Shown here one piece after another: positions 1-64,000 of a stretch of DNA of 64,000 bases. Positions within the stretch are counted from its first letter, which is position 1. Every line of letters starts with the position of its first letter. A program made the translations under genes and the position numbers. The notes beneath the pieces were generated by a model. It did no database searches and was not told the origin of the DNA. It was given only the letters and a program-made list of their open reading frames with translations. This stretch comes from Kineosporia mesophila (lineage in GTDB: Bacteria; Actinomycetota; Actinomycetes; Actinomycetales; Kineosporiaceae), in assembly GCF_021129235.1 (NCBI RefSeq), contig NZ_JAJOMA010000015.1, positions 124,001-188,000 on the forward strand, given 5' to 3'.

Positions 1-195
1 CGCCAGCACCTGTCCGTCGAGGGATCCAGGATCACGCGCAACGACGGCACCGAGAGCGCCGCCGGGGTCCGGATCCGGGGTGCGGCGAGTGACCTGATGC
101 TGTTCCTGTTCGACCGGATCTCCATCGAGACCCTGGTGATCGACGGCGACCGGAAGATCGTCGACCAGGTCACCACGTGGGACTGGTCGGCGTAG
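1..195 (+). CDS. Maleylpyruvate isomerase family protein, C-terminal part (partial)
   Basis: The first 64 codons belong to a gene that starts before the window and ends with TAG at 193-195. The readable tail contains GAASDLMLFLFDR followed by IDGDRKIV and a terminal TWDWSA. This matches the C-terminal domain of actinobacterial mycothiol-dependent maleylpyruvate isomerase-like (MDMPI) proteins, where a G-x-A-x-D-L-x-L-x-L-(F/W)-x-R helix is typical. These proteins share the DinB-like fold, and most members have no assigned substrate. The N-terminal metal-binding half is outside the window, so function cannot be tested here. Confidence 0.6.
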   Translation, partial: RQHLSVEGSRITRNDGTESAAGVRIRGAASDLMLFLFDRISIETLVIDGDRKIVDQVTTWDWSA

Positions 196-229
196 CGCGC
201 GCTACGCCTTCTTCGGGCATAACCGCCGC

Positions 230-910
230 TCAGCTGCTGCGGCCGGCTAGGGCTTTGTGGCCCGAACCCTGACGGCGCAACGGTTTACGATCGGGAATCA
301 GCCGGGCCAGGACCTCGGGCCCGGTGGCGATCCGCAGCAGGTACCGGTCGACCAGCAGCATCTGGCGCTCGGCGGTCATCCGGCCGGGCTCGATGATCGC
401 CGCGACCGACAGCGAGTCGATCAGGACCATCAGGTCGTCGACGATCAGGGCGCCGTCGTCGTCGGCGTCGATGTCGCCGACCGCCTGCGCCGCCTCGACG
501 AAACCCGCCCACTGCCGGCGTGAACCCTCGTTCGAGACCCGCCGGATCTCGCGCAGCCGGGCGTTGCCGACCGTGTACCCCAGGAAGCTGACATCCACCT
601 GCGCCTCGAGAACGCCCTCGGCGTCGAGGGGGAGGGCCTCGAACAGCGCCCGCCGCAACGCCTCCAGGCCGGTGCGGTCGGCCGTCACCCGGGCGATTCG
701 CTCACCCGCCCGCGAGAACGCCAGCTGGTGGGCGGAGATCAGGATGTCTTCCTTGTTCTGGAAGTAGTGCTGCAGGATTCCGTTGGAGTATCCGGCCTCG
801 TCCGCGATCCGGCGCACGGTGGCGCCCTCGAGGCCGTAACGGCCGATGACCCGCCAGGTCGCGTTCAGGACCTCGGTGCGGCGCTCTTCATGATCGACGA
901 TCTTGGGCAT
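230..910 (-). CDS. TetR/AcrR family transcriptional regulator
   Basis: This is a DNA-binding repressor-type protein of 226 residues from the ATG at 910. That start has AGGAG nine bases upstream and is preferred over the GTG at 925. The N-terminal helix-turn-helix reads GATVRRIADEAGYSNGILQHYF, whose final YF and following NKEDIL are the TetR hallmark. The remaining ~165 residues form the ligand-binding/dimerisation domain, of the BetI-like kind. It is transcribed away from the ABC importer operon beginning at 1203 and may control it, but no clear shared operator was found in the 292-base gap. Ligand unknown. Confidence 0.85.
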   Translation of the reverse strand: MPKIVDHEERRTEVLNATWRVIGRYGLEGATVRRIADEAGYSNGILQHYFQNKEDILISAHQLAFSRAGERIARVTADRTGLEALRRALFEALPLDAEGVLEAQVDVSFLGYTVGNARLREIRRVSNEGSRRQWAGFVEAAQAVGDIDADDDGALIVDDLMVLIDSLSVAAIIEPGRMTAERQMLLVDRYLLRIATGPEVLARLIPDRKPLRRQGSGHKALAGRSS

Positions 911-1202
911 CAGGGAGCTCCTCACAGCGCCGGCAGTCGAACCGTACTACCCAGGACCAAATCACAGCTTTCGCCGAGAAGGGATTTACACGGGCGTTAC
1001 GCACCCGGAAATTATTTCGTACATCCGCAATAAAAACTAGCGCCCGTCCACCCCGGTCGATCGAGGAGCTCCACCCATGTCTGCGTCCCTGCGTTCCGCC
1101 CCTGGTGAGGGGGCAGACAGCGGTGTCTCGTGCGGCGCGCATGGTCGTGCGACCGGCCTGCCCGCCGGTCCCGCAGCACTCCACCCCCACCAGGAGAAGC
1201 CC
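911..1202. other. Divergent intergenic region between TetR gene and ABC importer
   Basis: The first half is notably AT-richer than its surroundings (for example AATTATTTCG near 1010 and AATAAAAACTAG near 1029), as expected for promoters. An ATG at 1077 with GAGGAG nine bases upstream is in frame with the lipoprotein gene. It would add 42 residues before the signal peptide, so I regard it as a possible upstream start rather than the main one. No riboswitch consensus was recognised. Confidence 0.4.
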
Positions 1203-2837
1203 ATGCAACACAAGACCCTGTTCGCCCACCGGCCGATTCGTCGTGGGCGCCGCACGCTGGGCGCGGCCGCGGCGGCCCTGGCGCTGATGGCCCTCGCGGC
1301 CTGCTCGGCCCCGGCTGCCTCCTCCTCGGGCGGCGACTCCGGGGAGATCATCCTCGGGCGCTCCATGGACGTCTCGACGCTCGACCCGGAGCGCTCGCTG
1401 TGCGACTCCTGCCAGATCTACAACGGCGCGGTGTACGACACGCTGCTGGCGGCCACCACCGCCGACGGTGACCTGCAGCCCCTGCTGGCGCAGAAGTGGG
1501 AGGCGAACGACGACAACACCGAGTTCACCTTCCATCTCGACCCCGATGCCGTGTTCTCCGACGGCTCACCGGTGGAGGCCAAGGACGTGAAGTGGTCGTT
1601 CGAGCGCCTGGCGAACCTCAAGGGCGACCCGAGCTACTTCATGGCGGGTGTGAAGGAGGTCGCGGCCCCCGACGCCGCGACCGTGGTGGTGACGACGGAC
1701 GCCCCGAACTCGGCGTTCTTCAACGTCGTGACGGCCGGCTACACGGGCATCATCAACTCCGACGTGGCGATCGAGAACGGCGCCACGGCCGACAAGGACG
1801 CCGCGAAGACGGACAAGGCCGAGCAGTGGTTCCTGAAGAACTCCGCCGGGGCCGGCCAGTACGTGCTGACCTCCTACGAGGAGGGCTCGCAGCTCGTCCT
1901 GAGCGAGAACAAGAACTACTGGGGTGACGACAAGCCCAACTTCAAGAAGGTCGTCATCAAGGACGTCCCGGACGCCTCCACCCAGCTGCAGCAGCTCCAG
2001 CAGGGCGACATCGACGTGGCCATGCAGCTCAGCTTCGACACGCTCGACCAGGTCAAGAGCGACGAAAGTCTCACCTCCGAGGTGGTTCCCACCTACAACT
2101 ACGTCTACCTCGGGATCAGCCCGGGTGCCGCCGACGCGCCCAAGGCACTCGACGACAAGCGGGTGCGCGAGGCGCTGCGCAAGGCCATCGACTACGACAC
2201 CGTCATCGACGCCACCGTGGCCGGCCAGGGTTCGAAGCAGGCCTCGGCCATCCCCAACGGTTTCGAGGGCTCGGACGGCCTGGACGTGCCCACCTACGAC
2301 CCCGAGGGTGCGAAGGCCCTGCTCGCCGAGGCCGGGGCGTCGAACCTCAAGCTCGAGGCCACCTACCCGACGTTCACCATCTACGGCGTCAACTTCAGCA
2401 CCATGTTCCAGTCGATCCAGCAGAGCATGAAGAAGGCCGGCATCGAGCTGACGCTCAACCCGCTCGACTACACCGCCTGGGGCACCAAGTTCGGTGCGGG
2501 CGAACTGCCGCTCACCGCGGTCTACTTCGCGCCCGACCACCCCGACGCCGTGCAGTACTTCCAGTACTTCTCGCTGGCGAAGGGTGCCTCCTGGCTGGGC
2601 TACTCGGGCCTGTCCGAGAACACCAGGGAGACCAAGGGCGTGGCCAAGGCGCTGACCGAGACCGGCGACGCCCGCGCGGCGACCTATTCCGAACTCGGCC
2701 AGGACATGATCGACGACGCGATCATCCTGCCGGTCGTCAACCCGCAGGTGATCCTGGCCGGCGGCAGCAACGTGAGCGGGAACAACTACCACGTCACCCG
2801 AAACATCGACCTGCGGCAGCTGAAGTTCACCGACTGA
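1203..2837 (+). CDS. ABC transporter substrate-binding lipoprotein, peptide/opine type (SBP_bac_5)
   Basis: A 544-residue extracytoplasmic binding protein of the dipeptide/nickel/opine class. From the ATG at 1203 (AGGAG six bases upstream) the protein has a basic start (RPIRRGRR), a hydrophobic stretch and the lipobox LAAC with the lipidated Cys at residue 34, then a Ser-rich linker. The body shows the family landmarks LDPERSLCD, WEANDDNTEFTFHLD (the W-x-x-x-D-x-x-x-x-x-F-x-L motif) and SFERL. It delivers ligand to the permeases encoded downstream. A strong hairpin at 2844-2879 separates it from them, which usually lets the binding protein be made in excess. The ligand is unknown; the neighbouring kinase, aldolase and aminotransferase suggest a sugar- or amino-sugar-derived compound rather than a plain peptide. 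Confidence 0.9.
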   Translation: MQHKTLFAHRPIRRGRRTLGAAAAALALMALAACSAPAASSSGGDSGEIILGRSMDVSTLDPERSLCDSCQIYNGAVYDTLLAATTADGDLQPLLAQKWEANDDNTEFTFHLDPDAVFSDGSPVEAKDVKWSFERLANLKGDPSYFMAGVKEVAAPDAATVVVTTDAPNSAFFNVVTAGYTGIINSDVAIENGATADKDAAKTDKAEQWFLKNSAGAGQYVLTSYEEGSQLVLSENKNYWGDDKPNFKKVVIKDVPDASTQLQQLQQGDIDVAMQLSFDTLDQVKSDESLTSEVVPTYNYVYLGISPGAADAPKALDDKRVREALRKAIDYDTVIDATVAGQGSKQASAIPNGFEGSDGLDVPTYDPEGAKALLAEAGASNLKLEATYPTFTIYGVNFSTMFQSIQQSMKKAGIELTLNPLDYTAWGTKFGAGELPLTAVYFAPDHPDAVQYFQYFSLAKGASWLGYSGLSENTRETKGVAKALTETGDARAATYSELGQDMIDDAIILPVVNPQVILAGGSNVSGNNYHVTRNIDLRQLKFTD

Positions 2838-2843
2838 ACCGAC

Positions 2844-2879
2844 CCGATGAGGGACGCCGTGGCCGGCGTCCCTCATCGG
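2844..2879 (+). terminator. Intercistronic hairpin after the binding-protein gene
   Basis: This is a perfect 15-bp inverted repeat (CCGATGAGGGACGCC and its complement) with a 6-base loop, six bases after the lipoprotein stop and 46 bases before the first permease gene. There is no long T-run. It probably acts as a partial terminator or 3' mRNA stabiliser that gives unequal expression of binding protein and permeases. Confidence 0.75.
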
Positions 2880-2925
2880 TCGCCCTGATCGCCCCATCCG
2901 CAAAGCGCCCGAACAGCAGGTACCG

Positions 2926-3936
2926 ATGCTTCGATACACACTCAAGCGACTGGCGATCATGCCGCTCCTGCTCTGGGGGATCGTCACGATCGCGTTCTTC
3001 CTGTCGCACTCGATCTCCAGCAACCCGCTCGCCTCGATCGTGGGCACCCGCAACCTCGGCAACGCCGACGTGGTGGCGGCCGCGACGCAGCGCTGGGGCC
3101 TGGACAAGAGCCTGCTCCAGCAGTACTTCATCTATATCGGGAACCTGCTGCACGGTGACCTGGGAACCTCGTTCCGCACCAAGGAGCCCGTTGCGTCGGA
3201 CCTTTCGAGCCGGCTGCCGGCCACGCTCGAACTCGCGCTGTTCGCCCTGATCATCGCCGTCGTCCTGGGCATCGTGCTCGGGGTCGTGGCCGCCCGCAAC
3301 AACGGGCGGCTGCTGGACGGGGCCCTGCGCACCGTGGCCCTGGTCGGCTCCTCGACCCCGGTCTTCTGGGTGGCCCTGCTCCTGCTGTTCGTGTTCTACG
3401 CCCGGCTCGGCATCGCAGCCGGCCCGGGACGCCTGTCCTCCCGCGTCGACCCGCCCCCGCACTTCACCGGGATGTACACCGTCGACTCGCTGCTGGTGGG
3501 CAACTTCCCGCTGTTCTCCGACGCCCTCAGCCACCTGATCCTGCCCTCGATCGTGATGGCCCTGCCGTTGCTGGGCACGGTCATCCGGATGGTGCGCGCC
3601 CAGGTGCTGGAGGAACAGAGCTCCGACTTCGTGCGCACCGCCCGGGCCAAGGGCATGACCCCCTCGCAGGTGACGAACCGGCACGTGGTGAAGAACGCGA
3701 TCACCCCCGTCATCACCGTGGTCGGCATCTCGGTGGGCATGCTCATCATGGGCGCCGTCATGGTCGAGACGATCTTCACCTGGAACGGCATCGGCACCTA
3801 CGCGGTCGAGGCCTCCCGGTCGCTGGACTTCCCCGCCATCACCGGCGTCTGCCTGGTCGGCGGAGTGATCTTCCTGGTCTCGAACCTGGTGACCGACATC
3901 GCCTACGCGATCATCGACCCCCGAGTGAGGCTCTGA
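2926..3936 (+). CDS. ABC transporter permease, DppB/OppB family
   Basis: A 336-residue inner-membrane permease. It opens with the typical first helix (RYTLKRLAIMPLLLWGIVTI) and the family phrase GDLGTSFRTKEPV, followed by several hydrophobic helices. The cytoplasmic EAA loop, which docks on the ATPase, reads RTARAKGMTPSQVTNRHVVKN near residue 235. Length and arrangement match DppB. It is followed after four bases by the DppC-type partner, with which it forms the channel heterodimer. Confidence 0.92.
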   Translation: MLRYTLKRLAIMPLLLWGIVTIAFFLSHSISSNPLASIVGTRNLGNADVVAAATQRWGLDKSLLQQYFIYIGNLLHGDLGTSFRTKEPVASDLSSRLPATLELALFALIIAVVLGIVLGVVAARNNGRLLDGALRTVALVGSSTPVFWVALLLLFVFYARLGIAAGPGRLSSRVDPPPHFTGMYTVDSLLVGNFPLFSDALSHLILPSIVMALPLLGTVIRMVRAQVLEEQSSDFVRTARAKGMTPSQVTNRHVVKNAITPVITVVGISVGMLIMGAVMVETIFTWNGIGTYAVEASRSLDFPAITGVCLVGGVIFLVSNLVTDIAYAIIDPRVRL

Positions 3937-3940
3937 GCGC

Positions 3941-4813
3941 ATGTCTACCGACTCCACGATCGCCGCCGGCTCCCCGCCGGGCACTCGCCGCGCCTCCCGG
4001 CTCCGGCCGTTCCTGCGTCCGCAGATCATCGGCGGATCCGTCGTCGTACTGCTGTGGCTCCTGGTCATCGTCCTCGCGGGCGTCCTGGCCCCGCACGACC
4101 CGATGGCGGCCTCCGGCCCCCGTCTGCAGGCACCCTCGGGCGCCCACTGGCTCGGCACCGACACCCTGGGCCGGGACGTGTTCTCCCGCATGCTCTACGG
4201 CGCCCGCCAGTCGATCCCGCTCGCCGTGCTGACCCTCGTCATCTCGGTGGTCGTGGGCTCGCTGGTCGGCGCGATCGCCGGCTACTTCGGCGGCATCCTC
4301 GACGCCCTGGTCATGCGCCTGGCCGACATCGTGATGGCCTTCCCCTCGATCCTGCTGGCGATGGCCGTCACCGCCGCGCTCGGCCCGGGCCTGTGGCACG
4401 CCTTCATCGCCATCGTGATCGTCTGGTGGCCGATCTACGCCCGCCTGATGCGCGGGCAGGTGCTCTCCCTCAAGGAACGCGAACACGTCACCGCAGCCCG
4501 GGCGATCGGGCTGGGACCGTGGAAGACCCTGTTCAAGCACATCGTCCCGCACTCGCTGACCCCCGTCATCGTGAGCGCCACGATCGACCTGGGCACGGTC
4601 ATCATCATGATCGCCTCGCTGAGTTTCCTCGGCCTGGGCGCCCTTCCGCCCTCGCCGGAGTGGGGCGCCATGATCACCGAGGGCGCCTCGAACTTCTACC
4701 AGTGGTGGATCGCCACCGGCCCGGGCGTCGCGATGGTGTCGATCGTCCTGGCCGTGAACTTCCTCGGCGACGGCCTGCGTGACGTGCTCGACGTGAAGAC
4801 AAGGACCCGGTGA
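3941..4813 (+). CDS. ABC transporter permease, DppC/OppC family
   Basis: A 290-residue second permease subunit. It has the N-terminal OppC-type helix, the DPMAASGPRLQAPS-HWLGTDTLGRDVFSR signature of DppC proteins, further transmembrane helices and the EAA loop AARAIGLGPWKTLFKHIVPH near residue 185. The ATG at 3941 follows the previous stop by four bases. Its TGA overlaps the GTG start of the ATPase gene (GTGA), so translation of the two is probably coupled. Confidence 0.92.
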   Translation: MSTDSTIAAGSPPGTRRASRLRPFLRPQIIGGSVVVLLWLLVIVLAGVLAPHDPMAASGPRLQAPSGAHWLGTDTLGRDVFSRMLYGARQSIPLAVLTLVISVVVGSLVGAIAGYFGGILDALVMRLADIVMAFPSILLAMAVTAALGPGLWHAFIAIVIVWWPIYARLMRGQVLSLKEREHVTAARAIGLGPWKTLFKHIVPHSLTPVIVSATIDLGTVIIMIASLSFLGLGALPPSPEWGAMITEGASNFYQWWIATGPGVAMVSIVLAVNFLGDGLRDVLDVKTRTR

Positions 4814-6432
4814 ACCCCGTGACCACGAATCTCCTCGAGATCCGCGACCTGAGCGTCGTCTTCCGTACCTCCCGGGGCGACGTCGAGGCGGTGCGCTCGG
4901 CCAGTCTCAGCGTCGCCGCCGGGGCCACCGTCGCCCTGGTCGGGCAGTCCGGTTCGGGCAAGTCCACACTCACCTCGGCGCTGAACCGGCTGCTGGCCGG
5001 GAACGGCCGGGTCACCCAGGGTTCGGTCACCTTCGCCGGCACCGACCTGCTGGCCCTGTCGGAGCGGCAGATGAGCGGCATCCGCGGCCGGCAGATCGGC
5101 CTGGTGCCGCAGGACCCGATGTCGAACCTGAACCCGCTGCTGAGCGTCGGCCGCCAGATCAGCGAGGTCTTCACGATCCACCGGGTGGCCGGGCGCACGG
5201 AGGCCAGGCGGCGGGCGATCGAACTGCTCGACATGGTCGGCATTCCCGACGCCGCACGCCGCTACGGCCAGTACCCGCACGAGCTCTCGGGTGGCATGCG
5301 CCAGCGGGTGCTGATCGCGATCGGGCTGGCCTGCCGGCCCAGGCTCCTGATCGCCGACGAGCCCACCTCGGCCCTCGACGTGACCGTGCAGAAGAAGATC
5401 CTCGACGAGCTCTCCTCGCTGACCGCCTCGATGGGCACCGCGGTCATCATGGTCACGCACGACCTGGCGCTGGCCGCCGAGCGGGCCGATCACGTGGTGG
5501 TGATGAACCGCGGTGCGATCGTGGAGTCCGGCCCGGCGGCGGAGGTGCTGAAGAGCCCGCAGGACGAGTACACCCGCCGGCTGATCGCGGCGGCCCCGAG
5601 CCTCACCACGAAGTCCCTGGTCTCCGGGCCCACCGAGAAGGACAGCGCCCCCCTGGTCGAGGCGGCCGCCCTGACCCGGGACTACCCGACGCGCTCGGGA
5701 ATCCTCGGCCGGGCCGGGACCTTCCGGGCGGTCGACAAGGTCAGCTTCCGGATCCCACGGGGCCGGACGGTCGGCATCGTGGGGGAGAGCGGCTCGGGCA
5801 AGTCGACCACGGCCAGGATGATCCTGCGCCTGGAGGACGCCAGCGCCGGCGACATCTACTTCAGGAAGGACGACGTGACCCGGCTCTCGGGGCGCAAGCT
5901 GAAGTCGTTCCGCCGCCAGGTCCAGCCGGTGTTCCAGAACCCCTACGCGGCCCTGGATTCCCGGCAGACGATCGGTGAGGCCATCCGTGAGCCGCTGGAC
6001 GTGCACGAGGTCGGCACCCCGGCGCAGCGCGGTGAGCGGGTGACGCTGCTGCTGGAACAGGTGGCCCTCGATCCCTCGTACGCCTCCCGCTACCCGCACG
6101 AGCTCTCCGGTGGTCAGCGCCAGCGGGTGGCGATCGCCCGGGCCCTGGCCCTGGAACCCGAGCTGGTCGTGCTCGACGAGGCGGTCTCGGCGCTGGACGT
6201 GCTGGTGCAGGCCCAGATCCTGGAACTGCTCGTCGACCTGCAGGCCCGGCTGGGCCTGAGCTACCTGTTCATCAGCCACGACCTGGCCGTGGTGCGGATG
6301 ATCTGCCACCAGATCCACGTGATGAAGTCCGGGCAGGTGGTCGAGAGCGGCACCCCGGAGCAGATCTTCGAGAATCCGCAGCACGAGTACACCAAGACCC
6401 TCCTGGCCGCGATCCCGACCGGGCGCCCCTGA
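4810..6432 (+). CDS. ABC transporter ATP-binding protein with two fused nucleotide-binding domains (DppD-DppF type)
   Basis: A 540-residue protein that carries both ATPases of the importer in one chain. Domain 1 has Walker A GQSGSGKST, signature LSGGMRQRV and Walker B LLIADEPTSALD. Domain 2 has Walker A GESGSGKST, signature LSGGQRQRVAIARAL and Walker B LVVLDEAVSALD, where the usual P-T of the D-loop region is A-V. Each domain ends in an oligopeptide-type tail (QDEYTRRLIAAAP and QHEYTKTLLAAIP). With the three preceding genes it completes a four-protein importer. The start is the GTG overlapping the permease stop; a second GTG lies nine bases on. Confidence 0.92.
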   Translation: MNPVTTNLLEIRDLSVVFRTSRGDVEAVRSASLSVAAGATVALVGQSGSGKSTLTSALNRLLAGNGRVTQGSVTFAGTDLLALSERQMSGIRGRQIGLVPQDPMSNLNPLLSVGRQISEVFTIHRVAGRTEARRRAIELLDMVGIPDAARRYGQYPHELSGGMRQRVLIAIGLACRPRLLIADEPTSALDVTVQKKILDELSSLTASMGTAVIMVTHDLALAAERADHVVVMNRGAIVESGPAAEVLKSPQDEYTRRLIAAAPSLTTKSLVSGPTEKDSAPLVEAAALTRDYPTRSGILGRAGTFRAVDKVSFRIPRGRTVGIVGESGSGKSTTARMILRLEDASAGDIYFRKDDVTRLSGRKLKSFRRQVQPVFQNPYAALDSRQTIGEAIREPLDVHEVGTPAQRGERVTLLLEQVALDPSYASRYPHELSGGQRQRVAIARALALEPELVVLDEAVSALDVLVQAQILELLVDLQARLGLSYLFISHDLAVVRMICHQIHVMKSGQVVESGTPEQIFENPQHEYTKTLLAAIPTGRP

Positions 6433-6440
6433 GGCGTGAG

Positions 6441-6462
6441 GCGCCCCTCGGGTGAGGGGCGC
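6441..6462 (+). terminator. Hairpin between ABC ATPase and sugar kinase genes
   Basis: A 9-bp perfect stem (GCGCCCCTC / GAGGGGCGC) with a 4-base loop starts nine bases after the ATPase stop. It has no immediate T-run, so it may attenuate rather than end transcription into the kinase-aldolase-aminotransferase genes. Confidence 0.55.
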
Positions 6463-6517
6463 GTCCACCCGTCCTCATTTTATGTCGGACATCCGCACAA
6501 CTTCCTGGGACGATCAC

Positions 6518-7489
6518 ATGACCCGTATCGCCGTTCTCGGTCCTCACATCGTCGATGTGCTGGGCCGCCCGGTCACCGAAATACCTCCCGGACAGGGAGG
6601 AGTCCTGCTCGAGGAGATCCGGATGACGGTCGCCGGCACCGGTGGCGGCGCCGCGGTCGACCTGGCCAAACTCGGGTGGGAGGTCTCCTCGTTCGCGGCC
6701 GTGGGCGCCGACGGGCTGGGCGTCTACCTGCGCTCGCAGCTCGACCTGCTCGGGGTCGACACCCGGGGGCTGATCAGCCGTCCCGGTGAGCTGACCTCCT
6801 CGACGATCCTGCCGATCCGGCCCAACGGCGAGCGCCCCTCCCTGCACGTGCTCGGTGCCACCGCGAGCCTGCGGGTGGACGATGTGGACTGGGACGCCAT
6901 CGCCTCCTGCGGGGCGGTGCTTCTCGGAGGTCCCGAGACCATGCCGGCGCTGCTGGAGCCGGCCGGCCTGGACCGGCTGCGCGCAGTGCGGGCCGGTGGG
7001 GTGAAGGTGTTCGTCGATTTCCTGCACGGCGGTGACACGGCCATGCTGGAGAGCCTGGCCGACCTCTGGCCGCTGATCGACTGGCTCATGCCCAACGACG
7101 ATCAGTTGCGGAATCTCACTGGCCATCAAGAGCTTTCGGACGCGGCCGGCTCCCTGGTCGATCGGGGCGTGGGTGGGGTGGCGGTCACCCAGGGAGGGGA
7201 GGGCGCCCTGCTGGTGCGCCCGGGGGTGCCCGACGTGACCGTGCCGGCGTTCGCCACCACGGTCGTGGACACCACCGGCTGCGGTGACTCGTTCAACGCG
7301 GGCATGATCACCGGGATCCTGCACGGCTGCCGGGTCGAGGACGCGGCCCTGATCGGGTGCGCGTGCGGTTCCCTGGTCGCCTCCGGTCTCGGCTCCGACG
7401 CCGGGATCGTCGACCTGGCCGGGGTTCTCGACGTCGTGCGGGGCCAGGACCCGCAGGCCGCCGACCGCATCGCCGTGCTGGTCTCGTGA
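6518..7489 (+). CDS. PfkB-family carbohydrate kinase
   Basis: A 323-residue ribokinase-superfamily sugar kinase. The start chosen is the ATG at 6518 (GGGA upstream, MTRIAVLGPHIVD). The first PfkB signature is seen in GGGAAVDLAKLGWEVSSFAAVG near residue 43. The second, which holds the catalytic base, reads DTTGCGDSFNAG near residue 255, with G-C-G-D in place of the common G-A-G-D; the Asp is intact. It overlaps the aldolase gene by three bases (TGATG). Together they suggest phosphorylation of an imported sugar followed by aldol cleavage. Substrate not assignable. Confidence 0.85.
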   Translation: MTRIAVLGPHIVDVLGRPVTEIPPGQGGVLLEEIRMTVAGTGGGAAVDLAKLGWEVSSFAAVGADGLGVYLRSQLDLLGVDTRGLISRPGELTSSTILPIRPNGERPSLHVLGATASLRVDDVDWDAIASCGAVLLGGPETMPALLEPAGLDRLRAVRAGGVKVFVDFLHGGDTAMLESLADLWPLIDWLMPNDDQLRNLTGHQELSDAAGSLVDRGVGGVAVTQGGEGALLVRPGVPDVTVPAFATTVVDTTGCGDSFNAGMITGILHGCRVEDAALIGCACGSLVASGLGSDAGIVDLAGVLDVVRGQDPQAADRIAVLVS

Positions 7490-8118
7490 TGGACCCGCGG
7501 GAGAAGCTGGCGGCCACCTGCCGCGACGTGGCCGCGCGGGGCGTGGCCGTGGGCGGCGCCGGCAACATCAGTGTGCGCGTGGACGACCGGATCCTGATCA
7601 CCCGGGGCGGCCTGCGGTTCGAGGTCGCGACGGCCGACGACATCAGTGTGGTCGGGCTCGACGGGGAACTGCTCGAGGGTGAGCGGCCCTCGTCGGAGAC
7701 CGGTCTGCACCTGGGCGTCTACCGGCGCTCGGGCGACACCGCGATCGTGCACACCCACGGGAAGGCCGCCGTGGCCGTCGGTCTCGTCGCGCAGGAGATC
7801 CCGCTCATCCACTACAACCTCCTGCGGCTGGGGGGCCGGGTGCCCACCGTCGGCTACTTCACCTTCGGGTCGCGGGAGCTGGCGGACGCGGTCGGCGCGG
7901 CGGTCGGGAACGGCGCCCGGGCCGCCCTGATGCGCAACCACGGCTCGGTGGCCTGCGGCACCTCGCTGGACGAGGCCGTGGAGCACGCCGAGATGACCGA
8001 GTGGCTCTGCGAGATCTACCTGGCGGCGCGGCCGTTGGGTGAGCCGGCGCTGCTGACCCCCGGCGACCTGGACGACGTCCTGGCCCAGGCCCGCCGCCTG
8101 TCCTACGGGCAGAACTGA
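7489..8118 (+). CDS. Class II aldolase/adducin family protein (fuculose-phosphate aldolase-like)
   Basis: A 209-residue protein that would cleave a ketose- or acid-sugar-phosphate with a Zn2+ cofactor. Features of the family are GGAGNISVR near residue 21 (phosphate-binding), the metal-binding pair in HTHGKAA near residue 87, and RNHGSVACG near residue 145, which supplies the third His. The length is normal for L-fuculose-1-phosphate or L-ribulose-5-phosphate-epimerase-type members. Its ATG overlaps the kinase stop, indicating translational coupling and a shared pathway. Confidence 0.85.
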   Translation: MDPREKLAATCRDVAARGVAVGGAGNISVRVDDRILITRGGLRFEVATADDISVVGLDGELLEGERPSSETGLHLGVYRRSGDTAIVHTHGKAAVAVGLVAQEIPLIHYNLLRLGGRVPTVGYFTFGSRELADAVGAAVGNGARAALMRNHGSVACGTSLDEAVEHAEMTEWLCEIYLAARPLGEPALLTPGDLDDVLAQARRLSYGQN

Positions 8119-8154
8119 CCTTTCTTCAATAACATTCGCACACAAGGAGTTCCG

Positions 8155-9402
8155 ATGACCGGCTTCCTCCGCCCGGAGAGTCTTCCCCTCGACCAGCAGC
8201 TGCGCGCCCGCGCCCGGCAGGTGCTCCCCGGCGGTGTGTACGGGCACATGAAGGCCGATCACACCCTGCCGCCGTCGTGGCCGCAGTTCTGGGAGCGTTC
8301 GCACGGCCCGTACGGCTGGGACGTGGACGGCAATCGCTACATCGACCTGATGTGCGCCTGGGGCCCGATGGTGCTCGGCTACCAGGACCCGGTGGTCGAG
8401 GCCGCGGCCGCCGAGCAGGCGGCCCGGGGCGACACGATCAGCGGCCCGAGCGCCCGGATGGTCGAGTTCGCCGAGCTGCTCACCTCGGTCATCCCGTTCG
8501 CGGACTGGGCGATGTTCGGCAAGAACGGCAACGACGCGACGTCCACCGCGATCCGGGTGGCTCGCTCGGCCACCGGCAGGGCCAAGTTCCTCAAGGCGAC
8601 CCCGGCCTACCACGGGGCCAACGACTGGTTCACCCCGAACACGACCGGCGTGCCGGCCGGGGAGCGGGCCAACATCGGGTACTTCGCCTACAACGACATC
8701 GCCTCGCTGGAGGCGTCGGTGGCGCAGCACGACGGGGAGATCGCCGCGATCATCCTCACCCCGTTCCAGCACGACGCGCTGGTGCCGCAGCAGCTGGTCG
8801 ACCCGGCCTTCGCCCGCCGGGCCCGCGAGCTGGCCACGGCCCAGGGCGCGGCGCTGATCATCGACGAGGTGCGCAGCGGCCTGCGCCTGGACCTGCGCGG
8901 GGCCTGGGAGTCCATCGGGGTGCGGCCCGATATGACGGCGTACTCCAAGGCCATCGCCAACGGGCACCCGATCGCCGCGGTGGTCGGCAGCGACTCGCTG
9001 CGCGAGGGCGCCTCGAAGATCTTCGTGACCGGCAGCTTCTGGTACTCCGCGGTGCCGATGGCGGCCGGGATCGCCACGGTGAAGCGGGCCGCCGAGCTCG
9101 ACCTGCCGGCCGTGCTGAAGGCCTCCGGAGAGCGGTTCAAGCAGGGCATCGAGGCGCAGGGCGCCGCGGCCGGCCTGCCGGTAGCGATCACCGGGCCGGT
9201 GCAGATGCCGCACCTGAGCTTCGCCGACGACCCGGAGATGAAGAAGGTCTTCGCCTTCACCGACGCGGCCGTGCGGCGCGGCGTACTGCTGCACCCGTGG
9301 CACAACATGTTCCTGGCCGCCGCGCACACCGACGAGGTCGTGGACGAGGCGCTCGCGCGGATCGAGGGGGCCTTCGAGGAGCTGGCCGGACTGGGTCTGT
9401 GA
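8155..9402 (+). CDS. Class III aminotransferase, glutamate-1-semialdehyde aminomutase-like
   Basis: A 415-residue PLP enzyme. RBS AAGGAG lies seven bases before ATG 8155. The lysine that binds PLP is in AYSKAIANGHPIAAVVG near residue 263, and the Asp holding the pyridine nitrogen is in LIIDEVRSGLRLD. The overall layout resembles HemL and other class III enzymes, but its place after an importer, kinase and aldolase argues against tetrapyrrole synthesis. A catabolic transamination or amino-shift on an imported amino sugar or amino acid derivative is more likely (inference). Confidence 0.85.
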   Translation: MTGFLRPESLPLDQQLRARARQVLPGGVYGHMKADHTLPPSWPQFWERSHGPYGWDVDGNRYIDLMCAWGPMVLGYQDPVVEAAAAEQAARGDTISGPSARMVEFAELLTSVIPFADWAMFGKNGNDATSTAIRVARSATGRAKFLKATPAYHGANDWFTPNTTGVPAGERANIGYFAYNDIASLEASVAQHDGEIAAIILTPFQHDALVPQQLVDPAFARRARELATAQGAALIIDEVRSGLRLDLRGAWESIGVRPDMTAYSKAIANGHPIAAVVGSDSLREGASKIFVTGSFWYSAVPMAAGIATVKRAAELDLPAVLKASGERFKQGIEAQGAAAGLPVAITGPVQMPHLSFADDPEMKKVFAFTDAAVRRGVLLHPWHNMFLAAAHTDEVVDEALARIEGAFEELAGLGL

Positions 9403-9409
9403 CCCGTTG

Positions 9410-9451
9410 GCGGTGGTCCGGGCAGGCCGTGCGGCCTCCCCGGACCACCGC
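9410..9451 (+). terminator. Terminator after aminotransferase gene
   Basis: A 13-bp perfect inverted repeat (9410-9422 with 9439-9451) encloses a second small stem (AGGCC-GTGC-GGCCT, 9424-9437). Together they form a long hairpin between the catabolic genes and prfC. Confidence 0.7.
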
Positions 9452-9489
9452 TGGACCGGGCAGGGTCCGGGAGCAGGGAGAATGGCAGG

Positions 9490-11112
9490 GTGAGAGCCGA
9501 TACACAGACCCCGGGACAGACGGCCGACGTCACCCCCGCACAGGTGCTGGCCGAGGCCGGCCGCCGTCGCACCATCGCCGTCATCAGTCACCCCGACGCC
9601 GGTAAGTCCACGCTGACCGAGGCGCTGGCGCTGCACTCCAACGCCCTGCGCGAGGCCGGGCACGTGCACGGGAAGGCCGGTCACGCGGGCGTCGTCTCCG
9701 ACTGGCAGGACATGGAGAAGCAGCGCGGGATCTCGATCTCCTCCGCCGTGCTGCAGCTGTCCCACCGCGACCAGGTCGTCAACGTCGTCGACACCCCCGG
9801 TCACGCCGACTTCTCCGAAGACACCTACCGCGCCCTCACCGCCGTCGACGCGGTGATCATGCTGATCGACGCGGCCCGCGGCATGGAGGTGCAGACCCGC
9901 AAGCTCTTCGCCGTGTGCAAGGAGCGCGGCCTGCCCGTCATCACGGTCGTGAACAAGTGGGACCGGCCCGGCCGCGAGGCCCTGGAGCTGCTCGACGAGG
10001 TCGAGTCGGTCACCGGCCTCAGGCCCACCCCGATGACCTGGCCGGTCGGTATCGCGGGCGACTTCCGCGGCCTGCTCGAGCGCGGCACCGGTGCGTACGT
10101 GAAGTACACCAAGGCCCCCGGCGGTGCCACCCGCGCGCTGGAAGACCGGATGAACGCGCAGCAGGCGGCCGAGGCCGAGGGCGTGGCCTGGCAGCAGTCG
10201 GTCGAGGAGCACGAGCTGCTCTCGGCCACCGGCGCCGACCACGACGAGGAGGAGTTCCTGGCCTTCCGCACCACCCCGGTCTACTTCACCGCCGCCGTCG
10301 CGAACGTGGGCGTCGGTCAGGTGCTGGACGCCATCATCGACGTCGCGCCCGCCCCCCACGACCAGCTCGACGTGGCCGGGCGCACCCAGGCCCTGACGGC
10401 GAACTTCAGCGCCCAGGTGTTCAAGACCCAGACCGGGATGAACCCGGCCCACCGCGACCGGCTCGCGTTCGCCCGGGTCCAGACCGGTGTCTTCCACCGC
10501 GGCATGACGGTGCGCGACAACCGCAGCGGCCGCCCGATGGTGCTCAAGCACGTGCAGACCGTCTTCGGCGCCGACCGTTCCACGGTCGACGTGGCCTGGC
10601 CCGGTGACGTCATCGGTCTGGTCAACGCCCGCCACGTCAACGTCGGCGACACCCTGTCCGAGGCGGGCAAGATCGCCTACCCGCCGCTGCCGGTGTTCGC
10701 CCCCGAGCACTTCCGCACCGTGCGCCCGGCGGACCTGAGCTTCGGCAAGCAGTTCCGGCAGGGCCTGCGCGAGCTCGATGCCGAGGGGGTCGTGCGGGTA
10801 CTGACCTCCGACTCGCGCGGTGACGGCGAGCCGGTCCTGAGCGCCGTCGGCGTGCTCCAGTTCGACGTGGTGCAGCACCGCATGACCCACGAGTACCGCT
10901 CGGCCGTGGTGTTCGGTGAGCTGCCCTTCTCGACGGCCCGGATCATCGACCCGGCCGACGCCCCGGTGGTGCGCGGCCACCGCGGTACCGAGGTGGTCTC
11001 GAACGCCGAGGGCCGCTTCTTCGCCCTGTTCACCGACGAGTGGCGGGTGCGCAGCTTCGAGCGCGACAACCCGGGCGTGAAGCTCCAGGAACTGGTCGTG
11101 ACGAGCAACTGA
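9490..11112 (+). CDS. prfC: Peptide chain release factor 3
   Basis: A 540-residue translational GTPase that recycles class I release factors from the ribosome. The G-domain motifs are all present: G1 SHPDAGKST (34-42), a switch II region VVDTPGHADF, and NKWDRP for base recognition. The switch region ISISSAVLQL and the C-terminal RF3 domain (FFALFTDEWRVRSFERDNP) separate it from EF-G and TypA. The start is GTG (MRADTQ). It is a single-gene unit with a terminator directly downstream. Confidence 0.96.
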   Translation: MRADTQTPGQTADVTPAQVLAEAGRRRTIAVISHPDAGKSTLTEALALHSNALREAGHVHGKAGHAGVVSDWQDMEKQRGISISSAVLQLSHRDQVVNVVDTPGHADFSEDTYRALTAVDAVIMLIDAARGMEVQTRKLFAVCKERGLPVITVVNKWDRPGREALELLDEVESVTGLRPTPMTWPVGIAGDFRGLLERGTGAYVKYTKAPGGATRALEDRMNAQQAAEAEGVAWQQSVEEHELLSATGADHDEEEFLAFRTTPVYFTAAVANVGVGQVLDAIIDVAPAPHDQLDVAGRTQALTANFSAQVFKTQTGMNPAHRDRLAFARVQTGVFHRGMTVRDNRSGRPMVLKHVQTVFGADRSTVDVAWPGDVIGLVNARHVNVGDTLSEAGKIAYPPLPVFAPEHFRTVRPADLSFGKQFRQGLRELDAEGVVRVLTSDSRGDGEPVLSAVGVLQFDVVQHRMTHEYRSAVVFGELPFSTARIIDPADAPVVRGHRGTEVVSNAEGRFFALFTDEWRVRSFERDNPGVKLQELVVTSN

Positions 11113-11126
11113 GGGTCCTGAACGGG

Positions 11127-11166
11127 ATGACCCGCCGGCGGAGTTCCGTCAGCGGGTCATTTTGTT
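11127..11166 (+). terminator. Rho-independent terminator after prfC
   Basis: ATGACCCGC at 11127-11135 pairs with GCGGGTCAT at 11152-11160, followed by TTTTGTT. It lies between convergent prfC and the flavodoxin gene. Confidence 0.8.
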
Positions 11167-11191
11167 CGGTGGTGCTGTTCCGGGCCGGGCT

Positions 11192-11707
11192 TCAGGCGGG
11201 GGTGAGGGTGCCGGCCACCTCGGCGGCCAGGTGCTGGGCCCAGCGGCGGGCGTGCTCGAGCTCGCGGCCCTCGAGCGGGCCCAGGGTGTCCCGGGTGTAG
11301 AAGGACTCGTGCCGCATCACGCGCATGCCCAGGTGGTGCAGGCGGTGGCTGACCGGGTCGGCCGGGTTGTCGGCGGTCGCCGGGAACGGCGTGTACACGC
11401 TGGTGTCGAACGAGACCGCGGGGATGTCGGCGGGCTGCAGGCGCTGCAGCCACTCGCACACGCCGATGCCGGTGGAGCGCGCGGGGATCCCGGCGCGGTG
11501 GGCCTGCGTCACGGCCAGGTGCCGGGTGGCCTCCAGGCCGGCGGGGGCGCCGACCACGAGCAGGCCCACGTCGTCGGGCAGGACCAGGGGTGCGCTGGCC
11601 ACCGTGTGGATGTCGGTGCGCAGGACGGTGCCTAGCCCGGCCGCGACCGCGCGGGCCACGGACTCGGTGTTGCCGAACATGGATTCGTACACCAGCAGTG
11701 CCCTCAT
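11192..11707 (-). CDS. Flavodoxin-family protein
   Basis: A 171-residue protein with the flavodoxin FMN-phosphate loop at its very N-terminus (RALLVYESMFGNTESVARAV, where S/T-x-F/Y-G-N-T is the hallmark). It then has the second loop region VGAPAGLE and a Tyr/Thr-rich third segment (SFDTSVYTP). It would act as a small electron carrier or FMN-binding protein in the cytosol. It is divergent from an FMN/FAD/4Fe-4S reductase gene starting at 12054, so the two may share control, though they need not be partners. Confidence 0.82.
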   Translation of the reverse strand: MRALLVYESMFGNTESVARAVAAGLGTVLRTDIHTVASAPLVLPDDVGLLVVGAPAGLEATRHLAVTQAHRAGIPARSTGIGVCEWLQRLQPADIPAVSFDTSVYTPFPATADNPADPVSHRLHHLGMRVMRHESFYTRDTLGPLEGRELEHARRWAQHLAAEVAGTLTPA

Positions 11708-12053
11708 GTCAGTTCCTCTGAACGTCTGTCCGCAATGGTTTTCCGGTTGCCCTCAGGATGGCTTGAGGACGCCGCGGCCGGGCAGGGGCGGAGGTCCCCG
11801 GGAGGCCTCCACCCGGGTGGGGAAGGTAGGGCCGAAGAACCCGGGCCCGGGATTCCCGGTGAGGGTCCCCTTAGTTTTGTGCGTGGCCAAAAGGCTTGCC
11901 AGGACTCCTGTCCCACACAGTCGCGCAGGAGATCAGCGAGTGGCGTCTCAGGTTCGGGACCATGGCCTCTCCGAGACAAAACCATTCATTGAAAGGATGT
12001 CGTCACGAGCTGAGGAGCGGCCGGTCGGCCACCAAAACGGAAGTGAAGATGTG
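11708..12053. other. Divergent intergenic region, flavodoxin / flavin oxidoreductase
   Basis: This 346-base gap carries promoters for both neighbours. I see overlapping GC palindromes (for example CCGGGCCCGGGATTCCCGG near 11843) and an AT-richer stretch near 11970-12000 (AAAACCATTCATTGAAAGG) close to the oxidoreductase start. No FMN riboswitch consensus is recognisable. Confidence 0.35.
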
Positions 12054-13982
12054 ATGACCTCCTTCGAGAATCTGCTGTCCCCGGGCCGGATCGGATCGCT
12101 GGAGGTGCCCAACCGGGTGCTGCTCGCGCCGATGGGCACGGAGATGTGCACCCCGGACGGCAGGAGCACCGAGCAGGAGGCCGCCTACTACGCGGCCCGG
12201 GCCGCCGGCGGCACCGGCATCGTGATGAGCGGCATCAACGCCGTGCAGTCCGACACCGAGCCGATCACGGCCGGTCTGGGCCGGATCGACACCGACGAGC
12301 ACATTCCGGGGATCGCGCGCATCGCGCAGCGGGTGCACGAGGAGGGGAGCCTGTTCGCCCTCCAGCTGACGGCGGGCCTGGGGCGCAACATCAACACCGT
12401 GCAGCCGGGCACCGTACCGGTGTCCGCCTCGGACAACACCTGGTTCGCCGACGCGTCCATTCGTTGTCGCCCTCTGACACTCGACGAGATCGCGGTCATC
12501 GTGAGGCGTTTCGGTGAGGCCGCAGTGCGGGCGCGCGCCGCGGGCGTGGACATGATCGATCTGCACGGCCACACCGGTTACGTGCTCGACCAGTTCCTCA
12601 GCCCGGTCTGGAACCGCCGCACCGACGCCTACGGTGGCTCGGTCGAGAACCGGGTGCGCCTGACCGCCGAGATCGTCGCCGTGATCAAGGCGAACGCCCC
12701 CGGTATGCCGGTCAGCTTCCGGCTCTCGGTGCACCACCGCTTCGAGGGCGGGCGCACCCCGGACGACAGTCTCGACATCGCAAGGGAACTCGAGAAGGCC
12801 GGGGTCGACCTGATCATCGCCGACGAGGGCTCGTACGAGGCGATGGACTACGTGTTCCCGCCCTACTACCTGGGCGACGCCTGTATGGCCGATGCCGCAG
12901 CGGTTCTCAAGGATGTGGTGACCATCCCGGTCGCGGCGGTCGGCAACCTGCGCCCGCAGGACGGGGAGCGCCTGCTGGCCGAGGGGAAGGCCGATTTCAT
13001 CGCGATCGGGCGCGGCCTGATCGCCGACCCCGACCTGGTGAACAAGCTGAGGGCCGGACGCCCGCAGGACGTGCGCCCGTGCATCCGCTGCAACGCCTCG
13101 TGCACCGGAAACGCTTTCTTCGGGAAAGCATTGGAGTGTGCGGTCAACCCGGCGGCCGGTCACGAGCTGGAACTTGGCCCGGTGCTGTCGGTCCGGCCCC
13201 GGCATGTGGTCGTGATCGGCGGAGGGCCGGGCGGGATGGAGGCGGCGCGGGCCGCGGCTCGGTGCGGTCACCGGGTGGACCTGTACGACCAGGGCCCGCA
13301 GCTGGGCGGGGTGCTGCTGCCGGCCGCCACTCCCGACTTCAAGCGGGAGCTGCGCTCGATGATCACCTGGTGGGAGGGGCAGCTGGCCGCGCTCGGCGTC
13401 ACCGTGCACACCGGCGTCACGATCACCCCGGGCAGCCCGGAACTGGCGGAGGCCGACGAGATCATCGTGGCCACCGGATCGGTGCCGCTGCGGCCGCGGG
13501 CGATCGAGGGCCTGGAAGACCCGTCCGTGATCGACGTGCTGGCCTTTCATCAGGGGACGCCGGTCGGCCACCGGGTTCTGATCGCCGGGGGCGGGCTTTC
13601 GGGGGCGGACGCGGCCCTGGAGCTGGCCCGCGACGGCCACGAGGTGACGCTCGTCGAGGCGGCGGACGAGGTGGCCCGCGACATGCTGATGGTCAACCGG
13701 GTGACGTTGCTGCGCGACCTGGCGCACGCCGGCGTCACGGTGCTCACCGGCCACCGGATCTCGAAAATTGCCGGGGACGAGGCCATCGCCGAGGGCCCCG
13801 ACGGCCTGATCGCCCTGCACGCCGACACCGTGATCAGCGCCTTCGGCCTGCTGCCCGCCCGCACCCTGGTCGAGCAGCTGCTGCCCGACGCCCGGGTGCA
13901 CCCGGTCGGCGACTGCGTGCAGCCGGCCAAGGTCGGCGAGGCCGTGCGCTCGGGGTACGACGCGGCTCTGGCCCTGGGCTGA
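12054..13982 (+). CDS. NADH:flavin oxidoreductase / 2,4-dienoyl-CoA reductase-type three-domain enzyme
   Basis: A 642-residue redox enzyme from ATG 12054 (a GTG three bases earlier is possible). Residues 1-~330 are an old-yellow-enzyme TIM barrel binding FMN, with MDLHGHTGYVLDQFLSP and WNRRTDAYGGSVENR as family marks. A cysteine cluster CIRCNASC then CAVNP (near 343-365) fits a 4Fe-4S site. The rest is an FAD/NAD(P)-binding pyridine-nucleotide domain with GGGPGGMEAARAA near residue 388 and a second GGGLSGADAALELA near 512. The order matches 2,4-dienoyl-CoA reductase, trimethylamine dehydrogenase and 2-enoate reductases. The exact substrate cannot be read from sequence. Confidence 0.88.
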   Translation: MTSFENLLSPGRIGSLEVPNRVLLAPMGTEMCTPDGRSTEQEAAYYAARAAGGTGIVMSGINAVQSDTEPITAGLGRIDTDEHIPGIARIAQRVHEEGSLFALQLTAGLGRNINTVQPGTVPVSASDNTWFADASIRCRPLTLDEIAVIVRRFGEAAVRARAAGVDMIDLHGHTGYVLDQFLSPVWNRRTDAYGGSVENRVRLTAEIVAVIKANAPGMPVSFRLSVHHRFEGGRTPDDSLDIARELEKAGVDLIIADEGSYEAMDYVFPPYYLGDACMADAAAVLKDVVTIPVAAVGNLRPQDGERLLAEGKADFIAIGRGLIADPDLVNKLRAGRPQDVRPCIRCNASCTGNAFFGKALECAVNPAAGHELELGPVLSVRPRHVVVIGGGPGGMEAARAAARCGHRVDLYDQGPQLGGVLLPAATPDFKRELRSMITWWEGQLAALGVTVHTGVTITPGSPELAEADEIIVATGSVPLRPRAIEGLEDPSVIDVLAFHQGTPVGHRVLIAGGGLSGADAALELARDGHEVTLVEAADEVARDMLMVNRVTLLRDLAHAGVTVLTGHRISKIAGDEAIAEGPDGLIALHADTVISAFGLLPARTLVEQLLPDARVHPVGDCVQPAKVGEAVRSGYDAALALG

Positions 13983-13991
13983 GGGGCGCTC

Positions 13992-14024
13992 GCCGGCGGG
14001 AGAGAAAATCACTGTCCCGCCGGC
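13992..14024 (+). terminator. Hairpin after oxidoreductase gene
   Basis: GCCGGCGGG (13992-14000) pairs with CCCGCCGGC (14016-14024) across a 15-base AT-richer loop, ten bases after the stop codon. Confidence 0.6.
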
Positions 14025-14413
14025 GGCCGGGTACGCCACCATGACGACTCATGACAGGAACGAGACGACGTCGTGCGACCCACCTGACCCGGGTGCTGAG
14101 GCTCACCCACGAACCGCGGAACGGTCACGGGGAGAAGATAAAAGGGATCTGCGAGAACAAGCGCCGGGTGAACCGGGTGAGCCGGCGCACCGACCGGCAC
14201 CACCTCGCCGCCGTGTGCCGGGACAGTCAGGTCGCCGACCAGATCGCCGACGCCCGGCCCGGCCCCCGCCGCCCGGTGCGGTGCCACCTCCCGGCCCCGG
14301 AACAGGTTTAGCGGTGGCCACGAACCAAGGAGTCAGGACCAGGATTCCGGCAGCCTGAATGCCCTGAGGCGTTTGGACATGCCGACGGTGATCATTGTGG
14401 TGATCATGGGCTC
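14025..14413. other. Intergenic stretch with no convincing gene
   Basis: Open frames of 86-105 codons exist on both strands, but their compositions are Arg/Pro/His-rich without recognisable motifs, and none has a clear ribosome-binding site. Near the end (14378-14409) TGATCATTGTGGTGATCATGG repeats the TGATCA core of the dispersed palindrome family, probably a decayed copy. I would not annotate a gene here. Confidence 0.4.
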
Positions 14414-15106
14414 GTGACGGAATCGGAGCGGAACGAACTGATCACGGCGGATGCGTCCCCGGGCGGTGATCCGGCGGATGCCGGTGAGCTGGCCGAGATC
14501 TCGGCGCTGGCCCAGCGCCGCAGCGACCGCTGGTTCACCGGCGTGAGGGTGTTCTCCCTACTTGCCGTCGCGGTGACGACGATCGTGGTGCTGGTGATCG
14601 GCGATGTCTCATCCGACGACGATTCGTCATGGTGGGTCTGGCTTTTCATTCTGGCGATCGCAGTCCTGCCCCTGGTGCTGATGCTCGCGGTGCTTCGGTG
14701 GCTACGGCGCCGGGGCGCGCGGTGGTTGCAGCCCGTGCTGGCGGCCGGGGTGGACCGCGAACGCCGCAAGAAGATCGCCAAGGCCATCCGGTCGGTGCGG
14801 CCCGTCGATCCGCGTGACCAGGTGGTGGCCCAGGACCTGGCCGAGCGCATCCTGATGCAGCGCTGGATACTCTTCGCGTATCTGCCCGTGCTGCTGCTCA
14901 TGGTGGCCAGCCGGCTGCTCTCGTCGGATCGCTTCCTGTTCGCGGACGTGATGATCGGTGTGGGCGCGCTGGGATACCTGATCTCGTTGCCGCTGCACTG
15001 GCGCAACACCCGTCGGGCCCGCTCATGGATCGATCAGTACGGCACGGGCGGAACCGGTACGGCCGAAGCCGTACCGGACCGCCGGTCGGGTCAGGAGCAG
15101 GTGTAG
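14414..15106 (+). CDS. Conserved-type membrane protein, four predicted helices
   Basis: A 230-residue integral membrane protein of unknown function, GTG start. Four hydrophobic segments are visible: around residues 43-62 (VFSLLAVAVTTIVVLVIGDV), 75-98 (WLFILAIAVLPLVLMLAVL), 150-168 (LFAYLPVLLLMVASRLL) and 175-195 (FADVMIGVGALGYLISLPL). A charged cytosolic loop between helices 2 and 3 contains RERRKKIAKAIR. Its 3' end overlaps the convergent small gene by 16 bases. No family recognised. Confidence 0.7.
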   Translation: MTESERNELITADASPGGDPADAGELAEISALAQRRSDRWFTGVRVFSLLAVAVTTIVVLVIGDVSSDDDSSWWVWLFILAIAVLPLVLMLAVLRWLRRRGARWLQPVLAAGVDRERRKKIAKAIRSVRPVDPRDQVVAQDLAERILMQRWILFAYLPVLLLMVASRLLSSDRFLFADVMIGVGALGYLISLPLHWRNTRRARSWIDQYGTGGTGTAEAVPDRRSGQEQV

Positions 15107-15357
15107 ATCACCGGGATCCGCGCGCCTCGCTCGCCGTCCTGCCCGACGACGCTGGTGCCGTCGAGGTCGCCGGTGACCAGACCGTCCTCGTTCCTCGCGA
15201 TGTCGGCGCCATCGGCCGCCATGGCGGATTCGCCCGGGAAATCACCGGGTGCGTCGACGGTCTGGGCGTGCCAGGTGCACGACGGCGCGGTCGGGGCCGC
15301 GGTGGCCGGGGCGATGATCAGACCGGCAGCGACCACCGGACGGGCCGGCCGGACCAA
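15091..15357 (-). CDS. Small secreted protein, start uncertain
   Basis: The C-terminal 70 residues (PSCTWHAQTV ... GERGARIPVIYTCS) look like a short exported actinobacterial protein with two cysteines near the ends of the mature part that could form a disulphide. A hydrophobic segment VVAAGLIIAPATAA followed by PTAPS would serve as a signal peptide if translation begins at the TTG at 15357 (88 residues, basic start VRPAR). An ATG at 15471 is in frame but lies inside a repeat element and would bury the signal peptide, so I prefer the shorter form. Function unknown. Confidence 0.45.
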   Translation of the reverse strand: MVRPARPVVAAGLIIAPATAAPTAPSCTWHAQTVDAPGDFPGESAMAADGADIARNEDGLVTGDLDGTSVVGQDGERGARIPVIYTCS

Positions 15358-15458
15358 AGTTCCGGCAAGATGACTGGTGAGCTCAACGCGATGGGGGATT
15401 TCCGAGGTCTGGCCGGACAACCGTTGACCAAGGCCATGATCGAGAATGCATACGTGTT

Positions 15459-15475
15459 CGTGATCATGCAAAGAT
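15459..15475 (+). repeat. Half copy of the CGTGATCATGCAAA palindrome family
   Basis: CGTGATCATGCAAAGAT matches the left arm of the complete elements at 16411 and 40394 for the first 14 bases. CATGATC at 15435-15441 may be all that is left of a second arm. It sits between two minus-strand genes. Confidence 0.6.
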
Positions 15476-15498
15476 CTTGGTGCCGGCGAGGATCAGGG

Positions 15499-16344
15499 TC
15501 AGGGGCTTGGGGCGGCCAGGGCGTGGATCAGATCTGGTGTCAGGGCGGGTGGGCAGTCGCTGACCTGGCCGTCGCCCAGTTCCATCACCCGCCAGACCCC
15601 GTCGCTGCGCAGGGCAAAATCGACTGTCACGAAGGGTAGTTCAAGGGCGCCGATGAGGCACGCGTAGACGCTCGGATCGAGCGGCGTATCCGGTAGCGCG
15701 GTGGGGGAGTCGGGGTGGGGTCCGGCCAGCACGCAGGCGCCGCCGATCCACCAGGTGCGCACCTCGGCGGGGGCCAGGTCCTCGAAGCGGCGCAGCACGT
15801 AGCCACCGGTGAAGCTGTCGTCGCGCAGTTCCCGGAACCGCGACGCGATCTTCCACGCCGCGTCGGTGTCGGTCAGGTCGGGGATGAACGCGGCCTCGGC
15901 CCAGTAGTGCTTCATCGACTTCGTCCAGTCGCGCAGCACCGCCGGCCCCGCACCCAGGGCGAGGCGGGCGCGATCGAAGCCCGCGCGTCCGTCATCGGTG
16001 CTCCACTCCGTGACCGGGGTGACCTCGCGCAGCGAGGGATACCAGCCGGGCAGCTCGTGCGCGGCCCGGAACTGTTCCACCCCGGTGACCAGGGACACCG
16101 ACCGGGCGTGGAGGGCGTCCTCAAATCTGCCGTACTGCCCGGACGTGAGCATCCAGCCCCGGTAGAGCGCCGGCCCACCCCCGCGTGGCACCCGCTCCAC
16201 CGCGCGCTCGGCGTCGCCCGACTGCAGCGCGTCGTGATCGACCAGAGCCACCGCGAGCCCCAGCTCGCGCGCGAGCGCGGCCTCGTCGGCGTAGTGCTCG
16301 TCGGGACGGCGGGCACGCAGCGGGTCGGCGGGCAGCAGAAGCAT
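15499..16344 (-). CDS. ATP-grasp domain-containing protein
   Basis: A 281-residue protein from ATG 16344 (MLLLPADPLRARRPDE). The central and C-terminal parts have the pattern of small ATP-grasp proteins of the DUF4343 kind: LRDWTKSMKHYW with a Lys pair near residue 145 for ATP phosphates, GGYVLRRFEDL, the TWWIGGACVLAGPHP strand region, and near the end VTVDFALRSDGVWRVMELGDGQVS, which would supply the acidic Mg2+-binding residues. Such proteins ligate a carboxylate to an amine or thiol, but no partner enzyme is adjacent. Annotated from motifs only. Confidence 0.65.
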   Translation of the reverse strand: MLLLPADPLRARRPDEHYADEAALARELGLAVALVDHDALQSGDAERAVERVPRGGGPALYRGWMLTSGQYGRFEDALHARSVSLVTGVEQFRAAHELPGWYPSLREVTPVTEWSTDDGRAGFDRARLALGAGPAVLRDWTKSMKHYWAEAAFIPDLTDTDAAWKIASRFRELRDDSFTGGYVLRRFEDLAPAEVRTWWIGGACVLAGPHPDSPTALPDTPLDPSVYACLIGALELPFVTVDFALRSDGVWRVMELGDGQVSDCPPALTPDLIHALAAPSP

Positions 16345-16410
16345 CACCCGCGCAGTATCGGTGCGCGGGCGGGCCCCCGTCACGGGAGTTTCGAGCCGCC
16401 CCCAACCCTT

Positions 16411-16493
16411 CGTGATCATGCAAAACCTCCCCGACCCTCGGGAACTCGGGCGCGAGGAGTTCTAGAACTCTGGGGAGGTTTTGCATGATCACG
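16411..16493. repeat. Dispersed palindrome, long form, copy 1
   Basis: Two perfectly complementary 22-base arms (16411-16432 and 16472-16493, beginning CGTGATCATGCAAAACC) flank a 39-base middle. The middle holds a self-complementary 14-mer, GAGTTCTAGAACTC (16457-16470). It lies between divergent genes, so it is not acting as an ordinary terminator. It has the same architecture as the copy at 40394-40476. Confidence 0.9.
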
Positions 16494-16537
16494 GGAAAGA
16501 TCTTGGGCGTCGTGCACACGCCTACGGCCGACCGCGT

Positions 16538-16557
16538 AACCTACGTTCCCGTAGGTT
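16538..16557. promoter_or_regulatory. Candidate operator upstream of the acyl-CoA ligase gene
   Basis: AACCTACG-TTCC-CGTAGGTT is a perfect 8-bp inverted repeat, 26 bases before the GTG start. The size and spacing suit a TetR-type lipid regulator dimer. The regulator is not encoded next to it. Confidence 0.6.
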
Positions 16558-16583
16558 TCTGTCGTCGTGAAGAGGAGTCCGCT

Positions 16584-18284
16584 GTGCCCGACGAATCGAT
16601 CTGGGCGGGATCTTATGGCCCGGGCGTTCGGCTCCACCTCGAGTACGGCGACGAGACGCTGATCGATCAGCTCGACGGCGTCGTCTCGAAGTTCGCGGAC
16701 CGGCCCGCCCTGGAGTTCCTGGGGCAGCGCACCACCTACGCACAGTTCGGGGAGAAGGTCGCCCGGGCCGCGGAGGGTCTGCGCCGGCTCGGGGTGAAGG
16801 CCGGCGACCAGGTCGCGATCCTGCTGCCCACCTGCCCGCAGCACATGATCGCCTTCCACGCCGTGCTGCGCCTGGGCGCCACCGTGGTCGAGCACAACCC
16901 GCTCTACACCACCGGCGAGCTGCGGGCCCCGTTCGCCGACCACGGCGCCCAGGTCGCGCTGGTCTGGGACAAGGCGATCGCCACGGTCGAACCGCTGCGG
17001 GCCGACCCGAACCTGGCGCTGCGCACGATCGTCAGCGTCGACATGACCCTCGACCTGCCGCTGGCCAAGCGCCTGGCCCTGCGCCTGCCGATCGCCAAGG
17101 CCCGCAAGACCCGCGAGGAGATGACCTCCCCGACCGCCACGGGCGTCCCCCTGTTCGCCGACCTCGCCACCGCACCGCCGCTGGCCGGTGACCACCCGCG
17201 TCCTGGCGCCGACGACGTGGCCGTGCTGCTCTACACCTCGGGCACCAGTGGTACACCCAAGGGGGTGCCCCTGCGTCACCGCAACGTGATCGCCGACTGC
17301 GTGCAGGGCGTCTCCTGGATCCCCGAGCTGAAGCACGGCCACGAGGTGGTGCTCTCGTCACTGCCGATGTTCCACGCCTACGGCCTGACCATCGGGGTGC
17401 TGTGCGGCCTGCGTCTGGGCGGTGAGCTGGTGCTGCTGCCCAAGCCCGACACCACGCTGCTGGTGGACGCGGTCAAGCGCCGCAGCCCCACCTTCGTGCC
17501 CGGCGTACCGCCGATCTACAGGCGCATCCTCGACGAGGCCAACCGCCGCGGCGTCCCGGTCAAGGGCATGAAGTACTCGCTGTCCGGCGCGATGACGCTG
17601 CCCGCCGAGCTGATCGAGCGCTGGGAGGCCGCCACCGGCGGGTTCCTGGTCGAGGGCTACGGCCTGACCGAGACCGCCCCGTGCATCGTCGGCAACCCGA
17701 TGAGCCGCAACCGGCGCCCCGGCTCCATCGGCGTGCCCTTCCCCGACGTGCAGGTGCGCATCGTCGACCCCGAGAAGCCCTCCGAAGAGGTACCTCTCGG
17801 CGAGCGCGGCGAGCTCGTGGTGAAGGGGCCGCAAGTGTTCAGCGGCTACCGCGACCGCCCCGAGGAGACCGCCCAGGTGCTCGACGAGGACGGCTGGTTC
17901 CGCACCGGCGACATCGTCACCATGGCCCCCGACGGGTTCCTCACGGTCGTCGACCGGATCAAGGAAGTCGTCATCGTCGGCGGTTTCAACGTGTACCCCT
18001 CCGAGGTGGAGGAGGTGCTGCGCCGCCACCCGAGCGTCGAGGACGCCGCGGTCGTGGGCCTTCCCGGGGAGGACGGCGACGAGGTCGTGGCCGCCGTGGT
18101 GCCCGCCGACGGGCACACCGTGGACAAGGACACGCTGGCCACGTTCCTGCGCGAGGAACTCACCCGCTACAAGGTGCCGCGTCGCTTCGTGCCCGTGGAG
18201 AAGCTCCCCGTCAACCAGATGGGCAAGGTGCTGCGCCGCGAGGTCGCCGACCTGGTGCGGGAGATCGAGCAGCGGAAAGCCTGA
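16584..18284 (+). CDS. Long-chain fatty acid-CoA ligase (AMP-binding enzyme)
   Basis: A 566-residue acyl-adenylate-forming enzyme that activates a fatty acid with ATP and CoA. The GTG at 16584 has AGAGGAG upstream; an ATG 99 bases earlier is part of the palindromic repeat and is not preferred. Motifs: P-loop YTSGTSGTPKG (217-227), EGYGLTETAP, GWFRTGDIV with the ribose-binding Asp, the hinge DRIKEVVIVGGFNVYPSEVEE, and the C-terminal catalytic Lys in NQMGKVLRRE. This is a complete FadD-type protein of normal length. Chain-length preference cannot be inferred. Confidence 0.92.
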   Translation: MPDESIWAGSYGPGVRLHLEYGDETLIDQLDGVVSKFADRPALEFLGQRTTYAQFGEKVARAAEGLRRLGVKAGDQVAILLPTCPQHMIAFHAVLRLGATVVEHNPLYTTGELRAPFADHGAQVALVWDKAIATVEPLRADPNLALRTIVSVDMTLDLPLAKRLALRLPIAKARKTREEMTSPTATGVPLFADLATAPPLAGDHPRPGADDVAVLLYTSGTSGTPKGVPLRHRNVIADCVQGVSWIPELKHGHEVVLSSLPMFHAYGLTIGVLCGLRLGGELVLLPKPDTTLLVDAVKRRSPTFVPGVPPIYRRILDEANRRGVPVKGMKYSLSGAMTLPAELIERWEAATGGFLVEGYGLTETAPCIVGNPMSRNRRPGSIGVPFPDVQVRIVDPEKPSEEVPLGERGELVVKGPQVFSGYRDRPEETAQVLDEDGWFRTGDIVTMAPDGFLTVVDRIKEVVIVGGFNVYPSEVEEVLRRHPSVEDAAVVGLPGEDGDEVVAAVVPADGHTVDKDTLATFLREELTRYKVPRRFVPVEKLPVNQMGKVLRREVADLVREIEQRKA

Positions 18285-18294
18285 AATTGAGGAC

Positions 18295-18324
18295 GCGGCC
18301 GGGCCCCTGAGGGTGCCCGGCCGC
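18295..18324 (+). terminator. Hairpin after acyl-CoA ligase gene
   Basis: GCGGCCGGGC (18295-18304) pairs perfectly with GCCCGGCCGC (18315-18324) across a 10-base loop, eleven bases after the stop. Confidence 0.7.
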
Positions 18325-18368
18325 CGGTCGGCCAGTGGTGGGGCTGGGGGGCCTGGCATGCTGAGGTG

Positions 18369-19238
18369 ATGACGACCCGGGCGCAGGAGCTCCAGGCGCG
18401 GCTGCCGCGGCAGGCGCTGCGGGCCGACGACTCCTGGTGGCCCAAGCCCGCGCCGAACCCGTTCCGGCACGTGGTCGGAGCCCGCACCCTGCCACCCGGT
18501 GAGTGGCTGAGGCCCCGGCCGTTCGACGCGCCGCTCATCGCCTGGCGGCAGGCCCTGCTCGACGAGCAGGGACCGGCGGCGTTCGACGCCCTGCCCGGCA
18601 CCGAACCCGCGGGCGAGGTGCTGCTGGAACTGCTCGGCGCCAGGAACCGGCCCGGCCGGCACCCGCTGGACACCGCCGGGCGCCTGGTCGCCGAAGACCT
18701 CTGCCTCGTCGACATCTCCGGCGGTGAACCCCGGCTCGTGGGTGCCAGCCTGGCCATGCCCAACCGCTGGCTGCTGGCCGACAAGCTCGGGCAGCCGATG
18801 ATCGGCATCCACGTGCCCGTTCCCGGCTACGCCGAACAGCTCTCGGCCGCCGTGGACAAGTTCCTCACCAGCCTGCGCGAGCACCGCATCATGACCCGCG
18901 CCAACTGGGCCATCACCGACGACGACCGCCTGTTCCAGCCGGCCGCCGACTCCCGTGCCCGCCGCGCGGGCACCGTCACCACCGCCGACGAGGCCGCCGA
19001 ACATCTGTACGTGCGCGTCGAGTACCAGACCCTGCGCCTGCTGCCCGGATGCGGCACCGTGCTGTTCACCATCCGCACCGCCCACGAGCCGCTGGCGGCG
19101 CTCGCCGACCGGGCCCGGGTGGCCGCCGGCCTGGCCTCGACCATCGAGGTCATGCCCCCGGCCGATCTCGACTACAAAGGTGTTCTGCCGTACCGAGACG
19201 CGGTACTGGCGCTGCTGAGGAGGTTTCGCGATGGCTGA
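18369..19238 (+). CDS. DUF3445 domain protein (heme-dependent oxidative N-demethylase-like)
   Basis: A 289-residue protein matching the DUF3445 family, whose characterised members are heme-dependent oxidative N-demethylase alpha subunits with a PAS-like fold. Family-type segments include AEDLCLVDI, SLAMPNRWLLADKLGQPM followed by IHVPVPGY, and the late YVRVEYQTLRLLPG (positions ~115-240). Redox partners of known N-demethylases are not adjacent. The ATG at 18369 is preferred over the in-frame GTG three bases earlier. The stop overlaps the next gene by eight bases, so the DUF4288 protein is probably co-translated and functionally linked. Confidence 0.75.
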   Translation: MTTRAQELQARLPRQALRADDSWWPKPAPNPFRHVVGARTLPPGEWLRPRPFDAPLIAWRQALLDEQGPAAFDALPGTEPAGEVLLELLGARNRPGRHPLDTAGRLVAEDLCLVDISGGEPRLVGASLAMPNRWLLADKLGQPMIGIHVPVPGYAEQLSAAVDKFLTSLREHRIMTRANWAITDDDRLFQPAADSRARRAGTVTTADEAAEHLYVRVEYQTLRLLPGCGTVLFTIRTAHEPLAALADRARVAAGLASTIEVMPPADLDYKGVLPYRDAVLALLRRFRDG

Positions 19239-19536
19239 GCAGTGGTTCGGGGTGCGCTGCGTGTACCGGTTCGCCGACGTGGACACCTACGAGGAGCGTG
19301 TCACCCTCTGGCGGGCGGCCACGCCGGACGAGGCCATCGCGCTCGCGGAAGAGGAAGCCGCCGAGTACGGCGAGATCGTCGGCGCCGAATACCTCGGCCT
19401 GGCCCAGTGCTTCACCATGTTCGACACGCCGGAGCACGGCTGTGAGGTCTTCTCACTGATGCGCACCAGCAAGCGGGAACCGGAGAAGTACCTCAAGCAC
19501 TTCTTCGCCACCGGCAGCGAGCGTCAGGCCGGCTGA
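19231..19536 (+). CDS. DUF4288 domain protein
   Basis: A 101-residue soluble protein of the DUF4288 type: WFGVRCVYRF at the N-terminus, YEERVTLWRAATPDEAIALAEEEAAEY in the middle and GCEVFSLMRTS...YLKHFFATGSERQ at the end. No enzyme activity is known for the family. It begins inside the last codons of the DUF3445 gene. Its own 3' end overlaps the convergent amidohydrolase gene by 13 bases. Confidence 0.75.
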   Translation: MAEQWFGVRCVYRFADVDTYEERVTLWRAATPDEAIALAEEEAAEYGEIVGAEYLGLAQCFTMFDTPEHGCEVFSLMRTSKREPEKYLKHFFATGSERQAG

Positions 19537-20510
19537 GCGAGGCCGAACAGGGCGCGGGCATTACCGGCGGTGAAGCGCTCGCGGTCGGCGTCGGTGGGGA
19601 ACGCGGTGAGGAACTGCTCGATGTCGGCCGGGGTGGGCCGCTGGAACGGGTAGTCGGTGGAGAACAGCAGCCGGTCGGGCGTGGTGACCTCCAGGGCGTG
19701 GCGCAGCAGGGCCGGGTTCAGCATCCCGGAGCTGGTGATGTGGACGTTGGAGCGGAGGTAGTCCGACACCTTCCGCTCCAGGCCCGCGACGCGGGAGAGG
19801 CCGTCGGCCCGGTCGGTCCAGAACAGCAGCAGTTCACCCCAGTGGCCCAGCACGAGCTGGAGCTCGGGGTGGCGGTCGAAGGTGCCGCGGGCGATCAGGC
19901 GCAGGGCGGCCAGCGCGGCCTCCAGATGCCAGCCCCAGCCGAAGGTGGCCAGGGCCAGTTCGGTCATCGGGTCGAAACCGCTGTAGGCGGCCTCGCGGAC
20001 CGGGCCCGAGGGGATCTGCGGGTGGATGAAGACCGGCTGGTGCAGCGCCGCGGCCGCGGCGAACAGGTCGTCGTAGCGCGGGTCGTCCAGGGGCGTCTCG
20101 CCGGTTCGCCCGTAGACCATCGTTCCCACGAACCCGAGCCCGGCAGCGCGTTCGAGCTCGGCGACGGCGGCCTGCGGGTCGGCCATCGGCAGCGTGGAGA
20201 ACGCCCGCAGCCGGGAGGGGTGCCGGCCGACCGCCTCGGCGGCGAGGTCGTTGGCCCGCCGGGCCAGCGAGCGGGCCGGCGAAGGGTCCAGCGGCTGCGT
20301 ACCGGGCGGGGCCAGGGAGAGGATCTGCAGGTCGACGCCCTGGGCGTCCATCGCGGCGATGCGCGCGTCGCCGATGTCGTCGAGGCGCTCGAGGTTGTCG
20401 CCCATCTCGTCGAACACGATGCTCGCGTCACCCCGGTCGCCGGGCAGGGCTTTCACCGCTGCGGTCAGCTCGGGCAGGTTCCAGTGCTCTTCGATCGCGA
20501 TCAGGGCCAC
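19524..20510 (-). CDS. Amidohydrolase family 2 protein (ACMSD / resorcylate decarboxylase-like)
   Basis: A 328-residue metal-dependent TIM-barrel enzyme. GTG 20510 is chosen because GAGGAGA lies upstream and the protein then opens with the family strand ALIAIEEHW, whose Glu/His positions are the first metal ligands. Later ligands are visible in FIHPQIP (His near 170), GHWGEL (His near 220) and FSTDYPF (Asp near 283). Members decarboxylate aromatic acids or hydrolyse related compounds. It is divergent from a TetR gene with two matching operators between them, so it is very likely the regulator's target. Confidence 0.85.
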   Translation of the reverse strand: MALIAIEEHWNLPELTAAVKALPGDRGDASIVFDEMGDNLERLDDIGDARIAAMDAQGVDLQILSLAPPGTQPLDPSPARSLARRANDLAAEAVGRHPSRLRAFSTLPMADPQAAVAELERAAGLGFVGTMVYGRTGETPLDDPRYDDLFAAAAALHQPVFIHPQIPSGPVREAAYSGFDPMTELALATFGWGWHLEAALAALRLIARGTFDRHPELQLVLGHWGELLLFWTDRADGLSRVAGLERKVSDYLRSNVHITSSGMLNPALLRHALEVTTPDRLLFSTDYPFQRPTPADIEQFLTAFPTDADRERFTAGNARALFGLAQPA

Positions 20511-20530
20511 GTCAGGTCTCCTCGGGAGTT

Positions 20531-20551
20531 CGCTCAACCTCTGTTGAGTGA
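20531..20551. promoter_or_regulatory. Operator copy 1, amidohydrolase/TetR divergent promoter
   Basis: CGCTCAAC-CTCTG-TTGAGTGA contains the inverted repeat CTCAAC/GTTGAG. The same 21-base layout recurs 36 bases downstream (20567-20587). Confidence 0.75.
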
Positions 20552-20566
20552 AGAGGCTACACCTCT

Positions 20567-20587
20567 CGCTCAACACCGGTAGAGTGA
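20567..20587. promoter_or_regulatory. Operator copy 2, amidohydrolase/TetR divergent promoter
   Basis: CGCTCAAC-ACCGG-TAGAGTGA keeps the left half exactly and one mismatch in the right half. It ends four bases before the TetR ATG, so binding should repress the regulator's own gene. Confidence 0.72.
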
Positions 20588-20591
20588 ATTC

Positions 20592-21140
20592 ATGGCCGGG
20601 ACCTCTCGCGACGCGAAACGCGCGCTCACCGCACAGCGCATCCTCGAGGCCGCCCGGCAGGAGTTCGCGGCCCAGGGGTTCGAGGGCGCCACGATCCGGG
20701 GGATCGCCCGCGTGGCCGGGGTGGACCCGTCGCTGGTGATGCAGCACTACGGCTCGAAGGCCGCGCTGTTCCACTCGGCCGTGCAGCTACCGGTCGACGA
20801 CGACAAGGTCGCCTCTGAGCACCTTCTGGAAGTGCTCACCGTGCGGCTGGGCGAACTGCCGCCGGAGACCAGGGCTCTCGTGCGATCCATGCTCACCGTG
20901 CCCGAAGCGACCGAGTCCATGCGGGCTTACCTCGACGAGCGCGTCGACAACCTGACCCGGTCGCTGGACGGGGACGACGCGCAGCTGCGGGCCCTGCTCA
21001 CCGTCAGCGGCATCCTCGGCCTGACGATCACCCAGCACTTCCTGAAGCTGAACGCCTTCGACGGGGTCTCGCAGGAGGCGCTGCTGCGGGCCGCCCGCGG
21101 CTGGATCGCATCGCTGGCGGGCGATGAGCCAGTAACCTGA
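20592..21140 (+). CDS. TetR family transcriptional regulator of the amidohydrolase pair
   Basis: A 182-residue regulator. The helix-turn-helix is GATIRGIARVAGVDPSLVMQHYGSKAALF (residues 36-64), with HYGSKAALF closing the domain as in TetR proteins. The C-terminal ligand domain has no recognisable effector signature. Two matching inverted repeats in the 81-base divergent gap make autoregulation and control of the amidohydrolase the obvious model. Confidence 0.88.
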   Translation: MAGTSRDAKRALTAQRILEAARQEFAAQGFEGATIRGIARVAGVDPSLVMQHYGSKAALFHSAVQLPVDDDKVASEHLLEVLTVRLGELPPETRALVRSMLTVPEATESMRAYLDERVDNLTRSLDGDDAQLRALLTVSGILGLTITQHFLKLNAFDGVSQEALLRAARGWIASLAGDEPVT

Positions 21141-21182
21141 TCACAGGCCGGAAGGAACGGCACCGGGCATCAGGATGGGGAT

Positions 21183-21899
21183 ATGACCACACAGGCATTC
21201 TCGCCGGGCAGTCAGATGCTGATCGTCGAGGAGCTGATGCTTCTCCTGCTCGACGACGAGAAGGGCTCGGTGGCCGGCAGCCCGTCGCTGCAGTTCCTGC
21301 TGGGCGGTGGGCTGCTGGTGGAGCTGGCCCTGCTCGAGCGGGTCGGGCAGTCGGAGAAGAAGTCGCTGCTGACCGGCCGTAAGTTGCTGGCCACGGGCAC
21401 CGGGCCGCTGCCCGACCCGCTGCTGCAGGCGGCCTACGACACGATCGCCGAGAAGCCGCGCGGCGCCCAGCAGGCCCTGACGAAGATCGGCAAGGGCCTG
21501 CAGAAGACCGTGCCGGAGCGCCTGGTCGAGCGCGGCATCCTCCGCGAGGAGAAGAAGAAGATGCTCGGGGTCATCCCGCACATCGTGCACCCGGCCGAGA
21601 ACACCTCGTACGAGACGCAGTTGCGGCGCAAGATCCGTCCCGTGCTGGCCGACGGGGCCACGCCCGACCAGCGCACCGCGTCGCTCATCGCCCTGCTCTC
21701 GGCCGGCAACGCGCTGAAGACCTCGCTGCGCGACATGGAACCGCCGCTGAAGTGGTCGTCCGACATCCGCCGGCGGGGTAAGGAGATCCAGGAGGGCGAC
21801 TGGGGTGCCACGGTGGTCAGTGACGCCGTGAAGGCTGCGGCCGCCGCGATCACCGCGGCGACGGTCGCCGCCACGACGGCCGCCACCACCTCCGGCTGA
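21183..21899 (+). CDS. GPP34 (GOLPH3-like) family phosphoprotein
   Basis: A 238-residue protein of the GPP34/GOLPH3 fold, which in eukaryotes binds phosphatidylinositol-4-phosphate. Actinomycetes carry many copies of unknown role. The family marks are LIVEELMLLLLDDEKG near residue 14, LLGGGLLVELALLERV (38-53) and the Lys/Arg-rich ILREEKKKMLG near 120. The last ~30 residues are an Ala/Thr-rich tail (AAAAITAATVAATTAAT) that may form a membrane-lying helix. Single gene; start ATG 21183. Confidence 0.85.
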   Translation: MTTQAFSPGSQMLIVEELMLLLLDDEKGSVAGSPSLQFLLGGGLLVELALLERVGQSEKKSLLTGRKLLATGTGPLPDPLLQAAYDTIAEKPRGAQQALTKIGKGLQKTVPERLVERGILREEKKKMLGVIPHIVHPAENTSYETQLRRKIRPVLADGATPDQRTASLIALLSAGNALKTSLRDMEPPLKWSSDIRRRGKEIQEGDWGATVVSDAVKAAAAAITAATVAATTAATTSG

Positions 21900-21943
21900 G
21901 AAACCTCGTGGCCGCCCCTGCCGGTACCTGGTAGGCAGGGTTC

Positions 21944-22327
21944 ATGACCTCACGGATCCGTCACCTCACGTTCGACTGCGCCGACGCCTGGGCCCTGGGC
22001 GGCTTCTGGAAAGACGTACTCGGGTACACCGATCATCCGGAGAACGAGCCCGGTGACGAGGAGTACCTGATCATTCCGGGCGACGGTGGGCCGGGCCTGC
22101 TGTTCATCCCGGTGCCCGAGGGCAAGTCCGCCAAGAACCGCATCCACTTCGACGTGGTCCCGCAGACCGGTACCCGAGACGAGGAGGTCGAGCGTCTCCT
22201 GGGCGTGGGCGCCACCCAGGTCAGCGATCACCGTCGGCCCGACGGCACGGGCTGGGTGGTGCTGGCCGACCCGGAAGGCAACGAGTTCTGCGTGGAACGC
22301 AGCCGTGCCGAGCGAAGCGCCGTGTAG
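21944..22327 (+). CDS. VOC (glyoxalase/bleomycin-resistance) family protein
   Basis: A 127-residue protein made of two beta-alpha-beta-beta-beta modules. It starts TSRIRHLTFDCADAWALGGFWKDVLGY, with IHFDVVP in the middle and WVVLADPEGNEFCVE at the end, the last being the standard VOC closing strand. Metal-ligand candidates are His5-region, His in IHFDV and Glu in CVE. Substrate unknown. It is followed by a very strong 23-bp palindrome. Confidence 0.82.
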   Translation: MTSRIRHLTFDCADAWALGGFWKDVLGYTDHPENEPGDEEYLIIPGDGGPGLLFIPVPEGKSAKNRIHFDVVPQTGTRDEEVERLLGVGATQVSDHRRPDGTGWVVLADPEGNEFCVERSRAERSAV

Positions 22328-22471
22328 TCAACGGCCGCATCATGCACATCGGCCGGGGGCCCCGCCGGTGCGCGAGCAGGCCGCGGGCCGGGCCCTTTTC
22401 GTGGCCCCGTCGATCTTCCGAGGGCCGGCCATCGGCATCACCACCCATGGTGCGCCGTTCGCAGGGGTGCC

Positions 22472-22522
22472 CGATCGTTGTGTACACCTGGTACCGGATG
22501 TACCAGGTGTACACAACGATCG
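22472..22522. repeat. Perfect 23-bp palindrome with 5-base loop
   Basis: Left arm 22472-22494 (starting CGATCGTTGTGTACACC) is exactly complementary to 22500-22522. It lies in the non-coding gap 22328-22603 between convergent genes (VOC plus strand, DUF4173 minus strand). It has no T-run. It could be a bidirectional terminator or a small mobile palindrome. The arms differ from the CGTGATCATGCAAA family. Confidence 0.85.
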
Positions 22523-22603
22523 CGAGCCGCTCCGGGTATCGGCCGGGGCGGGACGTTCGCTGGTCACTGCACTGGTCAATGGCTCGCTTCGTCAGCCGCT
22601 TCG

Positions 22604-24040
22604 TCAGTCGCGGAGACACTGCGCGGGCCAGTCGGACCGGTTGTCGGCCCGTGAACGGCTGAGATTCCAGGAGTACCAGGGGTGATCGTCTGGTAGCCGG
22701 GGCAGTGCACAGGGGCGGACGTCGTCGGGCAGCTTCGACAGGGCGGGGGTCGCGTCGGGCGACAGACGCGACAGATAGAAGACGTCGATGTCACCAGTGC
22801 GTTCGTAGCGGCGCACGTCGGCGGCGGCGACCACGGCATCGGGACCGGCCAGCGCCACGACCAGGAGACCGACGCCGGCCGAGCCCGCGGTCAGGCGGGG
22901 GAGCAGGTCGGTGCGGCGGACCAGCCAGGTGCCGCCGACCAGGACCAGTACCCCGACCACCCACAGCTCAAACGCGCCCGCGTTGAAACGGGTCACGGTC
23001 CAGCCGAACTCGCTCATGTACAGCCACAGGCGGCGCAGGGCGGAGATGGCCAGCAGCAGGGTCAGGGCCAGCAGGGGCCCGCCGCCCGCCGCGAGCAGCC
23101 GGCGGTGACGGGGCGCGGCCAAGCGCCCGGCCCAGCCGATGAGCAGCAGCACGAGCACCGTCACCACGATCAGCTGGCCGAACCCCTCACGGGCCCGTTC
23201 GGCGTGCGTGCTGGTCGGCGCCGCCGGCCCGGCGCCGAACAGGCGGGTGGCGTCGACGGCGAGGAAGGCCGCGATGGTGACCGCGACCAGCACCAGCGGC
23301 ACCAGCCACTCGGCCGGGTGCCGGTCGCCCGGGCGGTCGGGAGAGCGGCGCGGCGCTGACGAGTCGGCGAAACCCAGACCGAGCACGAAGAGCGTCACGA
23401 CACCGAACGTGATGATCCGGGCCGCGATCACGTCGGAACGGGGCACGTCGACCACGAACCAGCCCCCGACGTCCGACAGCACCTGCGCGAAGCCGGCATC
23501 GGCGCTGGCCAGCAGCGCGCCCACGATCACCGCGCAGACCAGGCCAGTGGCCACCCCACTGAACACCGAGGCCGGGGCCCGGAACGGCAGGTGCCGGGGC
23601 CGGTGCCGCAGCCCGGTCGCCGCAGCCCACGGAACGGCCCGCAACGTCGCCTCGCCGAACAGGAAACCCGTCGCCAGCAGCGTCTTCCAGGTCCGGGTGC
23701 CGAGCGACACGGTGGTGGCGAGCGTGGCCGAGGCGAGGATGCAGCCCACCACCAGCCACTCGCTCGCCCGCAGCACCGCCACCGTGCTGAGCAGCAGGGC
23801 GATCACGGTCAGGACGACGCCGGACCGGGGGTGTCCCTCGGCGCGTGATCGCCGGGACAGCAGCACGGTGGCCGCGATCAGGGAGGTGGTCACCGGCACG
23901 TTGATCCCGAACGCGGTGTCCGTCAGCAGAAAAGCGGCCGACCCGGCGCAGAGCAGCGCTCCCACCAGCAGTCTCAGCCGTGGTGGCGGCGGATCGGGCC
24001 AGTCCGGCGTGGACAGACCGAGGCCCGGGGTGTCGTTCAT
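22604..24040 (-). CDS. DUF4173/DUF4153-type multi-pass membrane protein
   Basis: A 478-residue membrane protein from ATG 24040 (MNDTPGLGLS); the longer frame would start in a repeat element. About ten to eleven hydrophobic helices are visible, in the arrangement of DUF4173 proteins, including LLVGALLCAGSAAFLL, GVVLTVIALLLSTVAVL and LALTLLLAISALRRLWLYMSEFGWT, a conserved-looking segment followed by RFNAGAFELW. The last ~100 residues are soluble and end in PDDHPWYSWNLSR. Function unknown. It is downstream of the two-component genes on the same strand, 100 bases away. Confidence 0.78.
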   Translation of the reverse strand: MNDTPGLGLSTPDWPDPPPPRLRLLVGALLCAGSAAFLLTDTAFGINVPVTTSLIAATVLLSRRSRAEGHPRSGVVLTVIALLLSTVAVLRASEWLVVGCILASATLATTVSLGTRTWKTLLATGFLFGEATLRAVPWAAATGLRHRPRHLPFRAPASVFSGVATGLVCAVIVGALLASADAGFAQVLSDVGGWFVVDVPRSDVIAARIITFGVVTLFVLGLGFADSSAPRRSPDRPGDRHPAEWLVPLVLVAVTIAAFLAVDATRLFGAGPAAPTSTHAERAREGFGQLIVVTVLVLLLIGWAGRLAAPRHRRLLAAGGGPLLALTLLLAISALRRLWLYMSEFGWTVTRFNAGAFELWVVGVLVLVGGTWLVRRTDLLPRLTAGSAGVGLLVVALAGPDAVVAAADVRRYERTGDIDVFYLSRLSPDATPALSKLPDDVRPCALPRLPDDHPWYSWNLSRSRADNRSDWPAQCLRD

Positions 24041-24114
24041 GCCGCCGACGGTAGGAGTGACCCGGGGAGCATCCTGTGGCCACGTTGTGGAGATTCCGTG
24101 AAGAACCATTTCTC

Positions 24115-24151
24115 CGTGATCATGCAAAACCTCCCCGGAGTTCTAGAACTC
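24115..24151 (+). repeat. Half copy of the dispersed palindrome, overlapping a gene end
   Basis: CGTGATCATGCAAAACCTCCCC (22 bases, identical to the left arm at 16411) is followed directly by the 14-mer GAGTTCTAGAACTC. The right arm is absent. The 14-mer supplies the last two sense codons and the stop of the histidine kinase gene on the other strand. Confidence 0.85.
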
Positions 24152-25216
24152 TTTCGGTCCGGGGCGGGCCGGGATCTCCACGCGGATCCGGCAGCCGTCA
24201 CCGTCGGCGGGCACGACCGCGATCCGCCCGCCGTGCAGCACCACGGCCCAGCGGGCGATGGCCAGACCCAGGCCGGTTCCGCCGTCCAGTCGCGAGGTGC
24301 CCTGGGCGGCGGGTGATCCGGAGCCGAACCGCTCGAAAACGCTCTGCCAGTCCTCACGAGGGATGCCGGGTCCGTCGTCGGTCACCTCGAGGGCCAGACC
24401 CGAAATGGTGGACGAGGTGAGCGCGCGGGCGCTCACGGTCACCTTTCCGCCGTCCCCGGCGTGACGGGCCGCGTTGTCCAGCAGGTTGGTGAGCACCTGG
24501 CTCATCCGGGCGGGGTCGACGTCGGCGACCAGCCCGGGGGAGACGTCGACGGTGATCGAGGGTCCGGGCCGGGCGGTGCGGATCTCGGTCACCACCGGTG
24601 CGATCAGCTCCTTCAGGCCGACGGGCCGGCGCTGCAGCGTCTGCGCCCCGCCGTCGGTGCCGGCCAGGTGCAGGAACTGGGTGAGCAGGTCACCGAGCCG
24701 CTCGACCTGGGCCAGTACCTGACCCAGCGCCGGCTCGTCCGGGGCGCGCACCCCGTCCACCAGGTTCTCGACCTGGGCGCGCAGGGCGGCGACGGGCGTA
24801 CGCAACTCGTGACCGACGTCCGCCAGCAATTGCCGTCGTTGCTGATCGACCGCGGCGAGCTGCGCGGCCATGACGGTGAAGGCCCGGGCCAGCTCACCGA
24901 CCTCGTCGCGACTGTTGGTCTGCAGGGGCGGGGCCGGGCGGCCGGCCGCCAGTTCCCGCACGGCGGCGGTCATCTGGCGCAGCGGCAGGGTCATGCCGTG
25001 ACCCACGACCTGGCTGACGGCCAGCACGATCAGGCTGGCGACGATCATGCCGTAGCGGGTGCGCCAGTGCAGTTCCACCACCGCGTACCAGGTCACGCCG
25101 GCGGTGAGCACCAGGTTCACCGCCACCAGGAGGGCGAACTTCATCTTGATCGAGGGCACCGGGTCGAGCGGGCGCAGCCGGTCCCAGAGTTCCGCAAGAT
25201 GGTCCATCGTCGTCAC
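24143..25216 (-). CDS. Two-component sensor histidine kinase
   Basis: A 357-residue membrane kinase. Helix 1 is around residues 28-46 (LLVAVNLVLTAGVTWYAVV) and helix 2 around 57-75. There is little extracytoplasmic sequence between them, so it probably senses within or near the membrane. A HAMP-like segment (TLPLRQMTAAVRELAAG) leads to the H-box LLADVGHELRTPVAALR with the phosphorylated His near residue 139. The N-box is LTNLLDNAARHAG, and the ATP lid motifs are VTDDGPGIP and GTGLGLAIARW. GTG 25216 overlaps the regulator stop by four bases. Its last codons come from a repeat element. Confidence 0.92.
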   Translation of the reverse strand: MTTMDHLAELWDRLRPLDPVPSIKMKFALLVAVNLVLTAGVTWYAVVELHWRTRYGMIVASLIVLAVSQVVGHGMTLPLRQMTAAVRELAAGRPAPPLQTNSRDEVGELARAFTVMAAQLAAVDQQRRQLLADVGHELRTPVAALRAQVENLVDGVRAPDEPALGQVLAQVERLGDLLTQFLHLAGTDGGAQTLQRRPVGLKELIAPVVTEIRTARPGPSITVDVSPGLVADVDPARMSQVLTNLLDNAARHAGDGGKVTVSARALTSSTISGLALEVTDDGPGIPREDWQSVFERFGSGSPAAQGTSRLDGGTGLGLAIARWAVVLHGGRIAVVPADGDGCRIRVEIPARPGPKEF

Positions 25217-25890
25217 GGTGTTTCCAGGGCATAGCCGACGCCGTGCACCGTGCGGATCCGGCCGGGCCCGAGCTTGCGGCGCAGCGCCTTCACGTGGGTG
25301 TCCATGGCCCGGGAGGTCTTCGGCGCCTCGGGCCAGGACCAGACCTCGGTGAGCAGGGTCTCGCGCAGCACCACCTCGCCCGCCCGGCGGCCCAGCGCGT
25401 GCAGCAGGTCGAACTCGGTGCGGGTCAGATGGATCTCCTGCCCGGCCAGATCCACCCGGCGGGCCGCCACGTCGACGGTCAGGCCCTGGCCCAGGTCCAG
25501 ACCGGCCCGCCGGCGGGCCAGTTCCTCGGCCCGCTCCACCCGTCGCAGCAGCGCCCGGACCCGGGCCACCAGCTCACGGGGACTGAACGGCTTGGTCAGG
25601 TAGTCGTCCGCCCCGACCCCCAGGCCGATGATGCGGTCGGCCTCGTCGGCGCGGGCGGTGAGCATGAGCACCGGAACCGGCCGTACCGCCTGCACGCGGC
25701 GGCAGACCTCCAGCCCGTCCAGGCCGGGGAGCATGACGTCGAGCACCAGGAGATCGGTCTCGTCGCGGAAGGTTTCCACCGCCGCGCGCCCGTCGTGCAC
25801 GACGTCGACGGCGAAACCCTCCTTCTTCAGCCGGCGCGCGACCGCGTCGGCGATCACCAGATCGTCTTCCACCACGAGAACCCGCTGCAC
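25213..25890 (-). CDS. OmpR/PhoB-type response regulator
   Basis: A 225-residue partner of the histidine kinase encoded just downstream. The receiver domain has the acidic pair VVEDD, the phosphorylation site LLVLDVMLPGLDG (Asp near 54) and the conserved Lys in DYLTKPFSP. The C-terminal winged helix reads LTRTEFDLLHALGRRAGEVVLRETLL and ends in VKALRRKLGPGRIRTVHGVGYALE. GTG start (MQRVLVVEDD). Target genes unknown; the following DUF4173 membrane gene and the divergent esterase are the nearest candidates. Confidence 0.95.
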   Translation of the reverse strand: MQRVLVVEDDLVIADAVARRLKKEGFAVDVVHDGRAAVETFRDETDLLVLDVMLPGLDGLEVCRRVQAVRPVPVLMLTARADEADRIIGLGVGADDYLTKPFSPRELVARVRALLRRVERAEELARRRAGLDLGQGLTVDVAARRVDLAGQEIHLTRTEFDLLHALGRRAGEVVLRETLLTEVWSWPEAPKTSRAMDTHVKALRRKLGPGRIRTVHGVGYALETP

Positions 25891-25932
25891 GGGGTGAAAC
25901 TACGGCATCTTGTACCCGGCATAATCCCCGTC

Positions 25933-26838
25933 ATGGCTTCTTCCGGTCAGATCACCCGCCGCGTCCTGCTGACCGGGGTCTCGGGCCTCGCGCTGTCCGG
26001 CGCGGCCGTGGCCGGCTCGCTCAACGGCGTCCTGCCCGGACGGGCCCGGCTGCGGCGCACGCTGGGTATCGGGCAGGTGGTGGCGGGAGCGCCCGACGCC
26101 GGCGGCTCGGACCCGGCCTACGAGAGGTTCGACTCCGCCGCCCGGGGCCGGGAGGTCACGTGGGGCTGGGTGACCCCGCCCGGCCAGGACCCCGACGGGC
26201 TGCCGGTGGTGCTGGTGCTGCACGGCCGCGGTGACAACGCTCACTCGGCGTTCGACGGCCTGGCCCTGCACCAGTACCTGGCCCAGCACGTGCAGGAGGG
26301 TGGGGCGCCGTTCGGGGTGGTCTCCGTGGACGGCGGCGAGACCTACTGGCATCCGCGGGCGTCCGGCGACAATGCGCTGGCCATGCTGCAGGACGAGTTG
26401 CTGCCACGGGTCGCCGGGCTCGGCTTCAGCACGAAGAAGGTCGCCAGCATGGGCTATTCGATGGGCGGTTTCGGATCCCTCCTGCTGGCGCGCGAGGCCA
26501 CCCACGGGCGCTTCGGCGAGCCCGGGCAGCTGGTGGCCGCGGCGGCGTCGAGCCCGGCCCTGTTCGCCGGCGGCGCGGCGAGCTCGGCCGGTTCCTTCGA
26601 CGACGCCGAGGACTTCACCCGATGGGGTGCCCTGTCCCGCCGCCCCGGTATCAAAGGCGCGTTCCCGCTGAGTGTCTCCTGCGGCAGCGACGACCCGTTC
26701 TGTGCCGAGACGAAGCGGTACCGCAGCCGGTGCGACCCGGCGCCGCAGGGCTCGATCGGGGACGGGGCGCACACCACGAACTACTGGCGCAGCCAGGTGC
26801 CGGACCAGTTCCGTTTCCTGGCCCAGCACCTGGCCTGA
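25933..26838 (+). CDS. Exported alpha/beta-hydrolase esterase
   Basis: A 301-residue protein with a Tat-like signal peptide: ITRRVLLTG then a hydrophobic stretch ending near GAAVAGSLNG. The mature part is an esterase-D/feruloyl-esterase-type fold. It has the oxyanion segment LVLHGRGDNAHSAFDG, the nucleophile elbow MGYSMGGFGS with catalytic Ser near residue 178, SCGSDDPFC holding the likely Asp, and DGAHTTNYW supplying the His. It is divergent from the response regulator gene by 42 bases. Its end is two bases from the convergent synthetase gene. Confidence 0.85.
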   Translation: MASSGQITRRVLLTGVSGLALSGAAVAGSLNGVLPGRARLRRTLGIGQVVAGAPDAGGSDPAYERFDSAARGREVTWGWVTPPGQDPDGLPVVLVLHGRGDNAHSAFDGLALHQYLAQHVQEGGAPFGVVSVDGGETYWHPRASGDNALAMLQDELLPRVAGLGFSTKKVASMGYSMGGFGSLLLAREATHGRFGEPGQLVAAAASSPALFAGGAASSAGSFDDAEDFTRWGALSRRPGIKGAFPLSVSCGSDDPFCAETKRYRSRCDPAPQGSIGDGAHTTNYWRSQVPDQFRFLAQHLA

Positions 26839-26840
26839 CC

Positions 26841-28049
26841 TCAGTCCCACAGCTCGACGCGGTGGGATCTCACGAGGGCCTCCATCCGGCTGAGCAGCTG
26901 ATCGGCGGGCCGGGGGTCGAGGCGTCGTCCGTCGCGCAGGCGCAGGGCGACCTGACCGTCGGCGGCCTCGCGGGCCCCGATGACGGCCTGATAAGGGATC
27001 AGGCGGCTCTCCCGGATCCTGGCGCCCAGGCTGTCACCGTCCGGGGTGACGACCCGGGGGCGCAGCCCGCGGTCGAGGCAGCGCCGGGCCAGGTCCTGGG
27101 CGTGCGGCATCTCGGCGCCGGAGATCGGGATGATCGCCACCTGGTGCGGGGCCAGCCAGGGCGGGAAGGCGCCGCCGTGCTGCTCGATCAGGTGCGCCAC
27201 CGCCCGTTCCACGCTGCCGATGATGCTGCGGTGCACCATGACCGGGCGGTGCCTGGCCCCGTCCGCGCCGACGTAGTGCAGGTCGAACTGCTCGGGTTGA
27301 TGAAAGTCCACCTGCACGGTGGAAAGGGTCGACTCCCGGCCCACGCTGTCGGTGACCTGCACGTCGATCTTCGGCCCGTAGAAAGCGGCCTCGCCCTCGA
27401 CCGCCTCGTAGGGCAGGCCGTCGAGCACCTCGGTCAGCAAGGCGGTGGCACGGTCCCATTGCTCCGGCGCCGCAACGTATTTGCCTCCCGGACCGGGCAG
27501 GGACAGCCGGTAGCGGGAGGCGGTGATGCCGAGCGCGGCGTAGGCGTCGCGGATCATCGCCAGCGCGGCCCGGGCCTCCTGTGTGACCTGGTCGAGAGTG
27601 CAGAAGATGTGGGCGTCGTTGAGCTGGATCGCCCGCACCCGGGTCAGGCCGCCGAGCACCCCGGACCGCTCGGAACGGTACATGCCGCCGAGTTCAGCCA
27701 GGCGGAAGGGAAGTTCGCGGTAGCTGTGCAGCCGTGACCGGTAGATCAGGGCATGGTGCGGGCACAGGCTGGGCCGCAGCACCACCTGCTCACCGCCCAG
27801 GTCCAGGGGCGGGAACATGTCGTCGCGGTAATGGCCCCAGTGGCCGGAGATGTCGTACAGCTCCCGCTTGCCGAGCACGGGGGAGTAGACGTGCTGGTAC
27901 CCCGCCTTGCGCTCGGCGGTGCGGATGTACTCCTCCAGGGTGTGGCGCACGGTCGCGCCCTCGGGCAGCCAGTAGGGCAGACCCGCCCCGATCAGCGGGT
28001 CGGTGTCGAACAGGCCCAGCTCGCGGCCGATCTTGCGGTGGTCGAACAT
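26841..28049 (-). CDS. Compact threonyl-tRNA synthetase lacking TGS and editing domains
   Basis: A 402-residue class II synthetase that would charge tRNA-Thr. From ATG 28049 (GGAGGAG seven bases upstream) the protein starts directly at the catalytic core. Bacterial ThrRS is normally ~640 residues with N-terminal TGS and editing domains, both missing here. The three Zn2+ ligands that recognise Thr are kept: C96 (RPSLCPHH), H147 (LNDAHIFC) and H273 (MVHRSIIGS). Motif 2 (YRSERSGVLGGLTRVR) and motif 3 (GSVERAVAHLIEQ) are intact, and the C-terminal anticodon-binding domain follows HQVAIIPIS. It is probably a second, non-editing ThrRS, as in stress-induced or antibiotic-insensitive copies. A Thr-codon leader peptide and terminator precede it. 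Confidence 0.9.
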   Translation of the reverse strand: MFDHRKIGRELGLFDTDPLIGAGLPYWLPEGATVRHTLEEYIRTAERKAGYQHVYSPVLGKRELYDISGHWGHYRDDMFPPLDLGGEQVVLRPSLCPHHALIYRSRLHSYRELPFRLAELGGMYRSERSGVLGGLTRVRAIQLNDAHIFCTLDQVTQEARAALAMIRDAYAALGITASRYRLSLPGPGGKYVAAPEQWDRATALLTEVLDGLPYEAVEGEAAFYGPKIDVQVTDSVGRESTLSTVQVDFHQPEQFDLHYVGADGARHRPVMVHRSIIGSVERAVAHLIEQHGGAFPPWLAPHQVAIIPISGAEMPHAQDLARRCLDRGLRPRVVTPDGDSLGARIRESRLIPYQAVIGAREAADGQVALRLRDGRRLDPRPADQLLSRMEALVRSHRVELWD

Positions 28050-28085
28050 GATGGCTCTCCTCCGGGAAGAGGGGTGAGCGACCAC

Positions 28086-28120
28086 ACGAAAAAGCCCCGG
28101 GGTGCTCACCCCGGGGCTTT
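28086..28120 (-). terminator. Attenuator terminator upstream of the threonyl-tRNA synthetase gene
   Basis: Read on the minus strand, AAAGCCCCGGGGTG pairs with its exact complement (14 bp, 28107-28120 with 28091-28104) and runs into TTTTTCG. It stands between the leader peptide stop and the synthetase ribosome-binding site, where only attenuation makes sense of so strong a terminator. Confidence 0.88.
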
Positions 28121-28131
28121 GAAAACAGGTT

Positions 28132-28182
28132 TCAGCGCGCCGGGAGACTTTCCGGCGTCGTCGTCATGGCAGCGCGCTTCAT
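28132..28182 (-). CDS. Threonine-rich leader peptide of the ThrRS attenuator
   Basis: This 16-codon open frame encodes MKRAAMTTTPESLPAR and stop, with three consecutive Thr codons (ACG ACG ACG, 28164-28156). It ends 12 bases before the terminator hairpin and 82 bases before the synthetase start. TACGGT (28195-28190) lies seven bases before its ATG and fits a TANNNT -10 box, so the leader mRNA may begin at the ATG itself (leaderless, common in actinomycetes). Just after the Thr codons CGCCGG and CCGGCG (28157-28152, 28143-28138) can form a small hairpin. Its 3' side, TCCCGG, could instead pair with CCGGGG of the terminator stem, giving a classical switch. An internal ATG would give an 11-residue form with the same codons. 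Confidence 0.8.
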   Translation of the reverse strand: MKRAAMTTTPESLPAR

Positions 28183-28222
28183 GCCGACCACCGTAGCAGG
28201 GCCGTCGCCGTTTCTCCCCGGG

Positions 28223-28240
28223 ACCGGTGGGGTCACCGGT
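28223..28240 (-). terminator. Short hairpin at the end of the nucleotidyltransferase gene
   Basis: ACCGGTG and CACCGGT (7 bp, 4-base loop) overlap the stop codon of the gene and precede the leader-peptide promoter. No T-run, so it is weak by itself. Confidence 0.4.
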
Positions 28241-28760
28241 ACTGCTCGGGCACGACCAGCCCGAACCGGTCGCACAGCGCCCGTACGTCGGCCCGGTCGT
28301 CGGCGTCCCCCGCGTAGGCATCGTGGAAGCGCACGACCCAGGCGGCGGCGATGCAGCTGACCGGCCGGTCGCCCAGGACGCCGTGCCCGGTCAGGGATTC
28401 CGCCGGGTACACGGCCCCTTTCCCCACCGGCCCGAGAACCCCGTTGTCGTGCTCGTCCAGCACGATGACGTGCAGATCGACGACCGCACCGCCGGGACCT
28501 GCCAGCAGGAAGTTCCAGGCCGTCGCGCCGTCCTCCCCGACCGCCGTGAACCCGTGGTGCGACAGGGTGCCGACGAAGGCGTCCAGGTGCCGGGCCTCGA
28601 TCGCCAGGTCGAGATCGCCGTGGTCGCGGGTCTGCCGGCCCAGAAGGGCGTCGACGCCCCAGCCCCCGTCGATCCAGACGCGGGCGCTGCCGGCCAGGTC
28701 GAGCACGGTGAGCACGTCGCCGAGTTCGGTCCGGGATCCGGGTGGTGTGCTGGTCGCCAT
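28233..28760 (-). CDS. Nucleotidyltransferase-fold protein (lincosamide/aminoglycoside nucleotidyltransferase-like)
   Basis: A 175-residue protein from ATG 28760. The core signature is WIDGGWGVDALLGRQTRDHGDLDLAI (residues ~29-54): a G-G/W-x7-G-R-x-T-R-x-H-x-D-x-D block as in LinA/LnuA and ANT(2'')-type drug nucleotidyltransferases, with the two Mg2+ aspartates in DLD. A later VVDLHVIV could carry the third carboxylate. This could be drug modification or an unknown substrate; I would not call resistance without a test. The gene lies directly upstream of the ThrRS leader. Confidence 0.75.
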   Translation of the reverse strand: MATSTPPGSRTELGDVLTVLDLAGSARVWIDGGWGVDALLGRQTRDHGDLDLAIEARHLDAFVGTLSHHGFTAVGEDGATAWNFLLAGPGGAVVDLHVIVLDEHDNGVLGPVGKGAVYPAESLTGHGVLGDRPVSCIAAAWVVRFHDAYAGDADDRADVRALCDRFGLVVPEQYR

Positions 28761-28879
28761 GTCCGGGATTCTCCGCCTCGCCGTGGGGCTGTGTGCGCAT
28801 CCCGGGACGACCCGTTCACGCCTTACCGCCAGGCCGGCCAGAACCCTTCCACGCTGGGGGAGCTCGCGGTGACGCAGCA

Positions 28880-28936
28880 GACCCGTCGCACAGGTCAAGC
28901 GGTGTCGGCGGGGACTCCCGGCCTGTGCGACGGGTC
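28880..28936. repeat. 15-bp inverted repeat with 27-base spacer
   Basis: GACCCGTCGCACAGG (28880-28894) is perfectly complementary to 28922-28936. It lies in the gap between the TetR gene end (29055) and the nucleotidyltransferase start (28760), both minus strand. It is either a terminator stem for the TetR gene or a decayed mobile palindrome. Confidence 0.65.
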
Positions 28937-29054
28937 GTTCTGGGGCTGGTGCGGTGATCCTCTATCGGACACCGGCCTCCCCTCCACCGTCGAGCGTTGT
29001 GGGCCGGCAATCGCCCGGCGGTTCGGCCGGGACGGCTGAAACCCCAGCGTCGGC

Positions 29055-29669
29055 CTACCGACGCGTGAGGACCCCGTTGCGCAGGGCGGCGAACATCCCC
29101 TCCAGGCGGGTGCGGTGGTCGTCGGTCGCACGCTCGGGCGACGCACCGGCGATGCGGCGGCGCGCCGTCTCCACCAGCACGCTGCTGTACCCGGCGATGA
29201 AGAAGGCGGCCAGCAGCGGGGCATCGCCGTCGAAGGTGCCGTCCTGCTCCAGCTCGGCGGTGAGGGTCTGCTGGAGGTCGGAGGCGATGTCGCGGGCCCG
29301 GGCGATCAGGGCGGGGGACGCGGCGAGCGTGGCGAAGAAGGGGTCGGACGCGGGGTCGAGGCCGGAGAGCGGGTGGCTGGTGGCGGTGAGCCCGAGCGCC
29401 ATGACCCGCAGCGACTCCAGTACGTCGGTGCCCGTGGCGCGGTCGCGCACGGCCGACCGCAGCAGTTCGACGGCGTCTTCCGAGCGGTCCAGGAACAGGT
29501 CTTCCTTGCGGGGGAAGTGCTTGAACACCGTGACGCTGGAGACCCCGGCCTCCTTGGCGACCTGGGCGACCGTCACGTTCTCGAACCCGTGCTCGTAGAA
29601 CAGTTTGTCCGCGATCTGGGCAATCCTCGCCCGCGTCTGCGGGCCGCCCCGCGTACTGGTCCTGGGCAT
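29055..29669 (-). CDS. TetR family regulator of the adjacent MFS pump
   Basis: A 204-residue regulator with helix-turn-helix VTVAQVAKEAGVSSVTVFKHFPRKEDLF (residues 31-58). It is divergent from an MFS transporter gene, 50 bases away, with a double repeat ACTTAGCTTAGT between them. This is the standard arrangement of a drug-pump repressor that is released by the pumped compound. Inducer unknown. Confidence 0.88.
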   Translation of the reverse strand: MPRTSTRGGPQTRARIAQIADKLFYEHGFENVTVAQVAKEAGVSSVTVFKHFPRKEDLFLDRSEDAVELLRSAVRDRATGTDVLESLRVMALGLTATSHPLSGLDPASDPFFATLAASPALIARARDIASDLQQTLTAELEQDGTFDGDAPLLAAFFIAGYSSVLVETARRRIAGASPERATDDHRTRLEGMFAALRNGVLTRR

Positions 29670-29691
29670 CCGTCTCCCGTTGTCTTGTGTA

Positions 29692-29716
29692 ACTTAGCTT
29701 AGTCACTTAGCTTAGT
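29692..29716. promoter_or_regulatory. Double operator between TetR and MFS pump genes
   Basis: ACTTAGCTTAGT occurs twice (29692-29703 and 29705-29716) with a 13-base period. Each copy is a near palindrome. The second ends four bases before the pump ATG and contains TAGCTT, a possible -10 box for a leaderless mRNA, since no Shine-Dalgarno is present. Confidence 0.75.
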
Positions 29717-29719
29717 TGC

Positions 29720-31168
29720 ATGACCTCCGAAGCCTCCACTGTAGGCGCCGCCCCCCAGTCCCTGCGCGGTGCCTGGATGGCACTGGCGGGCCTGTCCGCC
29801 GTGTTCCTGTTCGAAATGCTCGACAACTCGATCCTCAGCGTCGCCCTCCCCACCATCGGCCGCGAGCTGGACGCCTCCACCAGCGCCCTGCAGTGGGTCA
29901 CCAACTCCTACGCGGTCGTCCTGGGCGGGCTGATGCTCGCCTTCGGAGCCCTGGCCGACCGGTTCGGCCGCCGCCGCATCATGCTCATCGGCCTGGCGCT
30001 GCTCGGGCTTGCGAGTCTGGCGACGGCCTTCGTCACCACCGCCGAGCAGCTCATCGCCGTCCGGGCCGTCATGGGCGTCGCCGCCGCGATGACCACGCCC
30101 GGCTCGATGGCCCTGGCCTTCCGCCTGTACACCGACGACGACCTGCGCGTACGGGCCACCACCCTGATCTCCACCGTCGGTCTGGTCGGGCTCGCGATCG
30201 GGCCGACGCTCGGCGGTTTCGTGCTCACGATCGCCCCGTGGCCGGTGCTGCTGCTGGTGAACGTGCCGATCGCCGTGCTCGCGTTCGCCGGGGTGCACGC
30301 CGGTATCGCCGCCGACACCGAGTCCGAACTGCACCGCGACCCCGTCGACGTCACCGGGGCCGGGCTGGCCACCGCGGCCATCGTGTTCGCGCTGGTCGCC
30401 CCCACCCTGTTCGTCGAGGAGGGCACCGGATCCGGGTGGCCGTGGGCGAGCGCCGCCGCGGCCCTCGCCGGGGCCGCCGGATTCGTGGTCCGTGAGCGCT
30501 CGGCCCGATTCCCGCTGCTCGACCTGCGGCTCGTGGCCCTGCCCCTGGTCTCCGGCGGCCTGGCGTTCAAGGCCGCGGCCGGGCTGGCCACCGCCGGCCT
30601 GGGCTACCTGGTGACGTTGCAGCTACAGCTGCAGTGGGGCTGGTCGCCGGCCCACACGGCGGTCGGCCTGCTGCCCCAGGTGGTCGTGCTCATCGCCGGC
30701 GGTGCGCTGGTGCGGCCGTTCGTCGAGTGCGTCGGTCTCGATCGCGCGGCCTGGATCAGCTCTGCGGCCGTCGTGTCCGGGCTCGCCGTCTACGCCGGGC
30801 TGGGCCGTCTGGCGTACGTCTGGATCGCGCTGGCCCTCGTGCTCGTGGCCGCCGGTCTGCGCGTGGTCGGTGTCGTCGCCGCGGTCAACGTGATGCGCGG
30901 CCTGCCGGAGAACCGCACCACGATCGGTGCGGCCCTCGTCGACACGGCCACCCAGGTCACCTCCGGCGTAGGTGTCGCCATTTCCGGCACCTTCCTGGCG
31001 GCCCTGTTCACCGGTGCCATCTCCGACCCGGACTGGAACGCCCACCAGATCGTCCAGTTTCAGCACGCGGTCACGATCGCCGCGCTCACGCTCACCGCCC
31101 TGGCCGCGGTGCTCGTGGGCTGGGGCTTCGCCCGCAGCCGACGAGCCACCGAGACCGTGTCGCTGTGA
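29720..31168 (+). CDS. MFS transporter, EmrB/QacA (DHA2) type
   Basis: A 482-residue, 14-helix-type drug/H+ antiporter. Motif A is RFGRRRIMLIGLALL in loop 2-3 (near 80), motif D1 is in helix 1 (LFEMLDNSILSVALPTIGREL), and motif C-like GPTLGGFVL is in helix 5. It would extrude a lipophilic or cationic compound. There is no ribosome-binding site before ATG 29720; it probably starts at or near the 5' end of the mRNA, inside the repressor operator. Convergent with the VOC gene that follows. Confidence 0.88.
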   Translation: MTSEASTVGAAPQSLRGAWMALAGLSAVFLFEMLDNSILSVALPTIGRELDASTSALQWVTNSYAVVLGGLMLAFGALADRFGRRRIMLIGLALLGLASLATAFVTTAEQLIAVRAVMGVAAAMTTPGSMALAFRLYTDDDLRVRATTLISTVGLVGLAIGPTLGGFVLTIAPWPVLLLVNVPIAVLAFAGVHAGIAADTESELHRDPVDVTGAGLATAAIVFALVAPTLFVEEGTGSGWPWASAAAALAGAAGFVVRERSARFPLLDLRLVALPLVSGGLAFKAAAGLATAGLGYLVTLQLQLQWGWSPAHTAVGLLPQVVVLIAGGALVRPFVECVGLDRAAWISSAAVVSGLAVYAGLGRLAYVWIALALVLVAAGLRVVGVVAAVNVMRGLPENRTTIGAALVDTATQVTSGVGVAISGTFLAALFTGAISDPDWNAHQIVQFQHAVTIAALTLTALAAVLVGWGFARSRRATETVSL

Positions 31169-31191
31169 AGCGCGAGCTGTCCGGCGATCTG

Positions 31192-31548
31192 TCAGTCGAA
31201 CGGGGAGACCCGGATCAGGTTGCCGTCCGGATCCGTGACCACGAACGTGCGCCCGAACACCTCGTCGTGGGGCTCCTCGGCCACGGTGACGCCCTTGGCC
31301 ACCCACTGCGCGAAGAGCTCGTCGACCGGCTGCTTCGTCATCAGGCCGACCTCGGAAGTACGGGGCACCTGCGGTGTCACGGTGTCGGAGCGTCCGCTCC
31401 AGAGGGCGAAGAGCACACCCGGGGCCGCCTCGAACGGCACGTAGCGGGGGGTGAGCATCACCGGCTCGATCCCGAACAGGTTGCTGTAGAAGGCCGTCGC
31501 GCGCGGCACGTCGGTCACGTAGATCAGGAAAAGGTTGGGCGCTGTCAT
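31192..31548 (-). CDS. VOC family protein controlled by the divergent WYL regulator
   Basis: A 118-residue glyoxalase-fold protein: APNLFLIYVTDVPRATAFYSNLFGI at the start, FALWSGR and the closing strand TFVVTDPDGNLIRVSPFD. It resembles small drug- or phenazine-binding VOC proteins lacking obvious metal ligands at the first position (Leu/Tyr instead of His). The 13-bp operator in the 59-base gap to the WYL gene places the two under one control. Confidence 0.82.
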   Translation of the reverse strand: MTAPNLFLIYVTDVPRATAFYSNLFGIEPVMLTPRYVPFEAAPGVLFALWSGRSDTVTPQVPRTSEVGLMTKQPVDELFAQWVAKGVTVAEEPHDEVFGRTFVVTDPDGNLIRVSPFD

Positions 31549-31563
31549 GACGTCAGAGTGTCG

Positions 31564-31594
31564 CGATAACCTGACACCGACTGTCAGGTTATCG
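31564..31594. promoter_or_regulatory. Perfect 13-bp operator between VOC and WYL regulator genes
   Basis: CGATAACCTGACA-CCGAC-TGTCAGGTTATCG is an exact inverted repeat with 5-base spacer. It is centred 31 bases from the VOC start and 29 from the WYL start, so it can serve both promoters. Confidence 0.85.
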
Positions 31595-31607
31595 GCAAGG
31601 AATGTCC

Positions 31608-32636
31608 ATGGCCCGTCCTCAGCGACTGATCGAGCTGCTCGCCGCCCTCCAGGCGCACCCGCAGACCACGGCCCCCGACCTGGCCGCCGAACTCGGGGTC
31701 TCGGTGCGCACGGTGCTACGTGACATTCACGACCTGGTCGCCACCGGCATCCCGGTCGTCACCGAGCGCGGGCGCTACGGCGGGGTCAGCCTGCTGCCCG
31801 GCGACCAGGTGGACCTGTCCCGGCTCACCACCACCGAGGCCGACCTCCTGCGCACGGTCGGGCTGGACCTCGACCGTGCCCGTCAGCTGGGCGGGGAGTC
31901 CGCGGCGCGCTCGGCGCTGGGCAAGCTCGACCGTGCCCGCCGGTCGGGCGGGGAGTCCGCGGCGCGCTCGAAGCCGGGCAAGCTCGACCGCGAACGCCGG
32001 GTCGTGAACTCCTCACCGCTGTCCCTGGCCGACGTCGTCACGGTCGACAACCGCCCGTGGTTCACCGACGACCCACCGGCCGTCGACGTCGCCGCGCTCG
32101 CCGATGCCCTGCGCACCGGCCACCGCCTGACCCTTCGGTACCGGCGCAGCGGTACCGACCGCGTCCATCATCTGACGGTCGACCCCTACGGTCTACTCAG
32201 CCGGGGCGGGCGCTGGTACCTGATCGCCGACGAGCTGGGCATCCCCCGAATGTTCGCGCTGGCGAGGGTTTCCGGCTGGGAGGCGCTGGACGAACCCCGC
32301 CGGCTGCGCGAGGGCGCCGACCTCGCGTCCGTGGCCCGGCAGCTGGGGGAGAAGCTGGAACGCCGCGACGAGGTGATCGTCACGGCCCATCTGGCGCGCG
32401 ACCGGCTCGACCTCGCGCGCCGGATTCTCGGCACGCGGCTGCGGGAGATCACCGATCTGGATGATGGACGCGTGTCCCTGACGGTCGCGTACGAGGAGAC
32501 CGCGGGTGTGCGGCAGCTGCTCCAGTTCGGGGAGCACATCGAGATCGTCGCTCCCGAGCCGGCCCGACGGCTGGTGAGGGATCTCGCGCAAAGGCTGATG
32601 GACGTCCATCATTTAATCGAGAGGGATGGATCGTGA
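31608..32636 (+). CDS. WYL-domain transcriptional regulator (YafY/DeoR-like)
   Basis: A 342-residue regulator. ATG 31608 has AAGG seven bases upstream. The N-terminal helix-turn-helix is TTAPDLAAELGVSVRTVLRDIHDL (20-43) with the RYGGV turn behind it. The WYL domain (from ~150) contains LRYRRSG, the GRWYLIADE core (~205) and a C-terminal arm with REGADLA. Between them (residues 88-125) a 19-residue segment is duplicated in tandem (LDRARQLGGESAARSALGK and a near copy). That is unusual and lengthens the linker. It is very likely autoregulated through the 31564-31594 operator. The stop overlaps the next GTG. Confidence 0.9.
   Translation: MARPQRLIELLAALQAHPQTTAPDLAAELGVSVRTVLRDIHDLVATGIPVVTERGRYGGVSLLPGDQVDLSRLTTTEADLLRTVGLDLDRARQLGGESAARSALGKLDRARRSGGESAARSKPGKLDRERRVVNSSPLSLADVVTVDNRPWFTDDPPAVDVAALADALRTGHRLTLRYRRSGTDRVHHLTVDPYGLLSRGGRWYLIADELGIPRMFALARVSGWEALDEPRRLREGADLASVARQLGEKLERRDEVIVTAHLARDRLDLARRILGTRLREITDLDDGRVSLTVAYEETAGVRQLLQFGEHIEIVAPEPARRLVRDLAQRLMDVHHLIERDGS
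31869..31982 (+). repeat. 57-bp in-frame tandem duplication inside the WYL regulator gene
   Basis: Two 57-base units (31869-31925, 31926-31982) share most positions, including the 20-base run GGCGGGGAGTCCGCGGCGCG. Differences are clustered at GTCAGCTGG/GCCGGTCGG and GGCGCTG/GAAGCCG. The unit adds 19 residues in the linker between DNA-binding and WYL domains. Confidence 0.88.
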
Positions 32637-33388
32637 ACCGGCACATCGGGTTCGAGCGGCTGCACAATGTCCGCGATCTGGTCGGCTACCGCACGAGTGA
32701 CGGGGCTTACGTGGTGCCGCGCACGGTCTATCGGGCGGACTCGCTGGGCAAGCTGCAGGGGGCCGACTGGGAGACCTTCCTGGGCCTGGGCATCCGCACC
32801 GTGATCGACCTGCGCCATCCCTGGGAGATCGAGGCCCGGGGCCGGGTGCCCGAGGCGGAACGCTTCGAGTACGTGAACCTGAGCATCGAGCACCGGCCCT
32901 ACGACCAGGCCATGATCGACCCGGATCTCGATCCGTGGCGCTACCTGGCCGACCGCTTCGCCGAGGTGGCCGATGACGGGGCCGACGAGATCCGGCGGGT
33001 GATCGGGCATCTGGCGCAGTCGCCGGTTCCGGTGGTGTTCCACTGCACGTCGGGAAAAGACCGCACCGGCCTGATCGCGGCCCTGCTGCTCACCCTGCTC
33101 GGGGTCCCGCGCGACGACGTGCTGGCCGACTTCGCCCTCACCGAGCTGGCGACGGCCCGGCTACTGGCCGACTGGCACACCGCGAACCCGGACCGGCAGA
33201 TGCGATGGCCCTGGTACGGCCGGGCCCCCGCGGTGGTCATGGAGCTGACTCTGGCCGACCTGGAGGCTGAATATGGTTCGGTGCAGGGGTATCTCACCGA
33301 TCACGTGAACCTGGATCCGGAGACGGTGGAGCAGTTGCGACGTCGGCTTCTTACCGATGTCAGGGCGGAGCCCGGGCCGGGAACCTGA
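32633..33388 (+). CDS. Tyrosine-protein phosphatase, DSP3 / MptpB-like
   Basis: A 251-residue phosphatase with the catalytic loop VFHCTSGKDRTGLIAALLL (C-x5-R with Cys near residue 138), where the K-D-R-T variant is typical of the LipA/MptpB group that accepts phosphotyrosine and phosphoinositides. The N-terminal NVRDLVGYRTSDG segment (residue 12 on) and LRHPWEIEARG are also characteristic. The GTG start overlaps the WYL gene TGA. Translational coupling links it to the regulator, but the reason is not evident. Confidence 0.88.
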   Translation: MNRHIGFERLHNVRDLVGYRTSDGAYVVPRTVYRADSLGKLQGADWETFLGLGIRTVIDLRHPWEIEARGRVPEAERFEYVNLSIEHRPYDQAMIDPDLDPWRYLADRFAEVADDGADEIRRVIGHLAQSPVPVVFHCTSGKDRTGLIAALLLTLLGVPRDDVLADFALTELATARLLADWHTANPDRQMRWPWYGRAPAVVMELTLADLEAEYGSVQGYLTDHVNLDPETVEQLRRRLLTDVRAEPGPGT

Positions 33389-33404
33389 GGTCCCGGCCCG
33401 GGCT
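33369..33404. terminator. Bidirectional terminator between phosphatase and hydrolase genes
   Basis: AGCCCGGGCCGGGA (33369-33382) and its perfect complement (33391-33404) form a 14-bp stem. The stem begins inside the last codons of the phosphatase gene and ends 15 bases before the convergent hydrolase stop. Confidence 0.75.
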
Positions 33405-33418
33405 GTCCTAGGCGTTCG

Positions 33419-34375
33419 TCACGCGTGCAGGGTGTCGAACAGGAACTCGCCGGCCTGGCGGGTCGCACCCAGGGCGGCCTGGGTGTCGCGCATCGAGTTC
33501 ACCATCACGAAGTCGTGGATGATGCCCTGATAACGCACGGCCGTGACCCGCACGCCGGCCTGGCGCAGCTTCGCGGCGTAGGCCTCGCCCTCGTCGCGCA
33601 GCACGTCGGCCTCACCGGTGATGACGAGGGCCTGGGGCAGGCCGGCCAGGTCGTCGAGGGTTGCCCGCAGCGGGGAGGCGGTGATCTCGGCGCGCTGGGC
33701 CTCGTCGGTCGTGTACTGGTTCCAGAACCATTTCATGCCCTCGCGGGCCAGGAAGTAGCCGGTCTGGAACTGCTCGTACGAGTCGGTGTCGAAGTTCGCG
33801 TCGGTCACCGGGTAGAACAGCACCTGCGCCGCGATCGCCGGGCCGCCGCGCTGCTTGGCGCGGATCGTCGTGGCGGCGGTCATGTTGCCGCCGACCGAGT
33901 CGCCGGCCACCGCGATGCGTGAGGGGTCCATACCGTGGTTCGCGCCTTCGGCGGCGATCCACTCCAGGGCCGCGTAGACCTCGTCGATGGCCGTCGGGTA
34001 CCTGGCCTCGGGGGAGAGGCTGTAGTTCACGAAAACCGTTGCGGTCTGGGCGCGGACCGTGAGCTCACGGACGAGGCGGTCGTGCGTGTGGGCGTTGCCG
34101 AACACCCAGCCCGCGCCGTGCGTGTACAGCAGCACCGGCAGCGGGCCGGTCGTGCCGACCGGGCGGAGGATCCGGATCGAGACCGAGCCGGAGGGGCCGC
34201 CGGTGATGGTCAGCTCCTCGACGTCGGCCTCGGGGACGGCGACGTCACCGCCCTGCACACCGTCGACCGCGGCGCGGCCGTCGGCGGGGGTGAGCTCGTA
34301 GAGGAACGGCGGCTTGCTGGTCGCGTCGGCGAATTCCTGGGCGGCGGTCTCGAGGACGGGTTCTTGTCCGGGCAT
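33419..34375 (-). CDS. Alpha/beta hydrolase, hormone-sensitive lipase family
   Basis: A 318-residue serine esterase. The HSL oxyanion motif appears as YTHGAGWVFG near residue 85 (H-G-A-G instead of H-G-G-G), the nucleophile elbow as AGDSVGGNM near 162, and the charge relay as ITGEADVLRDEGE and YQGIIHDFVM. No signal peptide. It lies 30 bases downstream of another alpha/beta hydrolase on the same strand, both facing away from a GlxA-type regulator, so they likely form one unit. Confidence 0.88.
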   Translation of the reverse strand: MPGQEPVLETAAQEFADATSKPPFLYELTPADGRAAVDGVQGGDVAVPEADVEELTITGGPSGSVSIRILRPVGTTGPLPVLLYTHGAGWVFGNAHTHDRLVRELTVRAQTATVFVNYSLSPEARYPTAIDEVYAALEWIAAEGANHGMDPSRIAVAGDSVGGNMTAATTIRAKQRGGPAIAAQVLFYPVTDANFDTDSYEQFQTGYFLAREGMKWFWNQYTTDEAQRAEITASPLRATLDDLAGLPQALVITGEADVLRDEGEAYAAKLRQAGVRVTAVRYQGIIHDFVMVNSMRDTQAALGATRQAGEFLFDTLHA

Positions 34376-34405
34376 GAGAATGACTTCCTAAAGGGGTAAG
34401 GGTTT

Positions 34406-35107
34406 TCAGAGAGCGGCGGCGTCGGTGATGACCTTCGCGACCTCGGCCGGGTGCGTCTGCATGAGCAGGTGCGGGCCGTCCAGCTCGACCACGTGCTCGA
34501 TGCCGGCGCGCTGGTAGCCGAAACGCTCGACGTCGGGGTTGATCGTGCGGTCGGCCGCGGCGACGATCGCCCGGCTCGGCTTCGTGCGCCACGCCGCGAC
34601 AGAGGCGGCCTCACCGAACGCGGCCGCGGCCAGGGGCCGCTGTCCGGCGGCCAGCACCTGCGCCACCTTCGGGTCCAGTCCGGCGGCCAGAACCTCGCCG
34701 AAGGCGGCTGTCTCGACGGTGAATTCGGGGCCGTCGACCGGCGTGGTGTTCTGCACCAGGTGGGCGGCCAGGTCGGAGTCGGGGAAGCCGCCCTGCAACT
34801 CGCCCAGGCTCTCGCCCTCGGTCAGGGCGTAACCGGCGATGTACACCAGCGCGGTGACGCTCTCCGCGACACCCGCGACGGTGATGACCGCGCCGCCGTA
34901 GGAGTGACCGGCCAGCACGACCGGGCCCTCGATCTGCTCGACGACCGAGCGGATGTAGGCGGAGTCGCCGCTCAGGGTGCGGTTGGGCACGGACGGCACG
35001 ATCACCGGGAAGCCCTGGTCCAGCAGGATCCGGGTGACCGGTGCCCAGCCGGCGGCATCGGCGAAGGCGCCGTGCACGAGGACGATCGTGGGCTTGGCGT
35101 CAGACAT
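34406..35107 (-). CDS. Alpha/beta hydrolase, EstC/salicylate esterase-like
   Basis: A 233-residue hydrolase from ATG 35107 (AGGAGC upstream). The N-terminal strand and oxyanion segment read TIVLVHGAFADAAGWAPV. The nucleophile elbow is AGHSYGGAV (Ser near residue 80), and the His/Asp pair lies in NPDVERFGYQRAGIEHVVELDGPHLLM. Small hydrolases of this sort are often annotated as alpha/beta hydrolases of the RutD/EstC type; many act on small esters. It is divergent from the GlxA regulator gene across 177 bases. Confidence 0.85.
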   Translation of the reverse strand: MSDAKPTIVLVHGAFADAAGWAPVTRILLDQGFPVIVPSVPNRTLSGDSAYIRSVVEQIEGPVVLAGHSYGGAVITVAGVAESVTALVYIAGYALTEGESLGELQGGFPDSDLAAHLVQNTTPVDGPEFTVETAAFGEVLAAGLDPKVAQVLAAGQRPLAAAAFGEAASVAAWRTKPSRAIVAAADRTINPDVERFGYQRAGIEHVVELDGPHLLMQTHPAEVAKVITDAAAL

Positions 35108-35284
35108 GGATGGGTGCTCCTGGTGGGGGTTCGTGCCCCCCCAGCCTGCCCGGGGCACGGGCCTGACGACCCCTCTCCTCCGGACGGGAAACCCTCGGAA
35201 TCCGACACCCTCAGACAACGGTGCGATGATGACGCCCGGTCCCGCGTGGACCGGGTGTGTCGGTGATGTGACCAAGCTGGACGG

Positions 35285-36292
35285 GTGGCCGTAGTGGCAG
35301 TGCGAAAGGGGCGGCTGCGCATCGGCGTCCTCGTGTTCGATTATGTGAAGATGCTTGACTTCGCCGGTCCGGCCGAGGTTTTCATTGAGGCCAACCAGAC
35401 CGTGGGTAACTACGAGGTGGTACTGATCTCACCCGACGGCAAGCCGGTGAACACGTCTGTCGGAGCCCGGGTCGAGGTGATGGCCGTCGCGGCCGACGTG
35501 AACGACCTCGACACCCTGGTGGTGCCGGGCAGCGAGTCCGCCCCGCCCTCGTTCGTCACCCCGGCCGTGCTGGAGGCCACCGCGCTGCTGGTGCCCCGGG
35601 CCCGACGGGTGACGAGTATCTGCAGTGGGGCCTTCGTGCTGGCGGCCCTCGGGCTGCTCGACGGCCGCCGGGCCACCACGCACTGGAAGTTCACCAAGCG
35701 CCTGACCAAGGACTACCCGCGCGTGCTGGTGGAGCCGGACTCGATCTTCGTGCGCGACGGCAACGTCTACAGCTCGGCCGGGGTGGTCGCCGGCATCGAC
35801 CTGGGCCTGGCCCTGGTCGAGGAGGACCACGGCGCCGACGCGGCCCGCCGGGTCGCCCAGTCGCTGCTGGTCTATCTCCAGCGGGCCGGGGGTCAGTCGC
35901 AGTTCTCCGCCCAGCTGGCCGGCCCCGCTCCCCGCACCCCGGTCGTCCGCCTGGTCGTCGACCTGATCCAGGCCGACCCGGCCCAGCCCTTCACCGCCCA
36001 GAAGCTCGCCGACCACGCCCGCGTCAGCGTGCGGCACCTGGCCCGGATGTTCCGCGAGGAACTCGACTGCACGCCGATGGAGTACCTGGCCTCGATCCGT
36101 TTCGAGGCCGCCCGGGCCAAGCTCGACGCCGGTTCGACCGTGGCCCAGGCCGCCCTGCTGTCCGGGTACGGCGGCGCCGAGTCGTTGCGCCGGGCGTTCG
36201 TCGCCCGCCTGGGCATCTCACCACTGAAGTATCAGCAGCGGTTCCGGTCCACGGCCCGGTCCGGGCTCGGCGAGAACGACGCCGCCGGGTAA
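35285..36292 (+). CDS. GlxA-family transcriptional regulator (DJ-1/PfpI + AraC)
   Basis: A 335-residue regulator. Residues ~10-180 form a DJ-1/PfpI-like amidotransferase-fold sensor with the elbow SICSGAFVLAALGLLDGRRATTHW (Cys near 106). The C-terminal ~100 residues are an AraC domain with two helix-turn-helices (FTAQKLADHARVSVRHLARMF and STVAQAALLSGYGGAESLRRAF). GTG start. It probably activates or represses the divergent two-hydrolase unit; no clear inverted repeat was recognised in the gap. Confidence 0.9.
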   Translation: MAVVAVRKGRLRIGVLVFDYVKMLDFAGPAEVFIEANQTVGNYEVVLISPDGKPVNTSVGARVEVMAVAADVNDLDTLVVPGSESAPPSFVTPAVLEATALLVPRARRVTSICSGAFVLAALGLLDGRRATTHWKFTKRLTKDYPRVLVEPDSIFVRDGNVYSSAGVVAGIDLGLALVEEDHGADAARRVAQSLLVYLQRAGGQSQFSAQLAGPAPRTPVVRLVVDLIQADPAQPFTAQKLADHARVSVRHLARMFREELDCTPMEYLASIRFEAARAKLDAGSTVAQAALLSGYGGAESLRRAFVARLGISPLKYQQRFRSTARSGLGENDAAG

Positions 36293-36304
36293 ACAGCAGT
36301 CGGT

Positions 36305-36342
36305 GGTGTGGGGACGGTATCCGGGGATGCCGCCCCCACACC
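36305..36342. terminator. Bidirectional terminator between GlxA and DUF397 genes
   Basis: GGTGTGGGG-A-CGG pairs with CCG-C-CCCCACACC (12 pairs with one mismatch), loop of 12 bases, between convergent genes. Confidence 0.65.
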
Positions 36343-36359
36343 CGGGTGAGGCGACTACG

Positions 36360-36572
36360 TCAGAGGGCGAGGTGGTCGAACTCGCCCTTCTTGGCGCCGT
36401 CGATGAACGCCGCGATCTCGGAGGGGGCGAGCGCCAGGACCGCGCCCTGCTTGTTCTTGCTGTCCCGCAGGTAGACCACCGATGCGTTGCCCTCGCTGGC
36501 GCCCAGCTCAACGCAATCGCCGTTGTTACCGGACTTGGTGGCCTTGATCCAGGTGACGTCGTCGGTGCTCAT
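36360..36572 (-). CDS. DUF397 domain protein
   Basis: A 70-residue protein from ATG 36572. It is typical DUF397: TWIKATKSGNNGDCVELG at the start, VYLRDSKNKQGAVLALAPSEIAAFIDGAKKGEFD at the end. In actinomycetes these small proteins usually follow an XRE-type regulator (with a DUF5753 domain) and are thought to antagonise it. Here no such regulator is next to it, so this is an orphan copy. Confidence 0.88.
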   Translation of the reverse strand: MSTDDVTWIKATKSGNNGDCVELGASEGNASVVYLRDSKNKQGAVLALAPSEIAAFIDGAKKGEFDHLAL

Positions 36573-36606
36573 CGCTCGTACTCCTTGAGGTGAACTGCCT
36601 GAGTAA

Positions 36607-36783
36607 CCAGACTGGCATAACGCCGCCTCATCTCGTCGAGCACCGGCTGCTGGCGGTTCCCTCCTGGTCGACGACCTGCTGTGGAGCGTCGAGGGCGGGA
36701 CCACCTTCCTGACCGTCGACGGTCGTCGTACCTACGTCATCGACGGTGAGACGGTGACGAGGCTGGCCACCGCCGTCGCGTGA
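36607..36783 (+). pseudogene. Possible C-terminal remnant of an unknown gene
   Basis: A frame open from a TAA at 36604 to the TGA at 36781 reads, in its later part, VDDLLWSVEGGTTFLTVDGR then YVIDGETVTRLATAVA. This looks like real protein (beta-hairpin pattern) but has no start codon with a ribosome-binding site. It may be the tail of a disrupted gene. Low confidence. Confidence 0.3.
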
Positions 36784-36817
36784 GCGGACCGGGGGGATGT
36801 CCCCACTTCCCCGGGAC

Positions 36818-36834
36818 GGTTCGCATGATCACGG
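36818..36834. repeat. Half copy of the dispersed palindrome before tdk
   Basis: GGTTCGCATGATCACGG matches the right arm of the short copy at 57774-57814 (GGTTCGCACGATCACGG) except one base. The left arm is missing or degraded. Confidence 0.55.
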
Positions 36835-36927
36835 AAGGGGCGGGTGGCCCCTCATCGACACCGCGCCGGGTCCCGGCCGGTACCGGGGAAGGTCCTGGCC
36901 GGTTCCCGGGCCTGGCAGGATACCGGG

Positions 36928-37578
36928 GTGTCCGAACTCGTGTTCTTCTCCGGGACGATGGACTGCGGCAAGTCGACCGTGGCCCTTCAGACCGATCACA
37001 ACCATCGCATCCGTGGCCGTCAGGGCCTGCTGTTCTCCCGGTTCGACCGGTCCGGCGAGGCCGTGATCTCGAGCCGCATCGGCCTGTCCCGGCCGGCGAT
37101 CGAAGTGCACGACGACACGGATCTGCTCCAGGCCGTCACGGACCGCATCACGACCGGCCAGACGGTGGACTACCTGGTGTGTGACGAGGTGCACTTCTAC
37201 ACCCCGTCCCACGTCGAGCAGCTGGCCCTGCTCGTCGACGACCACGACATCGACGTGTTCGCGTTCGGTCTGCTGTCGGACTTCCGCACCAAGCTGTTCC
37301 CCTCCTCGGCCCGGTTCATCGAGCTGGCCGACCGCATCGTCGGCTCCCAGGCCGAGGCCCTGTGCTGGTGCGGTGCCCGCGCCACCCACAACGCCCGCAC
37401 GGTCAACGGCGTGATGGTCGTGGCCGGCGAGCAGGTCGTGGTGGGTGACGTCACCAGCGGCGCCACCGGGGCGGTGGCCTACGAGGTGCTGTGCCGTCGT
37501 CATCACATGCGGCAGCAGACGGTGGCGACGTCGGTGGACGTGCGGGAAGCCGCGAGTGACCGGTCGGCCCGTGCCTGA
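36928..37578 (+). CDS. tdk: Thymidine kinase
   Basis: A 216-residue type II thymidine kinase that salvages thymidine to dTMP. GTG 36928 is chosen because the protein then begins SELVFFSGTMDCGKST, where GTMDCGKST (9-17) is the P-loop. Walker B is VCDEVHFYT (Glu acting as base), and the lasso with zinc-binding cysteines is seen in CWCGARATHNAR and VLCRRHH. Length fits the family. The stop codon falls in the first unit of a 23-base tandem repeat. Confidence 0.95.
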   Translation: MSELVFFSGTMDCGKSTVALQTDHNHRIRGRQGLLFSRFDRSGEAVISSRIGLSRPAIEVHDDTDLLQAVTDRITTGQTVDYLVCDEVHFYTPSHVEQLALLVDDHDIDVFAFGLLSDFRTKLFPSSARFIELADRIVGSQAEALCWCGARATHNARTVNGVMVVAGEQVVVGDVTSGATGAVAYEVLCRRHHMRQQTVATSVDVREAASDRSARA

Positions 37579-37637
37579 GACCGGAAGCGGCTCGTGCCTG
37601 AGACCGGAAGCGGCTCGTGCCTGAGACCGGAAGCGGC
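37571..37637 (+). repeat. 23-bp tandem repeat, nearly three copies
   Basis: GTGCCTGAGACCGGAAGCGG + CTC repeats at 37571, 37594 and 37617, with the last unit cut at 37637. Units are identical over the overlap. The first unit contains the tdk stop codon, so copy-number change would alter only the 3' untranslated region. Confidence 0.92.
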
Positions 37638-37702
37638 CCGGTGCCCGGCTGCGGGAACACGGTCTGGCCGCGGGTAGGCTGACAGTAGCTCGTAGTCACT
37701 CT

Positions 37703-37736
37703 GGATCCGCCCCCCGGTACGCCGGGGGACGGATCC
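37703..37736. terminator. Bidirectional terminator between tdk and CAP-domain gene
   Basis: GGATCCG-C-CCCCCGG and CCGGGGG-A-CGGATCC form a 15-position stem with one mismatch and a TACG tetraloop, nine bases from the convergent gene's stop. Confidence 0.8.
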
Positions 37737-37744
37737 GCCGGGGG

Positions 37745-38599
37745 TTACTTCCTCGGTGAGCCGAAGTCCTGCACCCAGTACTGGCCGTAGGCGGCGCCGC
37801 TGCCTGCGGCGTAGCCCACTCCCAGCTCGGTCAGGCCGCAGTTCAGGATGTTGGCCTTGTGGCCGGCCGAGTTCATCCAGGTCTTCATCACGGCCGCGGG
37901 CGTCGCCTGCCCGGCCGCGATGTTCTCGGCCGCACCGCTCCAGGTGTAACCGGCGGCGGTGATCCGCTCGAACGCGCCCGTGCCGTCCTGGCTGTCGTGG
38001 CTGAAGTAGTTGTTCTTCAGCATGTCCTCGGCGTGGGCCTGGGCGGCCTTGGTGAGGGCCGCGTTGGCCGTGAGCTTGACGTTGCATCCGGCCGCAGCAC
38101 GCTCGGCGTTGCTCAGGGCGAGCACCTCGGCCTGGTACTTGGCCACCTGGCTGTTGCCGGTGCCTCCGGTGGGGGCAGTGGCCGTGGGGCTCGTGCTGGT
38201 GGTGCCGGACGGTGCCGGGGTGGTCTCGTCGGGGTCCGTGGTCGGTTCGGCCGGCGGCGGGCTGGGGTTGCCGGCAGTGGACGTCGGGGTCTGGTTGGGG
38301 GTCGCGGTCGGCTTCGGGTGGTGGCCGTGGTGCCCGCGACGACGGTTCTGCCGGACCTCCTGCGCATCGGGTGATGTCGCCCGGCTGGTGGGGGTGTCGG
38401 TGTCAGGGCCGGTGGTCGCCGAGGCGCTCGGCGTGTTCCGGGTGTGGCCGGAGATGGGAGAGGCGTTGGCAGCAGAGCCATTACCCGCCCACGGGGTGCA
38501 GGCGAAGGCGGCGCCGGTGCCTCCGACGACCACGGCGGTGACGCCCGCGATCAGGACGGGCCGGAATTTCCGGATCTTCTGGTGACGTGTCAGGGCCAT
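37745..38599 (-). CDS. Secreted CAP (SCP/PR1) domain protein
   Basis: A 284-residue exported protein. N-terminal KIRKFRPVLIAGVTAVVVGGTGAAFA is a signal peptide or anchor. Residues ~40-150 are a Pro/Thr/Ser-rich, disordered stalk with a His-rich patch (RRRGHHGHHPKP). The last ~125 residues are a bacterial CAP domain: LALSNAERAAAGCNVKL, HAEDMLKNNYFSHDSQDG, GYTWSGAAENIAAGQ and MNSAGHKANILN, carrying the conserved His, Glu, His cavity residues, and VQDFG at the end. Such proteins are extracellular with undefined or lipid/peptide-related activity. ATG 38599 chosen. Confidence 0.9.
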   Translation of the reverse strand: MALTRHQKIRKFRPVLIAGVTAVVVGGTGAAFACTPWAGNGSAANASPISGHTRNTPSASATTGPDTDTPTSRATSPDAQEVRQNRRRGHHGHHPKPTATPNQTPTSTAGNPSPPPAEPTTDPDETTPAPSGTTSTSPTATAPTGGTGNSQVAKYQAEVLALSNAERAAAGCNVKLTANAALTKAAQAHAEDMLKNNYFSHDSQDGTGAFERITAAGYTWSGAAENIAAGQATPAAVMKTWMNSAGHKANILNCGLTELGVGYAAGSGAAYGQYWVQDFGSPRK

Positions 38600-38789
38600 G
38601 GGCGAGAGGTCTAGCACGATCGCGGATTAAGGCGTGCTCATGCCGAAAGGCGTTGCGAACGCCATTCAGTGCTCAGCCGTCACATTCTCACGGGCGTTGT
38701 GCGGACCACCGTTATGCCGACGTGACCGGGTAGTTAATGCAGGGCCTCAAAGATTTTGCCGAAGACCGGCGTCCACCGGTCTCGTCACG

Positions 38790-39362
38790 TCACCGCGGGC
38801 CCGGCACCGACCGCAGCCCGGCCAGCAGCAGATTCTCCAGGCGCCGCACGGTGTCGTGCGCCCGGCCGGCCGGGCGCACGCCGATCGAGGCGATCGCCAG
38901 CAGGCCCGCACGCACATCGGTCACCGTCACCCCCTCACGCAGGGCCCCCGCCTCCCGGGCCCGGTGCACGAGCTCGTTCAGCGCCTGGGCGTGGTCGCGG
39001 CGCCGGTCGACGAATGAGGATGTGCCCAGCAGCATCTGGGTGATCGCCGGGTCACTGAGCTGGGTGTCGGCGAAGTGCCGGATCACCCGGGTCAGCCCCG
39101 ACCAGGCGTCCGGATCGGCCTGGGCCCGCACCAGATCGGCCTCGCAGGCCACCACCCGTTCCGCGAGGACGGCGTCGAGCAGGTCGGTGCGGGTGGGGAA
39201 GTGCCGGTACAGCGTGGCGGTGCCGATCCCCGCCCGCCCGGCGATGGTCCTCACCGGCACGTCGAGGCCGTCGGTGGCATAGGCCCGCCGGGCGGCGCCG
39301 AGGATGCGCAGGCGGTTGAGATGCGCGTCCGTGCGCGGTTTCCGGGACGTCTGCGGGTTCAT
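38790..39362 (-). CDS. TetR family regulator
   Basis: A 190-residue regulator from ATG 39362. Helix-turn-helix VPVRTIAGRAGIGTATLYRHFPTRTDLLDAV (residues 33-63). The C-terminal domain resembles the SbtR-like group (VDRRRDHAQALNELVHRAREAGALR). It is divergent from the quinone-oxidoreductase-like gene at 39455 (92-base gap), which is the likely target. Confidence 0.87.
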   Translation of the reverse strand: MNPQTSRKPRTDAHLNRLRILGAARRAYATDGLDVPVRTIAGRAGIGTATLYRHFPTRTDLLDAVLAERVVACEADLVRAQADPDAWSGLTRVIRHFADTQLSDPAITQMLLGTSSFVDRRRDHAQALNELVHRAREAGALREGVTVTDVRAGLLAIASIGVRPAGRAHDTVRRLENLLLAGLRSVPGPR

Positions 39363-39454
39363 CTGTCTCACTTCGCTGGGTTTCCGGGACCGGGCCGCCG
39401 CCGGCCGGCCTACGGTACCCGGCAGCCCCGACCGCCAGGCTCTGAGGAGAACTC

Positions 39455-40375
39455 GTGTTCGTCGTCCATTATTCATCTTTCGGGCCACCCGAGGTGCTGC
39501 GCACCGGTGAGGCCCCGGAACCGCACCCGGGCCCGGGGCAGATCCGGATCCGGGTGCGGGCGGGCGGGGTCACGCCGGTCGACGCGGCCCTGCGCTCGGG
39601 CACCACGGCGGCCGCGGCCCGCCTTGAGCTCCCGCACGTCCCGGGGGTGGACGCGGCCGGTGTGGTCGACGAGATCGGGGACGCGGTCACGCTCACGAAC
39701 GTGGGGGACGAGGTCTTCGGAGCAGTGGACGTCCGCACGCTCGGTGGCGCGAACGCCCAGTTCGCGGTGCTCACCTTCTGGTCCCACCGGCCCGCGGCCC
39801 TGCCCTGGCACCAGGCCGGAGCAGCCGGGACCAGCGTGGAGACCGCCACCCGGGTCCTGGACCGGCTAAAGGTCCGGGCCGGGCAGACGCTGCTCGTGGA
39901 CGGCGCGGCCGGGGGAGTCGGCAGCGTGGTGGTGCAGCTGGCCATCGCCCGCGGGCTGCGCGTCATCGGCACGGCCCGGGCGGAGAACCGCTCCTTCGTC
40001 GAGAGTCTCGGGGCGCAGCCGATGGTCTACGGTCCGGACCTGCGCGCCCGGGTACGACAGGCGGACGTGGCCCTGGACATCGCCGGGAAGGGCTCGCTGC
40101 CGGAACTGATCGCGATCACGGGATCGGCCCAGCGGGTGCTCAGCCTCGCCGATCTCGCCGCCCCCGGACTCGGCGTGGCCCTGTCCCTGGGAGCGCTCGC
40201 CGGGGAGCCGGGCGGTGAGCACGGTCTGGCCGAGGCCGCCCGGCTGGCCGTCGAGGGCCGCTTCCGGGTGCCGCTGCAGGAGGTCTTCGAGCTGAAGGAC
40301 GCCTGGCGCGCCCACACGCTGGCCGAAGCCCCGGGCCCGCGCCGAGGAAAGATCGCCCTCGACGTCGAGGCGTGA
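39455..40375 (+). CDS. NADP-dependent oxidoreductase, zinc-free MDR (quinone oxidoreductase-like)
   Basis: A 306-residue medium-chain dehydrogenase/reductase. GTG start with GAGGAGA upstream. The N-terminal catalytic domain includes GVTPVDAALRSG and LPHVPGVDAAGVVDEIG. The Rossmann fold has VDGAAGGVGSVVVQLAIARG (near 148-167), typical of NADPH-binding QOR enzymes. No zinc-binding cysteine cluster. It would reduce a quinone or enone; the likely regulator is the divergent TetR gene. Confidence 0.88.
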   Translation: MFVVHYSSFGPPEVLRTGEAPEPHPGPGQIRIRVRAGGVTPVDAALRSGTTAAAARLELPHVPGVDAAGVVDEIGDAVTLTNVGDEVFGAVDVRTLGGANAQFAVLTFWSHRPAALPWHQAGAAGTSVETATRVLDRLKVRAGQTLLVDGAAGGVGSVVVQLAIARGLRVIGTARAENRSFVESLGAQPMVYGPDLRARVRQADVALDIAGKGSLPELIAITGSAQRVLSLADLAAPGLGVALSLGALAGEPGGEHGLAEAARLAVEGRFRVPLQEVFELKDAWRAHTLAEAPGPRRGKIALDVEA

Positions 40376-40393
40376 ACCCCCCCAAAAAACCTC

Positions 40394-40476
40394 CGTGATC
40401 ATGCAAAGTGTCCCCGGAGTTCTAGAACTGTGACGGCAGGAGTTCTGGAACGCGGGGGACACTTTGCATGATCACG
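40394..40476. repeat. Dispersed palindrome, long form, copy 2
   Basis: Perfect 22-base arms (40394-40415, 40455-40476) with a 39-base middle, the same geometry as 16411-16493. The three arm bases ACC of copy 1 are GTG here and the opposite arm changes to match (GGT to CAC), so pairing is kept. The middle contains GAGTTCTAGAAC and a second GAGTTCTGGAAC. It lies between convergent genes. Confidence 0.92.
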
Positions 40477-40497
40477 AACAAAGGAGACGGACGGTGA

Positions 40498-41274
40498 TCA
40501 GGCGAAGGTCCAGATCTGGGTGGCGGCTGAGCTGCAGGTGGTCATCACGATGTTGCGGCCGTTGCCGACCTCACCCTCCGGGTCGTCGGCGACCAGGTCC
40601 AGGCAGAGGTTGCTCTTCACGTTCACCAGCTGGAAGCCCGCACCCTTGGCCTGGCTGCGGAACACGGCGTTGTCGGTGGCGTTGCGCACGCACTGACCCA
40701 GCAGGGCGTTGCTGCCGGCGGGCACGGAGTCGTAGCCGACCAGGTCGATGCACAGCTGGCTCTTGACGTTGCTGAGCAGGATCCCCTGAGACACCTTGAT
40801 CCGCTCGAACTCCTGGTTCTCGCTGGTCCCGGCCGTGCACTTCCACTGGGTCAGGACGGCGGCGGCCTGGGCCGGGCCGTCGTCCGGCAGGTCGAGGCAG
40901 CGTCCGCTGCTCTGGTTCCGGATCAGGAACGGGCTGGTGAAGGCCGGTGTCGTGGTCTTCTTCTTCGCCGTGGTCGGGGCCGGCGGAACCACCGTCACGG
41001 TCACGGTCCGGACGCGGGTCGTGACCGAGGCCGACGGGGTGGCCGACGGGGTCGGGAGCGAGGTGGCAGGGGCCGACGTCGGGCCCTGCGCCGTGGAACT
41101 GGCGATCGGCGGCAGGGTGACCGGCGGGACGTCGGCCAGCTGGACGTCCGGATCGCCGGGCCAGGTGTAGGCCAGCGCCCCGAGCGCCGAACCGGCCACG
41201 ACGAGCACGAGCCCGGTCGAGATCAACGCGGCACCGGGGCGCCGCTCGCGCGACAGGAGACGGGGAGTACGCAT
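40498..41274 (-). CDS. Membrane-anchored ricin-type beta-trefoil lectin domain protein
   Basis: A 258-residue protein from ATG 41274 (GAGGT upstream). It has an N-terminal anchor ALISTGLVLVVAGSALGALAY (~17-37), a Pro/Thr/Ser-rich linker with TTRVRTVTVTVVPP and a KKK patch, then from ~115 a ricin B-type lectin domain: QSSGRCLDLPDDG, SQLCIDLVGYDSVPAGS and SNLCLDLVADDPEGEVGNG, i.e. three trefoil lobes each with C-(L/I)-D-L, ending TQIWTFA (Q-x-W). It would bind carbohydrate outside the cell; there is no catalytic domain. Confidence 0.85.
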   Translation of the reverse strand: MRTPRLLSRERRPGAALISTGLVLVVAGSALGALAYTWPGDPDVQLADVPPVTLPPIASSTAQGPTSAPATSLPTPSATPSASVTTRVRTVTVTVVPPAPTTAKKKTTTPAFTSPFLIRNQSSGRCLDLPDDGPAQAAAVLTQWKCTAGTSENQEFERIKVSQGILLSNVKSQLCIDLVGYDSVPAGSNALLGQCVRNATDNAVFRSQAKGAGFQLVNVKSNLCLDLVADDPEGEVGNGRNIVMTTCSSAATQIWTFA

Positions 41275-41976
41275 GGGCCACACCTCGGGGCAGGCGCGCG
41301 GGCAGGCACGCCACGATCAACGGTCACGGACGAAGTCAGCCCACAGTGTGTCAGTACGCCATGAACCGCATGTGAACCGTCGTTCCCCGGCAATCCCTTG
41401 CGGCTGAGGGACGCCCACGGCCGTGGCGGCGGCCCGGCTCACCAGCCGCCCGGCCTCGGCCAGGGCGGCGTTCACCGCGCCGGCGTCGTGGGCGCGATCG
41501 GCGCACCGGCGCAGGTCGTGGATTTTCGCATCGCCGGAGGGAACGAGGGGGTCGGCGTCGGCGTAGTGCCCCGACGTTCCCGGACACAGACGCTGCCCGC
41601 GTCGGGGGGAAGTCCGACGGCGTCAGTCATGCGACCTCGGATCGTGGGAGACGGATCGGCCAAAGCAGAGACGGCACAGGGAACTTGGGGTGCTGACCGG
41701 AGTTGGCTTACCGGTGCGGCGAGGTGTGTGCACCAGAAGTACCCCATGGCTGGATTACCGGTCAACCACGGGGTGATAAATCGGGCACAAATCTTCGTCC
41801 GGCGGCGTGGCCGGGCCTGATGCGTTGCGCGACAGAACAAAGCGCACGCTTTTCCGGGCCGGGCTGACAAACCGGACAATTCCTGTACCCTCGGTCCAAC
41901 CCAACCGGCCGACCTCCGGTTCCGGTGCCTGTGTGCTCCCAAATCCTTTGGCGTACAGCCTGATCGGAGGACGAGT
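41275..41976. other. Long intergenic region upstream of the glycosyltransferase cluster
   Basis: This is the longest gene-free stretch (702 bases). On the minus strand from about 41580 to 41370 a frame without start codon reads GHYADADPLVPSGDAKIHDL and later AALAEAGRLVSRAAATAVG, which looks like the decayed tail of a protein gene. The second half (41640-41960) is less GC-rich, with AT-rich patches (GATAAATCGGG near 41774, GACAAACCGGACAATTCC near 41867), and is the likely promoter and 5' untranslated region of the cluster. Confidence 0.45.
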
Positions 41977-43272
41977 TTGTCAAGATTGGTCATCTCGGCC
42001 ACGCCCTTCCATGGTCACGTGGGTCCCCTGCTCACCATTGCCGCCGACCTCGTCGACCGCGGCCACGACGTGCTCTTCTGCACCGGCCGGCGCTTCGCCG
42101 GCCAGGTGCGCTCGGCCGGCTGCCGGTTCGAGCCGGTGGCCCCGGAGGCCGACTTCGACGACCGGGCCATGGAGGTCGCGTTCCCGGCCTTCGCGCAGGT
42201 CAGGGTCGGTCCGCCGATGCACGCGTTCTTCTGGCGGGTCTTCGTCGACGCGGTTCCTGCGCAGAGCCAGCAGATGTCGGACATCACAGCGGCTTTCGGG
42301 CCCTCGGCGATCATCCACGACACGGTCTACCTGGGGGCGGCGCCGCTGGTCCTGGCCGATCCGGACCGTCGCGCGGGTCGTCCCCGGGTGATCGGGATCG
42401 GTGTGCTGCCCCCGGTGCTGCTCAGCGACGACACCGCTCCCTTCGGGCCGGGCGATCCCTATCTGGACGGTGAGGAAGGTCGTGAGCGCAACCGGCGGCT
42501 CAACGCGTCCGCCCGCGAGGACTACGCCGAACTCCAGGAGCACGCCGAAAAGGTCTTCAGGTCTTTGAATGTCGATCTTCCTGATTTTATTTTCACGAGT
42601 GCGGTCGTGATACCGGACGATTTCCTGCAACTGACGGTGCCAGGCTTCGAATATCCGCGTCCGTCCGCGCCGCCGTCGTTCCGCGTCATCGGTGCCCTGC
42701 CCCGCGTGCTGCACGAACCGTACGGGGAACCGGACTGGTGGCCGCGGCTGACCGGCGGCCCGGTCGTGATGGTCACCCAGGGGACCCTGGCCAACGAGGA
42801 CCTGACCGACCTGATCCTGCCCACGGTGCAGGCGCTGGCCGGCAGCGGGATCACCGTGGTGGCCGTGACCAGCCGGCCCGACGGCCCGGCCGAACTCGCC
42901 GGGCTGCTGGGCGACGTCCCGCCGAACGCGATCCTGGCCGGGTACGTGCCGTTCGAGCGCCTGCTGCCGCACTGCGACGTGATGGTGACCAACGGCGGTT
43001 ACGGCGGGGTGAACACGGCCCTGCGGCACGGGGTCCCGGTGATCGTGGGCGGGGACTCCGAGGACAAGCCCGAGGTCGCGGCCCGGGTGACGTGGAGCGG
43101 TACCGGTGTCGACCTGCGCACCGGCACCCCGTCGGCGCCGGCGGTCGGCGCGGCGGTCCGTGCCGTCCTGGACGATCCGGGCTACCGCCGCCGGGCCACG
43201 GCTTTGAGTGGCCAGTACGCCGAGCACGACCCGTTGTCGTCGGTGGCCGGCCTCGTCGCGCAGGACGGCTGA
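41977..43272 (+). CDS. Glycosyltransferase, GT-B fold, MGT/UGT-like (family 1)
   Basis: A 431-residue enzyme that would move a sugar from a nucleotide sugar to a small-molecule acceptor. The TTG at 41977, with GGAGG six bases upstream, gives SRLVISATPFHGHVGPLLTIAADL, where HGHVGP holds the catalytic His near residue 12. The donor-binding C-terminal motif is VTNGGYGGVNTALRHGVPVIVGG (near 335-357), with N-G-G-Y replacing the common H-G-G. This is the type found in macrolide/rhamnosyl glycosylation. It is the first gene of a five-gene same-strand set; its stop is one base before the next start. Confidence 0.87.
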   Translation: MSRLVISATPFHGHVGPLLTIAADLVDRGHDVLFCTGRRFAGQVRSAGCRFEPVAPEADFDDRAMEVAFPAFAQVRVGPPMHAFFWRVFVDAVPAQSQQMSDITAAFGPSAIIHDTVYLGAAPLVLADPDRRAGRPRVIGIGVLPPVLLSDDTAPFGPGDPYLDGEEGRERNRRLNASAREDYAELQEHAEKVFRSLNVDLPDFIFTSAVVIPDDFLQLTVPGFEYPRPSAPPSFRVIGALPRVLHEPYGEPDWWPRLTGGPVVMVTQGTLANEDLTDLILPTVQALAGSGITVVAVTSRPDGPAELAGLLGDVPPNAILAGYVPFERLLPHCDVMVTNGGYGGVNTALRHGVPVIVGGDSEDKPEVAARVTWSGTGVDLRTGTPSAPAVGAAVRAVLDDPGYRRRATALSGQYAEHDPLSSVAGLVAQDG

Positions 43273-43273
43273 G

Positions 43274-44437
43274 GTGACCGAGAGCGCCCGGCTTCTCGAC
43301 CGGCTCCTCGACCTGGAGCAGCGTCTGCGGCACGCCGAGGACCGTAAGGTGGGCTTCCCCGGCTGGTCGAACCCGTTCCCGCCGGAGCTCCTCCCGTTCC
43401 TGTCCCACGAGCTCAACAACTACGGGGACGTCCACCAGGACCCGGTCTTCGGCTGGCACACCAAGGATCTCGAGCGGGAGCTGGTCACCTTCCTGGCCAC
43501 CTTGTTCGGGGCCGGACCGGACGGCTGGGGTTATGTCACCTCCGGCGGCGCCGAGGGGGTGATGTACGGGCTCTGGCGGGCCCGCACGCTGCTGCCCAAG
43601 GCCCGGCTCTACCACTCGGCGTCCGCGCACCCGAGCGTCACCAGGGTCGCGGGACTGCTGCAGCTGGAGACGGTGACCGTGCCCGTGACCGGTTCCGGTG
43701 CGATGGATCACGTCGCGCTGGAGCACCTGCTGAGGCTCGCTCCGGGGGCCTCGGCGATCGTGCTGGCCACGATCGGCACGACACTGACCGAAGCAGTGGA
43801 CGACGTGCCCCACATCCGCCGGGCCCTGGACCGGGCGGGGGTCACCGATCACTACATCCACGCGGACGCCGCCTTCGCCGGTCTGCCGCTGGCGCTGGCC
43901 TCCCGCACCCCGGCGGCCCTGCCGTTCGGGGTGCACGACCGCGGGGTGGACAGCCTCTCGATCAGCGGGCACAAGTTCCTCGGGGCGCCCTTCCCGTGCG
44001 GCGTGGTGATCAGCTCCTCGGCCCCGCCCGACGAGATCGAGAACCTGGCCGGGTCGCTGTGCGGAGCCGGTGACCTGGTCGGCAGCTCCCGCAGCGGTCA
44101 CGCCGCGCTGCTGCTGTGGTTCCACATCCGTCGTCTCGGGCTGGAGGGCCTGCGGGCCCAGGCCGCCTACGGACGCGACGTGGCCCAGCTCGCGGTCCGG
44201 CACCTGCGCGCGATCGGCTGGGACGCCTGGCGCAGCCACCCCCAGGCACTGACCGTCGCCTTCCCCACCCCGCCCCCGGCGGTGCTGGAGCAGTGGCCGA
44301 TGCCGGCCGTCGGCGGCACCAGCCACATCGTCTGCACCCCCGGCGTCACCCCCGAGCGGATCCACCGGTTCGTCGCCGCGATGGCGGCCGCGACCAGAAC
44401 AAGAGAAGAGGCACCGTGCTCACATCCGGCACCGTGA
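43274..44437 (+). CDS. Group II pyridoxal-phosphate decarboxylase (histidine/serine decarboxylase-like)
   Basis: A 387-residue PLP enzyme from GTG 43274. The PLP-binding lysine is in LSISGHKFLGAP (near residue 236), the S-x-H-K motif of group II decarboxylases. The aspartate-His pair is in YIHADAAFAGLPL, and SGGAEGVMYGLWRAR marks the phosphate-binding side. The best general resemblance is to small bacterial histidine/serine decarboxylases. Product would be an amine. Lying between two glycosyltransferases, it may make an amine that is glycosylated or a building block for the cluster product (inference). Confidence 0.85.
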   Translation: MTESARLLDRLLDLEQRLRHAEDRKVGFPGWSNPFPPELLPFLSHELNNYGDVHQDPVFGWHTKDLERELVTFLATLFGAGPDGWGYVTSGGAEGVMYGLWRARTLLPKARLYHSASAHPSVTRVAGLLQLETVTVPVTGSGAMDHVALEHLLRLAPGASAIVLATIGTTLTEAVDDVPHIRRALDRAGVTDHYIHADAAFAGLPLALASRTPAALPFGVHDRGVDSLSISGHKFLGAPFPCGVVISSSAPPDEIENLAGSLCGAGDLVGSSRSGHAALLLWFHIRRLGLEGLRAQAAYGRDVAQLAVRHLRAIGWDAWRSHPQALTVAFPTPPPAVLEQWPMPAVGGTSHIVCTPGVTPERIHRFVAAMAAATRTREEAPCSHPAP

Positions 44438-45336
44438 TCATCCCGACCTACAACCGCTCGCACCTGCTGGCCCTGACCCTGGAGTCGCTGGCCGCGCAGG
44501 ACCTGCCCCGCGAGGCGTTCGACGTGATCGTGGTCGACGACGGCTCGTCCGACGACACGGCTCAGACGGCCGGGCGTTACCGGGAAAAGCTGCGGCTGAG
44601 TTACCACTTCCAGCCCGACGAGGGCTACCGCGGGGCCCGCGCCCGCAACGTCGGTATCGAGCACGCCACCGGTGACGTGTGCATCTTCGTCGACGACGGG
44701 GTGCTGCTGCACTCCGGGGCCGTGGCCGCGCACCTGGCGGCCCACGGGCAGGCCCGGCCGACGGCGGTGATCGGGTACGTCTACGGTTTCGCCCTGGACG
44801 ACGCCGGCGCCGACGAGATCCGGGCCGCCGCCGACGGGGTGGACGCCGACACCGCGATCGCCCGGCTGGCACAGGCGGGCCGCTGCCTGGACTTCCGCGA
44901 GGAGTTCTACGGCAAGTACACCGACGACTTCGCCGACCTGCCCGCCCCCTGGCCGGTGTACTGGACCTGCAACGTCTCGGCGGGCACCGAACAGCTCCGG
45001 CGGCTGGGCGGTTTCGACGAGGACCTGCAGTCGTGGGGTGGGGAGGACATCGACCTCGGCTACCGTCTGCACCGCGACGGCGCCCGGTTCGTGCTGGAGC
45101 GTGGCGCGGCGTCCCTGCACTACCCGCACCCGAAGTCCAAGGGCGCCAACATGTGGTCGTCGTACGTGAACTACCGGCGCATCGCCGAGAAGTACAACAC
45201 CCCCATCACCCAGCTCCTCCTGCCCCTGCCCACGATCAACCCGTTCAACCTGAACGACGTCATCCGCCTGCTCGAGCTCCCTTCCTGCGCCGAATTCGAA
45301 AAGGCGACGCCGGGCGGATTGTTCGGCGATGACTGA
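44416..45336 (+). CDS. Glycosyltransferase family 2 with Glyco_transf_7C tail
   Basis: A 306-residue GT-A enzyme. The GTG at 44416 lies inside the preceding gene (22-base overlap) and gives LTSGTVIIPTYNRSHLLALTLESL, the GT2 opening. DxD-type metal motif is VDDG in CIFVDDGVLLHSG (near 92). The second half has VYWTCNVSAGTEQLRRLGGFDEDLQSWGGEDIDLGYRLH, the galactosyltransferase-like C-terminal (7C) signature. No membrane helix, so it is cytosolic. The acceptor is unknown. Confidence 0.87.
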   Translation: MLTSGTVIIPTYNRSHLLALTLESLAAQDLPREAFDVIVVDDGSSDDTAQTAGRYREKLRLSYHFQPDEGYRGARARNVGIEHATGDVCIFVDDGVLLHSGAVAAHLAAHGQARPTAVIGYVYGFALDDAGADEIRAAADGVDADTAIARLAQAGRCLDFREEFYGKYTDDFADLPAPWPVYWTCNVSAGTEQLRRLGGFDEDLQSWGGEDIDLGYRLHRDGARFVLERGAASLHYPHPKSKGANMWSSYVNYRRIAEKYNTPITQLLLPLPTINPFNLNDVIRLLELPSCAEFEKATPGGLFGDD

Positions 45337-45505
45337 GGGAAGAGGGAAGCCGGCGGGGGTGGATGAACCGCCGGGGTTCCCCGGGACGGCGGGAGCGCAG
45401 GGGGCGACGTTCGGCGGGGTGGCCCCTGGAGGGGCGGTGCCTGGACGAGTGGTGCCGGAACGAGCGGCACCCGGAGGGGCGGCCGCGAGCGACCATCCCT
45501 CTGTT

Positions 45506-45549
45506 CGTGATCATGCAAAATCTCCCCAGGGAGGTTTTGCATGATCACG
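45506..45549. repeat. Dispersed palindrome, short form, containing a start codon
   Basis: Arms 45506-45526 and 45529-45549 pair over 21 positions (one G-T) across a 2-base loop, and the pairing extends to 24 with 45503-45505 and 45550-45552. The ATG of the following ABC gene (45541) is inside the right arm. Confidence 0.88.
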
Positions 45550-47409
45550 AACGAAGACGCGGGCATCAAGGACGAGGGTGATGGGGGCGCGGGTTTCCTG
45601 GCGGGCTGTCCGGGTCGTCTCACCGGGCGGTTGCTTGCCTCGGCCGGACGGCTCCTGGTTGCTGTCATGGTGGTGGTCGGGTTGGTCCTCGGTCTGCTCC
45701 CGGTGGCCTTCGTCGTGGCCACGAGCCGTCTGCTGGGTCAGGTTCCGGCCGCGGTGAGTGGAGGGCCGGGGGCCGAGACCGCCCTCTTCACCAGTCTGGT
45801 CGTGGCGGCCGGGATCCTCGGCGCGCAGCAGGTGCTCATCCCGGTGCAGCACCTGCTGGGCGAACTGGCGGCCTACCGGGTCGACGGGGTCGAGCAGCGG
45901 CGGTTGATGGCGGCCGCACTGGACGCCCCGGTCGCGGTGCTGGAAGGTGACGGGCCGCAGGGCGATCTGCGGGTGGCCGCCCAGGAGCTGGAGTTCGGGG
46001 TGCAGAGTCCGGGGCAGGCGGTGGCCGGCACCCTGGCCCTGGTCGCCCGGTACACCCAGCTGGCCGGATTCGTGGTGCTGATCGGCGTGGGCTTCTCCTG
46101 GTGGGCGGCGGCCGGAACCGTCGGTGTCGTCGCCGCTTTCCGCTACGGACAGGTGCACGGCCTGCGGCAGTACGCGCAGGTGCGGGCGGAGCTGAGTGCT
46201 TCCGAACGCCGCATCGACTACCTGCGCCGCCTGTCGATCGAGCCCGCGGCCGGTCCCGAGCTGCGGGTGTTCGGGCTGGCCGGCTGGTGCGCCGGTCTGC
46301 TCGCCGAGGCCTACACGGCCTGGCTCGGCCCCCTCTGGGCGGCGCGCCGGCGGGTCTACCTGTGGCCGTTCGTGGGGTACTCGCTGGTGGGCGTCGTGGC
46401 GCTGGTGGCTGTGCTCGCCACCTTCGGTGCCTCCTCGGTGGACGAGCGTCCGGTGGCCACCTTCGTCCTGGTCGTGCAGGCGGTGCTCGGCGCCCTGCGC
46501 CTGGCCGAGCACTACCCGGAGGCCGACCTGCAGACCGCCGTCGGGCTGCGCGCGGCCCGGGCGGTGGATCGGTTCGCCGCCCAGGTCGGACCAAGAACCA
46601 GCGAAAAGGCCTCACCCATAGAATCTCCGGAGCGCGAGATCCGCTTCGAGGACGTGTCGTTCCGCTACCCGGGCCGCGACCGCCCGGTGATCGACCACCT
46701 CGACCTGATTCTTCCGGCGGGGCGGTGCACGGCCGTGGTCGGGGTGAACGGGGCCGGGAAGACGACCCTGGTCAAACTGCTCACCCGGCTGTACGAACCG
46801 GACTCCGGCACGATCCGCGTCGACGGCACCGACATCGCCGCCCACCCGGCGGCGGGATGGCGCCGGCGGGTGGCGGTGATCTTCCAGGACTTCGCCCGGT
46901 TCGAGGTCTCCGCCGCCGACAACATCGGTTTCGGCGCGGTCGGGGCGCTGCACGACCGGGCCGGGATCGCCGCCGCAGCCGTGGACGCCGGCGCCGACCA
47001 GGTGCTGGAACGGCTGCCGGGCGGCCCGGACGTGCCCCTGGCCCGGCACCTGGCCGGCGGCACCTCGCTCTCGGGCGGGCAGTGGCAGCGCATCGCCCTG
47101 GCCCGGGCCCTGTTCGCGATGCGGCACGGCTCGTCGGTGCTGGTGCTGGACGAGCCCACGGCGGCCCTCGACGTGCGGGCCGAGGCCCGGTTCTTCGAGG
47201 AGTTCCGCCAGGTCACGGCCGGGGCCACCACAGTGCTGATCTCGCACCGCTTCTCCACGGTGCGCCACGCCGACCAGATCGTCGTGCTCGGCGGCGGGCG
47301 CGTGGTGGAACAGGGCGACCACCAGCAGCTCCTGGCCGCCGACGGCCAGTACGCGGCCATGTTCCGCGCCCAGGCACACCGCTTCACCGAACCCCAGGAG
47401 ACCGTATGA
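45541..47409 (+). CDS. ABC exporter half-transporter 1 (permease + ATPase)
   Basis: A 622-residue fused membrane/ATPase protein. After a short soluble start, about six helices (for example LLVAVMVVVGLVLGLLPVAFVVA, VVAAGILGAQQVLIPVQHLL, WPFVGYSLVGVVALVAVLATFG) lead to an ATPase domain. Walker A GVNGAGKTT (near residue 404), Q-loop VIFQDFARF, signature LSGGQWQRIALARAL, Walker B VLVLDEPTAALD and switch His LISHRFSTV are all present. The Q-W after LSGG is common in exporters of peptide and natural-product clusters. The start codon lies in a palindromic repeat and no other convincing start exists before the first helix. Confidence 0.88.
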   Translation: MITNEDAGIKDEGDGGAGFLAGCPGRLTGRLLASAGRLLVAVMVVVGLVLGLLPVAFVVATSRLLGQVPAAVSGGPGAETALFTSLVVAAGILGAQQVLIPVQHLLGELAAYRVDGVEQRRLMAAALDAPVAVLEGDGPQGDLRVAAQELEFGVQSPGQAVAGTLALVARYTQLAGFVVLIGVGFSWWAAAGTVGVVAAFRYGQVHGLRQYAQVRAELSASERRIDYLRRLSIEPAAGPELRVFGLAGWCAGLLAEAYTAWLGPLWAARRRVYLWPFVGYSLVGVVALVAVLATFGASSVDERPVATFVLVVQAVLGALRLAEHYPEADLQTAVGLRAARAVDRFAAQVGPRTSEKASPIESPEREIRFEDVSFRYPGRDRPVIDHLDLILPAGRCTAVVGVNGAGKTTLVKLLTRLYEPDSGTIRVDGTDIAAHPAAGWRRRVAVIFQDFARFEVSAADNIGFGAVGALHDRAGIAAAAVDAGADQVLERLPGGPDVPLARHLAGGTSLSGGQWQRIALARALFAMRHGSSVLVLDEPTAALDVRAEARFFEEFRQVTAGATTVLISHRFSTVRHADQIVVLGGGRVVEQGDHQQLLAADGQYAAMFRAQAHRFTEPQETV

Positions 47410-49193
47410 GAACCCGGGGCGTCATCGCCGCGGCCCACCGCATCCTCGGCGCGGCCTGGTCGCAGGACCGGTCGCGGATCGTCGTCGCGGCCCTGCTGAT
47501 GATCGGCGGGGCCCTGGCCGCACCGGCCCTGGCGGTCGCGCTGGCCTGGACCACCGGCCGGTTCCTGGCCGGTGACCGCGCCGGGGCCGCCGGGGCGGGT
47601 GCGGTGGTCGCGATCCTCGCCGTCATCACCCTGACCGCGGCCCATTTCGCCCACCTGTACTACTTCGAGATCTCCGAGCAGGCCGAGCTGGCGTTCGACC
47701 AGGAGCTCGCCGCGGCATCGAACGGCACGGCCGGGGTGGCTCATCAGGAACGTCCCGAACAGGCCGACGCGCTCACCGTTCTGCAACGCGAGAGCCGCCA
47801 GTTCCAGGCCGGTCTGGAAGCACTGCTGAGCGCCCTCGGCCTGATACCGGCGATGTTGCTGACGGCGGTGCTGCTGGCCCGGGTGAACCCGGTGCTCCTG
47901 CTGCTGCCGCTGGCGGTGCTGCCCCCGCTGTTCACCGCCCGGGTCGCCGAGCGCATCACCGACCGCGGCCGCGGGGCCAGCAGCGAGGGAACCCGGCTGG
48001 CGCTGAACCTCTTTCATCTGGCCACCGCACCCCGGCACGGTGGTGAGCTACGCATCTTCGCACTGCGCGACGAGCTCGGCCGCCGGCACGAGCGCGCCTG
48101 GTCACAGGCCATGGGCCGGCTCTGGCGGGCACAGGCCCGGGCGGCGCTGGTGCGGGCCGCCGGGCAACTGGTCTTCATCGCCGCCTACGCGCTGGCCGTG
48201 CTGCTGGCGGTGCGCGCGAGCCTGGCCGGTGACCGGCCCCTGGGTGACGTGGTGCTGGTGATCGCCCTCGCCGTGCAGGTGAACGTCCAGGTGACCACCG
48301 CCGTCACGCTGTCCCAGAACCTGAGCCGCATCGCCACCGCCCAGGACCGGCTGGAAGACCTCAAAGAGCTCGCTGCGCAAGACAGTCCGCGGCAGGAAGG
48401 CCACCCGGTCCCGGACCGCCTGACCCACGGCATCGACCTGGAGGCCGTCGGTTTCACCTACCCGGGTGCGACGTCACCGGTGCTGCACGACGTCAGCCTG
48501 CACCTGCCCGCCGGGCACACCGTTGCGGTGGTGGGGGAGAACGGTGCCGGGAAGTCCACCCTGGTCAAGCTTCTGCTGGGTCTGTACCGGCCGGACGCGG
48601 GCCGGATCACCGTCGACGGCACCGACCGGCGCGACCTGCCGACCCAGGACTGGAGAGAGCGCACCTCGGCCGGTTTCCAGGACTTCGTCCGTTACGAGTT
48701 CACCCTCGGCGACGCCGTCGGCGTGGGCGACCTGCCCCACCGGGACGACCCGGCCGCCGTCGGGGCGGCCCTGGACCGCGCCCGGGCCCTCGACGTGCTC
48801 ACAGCGGTGCCGGACGGGGCGGCCACCCGGCTCGGCGCCTCCCACGACGGGTCCGACCTCTCCGGAGGACAGTGGCAGAAAGTGGCCACGGCCAGGGCCT
48901 TCATGCGACCTGACCCACTGCTACTGGTACTCGACGAGCCGTCCTCGGCCCTGGACGCCGCGTCCGAGGACGCGCTGTTCGAGCAGTACGCCGTCACGGC
49001 CCGCCGGGTCGGCGAGGCGGTGGGAGCGGTGACCGTGCTGATCTCGCACCGTTTCTCCACGGTGCGTTCCGCCGACCTGATCGTGGTGCTCGGCCACGGC
49101 ACGGTGGCCGAGTCCGGCACCCACGAGGAGCTCATGGGTGCCGGCGGCACGTACGCGCAGCTCTACCGGCTCCAGTCGCACGCCTACCGATGA
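47406..49193 (+). CDS. ABC exporter half-transporter 2 (permease + ATPase)
   Basis: A 595-residue partner of the preceding exporter, ATGA overlap at 47406-47409. Helices include VAALLMIGGALAAPALAVALAW and VAILAVITLTAAHFAHLYYF, with several more up to residue ~300. ATPase motifs are GENGAGKST, FQDFVRYEF, LSGGQWQKVATARAFM, LLLVLDEPSSALD and LISHRFSTV. Both ATPase sites of the pair are complete. Together they form a heterodimeric exporter likely to move the product of the upstream glycosyltransferase/decarboxylase genes. Confidence 0.9.
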   Translation: MRTRGVIAAAHRILGAAWSQDRSRIVVAALLMIGGALAAPALAVALAWTTGRFLAGDRAGAAGAGAVVAILAVITLTAAHFAHLYYFEISEQAELAFDQELAAASNGTAGVAHQERPEQADALTVLQRESRQFQAGLEALLSALGLIPAMLLTAVLLARVNPVLLLLPLAVLPPLFTARVAERITDRGRGASSEGTRLALNLFHLATAPRHGGELRIFALRDELGRRHERAWSQAMGRLWRAQARAALVRAAGQLVFIAAYALAVLLAVRASLAGDRPLGDVVLVIALAVQVNVQVTTAVTLSQNLSRIATAQDRLEDLKELAAQDSPRQEGHPVPDRLTHGIDLEAVGFTYPGATSPVLHDVSLHLPAGHTVAVVGENGAGKSTLVKLLLGLYRPDAGRITVDGTDRRDLPTQDWRERTSAGFQDFVRYEFTLGDAVGVGDLPHRDDPAAVGAALDRARALDVLTAVPDGAATRLGASHDGSDLSGGQWQKVATARAFMRPDPLLLVLDEPSSALDAASEDALFEQYAVTARRVGEAVGAVTVLISHRFSTVRSADLIVVLGHGTVAESGTHEELMGAGGTYAQLYRLQSHAYR

Positions 49194-49200
49194 CGGGTGG

Positions 49201-50052
49201 TCAGAAACCGTGCCCGGGCGCCGGGAACGTGCCGGCCTTCACCTCGGCGGCGTAGGCGGCGGCGCCCTGGAGCAGCACACCGTGCAGGTCGGCGTACTGC
49301 TTCACGAACCGCGGCAGCCTGCCGGTGTTCAGGCCGAAGGCGTCCTGCCAGACCAGCACCTGGGCGTCGGTCTGGTTGCCCGCGCCGATCCCGATGGTCG
49401 GGATGCGCAGCTCGGCGGTGATCTTCGCGGCCACGTCGGCCGGGACCATCTCCATGAGCACCGCGAAGGCGCCGGCCTCCTGGGCGGCGAGGGCATCGTC
49501 CAGAATTCGGGAGGCATCCTCACCCCGTCCCTGGACCCGGTACCCACCCAGCACGTGCTCGTACTGAGGCGTGAAGCCGATGTGCGCACACACCGGAATG
49601 CCCCCGTCCACCAGCCGTTTGATCTGCGGGGCCATCGCGGCGCCGCCCTCGAGCTTGATCGCCGCGACCCCGGCCTCCTTCATGAACCGCGAGGCGGTGT
49701 CCCAGGCCTGCTCGGGGGAGCCCTGGTAGGAGCCGAACGGCAGGTCGCCCATCACCAGGGCCCGGGAGGCGCCCTGCACGACCGCGCGGGCCAGGGGGAT
49801 CAGCTCGTCGACGGTGATCGGCAGCGACGTGCGGTACCCGTAGACGTTGTTCGCGGCGGAGTCACCCACGAGCAGCACGTCGATGCCGGCCTCGTCGAAG
49901 ACCTGGGCGGTGTACAGGTCGTACGCGGTGAGCATGGTGAACTTCTCGCCGCGGCGCTTCATCTCGAGAAGATGGTGCGTACGGACGCGCCGGGGCGCGG
50001 AGGGCTGCGGGGCGCCGGTGCCGTACGGGGCGGGTTCTTCGGTGTTCGTCAT
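49201..50052 (-). CDS. panB: 3-methyl-2-oxobutanoate hydroxymethyltransferase
   Basis: A 283-residue first enzyme of pantothenate (CoA precursor) synthesis; it adds a hydroxymethyl group from methylene-tetrahydrofolate to 2-oxoisovalerate. Mg2+ and catalytic residues are present in [12 protein letters not shown] (Asp), [10 protein letters not shown] (Asp), AIKLEGG (Glu) and [11 protein letters not shown] (catalytic Glu). [17 protein letters not shown] is the family end signature. The sequence style matches the ordinary actinobacterial PanB. It follows the FadR-type gene by 12 bases on the same strand and so may be read through from that promoter. No other pantothenate gene is nearby. Confidence 0.95.
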
Positions 50053-50064
50053 CAGTGTGGTCTT

Positions 50065-50799
50065 TCAGTCGTTGTCTTCGAGCGTGGGCAGCAGCCGCTC
50101 GGTGGCGCTGAGCATGTGCTGCCGCATCGCCTCGGCGGCGGCCAGCGGGTCGCGGGCCTCCAGGCCGGCGAGGATCGCGCGGTGCTCGGCCAGGGTGAGC
50201 CGGGCGTGGTCGACGTCGTTGAGGGCGCGTTCCACCCAGACCCGGATCAGGGAGCGCACGCTGTGCAGCATGTCGCGCAGCAGCACGTTGTCGGCCCCGG
50301 AGGCCAGCTCGTGGTGGAACAGCATGTCGGCCGTGACGAACCGGTGGTAGTCGTGGAGGTTCTCCTCCATCGTCGCGACGTGGGCCGCCAGCGCCTTCAG
50401 TGACGTCTTCGGGGCCCGGGTGGCCGCGAGCAGCGCGGCCTGGGTCTCCAGGCCCTGCCGGACCTCGATCAGTTCCCTGGTCTTGTCCGAGCGCAGCAGG
50501 ATGCCCCACGACAGGGTCTGGGGGAGCAGTTCCGACGTCCCGCCACTGAGATACGTGCCGGAGCCGGGACGCACCGTGACGATGCCGAGGATCTCCAGCG
50601 CCGCCAGGGCCTCCCGCACGGCGGACCGGCCGACACCCATGTGCGTGGCGAGCTGACGCTCCGGTGGGAGACGGTCACCCTCGGCCAGTGAGCCGCTGCC
50701 GATGTAGTCGAGCAGCCGCCGGGTGACCTCGGCCATTGCCGTGGAGCTCTTGATCGTGCCCCCGAATGCGGCATCCAAGCTGCCTGAGTTGTCGCTCAC
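50065..50799 (-). CDS. FadR-type GntR family regulator (FCD domain)
   Basis: A 244-residue regulator. The winged helix is SLAEGDRLPPERQLATHMGVGRSAVREALAALEILGIVTVRPGSGTYL (~36-83). The C-terminal FCD domain has likely metal-binding His in MLFHHELA, and EHRAILAGLEARDP. GTG 50799 is preceded at seven bases by TAACCT, a possible -10 box, and has no ribosome-binding site, so translation may be leaderless. It is divergent from the sugar-transporter operon with operator-like palindromes in the gap. Its ligand is probably a tetrose or tetronate-type intermediate (inference). Confidence 0.9.
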   Translation of the reverse strand: MSDNSGSLDAAFGGTIKSSTAMAEVTRRLLDYIGSGSLAEGDRLPPERQLATHMGVGRSAVREALAALEILGIVTVRPGSGTYLSGGTSELLPQTLSWGILLRSDKTRELIEVRQGLETQAALLAATRAPKTSLKALAAHVATMEENLHDYHRFVTADMLFHHELASGADNVLLRDMLHSVRSLIRVWVERALNDVDHARLTLAEHRAILAGLEARDPLAAAEAMRQHMLSATERLLPTLEDND

Positions 50800-50818
50800 G
50801 CACAGCAGGTTAGCAACC

Positions 50819-50856
50819 GGTCCACCAAAATTGGTCAACCGGTTGACAGGTGGACC
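50819..50856. promoter_or_regulatory. Operator region between FadR-type regulator and MFS/tetrose operon
   Basis: GTCAACCGGTTGAC (50834-50847) is a perfect 14-base palindrome. It is flanked by GGTCCACC (50819-50826) and its exact complement GGTGGACC (50849-50856). The T-G-G-T...A-C-C-A style is that of FadR/GntR operators. Confidence 0.78.
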
Positions 50857-50924
50857 AATCACGATGACGATGGCGAGGAACGCAGACGCCCCGCCCCCCT
50901 GTGTCCTCGAAGGAGAGGCCCCCG

Positions 50925-52307
50925 ATGACGACGACGTCGTTCGAAGAGTCGCAAAGCGACGTGGCTAAGTCAGCCATCAAAAAGGTGACGACCCGGCTGG
51001 TGCCGTTCGTCGCGCTGATGTTCTTCATCAACTACCTGGACCGCTCCGCGATCAGCTTCGCGGGCCCCAACGGCATGGAAGCGGACCTGGGCCTGACCGC
51101 CGCCCAGTACGGATTATCGGCGGGCATCTTCTTCGTCGGGTACATCCTGCTCGAAGTGCCCAGCAACATGGCCCTGCACCGGTTCGGCGCCCGGGTCTGG
51201 CTGGCCCGGATCATGGTCACGTGGGGCATCGTCGCGGTGCTCTTCACGTTCGTGCAGTCGTACACCCAGCTCTCCTGGCTGCGGTTCGCCCTGGGGATCG
51301 CCGAGGCCGGGTTCTTCCCCGGCGCGATCCTCTACCTGAGCCTGTGGGTCCCGTCCCGCTACCGCGCCCGCACCCTGGGCTTCTTCTACCTGGCCCAGCC
51401 CCTCACCAACGTCATCGGCGCCCCGATCGCGGGCTGGCTGATGACGCACGACGGGGCCTTCTTCGGCCTCGAGGGCTGGCGCTTCATGTTCCTCGGCGTC
51501 GGTGCCCCGGCCGTGATCGTCGGCCTGATCGCGTTCTTCTACCTGCCGGACTCCCCGAAGCAGGCGAAGTGGCTGACCGACGACGAACGGAACTGGCTCA
51601 CCACGGCCCTGGCCACGGAGGCCGCGACCAAGGAGGGGGCCGAGTCCGGGAAGGAGTCGGGCCACTCGCTGGACGCCCTCAAGGCCGCCTTCACCAACGG
51701 CCGGGTGTGGGTGCTGAGCCTGATCTACTTCGGCTTCATCTACGGCCTGTACACGCTCGCGTTCTTCCTGCCGACCATCATCGGAGACTTCCAGGAGCAG
51801 TACGACGTCAAGTTCGGCCTGGTCGAGAAGGGCCTGATCACGGCCATTCCGTACGTGCCGGCCGCGATCGTGCTCTATCTGGTCTCCCGGCACGCCGGCC
51901 GGGTCGGGGTGAGGACGATCCACATCGCGCTGCCGGCCTTCACCGGCGCCGTGAGTGTGCCGCTGGCCCTGTTCGCCGGCTCTCCCCAGCTCACGATCGC
52001 CTGCATCGCCGTCACGGCCTGCTCGATCTTCGCTGCGCTGCCGAACTTCTGGACCGTGCCGACGCAGTTCCTCACCGGTGCCGCCGCGGCCGCCGGTATC
52101 GCCCTGATCAACACCTGGGGCAACCTGGCCGGTTTCGCCGCCCCGTACGTGACCGGATGGATCCGCGACGCGAACGACGGCGACATGAAGCTGGCGATGT
52201 TCGTGGTCGGCGCGGCGATGCTCATGTCCTGCCTGCTGATGCTGGCACTGGCCCGCAGCGGCCGGGTGGAGACCTCCGACCGCGTCGAGGTCCCGGTCGG
52301 GCACTGA
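50925..52307 (+). CDS. MFS transporter, anion:cation symporter family (sugar acid / polyol uptake)
   Basis: A 460-residue, 12-helix permease; ATG 50925 has AGGAGAGG upstream. The first helix is VPFVALMFFINYLDRSAISFAG with the N-Y-L-D-R motif of tartrate/phthalate/hexuronate (ACS) transporters. FFVGYILLEVPSNMALHRFGARVWLARIM is the loop 2-3 region, and GIAEAGFFPGAILYLSLW the fourth helix. A soluble loop near 215-245 is charged (AATKEGAESGKESG). It is the first gene of the operon to 56975 and presumably imports its substrate. Confidence 0.9.
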   Translation: MTTTSFEESQSDVAKSAIKKVTTRLVPFVALMFFINYLDRSAISFAGPNGMEADLGLTAAQYGLSAGIFFVGYILLEVPSNMALHRFGARVWLARIMVTWGIVAVLFTFVQSYTQLSWLRFALGIAEAGFFPGAILYLSLWVPSRYRARTLGFFYLAQPLTNVIGAPIAGWLMTHDGAFFGLEGWRFMFLGVGAPAVIVGLIAFFYLPDSPKQAKWLTDDERNWLTTALATEAATKEGAESGKESGHSLDALKAAFTNGRVWVLSLIYFGFIYGLYTLAFFLPTIIGDFQEQYDVKFGLVEKGLITAIPYVPAAIVLYLVSRHAGRVGVRTIHIALPAFTGAVSVPLALFAGSPQLTIACIAVTACSIFAALPNFWTVPTQFLTGAAAAAGIALINTWGNLAGFAAPYVTGWIRDANDGDMKLAMFVVGAAMLMSCLLMLALARSGRVETSDRVEVPVGH

Positions 52308-52353
52308 GCCCCTCCCCGCACACCGACTTTTCGCTACCCCGGAGGAAACTGCA

Positions 52354-54093
52354 ATGACGCGCCTGATCAACGATCCGGCGGCCTTCGCCGACGAGATGAC
52401 CGAGGGCTTCGTGGCCGCGCACGCCGACCGGGTGTGCGCCGTGCCCGGTGGCGTGGTCCGGGCCACCGAGGTCCCGGCCGGTCAGGTGGCCGTCGTGGTC
52501 GGTGGCGGGTCGGGTCACTACCCCGCCTTCGCGGGACTGGTCGGTGCGGGGCTGGCCGACGGTGCCGTGCTCGGCAACGTGTTCGCCTCCCCGTCGGCGC
52601 AACAGGTGGTGAGTGTGGGCAGGGCGACCGAGCGGGGTGGCGGCATCCTGCTCAGCTACGGCAACTACGCCGGTGACTGCCTGAACTTCGACGCCGCGCA
52701 GGAACGTCTGCGGGACAGCGGTATCGAGGTTCGGACCGTGCGGGTGACCGACGACATCTGCAGCGCGCCGATCAGCGAGCGCGGTAAGCGCCGGGGCATC
52801 GCGGGCGACCTGGTGGTCTTCAAGACCGCCGGGGCGGCCGCCGCGCAGGGCCTGCCCCTGGAGCAGGTGACGCAGCTGGCGCAGCGGGCCAACGACCGCA
52901 CCCGCAGCATCGGGGTCGCGTTCTCCGGCTGCACCCTGCCCGGTGCCTCCCAGCCGCTGTTCACCGTTCCCGAGGGCCGGATGGCCGTCGGGCTGGGCAT
53001 CCACGGCGAGCCGGGCCTGGACGAGGTCGACCTGCCCACGGCCGACGGGCTGGCCCAGCTCCTGGTCGAGCGGCTGCTCGCCGAACTGCCCGAGGGCGTC
53101 GAGCGGAACAGCCACGCCGCCGTCCTTCTCAACGGGCTCGGCACGGTCAAGCACGAAGAGCTCTTCGTGGTCTACCGCAAGATCAGCCAGTTGCTGGAGG
53201 ACGCCGGGGTCAGCGTGGTTGCCCCCGAGGTCGGGGAGCTGTGCACCAGTTTCGACATGGCCGGCGTCTCCCTGACGCTGACCTGGCTGGACCCCGAGCT
53301 GGAAGACCTCTGGCTCGCCCCGGCCGACAGCCCGGCGTTCCGGCGGGGCACCCTCTCCCCGCGACCGCGCCGGGCCGGCCTGACCGCAGCGACCCCGGAG
53401 GCCGAGGAGATCCCGCCGGCCACGGACGGGTCCAAGGCGGCGGCCGGGCTTCTCGTCGAGCTGCTGAGCGCGGTCGAGGCCACGATCGAGACGAACGTCG
53501 AGGAGCTGGGCCGCATCGACGCGGTCGCCGGTGACGGTGACCACGGCATCGGTATGCAGCGCGGCGCCAGGGCGGCGGCCGCGGCCGGCCGCGCGGCGTA
53601 CTCCCGGGGCGCCGGCGCCGGTTCGGTGCTGACGGTCGCGGGTGACGCCTGGGCCGACAAGGCCGGTGGCACCTCCGGCGCGCTGTGGGGAATGGCCCTG
53701 CGCCGCATGGGGATCCGCCTCGGCGACCAGGCCGGCCCGACCGCTGCGACCGTCGCCCAGGCCCTGCACGAGGCCCGCACGGCGATCACCGAGACCGGCG
53801 GCGCCCGGCTCGGCGACAAGACCCTGGTCGACGTCCTCATCCCGCTGGACGAGACCTACCGGCGAACCGTCGATTCCGGGTCCGGCGGGATCGAGGCGGC
53901 GGCCATCGCCGCCGCGGAGGGAGAGAAGGCCGCCGCCGCGACCAGCGACCTGCTGCCCAGGACCGGCCGGGCCCGGCCGCACGCCGAGCGCAGCCTCGGC
54001 ACCCCCGACGCCGGGGCCGTCTCGCTCAGCCTGGTGGCCCGGACCGTTCACACCACCCTCAGCACCGTACTCAGCACCACAACCGGAAGGTGA
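52354..54093 (+). CDS. Dihydroxyacetone kinase family protein, DhaK-DhaL fusion (tetrulose kinase candidate)
   Basis: A 579-residue ATP-dependent kinase. The DhaK half has [20 protein letters not shown] (His near residue 57 forms the covalent hemiaminal with the keto sugar) and [16 protein letters not shown] linker near 340-360 leads to DhaL, which has the Asp cluster [13 protein letters not shown] (near 393) and [12 protein letters not shown]. Single-chain kinases of this kind in actinomycetes phosphorylate dihydroxyacetone or erythrulose. The following RpiB-like and TIM-like genes favour L- or D-erythrulose (known LerK/DerK logic). Followed by the RpiB gene after eight bases. Confidence 0.88.
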
Positions 54094-54101
54094 ACCCCAG
54101 C

Positions 54102-54563
54102 ATGAGCAAGCTCCGTATCGTCGTCGGCGCGGACGAGGCCGGTTTCGACTACAAGGAGGCGCTCAAGGCCGACCTCCAGGCCAGCGACCAGGTGATCGAG
54201 GTCGTCGACGTCGCCGCCGACCGCGACAACCCCTACCCCGACGTGGCCATCGCCGCGGCCGAGCTGATCGCGGCGGGCAAGGCCGACCGGGCCCTCCTGG
54301 TCTGCGGCACCGGCCTGGGCGTGGCCATCGCGGCCAACAAGGTGCCCGGCATCCGCGCCGTCACCGCGCACGACAGCTTCTCGGTGGAGCGCTCGATCCT
54401 GAGCAACAACGCCCAGGTACTGACCTTCGGCCAGCGTGTCGTCGGCCTGGAGCTGGCCCGCCGCCTGGCCCGGGAGTGGCTGACGTACGAGTTCGACGAC
54501 TCCTCGGCCTCGGCCGGCAAGGTCAGCCGGATCTCCGCCTACGAGGACGCCCAGGCCCAATGA
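54102..54563 (+). CDS. RpiB/LacAB-family sugar-phosphate isomerase (DerI/EryI-like)
   Basis: A 153-residue isomerase. [19 protein letters not shown] replaces the usual G-S-D-H-A-G of ribose-5-phosphate isomerase B (Glu in place of His), a difference shared with tetrose-phosphate isomerases. The catalytic Cys is kept in [16 protein letters not shown] (near 66), and [23 protein letters not shown] follows. In erythritol/threitol pathways such proteins turn D-erythrulose 4-phosphate into D-erythrose 4-phosphate. The stop overlaps the next ATG. Confidence 0.87.
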
Positions 54564-55321
54564 GCACCACCTTCGGCGTGAGCCTCAAGATGTACCTGGG
54601 CTACGACCAGACACTGCGCTGGTGCCGGGACGTCGCCCGCCTGTGCGGCGACCACCCGCTGCTCACGGACAAGGGCGGAAAGCTTTTCGTCGCACCGAGT
54701 TTCCCGGCGATCCCGGCCGCTCGCGAGATCTTCCGCGGCACCTCGATCGCGGTCGGTGCGCAGAACCTGGCGCAGGCCGACACCGGTGCCCACACCGGTG
54801 AGGTCGGCGGTCCGCTGCTGCGGGAGGCCGGCGCCCAGTACGTCGAGGTCGGTCACGCCGAGCGGCGCCGGATGTACGGCGAGGACGAGGGCGTGGTGGC
54901 CGGCAAGACGGCCGCCGCGTTGCGCAACGGGCTGGTGCCGGTGCTGTGCATCGGTGAGCCCGAGCCGGTGGACTCCTGCGCGGCGGCCACCGAGTGCGTG
55001 CGTCAGCTGTTCACCGCCCTGCAGGTGAGCGACCGCAAGGCGCTCGGGGGCCGGATAGTGGTCGCTTACGAGCCGATCTGGGCGATCGGTGCCGCGGAAC
55101 CGGCGGGCGAGGAGCACATCCGCACGGTGTGCACCGCGCTGCGTGAGGCCGTGGCCGCCCGTCACGCGCACCCCGACAGCAGCGTCATCTACGGCGGCAG
55201 CGCGGGCCCGGGCCTGTACGGGCTGATCGCCGGGGCCGCGGACGGCGTGTTCCTGGGGCGGTTCGCCCATGACCCGCAGGCCCTGAAAGCCGTGCTGGAC
55301 GAAGGGACGGCAGCAGCATGA
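54560..55321 (+). CDS. Triosephosphate-isomerase-like protein (LerI/EryH-type tetrulose-phosphate isomerase candidate)
   Basis: A 253-residue TIM-fold isomerase. Catalytic residues of TIM are kept: Lys in VSLKMYLGY (near 10; the normal N-W-K-M-N is changed), His in VEVGHAERR (near 98) and Glu in [10 protein letters not shown] (near 170), with phosphate loop YGGSAGP. The loop after Glu is A-A-E-P-A rather than T-G-K-x-A. This kind of divergence is seen in the L-erythrulose-1-phosphate isomerases LerI/EryH, so I do not regard it as the glycolytic enzyme. ATGA overlaps on both sides. Confidence 0.85.
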
Positions 55322-56121
55322 CGATCGGCCTGAGCACGTACTCGTTCTTCTGGCAGTGGCACGCCGAGACCGCCCCGAACCCCATCGGGCTGGACGGGAT
55401 GGTCGAGAAGACAGCCGATCTCGGGGTCGGCCTGCTCCAGATCTGCGACTACCCGCAGATCGAGAGCTACACCGACGCCCAGCTGAAGGCCCTCAAGGCC
55501 CTCGGCGACAGCCGGGGCGTCGCGTTCGAGCTGGGCACCCGCGGGGTCACCCCCGAGCACCTGGCGCTGTACCTGCGGCTGGCCCAGGCGCTCGACGTCA
55601 CGCTGGTGCGCAGCATGTTCTACTCGGCCACCTCCCGGCCCACACCGGAGCAGGCCGGGCGGATGCTGAAGGACGCCGTTCCCACCTACGAGCGGGCGGG
55701 TGTCACGATCGCGCTGGAGACCTACGAGCAGGTGCCGACCGCCACCCTGGTCGACGTCGTCACCGCCGTGGGGTCACCGAACCTGGGCATCTGCCTGGAC
55801 CCGGCCAACTGCGTGGCCGCCCTCGAGCACCCGGACGACGTGGTGCGCCGCACCGCCGCCCTGGTGAAGAACATTCACGTCAAGGACTTCTCCTTCAGCC
55901 GCAAGGACGGCTGGGTCGGCTTCACGCTGGCCGGGATTCCCCTGGGAGAAGGCCTTCTCGACTACCACGGCCTGATCGCCGCGGTGCGCCCGGACGAGCA
56001 GGGCATCCACCAGATCATCGAGCACTGGGTGCCCTGGCAGGGCGACAGCGCCACCACCTGCGATCTCGAAGACCGCTGGACCGTATCCAACCTGGAAACC
56101 CTGAGGAGTTACCGCAAATGA
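55318..56121 (+). CDS. Sugar phosphate isomerase/epimerase family (xylose-isomerase-like TIM barrel)
   Basis: A 267-residue metal-dependent TIM barrel. Likely ligands lie in VTIALETYEQV (Glu near 140), LGICLDPANCVAAL (Asp near 166) and NIHVKDFSF (His/Asp near 190), in the usual order of the family. Start ATG 55318 overlaps the previous stop. Reaction not assignable: it could epimerise a tetrulose or an acid sugar as EryC or OtnI-type proteins do, or 3-epimerise a ketose. Confidence 0.82.
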   Translation: MTIGLSTYSFFWQWHAETAPNPIGLDGMVEKTADLGVGLLQICDYPQIESYTDAQLKALKALGDSRGVAFELGTRGVTPEHLALYLRLAQALDVTLVRSMFYSATSRPTPEQAGRMLKDAVPTYERAGVTIALETYEQVPTATLVDVVTAVGSPNLGICLDPANCVAALEHPDDVVRRTAALVKNIHVKDFSFSRKDGWVGFTLAGIPLGEGLLDYHGLIAAVRPDEQGIHQIIEHWVPWQGDSATTCDLEDRWTVSNLETLRSYRK

Positions 56122-56975
56122 GCGACAAGCAGCTGACCATCGCCGTCATCGGTGCCGGTGGCAAGATGGGCATGCGGGTCTCCAACAACCTGCAGCGCAG
56201 CAACCACACCGTCTTCTACGTCGAGAACGGCGAGGCGGGCAAGGCGCGCACCATCGAGGCCGGCCGTGAGCTCTCCGAGGCCGCCGACGCGGTCAAGGAC
56301 GCCGACGTCGTCATCCTGTCGGTGCCCGACATCGCCCTGGGCCCGGTTTCCGAGGCCATCGTGCCGCAGGTCAACCCGGGCACCGTGGTGCTCACCCTCG
56401 ACCCGGCCGCCGCCTACGCCAACCTGCTGTTCCGTCGCGACGACATCGAGTACGTCGTGGCCCACCCGTGCCACCCGTCGGTCTTCCTGCAGCGCAAGAC
56501 CCAGGCCGAGCTCGACGACACCTTCGGCGGCATCGCCGCCGCGCAGGACGTCGTCGCCGCGATCGAGTCCGGCGACGCCGGGAAGCAGGCCATCGCCGAA
56601 GAGGTCATCAAGCTGATGTACGCGCCCGTCCTGGACGTGCACTGGGTGACCGTCAAGCAGCTGGCCTACCTCGAGCCGACCCTGGTCGAGGTCGTCGCCT
56701 GCATGATCGGTGACCTCCTGAACGAGGCCCTGTCCGAGACCGTCAACAAGGTCGGCGTGCCCGAGCCCGCCGCCCGCGCCATGCTGATGGGCCACGTCCA
56801 GGTCGCTCTGGCCAACGGCCTGCGCGGCGACAACCCGTTCTCCGACGCCTGCCTGATCGCGATGGACTACGGCCGCGAGAAGCTGATCAAGGACGACTGG
56901 AAGAGCATCTTCGACGACACCGAGCTCGACAGCGTGCTCAAGCAGATGCTGCACCTGGACCACATCCACCGCTGA
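56118..56975 (+). CDS. NAD-binding dehydrogenase with phosphogluconate dehydrogenase C-terminal (PGDH_C) domain
   Basis: A 285-residue oxidoreductase. Rossmann motif IAVIGAGGKMGMRVSNNL (9-26), VVILSVPD near 70, YVVAHPCHPSVF near 119, and a helical C-terminal half with LAYLEPTLVEVVACMIGDLLNEAL. H-P-C-H-P is characteristic of the PGDH_C family rather than classical 6-phosphogluconate dehydrogenase. As I recall, this family includes the D-apionate oxidoisomerase ApnO, so an oxidation (with possible isomerisation) of a branched or C4 acid sugar is conceivable. ATGA overlap with the preceding gene; last gene before a strong terminator. Confidence 0.8.
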   Translation: MSDKQLTIAVIGAGGKMGMRVSNNLQRSNHTVFYVENGEAGKARTIEAGRELSEAADAVKDADVVILSVPDIALGPVSEAIVPQVNPGTVVLTLDPAAAYANLLFRRDDIEYVVAHPCHPSVFLQRKTQAELDDTFGGIAAAQDVVAAIESGDAGKQAIAEEVIKLMYAPVLDVHWVTVKQLAYLEPTLVEVVACMIGDLLNEALSETVNKVGVPEPAARAMLMGHVQVALANGLRGDNPFSDACLIAMDYGREKLIKDDWKSIFDDTELDSVLKQMLHLDHIHR

Positions 56976-57024
56976 TCCACCGCTGATCCACCCACGGATC
57001 CACCCGCTGATCCGCAGCGTCCCC

Positions 57025-57061
57025 GAGCGCCCTTCCCCCGACCTCCGGGGGAAGGGCGCTC
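57025..57061. terminator. Bidirectional terminator ending the tetrose operon
   Basis: A perfect 16-bp stem (57025-57040 with 57046-57061, GAGCGCCCTTCCCCCG) and a 5-base loop lie between convergent genes. Just before it, CCGCTGATCCACC-type units repeat imperfectly three to four times (56970-57012). Confidence 0.85.
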
Positions 57062-57067
57062 GCGCGT

Positions 57068-57760
57068 TCAGCCCAGGGCCAGATCGCGCAGCCCGCAACC
57101 GGTCAGCAGCTCCCGGTCGCTGCTGCCGACCTCGCTGCGGCCGGTAGCCCGGCGCAGCAGCACATCCGGGGCCCAGCCGAGCGCGTGGGCGGCATCCGGT
57201 CGCTCGAACAGCATCGCCACCAGCACCCGCAGAGCCGGCTGCGTGACCCACGCCGGCTGCCCGACGGCGTCGGCCACATCGATCCCGTGCAGCGCGGTCT
57301 CGAACACCCGCGTCACCATGAACTCGCTCAGCAGCATCGCGTCGCCGTGCCGCGTGCGCACCACCCGGCCGTCGGCCTGGCCTCCGCACGCCATCACCAC
57401 CTGGGCCGCAGTGCGGTCCAGTTCGTCGGCCAGAGCGCGTTTCCCGGCCGAGGACGCATCGGCCCGGGTGGCCGCGTCCCGCACCCTCTGCTCGTTGGAA
57501 CCCTGGCTGAACCGCGCGTCCGCCCGGTAGTACGAGACCGAGGTGACCTCCGCACCCAGGGGTGCCGGGGCGTCCACCATTCCCGGGACCCGGCCCACCG
57601 TCGTGACCACATGCCCCACCACCCCCGCCACCGACCAGGGCGTACACCGCGTGGGAAGCCCCCACGCGTCCTGCGGCAGCCGGCCCAGGGCGTCCACGAA
57701 CGCACCTGACTCGACGCGAAAAGCCTCCACGACGTCCACCGTTCCCCGCACCGGACCCAC
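57068..57760 (-). CDS. Maleylpyruvate isomerase family mycothiol-dependent protein
   Basis: A 230-residue DinB/MDMPI-fold protein. GTG 57760 has AGGAG eight bases upstream; an in-frame ATG at 57814 falls in a repeat. The N-terminal domain shows TRCTPWSVAGVVGHVVTTVGRV, where W-s-v-x-x-v-x-x-H-v is the MDMPI helix with its metal-binding His (near 55). Later metal-site candidates lie in FMVTRVFETALHGIDVADAVG, with E-x-x-x-H-G-x-D typical for the family. Substrate unknown; many copies occur per actinomycete genome. Confidence 0.8.
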   Translation of the reverse strand: MGPVRGTVDVVEAFRVESGAFVDALGRLPQDAWGLPTRCTPWSVAGVVGHVVTTVGRVPGMVDAPAPLGAEVTSVSYYRADARFSQGSNEQRVRDAATRADASSAGKRALADELDRTAAQVVMACGGQADGRVVRTRHGDAMLLSEFMVTRVFETALHGIDVADAVGQPAWVTQPALRVLVAMLFERPDAAHALGWAPDVLLRRATGRSEVGSSDRELLTGCGLRDLALG

Positions 57761-57773
57761 CCGTCCTTCTCCT

Positions 57774-57814
57774 GTGATCCTGCGAACTTTTCCGGGGAAG
57801 GTTCGCACGATCAC
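57774..57814. repeat. Dispersed palindrome, short form, diverged copy
   Basis: GTGATC-C-TGCGAAC...TTCC pairs with GGAA...GTTCGCA-C-GATCAC, with one mismatch, one wobble and a bulge. The core TGCGAAC replaces TGCAAA on both arms, so pairing is preserved. Confidence 0.7.
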
Positions 57815-58026
57815 GGAAGAAGAGGGCCCCGCGATCCCCGTCCTGAATCCCGTTCAGGCGTCCATATACCGCGCGAACCACCCGAGCATCCGGCTCGGGT
57901 CCCGGGCGAAGTACCGGCAACCGTCCCAGCGGTGGGTCGAGCCCTCGACCCAGAAGAGTTCCCTGGGCGAGTCCGGTCATCTGACCGGATCCTCCCGGCA
58001 GCCGGGAACTTCAGCACTGACGCGAG
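57815..58026. other. Intergenic region between MDMPI and phosphatase genes
   Basis: This gap holds the hydrolase remnant (57854-57976) and otherwise only short GC palindromes (CCGGCTCGGG, TCCCGGCAGCCGGGA). No intact gene. Confidence 0.4.
57854..57976 (-). pseudogene. C-terminal remnant of an alpha/beta hydrolase
   Basis: On the minus strand, between a TGA at 57977-57979 and the TGA at 57854, a 40-codon frame reads PDSPRELFWVEGSTHRWDGC then RYFARDPSRMLGWFARYMDA. The pattern K/R-E-L-x-W-V/I-E-G-x-T-H-R-W/F-D-G ... Y-F-x-R-x-P-x-x-M-L-x-W-F is the usual tail of a group of alpha/beta hydrolases, with its catalytic His. Nothing upstream encodes the rest, so this is a gene remnant. Confidence 0.6.
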
Positions 58027-58054
58027 GGCCCCGGCGAGAACTCTCGCCGGGGCC
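58027..58054 (-). terminator. Terminator of the PAP2 phosphatase gene
   Basis: GGCCCCGGCGAGA and its perfect complement (13 bp, loop AC) lie 17 bases past the minus-strand stop codon. Confidence 0.75.
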
Positions 58055-58070
58055 GTTCGTGCGGGTGGGA

Positions 58071-59525
58071 TCAGTGGCGCCTGAGCACCTTCGCGGTGCC
58101 ACCGGTCGAGACCACGCTCACCTTGCCGTGACGCTCGAGCCTCACCGTCGCGCTGGTGGCCGCGGCCAGGTTCAGGCGCTCCCACGAGCAGCCCTGGACG
58201 CTGTCCAGGGGATAGCCCGAGGCGATCCTGGTCTGGGCCAGCACGCTGACACGCTGGGCCGCGGTCAGCGTCGGGAACGTCGTGATCAGCAGGTTCTCGG
58301 CGCCGGTGGGCACGGAGGCCTTCTGGTTCCTCGCCCCGCTCCGGGCGAAGCCGTAGGTCATGCGCTCGCGGTAGACCTTGACCGCGCTCTTGCGGTCCGT
58401 GACCACCTGGGCGGTGCCACCGGGCATCTTCCGGCCGCCGTACGGGTTCGACGTGTACGCCTTCTGGTGCTTGATCGCCGTGGCGAGCGACGTGCCCGTC
58501 GTCTTCGTGAAGTAGCTCAGCAGTTCCTGGCGCGCGGGCTCGAGAACCTTGGTGCGGTAGGTCTTGTCCGACCAGCGGGCCGCGAGGGCTGCCTCGCCGT
58601 CGATGCGTCCACCCATGATGTCGAGCGGGTAGTGCACGCCCAGCACGATGCGGTTGTTGCCGGCCTCGGAGGCGCGGGCCAGGATCTCCGGCGCGAGCTC
58701 GGGCAGCAGCGTGGCCAGGGTGATGCCGGCCTCGTAGGCCGTGGTGGTGTGACCGCTGGGGAAGGACCCACCGGTGCAGATGCCGACCGTGCCGTAGCCC
58801 GGGTCGAGCGTGACGTCGGCCGGGGAGAACTGGTGCGTCGTGTCGGTCACCGGTGCGAGCCGGCTGATCTTCAGGTTGCCCTTCGCGTCGGCGTAGGACT
58901 TACCCAGCCGGATCGTCTGCTGCGACGAGCCGTTCACCTTCGAGGGGGCGCAGTCGGCGGAGTCCCCGGCCACGGCGGCCGCGCTCGCGTCGCTGGGCAG
59001 GTACGGGCGCGGGTGGCTGAACGCGGCCTTCGCGGTGCCCGTGCTGACGTAGGCGCCGGACGTGCCGTTCGAGCTGTTGATCAGCGCGGACGTCAGCGGC
59101 AGGGCGCCGGAGGTGCGGCCCTTGACGTAGAGCGGGCCGAGCACCGAGCCCAGGGCCGTCGACACCGTGACCGACTGGTCGTAGGCGGTGCCGTCGGTGG
59201 TCTGGTACTCGGCGTCCTGCAGCGCCTTGAACTGCTGCTGCTTCGTGGCGTTCTGGTTGATCCAGACGGTCAGGGCGTCGTCGCGCTGCAGCACCGTGGC
59301 GTTCTTCACGGTGCCGTGCAGGTCGTTGACGCCGCTGGAGGCCCAGTAGCTCGTGTAGCCGGACAGCAGTGACACCAGGTCGGGAGGCGTGGTGTCACTG
59401 GGGTAGGACGTCGCGGCGTGGGCGGTGCCGGGAACGGCCACGGCCAGTGAGGCGGCGAGCAGGACGCAGGCGCCGACTCGACGCGCACGGGGCAGGCCAC
59501 GCGGGCCCGGGGTCTTGATAGTCAC
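58071..59525 (-). CDS. Secreted PAP2-type acid phosphatase
   Basis: A 484-residue exported phosphatase. The signal peptide is VGACVLLAASLAVAVPGTAHA with cleavage near residue 37; GTG start. Class A acid phosphatase/PAP2 motifs occur in order: KAAFSHPRP (K-x6-R-P, near 167), SFPSGHTTTAYE (near 255) and NNRIVLGVHYPLDIMGG (S/N-R-x5-H-x3-D, near 292). The last ~150 residues, beyond the catalytic core, are less typical and include CSWERLNLAAA. It probably hydrolyses phosphate esters outside the cell. Single-gene unit. Confidence 0.9.
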   Translation of the reverse strand: MTIKTPGPRGLPRARRVGACVLLAASLAVAVPGTAHAATSYPSDTTPPDLVSLLSGYTSYWASSGVNDLHGTVKNATVLQRDDALTVWINQNATKQQQFKALQDAEYQTTDGTAYDQSVTVSTALGSVLGPLYVKGRTSGALPLTSALINSSNGTSGAYVSTGTAKAAFSHPRPYLPSDASAAAVAGDSADCAPSKVNGSSQQTIRLGKSYADAKGNLKISRLAPVTDTTHQFSPADVTLDPGYGTVGICTGGSFPSGHTTTAYEAGITLATLLPELAPEILARASEAGNNRIVLGVHYPLDIMGGRIDGEAALAARWSDKTYRTKVLEPARQELLSYFTKTTGTSLATAIKHQKAYTSNPYGGRKMPGGTAQVVTDRKSAVKVYRERMTYGFARSGARNQKASVPTGAENLLITTFPTLTAAQRVSVLAQTRIASGYPLDSVQGCSWERLNLAAATSATVRLERHGKVSVVSTGGTAKVLRRH

Positions 59526-59656
59526 CTGAGGAAACTAATTCAGCATCGCTGGACGGGATGTGAACGCCGGTCAAGACCTGGGTGAACAAAGCTGGGGAGC
59601 GGGAACTTCGCAGCCGGCGGGAGATCACGAGGCAGGACGCCACCCTCCTTTGTTCT

Positions 59657-59696
59657 TGATCATACAAAGTTTCCCCAGGGAAACTCTGCATGATCA
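59657..59696. repeat. Dispersed palindrome, short form, copy with two arm mismatches
   Basis: Left arm TGATCATACAAAGTTTCCC (59657-59675) and right arm 59678-59696 pair except at two positions, with the same 2-base loop CA as the copy at 45506. It lies between two minus-strand genes. Confidence 0.8.
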
Positions 59697-59756
59697 CGAG
59701 CGAAGGGGCGAAGGGGCGACCGGCGAACGGAACGGCGAACGGTGGTGGCCACGGCG

Positions 59757-60353
59757 CTAGCCGGCGGGCGGGCGCGGCTCGCGCCAGCCCTCGGTGAGCA
59801 CGGTGAAGATCTCGCGCACCGCGGCGCCGGGGTCGTCGCGGCCGCGGACGATGGTGGGGACCTCCAGCACGAAGCGGGCCAGGGTCGCGCAGGCCAGGTC
59901 GTCGTGCTGCACCCCGAAGGTGTCGGCGAGGGCGGCGGTCAGGGCACCGGTGTGCTGGGCCCAGACCCGCTCGGAATAGGTCCGCAGCGCCGGGGTCGAC
60001 TCGACCAGCCGGGTGAAACGGGCCAGGTCAGGTGCGTCACCGGCCTGGGCCAGCCGCCCGGCCAGCCAGAACTCCCGCAGCGCGCTGACGACGTCCTGCC
60101 CCTCGGGGCGCTCACGCACGGCCGCGACCAGGCTGGCCTCCATGTCGGCCTGCTCGTCGAAGACCAGGGCCTCCTTGCCCGGGAAGTGCTTGAACAGCGT
60201 GGTGGTGGAGACGTCCGCCGCGTTCGCGATGTCCCGGATGCTCACCTGGTCGTAGCCCCGCTCCAGGAACAGGCGCAGCGCGGCGTCGGCGATCGCCTGC
60301 CGGGTGGCGGCCTTCTTGCGCTCGCGGCGACCGGGGGTGACGGGGGTTGGCAT
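59757..60353 (-). CDS. TetR family regulator of the FAD monooxygenase pair
   Basis: A 198-residue regulator from ATG 60353 (MPTPVTPGRRERKK). Helix-turn-helix VSIRDIANAADVSTTTLFKHFPGKEALVF (~37-65). The C-terminal region (FTRLVESTPALRTYSERV) is of the TetR_C type seen with oxidoreductase targets. Divergent from the monooxygenase gene, with a strong operator in the 73-base gap. Confidence 0.9.
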   Translation of the reverse strand: MPTPVTPGRRERKKAATRQAIADAALRLFLERGYDQVSIRDIANAADVSTTTLFKHFPGKEALVFDEQADMEASLVAAVRERPEGQDVVSALREFWLAGRLAQAGDAPDLARFTRLVESTPALRTYSERVWAQHTGALTAALADTFGVQHDDLACATLARFVLEVPTIVRGRDDPGAAVREIFTVLTEGWREPRPPAG

Positions 60354-60369
60354 GAGCTCATCGTAGGGC

Positions 60370-60409
60370 AAAAGTGCAACGGATCTAAAAGTGGAACGGT
60401 TGCACTTTT
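60370..60409. promoter_or_regulatory. Operator between TetR and FAD monooxygenase genes
   Basis: AAAAGTGCAAC (60370-60380) and GTTGCACTTTT (60399-60409) are exact complements. Between them AAAAGTGGAAC (60387-60397) repeats the half-site with one change, so three half-sites lie within 40 bases. Confidence 0.8.
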
Positions 60410-60426
60410 AAAACGAGTGAGCTTTC

Positions 60427-61530
60427 ATGAAGGGCATGACCACATCACCTCGTGAAGCCCGCATCGCCGTCGTCGGAGCCGGCCCGGCCGGCCTGGCCTG
60501 CGCCCGGATCTTGCGCAAGCACGGCCTGGACGTCACCGTGTACGACCGCGACCCCGGCCCCGACGCCCGTAACCAGGGCGGCACCCTCGACCTCGACACC
60601 GAGCACGGCCAGAACGCTCTGCGGGAGGCCGGTCTGCTCGATCAGTTCTTCGCCCTGGCCCGGCCCGAGGGCCAGGAGATGCGCAAGGTCGGTCTCACCG
60701 GCGAGCTGCTCGGGCAGCACCTTCCGGAGCCTGACGAGATGTTCAAGCCCGAGATCGACCGCGGGCTGCTGCGGAACCTGCTGCTGGACTCGCTGGAGCC
60801 TGGAACCGTCCGGTGGGGAAAGGGTCTGGCCTCGGTGCAGGACGGGCGCCGGCTCCACTTCACCGACGGCACGCAGGAGGACGCCGATCTGGTGATCGGC
60901 GCCGACGGCGCCTTCTCCCGGGTGCGGGCGGCCGTGTCGTCCTCTGCTCCCCTCTATTCGGGCATCAGTTTTCTGGAGGCCTGGTTCGATGACGTCGAGG
61001 CCCGGCACACCGACCTGGCCGACCTGGTCGGCCAGGGGCTGATGGCCTCGGCCGACGGCTCCCGCGCCCTGTTCGCCCAGCGCAACGGCGGCGACCACAT
61101 CCGGGTCTACATCATCCAGAAGGTCGAGCTGGACTGGATCTCCCGGCTGGGCCTGACGATTCACGACACCGAGGGCATCCGCGCCCACCTGCTGGGGGAG
61201 TTCGCCGGCTGGGGCCCGCGGATGACCCAGATGCTCACCGACAACGACGGTGTCTACGTCGACCGCCCGATCTTCGCCCTGCCCGCCCCCTACGCCTGGG
61301 AGCACTCACCCACCCTCACCCTGATCGGCGACGCCGCGCACGTCATGCCCCCGATCGGCGTCGGCGTGAACCTGGCCCTGCACGACGCCCACGACCTGGC
61401 CCTCGCCCTGGCCGGTGCCGCGACGGTCGAGGAGGCCCTGACCAGCTACGAGAAGATCATGCTGGAGCGCTCCGACGAGATCGGGGCGTCGCTCGGGCGC
61501 GGCGCCGAGGGCATGCTCGACGCGGACTGA
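60427..61530 (+). CDS. FAD-dependent monooxygenase (TetX/PHBH-like)
   Basis: A 367-residue class A flavoprotein hydroxylase. The FAD-binding start is RIAVVGAGPAGLACARILRKHG (12-33), the DG motif is DLVIGADGAFSRVR (near 155), and the second FAD motif is TLIGDAAHVMPPIGVGVNLALHDAHDLA (near 296-323). N-Q-G-G-T-L-D-L-D-T near 50 resembles TetX and related tetracycline/rifamycin-modifying enzymes. I would call it a FAD monooxygenase of unknown substrate. ATG 60427 is used; ATG 60436 is an alternative. Confidence 0.87.
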   Translation: MKGMTTSPREARIAVVGAGPAGLACARILRKHGLDVTVYDRDPGPDARNQGGTLDLDTEHGQNALREAGLLDQFFALARPEGQEMRKVGLTGELLGQHLPEPDEMFKPEIDRGLLRNLLLDSLEPGTVRWGKGLASVQDGRRLHFTDGTQEDADLVIGADGAFSRVRAAVSSSAPLYSGISFLEAWFDDVEARHTDLADLVGQGLMASADGSRALFAQRNGGDHIRVYIIQKVELDWISRLGLTIHDTEGIRAHLLGEFAGWGPRMTQMLTDNDGVYVDRPIFALPAPYAWEHSPTLTLIGDAAHVMPPIGVGVNLALHDAHDLALALAGAATVEEALTSYEKIMLERSDEIGASLGRGAEGMLDAD

Positions 61531-61590
61531 TCACTCGCACCGGCAGGGCGCCGATACAACCTTCGGCCTTCCCGCATACGTCTCTTCTGG

Positions 61591-63666
61591 GTGACAGAGA
61601 AGATCGGGGACGAGGAGAAGCCGGCAGACGCCGTAGCGGAGACGGATGCGGAGCCGGATGCGGAGACGGATGCGGAGACGGATGCGGAGACGGTTACGGA
61701 GCCGGATGCGGAGCCGGTTGCGGAGCCGGTTGCGGAGCCGCCCGGCGCCGGGAGACGACCGTGGGTCACCTGGGCGATCCGGATCGCGATCACGTTCGGT
61801 GGGCTCCTGGTCGTGCTGGTCGTCGTGCTGGTGGTCGTTCTGCTCGTGGCGTACCAGAGGGTGCGGATCCCGGCGACGGTCGACTCGGCGACGGATCAGT
61901 CGGCGGTGATCATGTATGCCAGCGGTGAGGTGATGGCCCAGGTCGGCCCGATGGACCGGCAGAACGCGGCGCTGGAGCAGGTGCCGTCGCCGGTGCGCCT
62001 GGCCGTGCTGGCGGCCGAGGACCAGACCTTCTACAGCAACCACGGTTTCAAGCTGACGTCGATCGCCCGGGCCGCGTTGAGCAGTGTGAGCGGTACGGGG
62101 CAGGGAGGTTCCACGATCACCCAGCAGACCGTGAAGAACCTCTACGACCGCCGTGAGCACAGCCTGGGCCGCAAGGCGAGCGAGTTGCTCTTGGCCGTGA
62201 AGCTCGACCGCCAGATGTCCAAGGACGAGATCCTCGGGCGGTACCTGAACACGATCTACTGGGGCCGGGGCGCCTACGGCGTCCAGGCCGCCGCCCAGAC
62301 CTACTTCCACTGCGACGCCGACGACCTCACCCTCGCCCAGGGAGCCCTGCTGGCGGGCATCATCAACTCGCCGGAGGCGGCCGACCCGCACGACGGCGGG
62401 CGGGCGCTGGAACGCGCCCGGCGGCGCTGGAACGTGGTGCTGGACGCCATGGTCGGCAACGGTTCGCTCCCGGTGTCGGAACGGGAGAGGGCGCGCTGGC
62501 CCAGGGTCTACGCGCCGCAACAGTCCAACACGCTCGGAGGGCAGACCGGGTACCTGGTGACGATGGTCGAGAACGAGGTGCGGGAGAAGCTGCACATCAG
62601 CGACGAGGAATTCCGCACCGGTGGCTACCGGATCACCAGCACGTTCGACAGCGGCCTGGAACGAGCGGCGGTCCGGGCGGTCGAGAAGTCATTACCCCGC
62701 CGCCGCACACCGAAACACCTTCAGGTGGGTCTGGTCTCGGTCGATTCACAGACCGGGGCGGTGCGGGCGCTCTACGGGGGCGCCGACTTCCTGAAGCGGC
62801 AGCAGAACGCGGCCACGCAGGACACCGCCGAGGCGGCCGGGGTGATCGCGCCGTTCGCCCTGGCCGCCGGTCTTCGCAACGGCTGGAGCCCGGGCGACAC
62901 GGTCGGCGGTCCGCGCCGGTACCGGGTGGGGCGTCAGCTGATCGAGAACTTCCGGGGCAAGCACTACCCGGCGCTGACGGTGGGTGAGGCGGGGGCCTAC
63001 CCCGTCAATACGGCGCTGGCCCGTCTCATCAGCCCCGGCGGCGCCGGGCGGGTGCAGAAAGTCACCGAGGCCGCGGGCATTCCCCGCAGCGCGCGGGTCG
63101 GCGCGAGCGTGACCAACGCCCTGGGTGGTGCCGCCGTGCATCCGATCGACGTGGCTCAGGCCTACGCCACCCTGGCCTCGGGCGGGGTGCGGCACGAGCC
63201 GTACGTGGTGCAGACGGTGACGCGCATGGACGAGGGGCCGTCGCGGGTGCTGCTCGAGCGGGGGGACGAGCCCGCGGGCCACCGTGTCTTCCCGGCGTCG
63301 CTGACCGCGGATGTCGATTCTTCGCTGCGCCTGAGGGCCGCGGCCGAGCCCGACGCCCTGGACGGGACGCGGGGCATCAGCCCGGTGCCCTACTTCCGCC
63401 GCGTCCGGGCCGAGATCTTCGTGCAGGGCGGTACCTCGTCCAGCTACCGGTCGGCGTGGTTCGCGGGGTACTCGGCCCGGCTGTCCACGGCGGTGGACCT
63501 GTACCAGCTGTCCCGGGACGGCCGGGAGGTCGAGCGGATGGAGGGTTTCGGGAAGTACTCGCACATCACCGCGGACGGGTACCCGGCCGATGTCTGGAGT
63601 TCTTTCATGGCGGCGGCCCATCGCGACGATCCGGTGCCGGTGACGACTCCACAACGGCTCGGCTGA
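61591..63666 (+). CDS. Class A penicillin-binding protein with intact glycosyltransferase but degenerate transpeptidase motifs
   Basis: A 691-residue membrane protein. Residues 1-50 are acidic Ala/Glu/Asp/Thr/Pro repeats, and one membrane helix spans ~67-88. The GT51 domain is complete: EDQTFYSNHGF with catalytic Glu143, GGSTITQQTVKNLY (172-185), RKASELLLAVKLDRQMSKDEIL, YLNTIYWGRGAYGVQAAA. The transpeptidase domain keeps the fold (GAVRALYGG, NALGGAAVHPIDVAQAYATLASGG, SAWFAGYSARLSTAV) but all three catalytic motifs are lost. The S-x-x-K position reads G417-V-I-A420, S-x-N reads P471-V-N, and K-T-G-T reads Q612-G-G-T. It would polymerise glycan but not crosslink it or bind penicillin. GTG start. 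Confidence 0.88.
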   Translation: MTEKIGDEEKPADAVAETDAEPDAETDAETDAETVTEPDAEPVAEPVAEPPGAGRRPWVTWAIRIAITFGGLLVVLVVVLVVVLLVAYQRVRIPATVDSATDQSAVIMYASGEVMAQVGPMDRQNAALEQVPSPVRLAVLAAEDQTFYSNHGFKLTSIARAALSSVSGTGQGGSTITQQTVKNLYDRREHSLGRKASELLLAVKLDRQMSKDEILGRYLNTIYWGRGAYGVQAAAQTYFHCDADDLTLAQGALLAGIINSPEAADPHDGGRALERARRRWNVVLDAMVGNGSLPVSERERARWPRVYAPQQSNTLGGQTGYLVTMVENEVREKLHISDEEFRTGGYRITSTFDSGLERAAVRAVEKSLPRRRTPKHLQVGLVSVDSQTGAVRALYGGADFLKRQQNAATQDTAEAAGVIAPFALAAGLRNGWSPGDTVGGPRRYRVGRQLIENFRGKHYPALTVGEAGAYPVNTALARLISPGGAGRVQKVTEAAGIPRSARVGASVTNALGGAAVHPIDVAQAYATLASGGVRHEPYVVQTVTRMDEGPSRVLLERGDEPAGHRVFPASLTADVDSSLRLRAAAEPDALDGTRGISPVPYFRRVRAEIFVQGGTSSSYRSAWFAGYSARLSTAVDLYQLSRDGREVERMEGFGKYSHITADGYPADVWSSFMAAAHRDDPVPVTTPQRLG
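61636..61740 (+). repeat. Imperfect 12-base/6-base repeat in the N-terminus of the PBP gene
   Basis: GCGGAGACGGAT and GCGGAGCCGGAT/TT units follow one another about eight times, coding an acidic A-E-(T/P)-(D/V) array. Such low-complexity DNA can change length by slippage without breaking the frame. Confidence 0.75.
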
Positions 63667-63746
63667 CCCCGAGCCGGTGAAAGGCCCTCGATACCCTGGA
63701 CGCCGTACGTCAGGAACACCTGAACGACGGAAGGAACACCAGCATC

Positions 63747-64000
63747 ATGACGACTCCCGAGAGCCGCCTGGCGCAGGCCGGTATCGAGCTGCCCGCCCCG
63801 GTGGCGCCGCTGGCCAATTACCTGCCCGCCACCCGCGCCGGCTCCCTGGTCTTCACCGCCGGGCAGCTGCCCCTGTCCGGCGGGGCGATGCTCGCCGAGG
63901 GCAAGGTCGGTGGCGGCGTGCTGCCCGAGCAGGCCGCCGACTGCGCCCGGCAGGCGGCGGTCAACGCCCTGGCCGCGATCAAGGCCGAGATCGGCGACCT
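63747..64000 (+). CDS. RidA (YjgF/YER057c/UK114) family protein, partial
   Basis: The first 84 codons of a gene that continues past the window; ATG 63747 has AAGGAA upstream. LPAPVAPLANYLPATRAGSL, VFTAGQLPLSGGAML and DCARQAAVNALAAIKAEIGDL are the pattern of the RidA family, which hydrolyses reactive enamine/imine intermediates. The C-terminal conserved Arg region is not in the window, so activity cannot be checked. Confidence 0.85.
   Translation, partial: MTTPESRLAQAGIELPAPVAPLANYLPATRAGSLVFTAGQLPLSGGAMLAEGKVGGGVLPEQAADCARQAAVNALAAIKAEIGD

Follow-up and report, generated by a model that had tools for sequence, protein, structure and literature searches.

A conserved threonine leader peptide, probably part of an attenuator, precedes the gene of an auxiliary threonyl-tRNA synthetase in actinomycetes

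In the DNA of Kineosporia mesophila analyzed here (the window, 64,000 nucleotides), the gene of a short auxiliary threonyl-tRNA synthetase (ThrRS2) is preceded by a leader reading frame with three consecutive threonine codons and by RNA hairpins that probably form a threonine-sensing, ribosome-mediated attenuator, which possibly acts on translation too. The kind of regulator is already known; what is new is its wide and specific conservation, its link with the housekeeping ThrRS in one genus, and a covarying pairing between a hairpin loop and a segment near the ribosome binding site. A single leader peptide listed for Streptomyces lividans is thereby extended to a widespread and testable regulatory family of actinomycetes, which precedes the auxiliary and, in one genus, the housekeeping enzyme. 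The arrangement suggests that a backup ThrRS is switched on by a fall in threonyl-tRNA, e.g. when a natural ThrRS inhibitor such as borrelidin is present, and that one RNA loop may link attenuation with the access to the ribosome binding site.

Features of the regulatory region

The elements of the region are the following, with the basis of each assignment in brackets.

28195-28190, minus strand: -10 box TACGGT, 7 nt before the leader ATG (sequence; position conserved in relatives)
28182-28132, minus strand: leader ORF of 16 codons, MKRAAMTTTPESLPAR and then TGA (read directly; homologous leaders upstream of ThrRS2)
28178-28134, minus strand: P0, in which leader codons 2-3 (28178-28175) can pair with the leader end (28137-28134) (alignment)
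28164-28156, minus strand: regulatory codons ACG ACG ACG (Thr-Thr-Thr), followed by CCG (Pro) (sequence)
28157-28138, minus strand: P1 hairpin at the third Thr codon, CGCCGG (28157-28152) with CCGGCG (28143-28138), segments 1 and 2 (sequence)
28145-28140, minus strand: segment 2, UCCCGG, possible antiterminator partner of the terminator 5' arm (28114-28109) (pairing potential)
28120-28091, minus strand: terminator-like large hairpin, segments 3 and 4, with a GAGC loop; T run at 28093-28089 (sequence, covariation)
28111-28104, minus strand: segment A, GGGUGAGC, apical part and loop of the large hairpin (covariation of A with B)
28079-28072, minus strand: segment B, GCUCACCC, the complement of A, which in many relatives matches the Shine-Dalgarno region in the same way (alignment, swap test)
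28063-28057, minus strand: segment C, the Shine-Dalgarno sequence GGAGGAG of the ThrRS gene (sequence)
28049-26841, minus strand: thrS2, auxiliary ThrRS of 402 amino acids, ATG at 28049 behind the Shine-Dalgarno sequence (TIGR00418, Pfam)

An earlier note on this DNA had described a threonine leader before a ThrRS gene, a strong Shine-Dalgarno sequence with the synthetase ATG, and a small hairpin directly after the Thr codons; all three were read directly at the positions given above. The alternative pairing it had proposed between segment 2 and the 5' arm of the terminator can form as well, with 6 bp (UCCCGG/CCGGGG, one of them G-U). The hairpin it had taken for a 14-bp GC terminator followed by five T is present, but the stem has 13 bp (nine G-C, one U-A and three A-U), and A residues of the 5' arm pair with three of the five T. 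As to the interpretation, the translated threonine leader, the synthetase as target and a leaderless start are supported and the antiterminator stays a candidate, whereas the auxiliary type of the enzyme, the loop pairing and the hint at translational control had been missed. A basic search of the window for promoters and terminators gave no match; it demands five T after the stem, and three T of this hairpin lie within the stem.

By eye and from its translation, the gene upstream of the leader (28233-28898, minus strand) looks like a small nucleotidyltransferase. Elsewhere in the window, a repeat with the core CGTGATCATGCAAA occurs at 15459, 16411, 16480, 24115, 40394, 40463, 45506 and 45536, with some copies in close inverted pairs.

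The synthetase behind the leader

The thrS2 product scores 432.7 bits against TIGR00418 (thrS; cut-off 383.65), and its Pfam matches are the catalytic and the anticodon-binding domains only, the N-terminal domains being absent; it is therefore a short auxiliary ThrRS, and it shares 39-40% identity with the genome's other ThrRS. The best match among solved structures is 1nyq (645 residues, of which 242-623 match), which we take to be the Staphylococcus aureus ThrRS. An alignment was made of 140 ThrRS2 proteins longer than 330 residues; it contains one duplicate pair, and one shorter protein was dropped. In 140/140 the three zinc ligands are retained, as are the counterparts of human D462, Y540, Q562 and D564.

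The pocket of the inhibitor borrelidin differs at several positions. Contacts named in PMC4389257 that correspond to human M411, Q460, Q566, L567 and A592 are S (136), L (140), H (128), Q (138) and S (134) in the 140 proteins, with the limits that 1nyq also has L at Q460 and that the other ThrRS of the window genome also has Q at L567. In the available text of that paper, the twelve positions altered in borrelidin-resistant archaeal enzymes include these five, and the ThrRS of the borrelidin producer is itself altered at Q566 and L567. The contacts S386, G387, H388, F539 and Y540 are unchanged in ThrRS2. Taken as residue changes in an alignment, these differences are a hint that ThrRS2 may be resistant to borrelidin. 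Resistance of the obafluorin type, for which Gly463 of the Escherichia coli enzyme is changed (PMC11252418, available part), was discarded, given that this Gly is kept in 140/140.

The leader is conserved in frame and its mRNA is predicted to be leaderless

Relatives of the locus were taken from two sets, the best 80 of 556 relatives from named genomes and a less biased sample of 394 genomes of the class, 62 of which hold ThrRS2 when it is counted at 52% identity or above. Both sets and the window gave 140 distinct upstream regions after removal of one duplicate and exclusion of G650, which has 54 nt upstream. Using a regular expression that required three Thr codons, a leader homologue with these codons and Pro was found in 137/140, and the three misses were inspected. 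The earlier reading hinged on loci that keep the synthetase also keeping the Thr run and the terminator: the run is kept in the 137, and the losses are L051, which has ThrRS2 with both leader and hairpin gone, and L036, which has the hairpin and lacks the leader near a contig end (155 nt available). In L143 the upstream region is cut by a contig end at 103 nt. Among the 137 leaders the codons of the run are ACGACGACG in 133, ACTACGACG in two and ACCACGACG in two, so that all changes are synonymous. Two loci outside this count, L252 and L253, have leaders with two Thr codons.

Leader starts were assigned from the spacing to a TANNNT box, ignoring the frame (box 5-9 nt before ATG, GTG or TTG; start no more than 75 nt from the Thr run), and a single candidate was obtained in 136/137. 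Despite the variable length of the leaders, the start is in frame with the Thr run in 137/137: the distance is 18 nt in 95 leaders and 21, 24, 27, 30, 42, 45 or 54 nt in the rest. The spacing between the stop codon and the large hairpin, in the set of the best 80 of 556 relatives, takes every value from 13 to 19 nt. Since the first distance is always a multiple of three and the second can have any value, the comparison is strong evidence that the leader ORF is translated.

The -10 box was found before all 137 leader starts, at 7 nt (118) or 6 nt (19). In promoters activated by WblC the distance from the -10 box to the start site is mostly 7 or 8 bp (PMC7157823, available text); from this spacing, the mRNA is expected to begin at or next to the leader ATG. 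A leaderless start, as the earlier note had suggested for the window, is thus predicted for 137/137 leaders, and for the S. lividans member such a 5' end has been mapped (PMC8079986, available text).

Specificity of the leader for ThrRS2

The core pattern of the leader has five matches in 396 genomes of the phylum, four of them (including the window) upstream of ThrRS2 and one (L092) elsewhere. A covariance model, R1, was built from 48 sequences and gave 59 matches scoring 50 bits or more in the class sample of 394 genomes; behind 58 of them a ThrRS2 match follows on the same strand after 28-366 nt. The remaining one (G592) is followed by the contig end after 113 nt, within which no ThrRS2 is recognizable. 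The next match below this set has 42 bits. Seen from the enzyme, 58 of the 62 ThrRS2 genomes have the leader by R1 and two more, with diverged leaders (L152 and L153), by the regular expression; the other two loci (G650 and G515) are at contig edges.

Among the R1 matches below 50 bits, six of 29 regions were inspected: L184 and L185 hold Thr leaders, L188 holds an aromatic leader, and no leader was found in L186, L189 and L190. Four further weak matches (L192, L194, L196 and L201) hold no matching Thr run. In L188 (G590:C1:2563000-2565500, about 358-481) a leader-like frame, MQRKFWRFYGYRPSGRTVALLALR, is seen with a hairpin and a T run before a gene that by eye resembles DAHP synthase. With TATAGT 7 nt ahead of the leader ATG, the arrangement resembles an attenuator for aromatic amino acids with a leaderless mRNA.

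A leader of this type before the housekeeping ThrRS in one genus

The weak R1 matches led to leaders with ACG ACG ACG CCG and P1 before a ThrRS that has the N-terminal domains. A second model, R2, built from seven housekeeping-type leaders, has a match in 40/40 genomes of one genus, from which six of the seven sequences came. In the 30/30 loci fetched, the gene behind the leader has a match to the first 300 residues of the housekeeping-type ThrRS; the Thr run was found by regular expression in 29/30, and 27 of these have a recognizable start, always in frame. In the class sample (E<=1e-5) R2 recovers the housekeeping version in three genomes (G735, G712 and G599), and the other 17 matches are ThrRS2 leaders. 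Upstream of the housekeeping ThrRS of the window genome, the first 1030 nt or so of L007 (reverse strand), which should span the upstream region, hold no run of three Thr codons.

In 12 of the 29 housekeeping-type leaders, the segment that pairs best with the leader end has the start codon as its beginning. This pairing has one double change (AUGCCGC/GCGGCAU vs AUGCCGU/ACGGCAU), and its swap control is modest, with the own partner better in 71% of the comparisons.

Hairpins behind the leader

An alignment, A1, was made from 70 of 93 non-redundant loci, leaving out L152, L153 and 21 others. In it, the four pairs of P0 form in 65-70 of the 70 sequences with no double changes; in L151 a modified helix of 6 bp was recognized by eye. 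All six pairs of P1 are invariant in the 70 sequences and give no covariation information. The candidate antiterminator pairs in 98.1% of the cells, also invariant and with no double change; covariation is accordingly silent on both helices. In contrast, the large hairpin pairs in 91.9% of the cells and has 19 double-changed cells vs 3.2 +- 1.6 in shuffled alignments; slid by +1, it has 23 such cells but pairs in 67.8%. Covariation of the competing stems, which the earlier note had proposed as a check, is hence found for the large hairpin and gives no signal for the antiterminator.

Among the 93 non-redundant relatives, the 9 nt behind the GC stem hold zero to four T in 69 and five or six in 24; the window, with six, is among the three best. 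On these counts termination is plausible in the window and doubtful in many relatives. Folding of the RNA from behind a stalled ribosome left the large hairpin as the best structure in seven of eight sequences, the antiterminator winning in L133, which means that antitermination would have to be kinetic.

Pairing of the hairpin loop with a downstream segment

Segment A can pair with segment B in 93.8% of the cells, with double changes in 6/9 pairs and 25 double-changed cells vs 7.0 +- 2.1 in shuffles. Slid versions of this helix have 1-8 double-changed cells and their pairing drops to 37-57%. In a swap test independent of the alignment, the own loop beats foreign loops for 20/24 loop types and fails for four; the mean score is 18.8 for own and 15.8 for foreign loops, and the own loop is better in 83% of the comparisons. 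The automatic choice of the hairpin is poor for a few loci (e.g. L135), which were retained in the swap test and in the U-tract and Shine-Dalgarno folding counts. In the window 8/9 pairs form, the ninth being missing; compared with the commonest combination, GGGCGAGU/ACUCGCCC, the window pair GGGUGAGC/GCUCACCC represents two compensatory changes. For columns 109-111, in the arm of the hairpin, pairing with B is possible in 69-70 of 70 sequences; the complete A:B helix may therefore extend into the stem and so compete with it. A pairing of this kind hints at control at the level of translation.

The second partner of B is the Shine-Dalgarno region. B and C pair in 86.2% of the cells, with a double change in 8/9 pairs; nine cells are double-changed, where shuffles have 4.7 +- 1.9 and three slid versions reach 10-14. 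Given this small excess and the higher counts of the slid versions, masking of the Shine-Dalgarno sequence by segment B is weakly supported. When the part downstream of the hairpin was folded for 92 sequences, the mean unpaired probability of the Shine-Dalgarno sequence was 0.325, against 0.392 with the upstream part shuffled, a small effect (Wilcoxon p about 8e-8), and 8/92 sequences fall in the lowest tenth of their own shuffles.

Proposed mechanism and alternatives

The conserved in-frame Thr-Thr-Thr-Pro leader, the similar leader of the housekeeping ThrRS in one genus, the S. lividans peptide encoded before ThrRS2 in L253 and the covariation of the large hairpin and of A:B were counted for attenuation; the invariance of the antiterminator and P1, the persistence of the large hairpin in seven of eight folds of the stalled state, the poor U-tracts, the loci L051 and L036, the four loop types that fail for A:B, the weak B:C signal and the small effect on the Shine-Dalgarno sequence were counted against it. 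On balance we regard a threonine-sensing, ribosome-mediated attenuator of the auxiliary ThrRS as likely. Transcription would start at the leader ATG, as the position of the -10 box predicts. With ample threonyl-tRNA the ribosome would reach the stop codon and cover segment 2, the large hairpin would form, and no synthetase would be made. When threonyl-tRNA is scarce, for instance under inhibition of the housekeeping ThrRS, the ribosome would stall on the Thr codons and cover the first arm of P1; segment 2, set free, may pair with the 5' arm of the large hairpin, and RNA polymerase would read on. The opened hairpin would then expose segment A, which could draw B off the Shine-Dalgarno region, presumably in this order, and the message would be translated.

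An extended form of this mechanism is put forward tentatively, as an idea we would not yet rely on. The apical loop would imitate the Shine-Dalgarno sequence, and one downstream segment would pair with either of them, so that stalling would both let the polymerase pass and unmask the ribosome binding site; leaky read-through would then stay silent. As the guarded backup ThrRS has an altered inhibitor pocket, the whole would be a resistance switch that responds to falling tRNA charging.

A purely translational attenuation, in which the large hairpin is no terminator and stalling only rearranges the RNA and opens the Shine-Dalgarno sequence, seems to us rather unlikely, even if it is the strongest of the alternatives. 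It would agree with the poor U-tract of the 69 relatives, with the A:B covariation, which ties the hairpin loop to a segment near the Shine-Dalgarno sequence, and with the S. lividans leader, behind which one hairpin and no uridine-rich stretch are described (PMC8079986, available text). On the other side, the window itself has TTTTT behind a GC stem, and the B:C covariation is weak and does not beat the slid controls.

The promoters bear on another alternative, namely that the leader acts like the uORF of wblC, as a general sensor of stalling for ribosome-targeting antibiotics and not as a threonine sensor. The thrS2 gene of Streptomyces coelicolor, a putative ThrRS2 orthologue, is among the WblC-activated genes (PMC7157823, Table 1, available text), and the WblC motif reported there is GAAAWY, 3 bp upstream of the -35 region. 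GAAA is found at -36 to -28 from the -10 box in 57/93 non-redundant ThrRS2 promoters vs 0.9% in shuffled sequence. Such a sensor would need no Thr codons, while the run is kept with synonymous changes only; in addition, a similar core precedes the housekeeping ThrRS, and the window has no GAAA at the WblC position, which makes this alternative improbable. A WblC/WhiB7 box in the window (GAAA 31-34 nt before the -10 box) was itself ruled out, GAAA being found only at -19. The ThrRS gene SCO3778 of S. coelicolor is listed among eleven sites to which sigma-E binds under ethanol stress only (PMC10771440, available text).

The end of the leader peptide, VPAR, is widely kept among the 80 closest loci (the best 80 of 556), and for this reason a nascent-peptide arrest motif (TTTPE..VPAR) that senses a ligand in the ribosome tunnel was considered. 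In L129 and L138, though, the frame is shifted behind the Thr run while the P1 stem of the RNA is retained, and the housekeeping-type leaders end in other peptide sequences than those of ThrRS2; it follows that the RNA and not the peptide is kept, and an arrest motif is very improbable.

The E. coli thrS gene is under autogenous control by ThrRS, which binds its own leader (mentioned in the available part of PMC2965389). The same mode of control here would fit the class of the gene product, but it would leave a conserved in-frame leader ORF needless and ThrRS2 has no N-terminal domains, so we give it hardly any weight.

Relation to known leaders

Many synthetase genes of Gram-positive bacteria carry a T-box, which senses the charging of the cognate tRNA. 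The window leader would respond to the same signal, but would sense it by a leader ORF, and a T-box was rejected: the window has no Rfam match at the gathering threshold, and in 27900-28300 no T-box family appears even at E<=5. In this interval Rfam gave 14 low-score matches, all below the cut-offs (the best being NsiR1 and His_leader, 25.4 bits each).

The closest known case was described by Droste et al. 2021 (PMC8079986, available text): in S. lividans TK24 the leader thrL, MKRVRPFLETTPGFVPAR, lies before thrS, with a leaderless 5' end. Like the window it has a Thr leader peptide before a ThrRS gene, a leaderless 5' end and one hairpin behind; it has two Thr codons, whereas the window has three. 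The same peptide is encoded exactly before the ThrRS2 gene of L253, whose enzyme is 72.8% identical to that of the window, and therefore S. lividans thrL belongs to the ThrRS2 leader family. The thrL pattern has matches in 2/295 genomes of the genus searched. The cross-species alignment, the covariation and the pairing of the loop with the Shine-Dalgarno region are presented here and were not found in the available text of that description. It was the one earlier description retrieved, and the loop-to-Shine-Dalgarno pairing goes unmentioned in the literature searched, mostly freely readable papers. In the available parts of PMC4833913 and PMC2965389 no threonine leader was found.

Other synthetase leaders of Actinobacteria are related in kind. 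The auxiliary TrpRS of S. coelicolor, trpRS1, is subject to ribosome-mediated transcriptional attenuation (Vecchione and Sello 2010, as cited in PMC4787780) and is listed for indolmycin resistance in a review table (PMC9437257). Going by the title of that paper, trpRS1 is, like ThrRS2, an auxiliary synthetase, and in a streptomycete it is under the kind of control proposed here, ribosome-mediated attenuation; it senses tryptophan, whereas the window leader would sense threonine. Seliverstov et al. 2005 (PMC1262725) proposed candidate attenuators of trpS2 and leuS, with leader peptides before synthetase genes as here, and the LEU element of leuA; according to the available text of their paper, no conserved RNA structures were found upstream of threonine operons. 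The LEU element combines a pseudoknot with pairing to the Shine-Dalgarno sequence. In it the run of Leu codons pairs with the Shine-Dalgarno sequence, whereas in the window the hairpin loop and the Shine-Dalgarno region may compete for one segment. Finally, TTTPGAR, which resembles the threonine leaders described here, is part of the metL leader peptide listed for S. lividans (PMC8079986, Table 4, available text).
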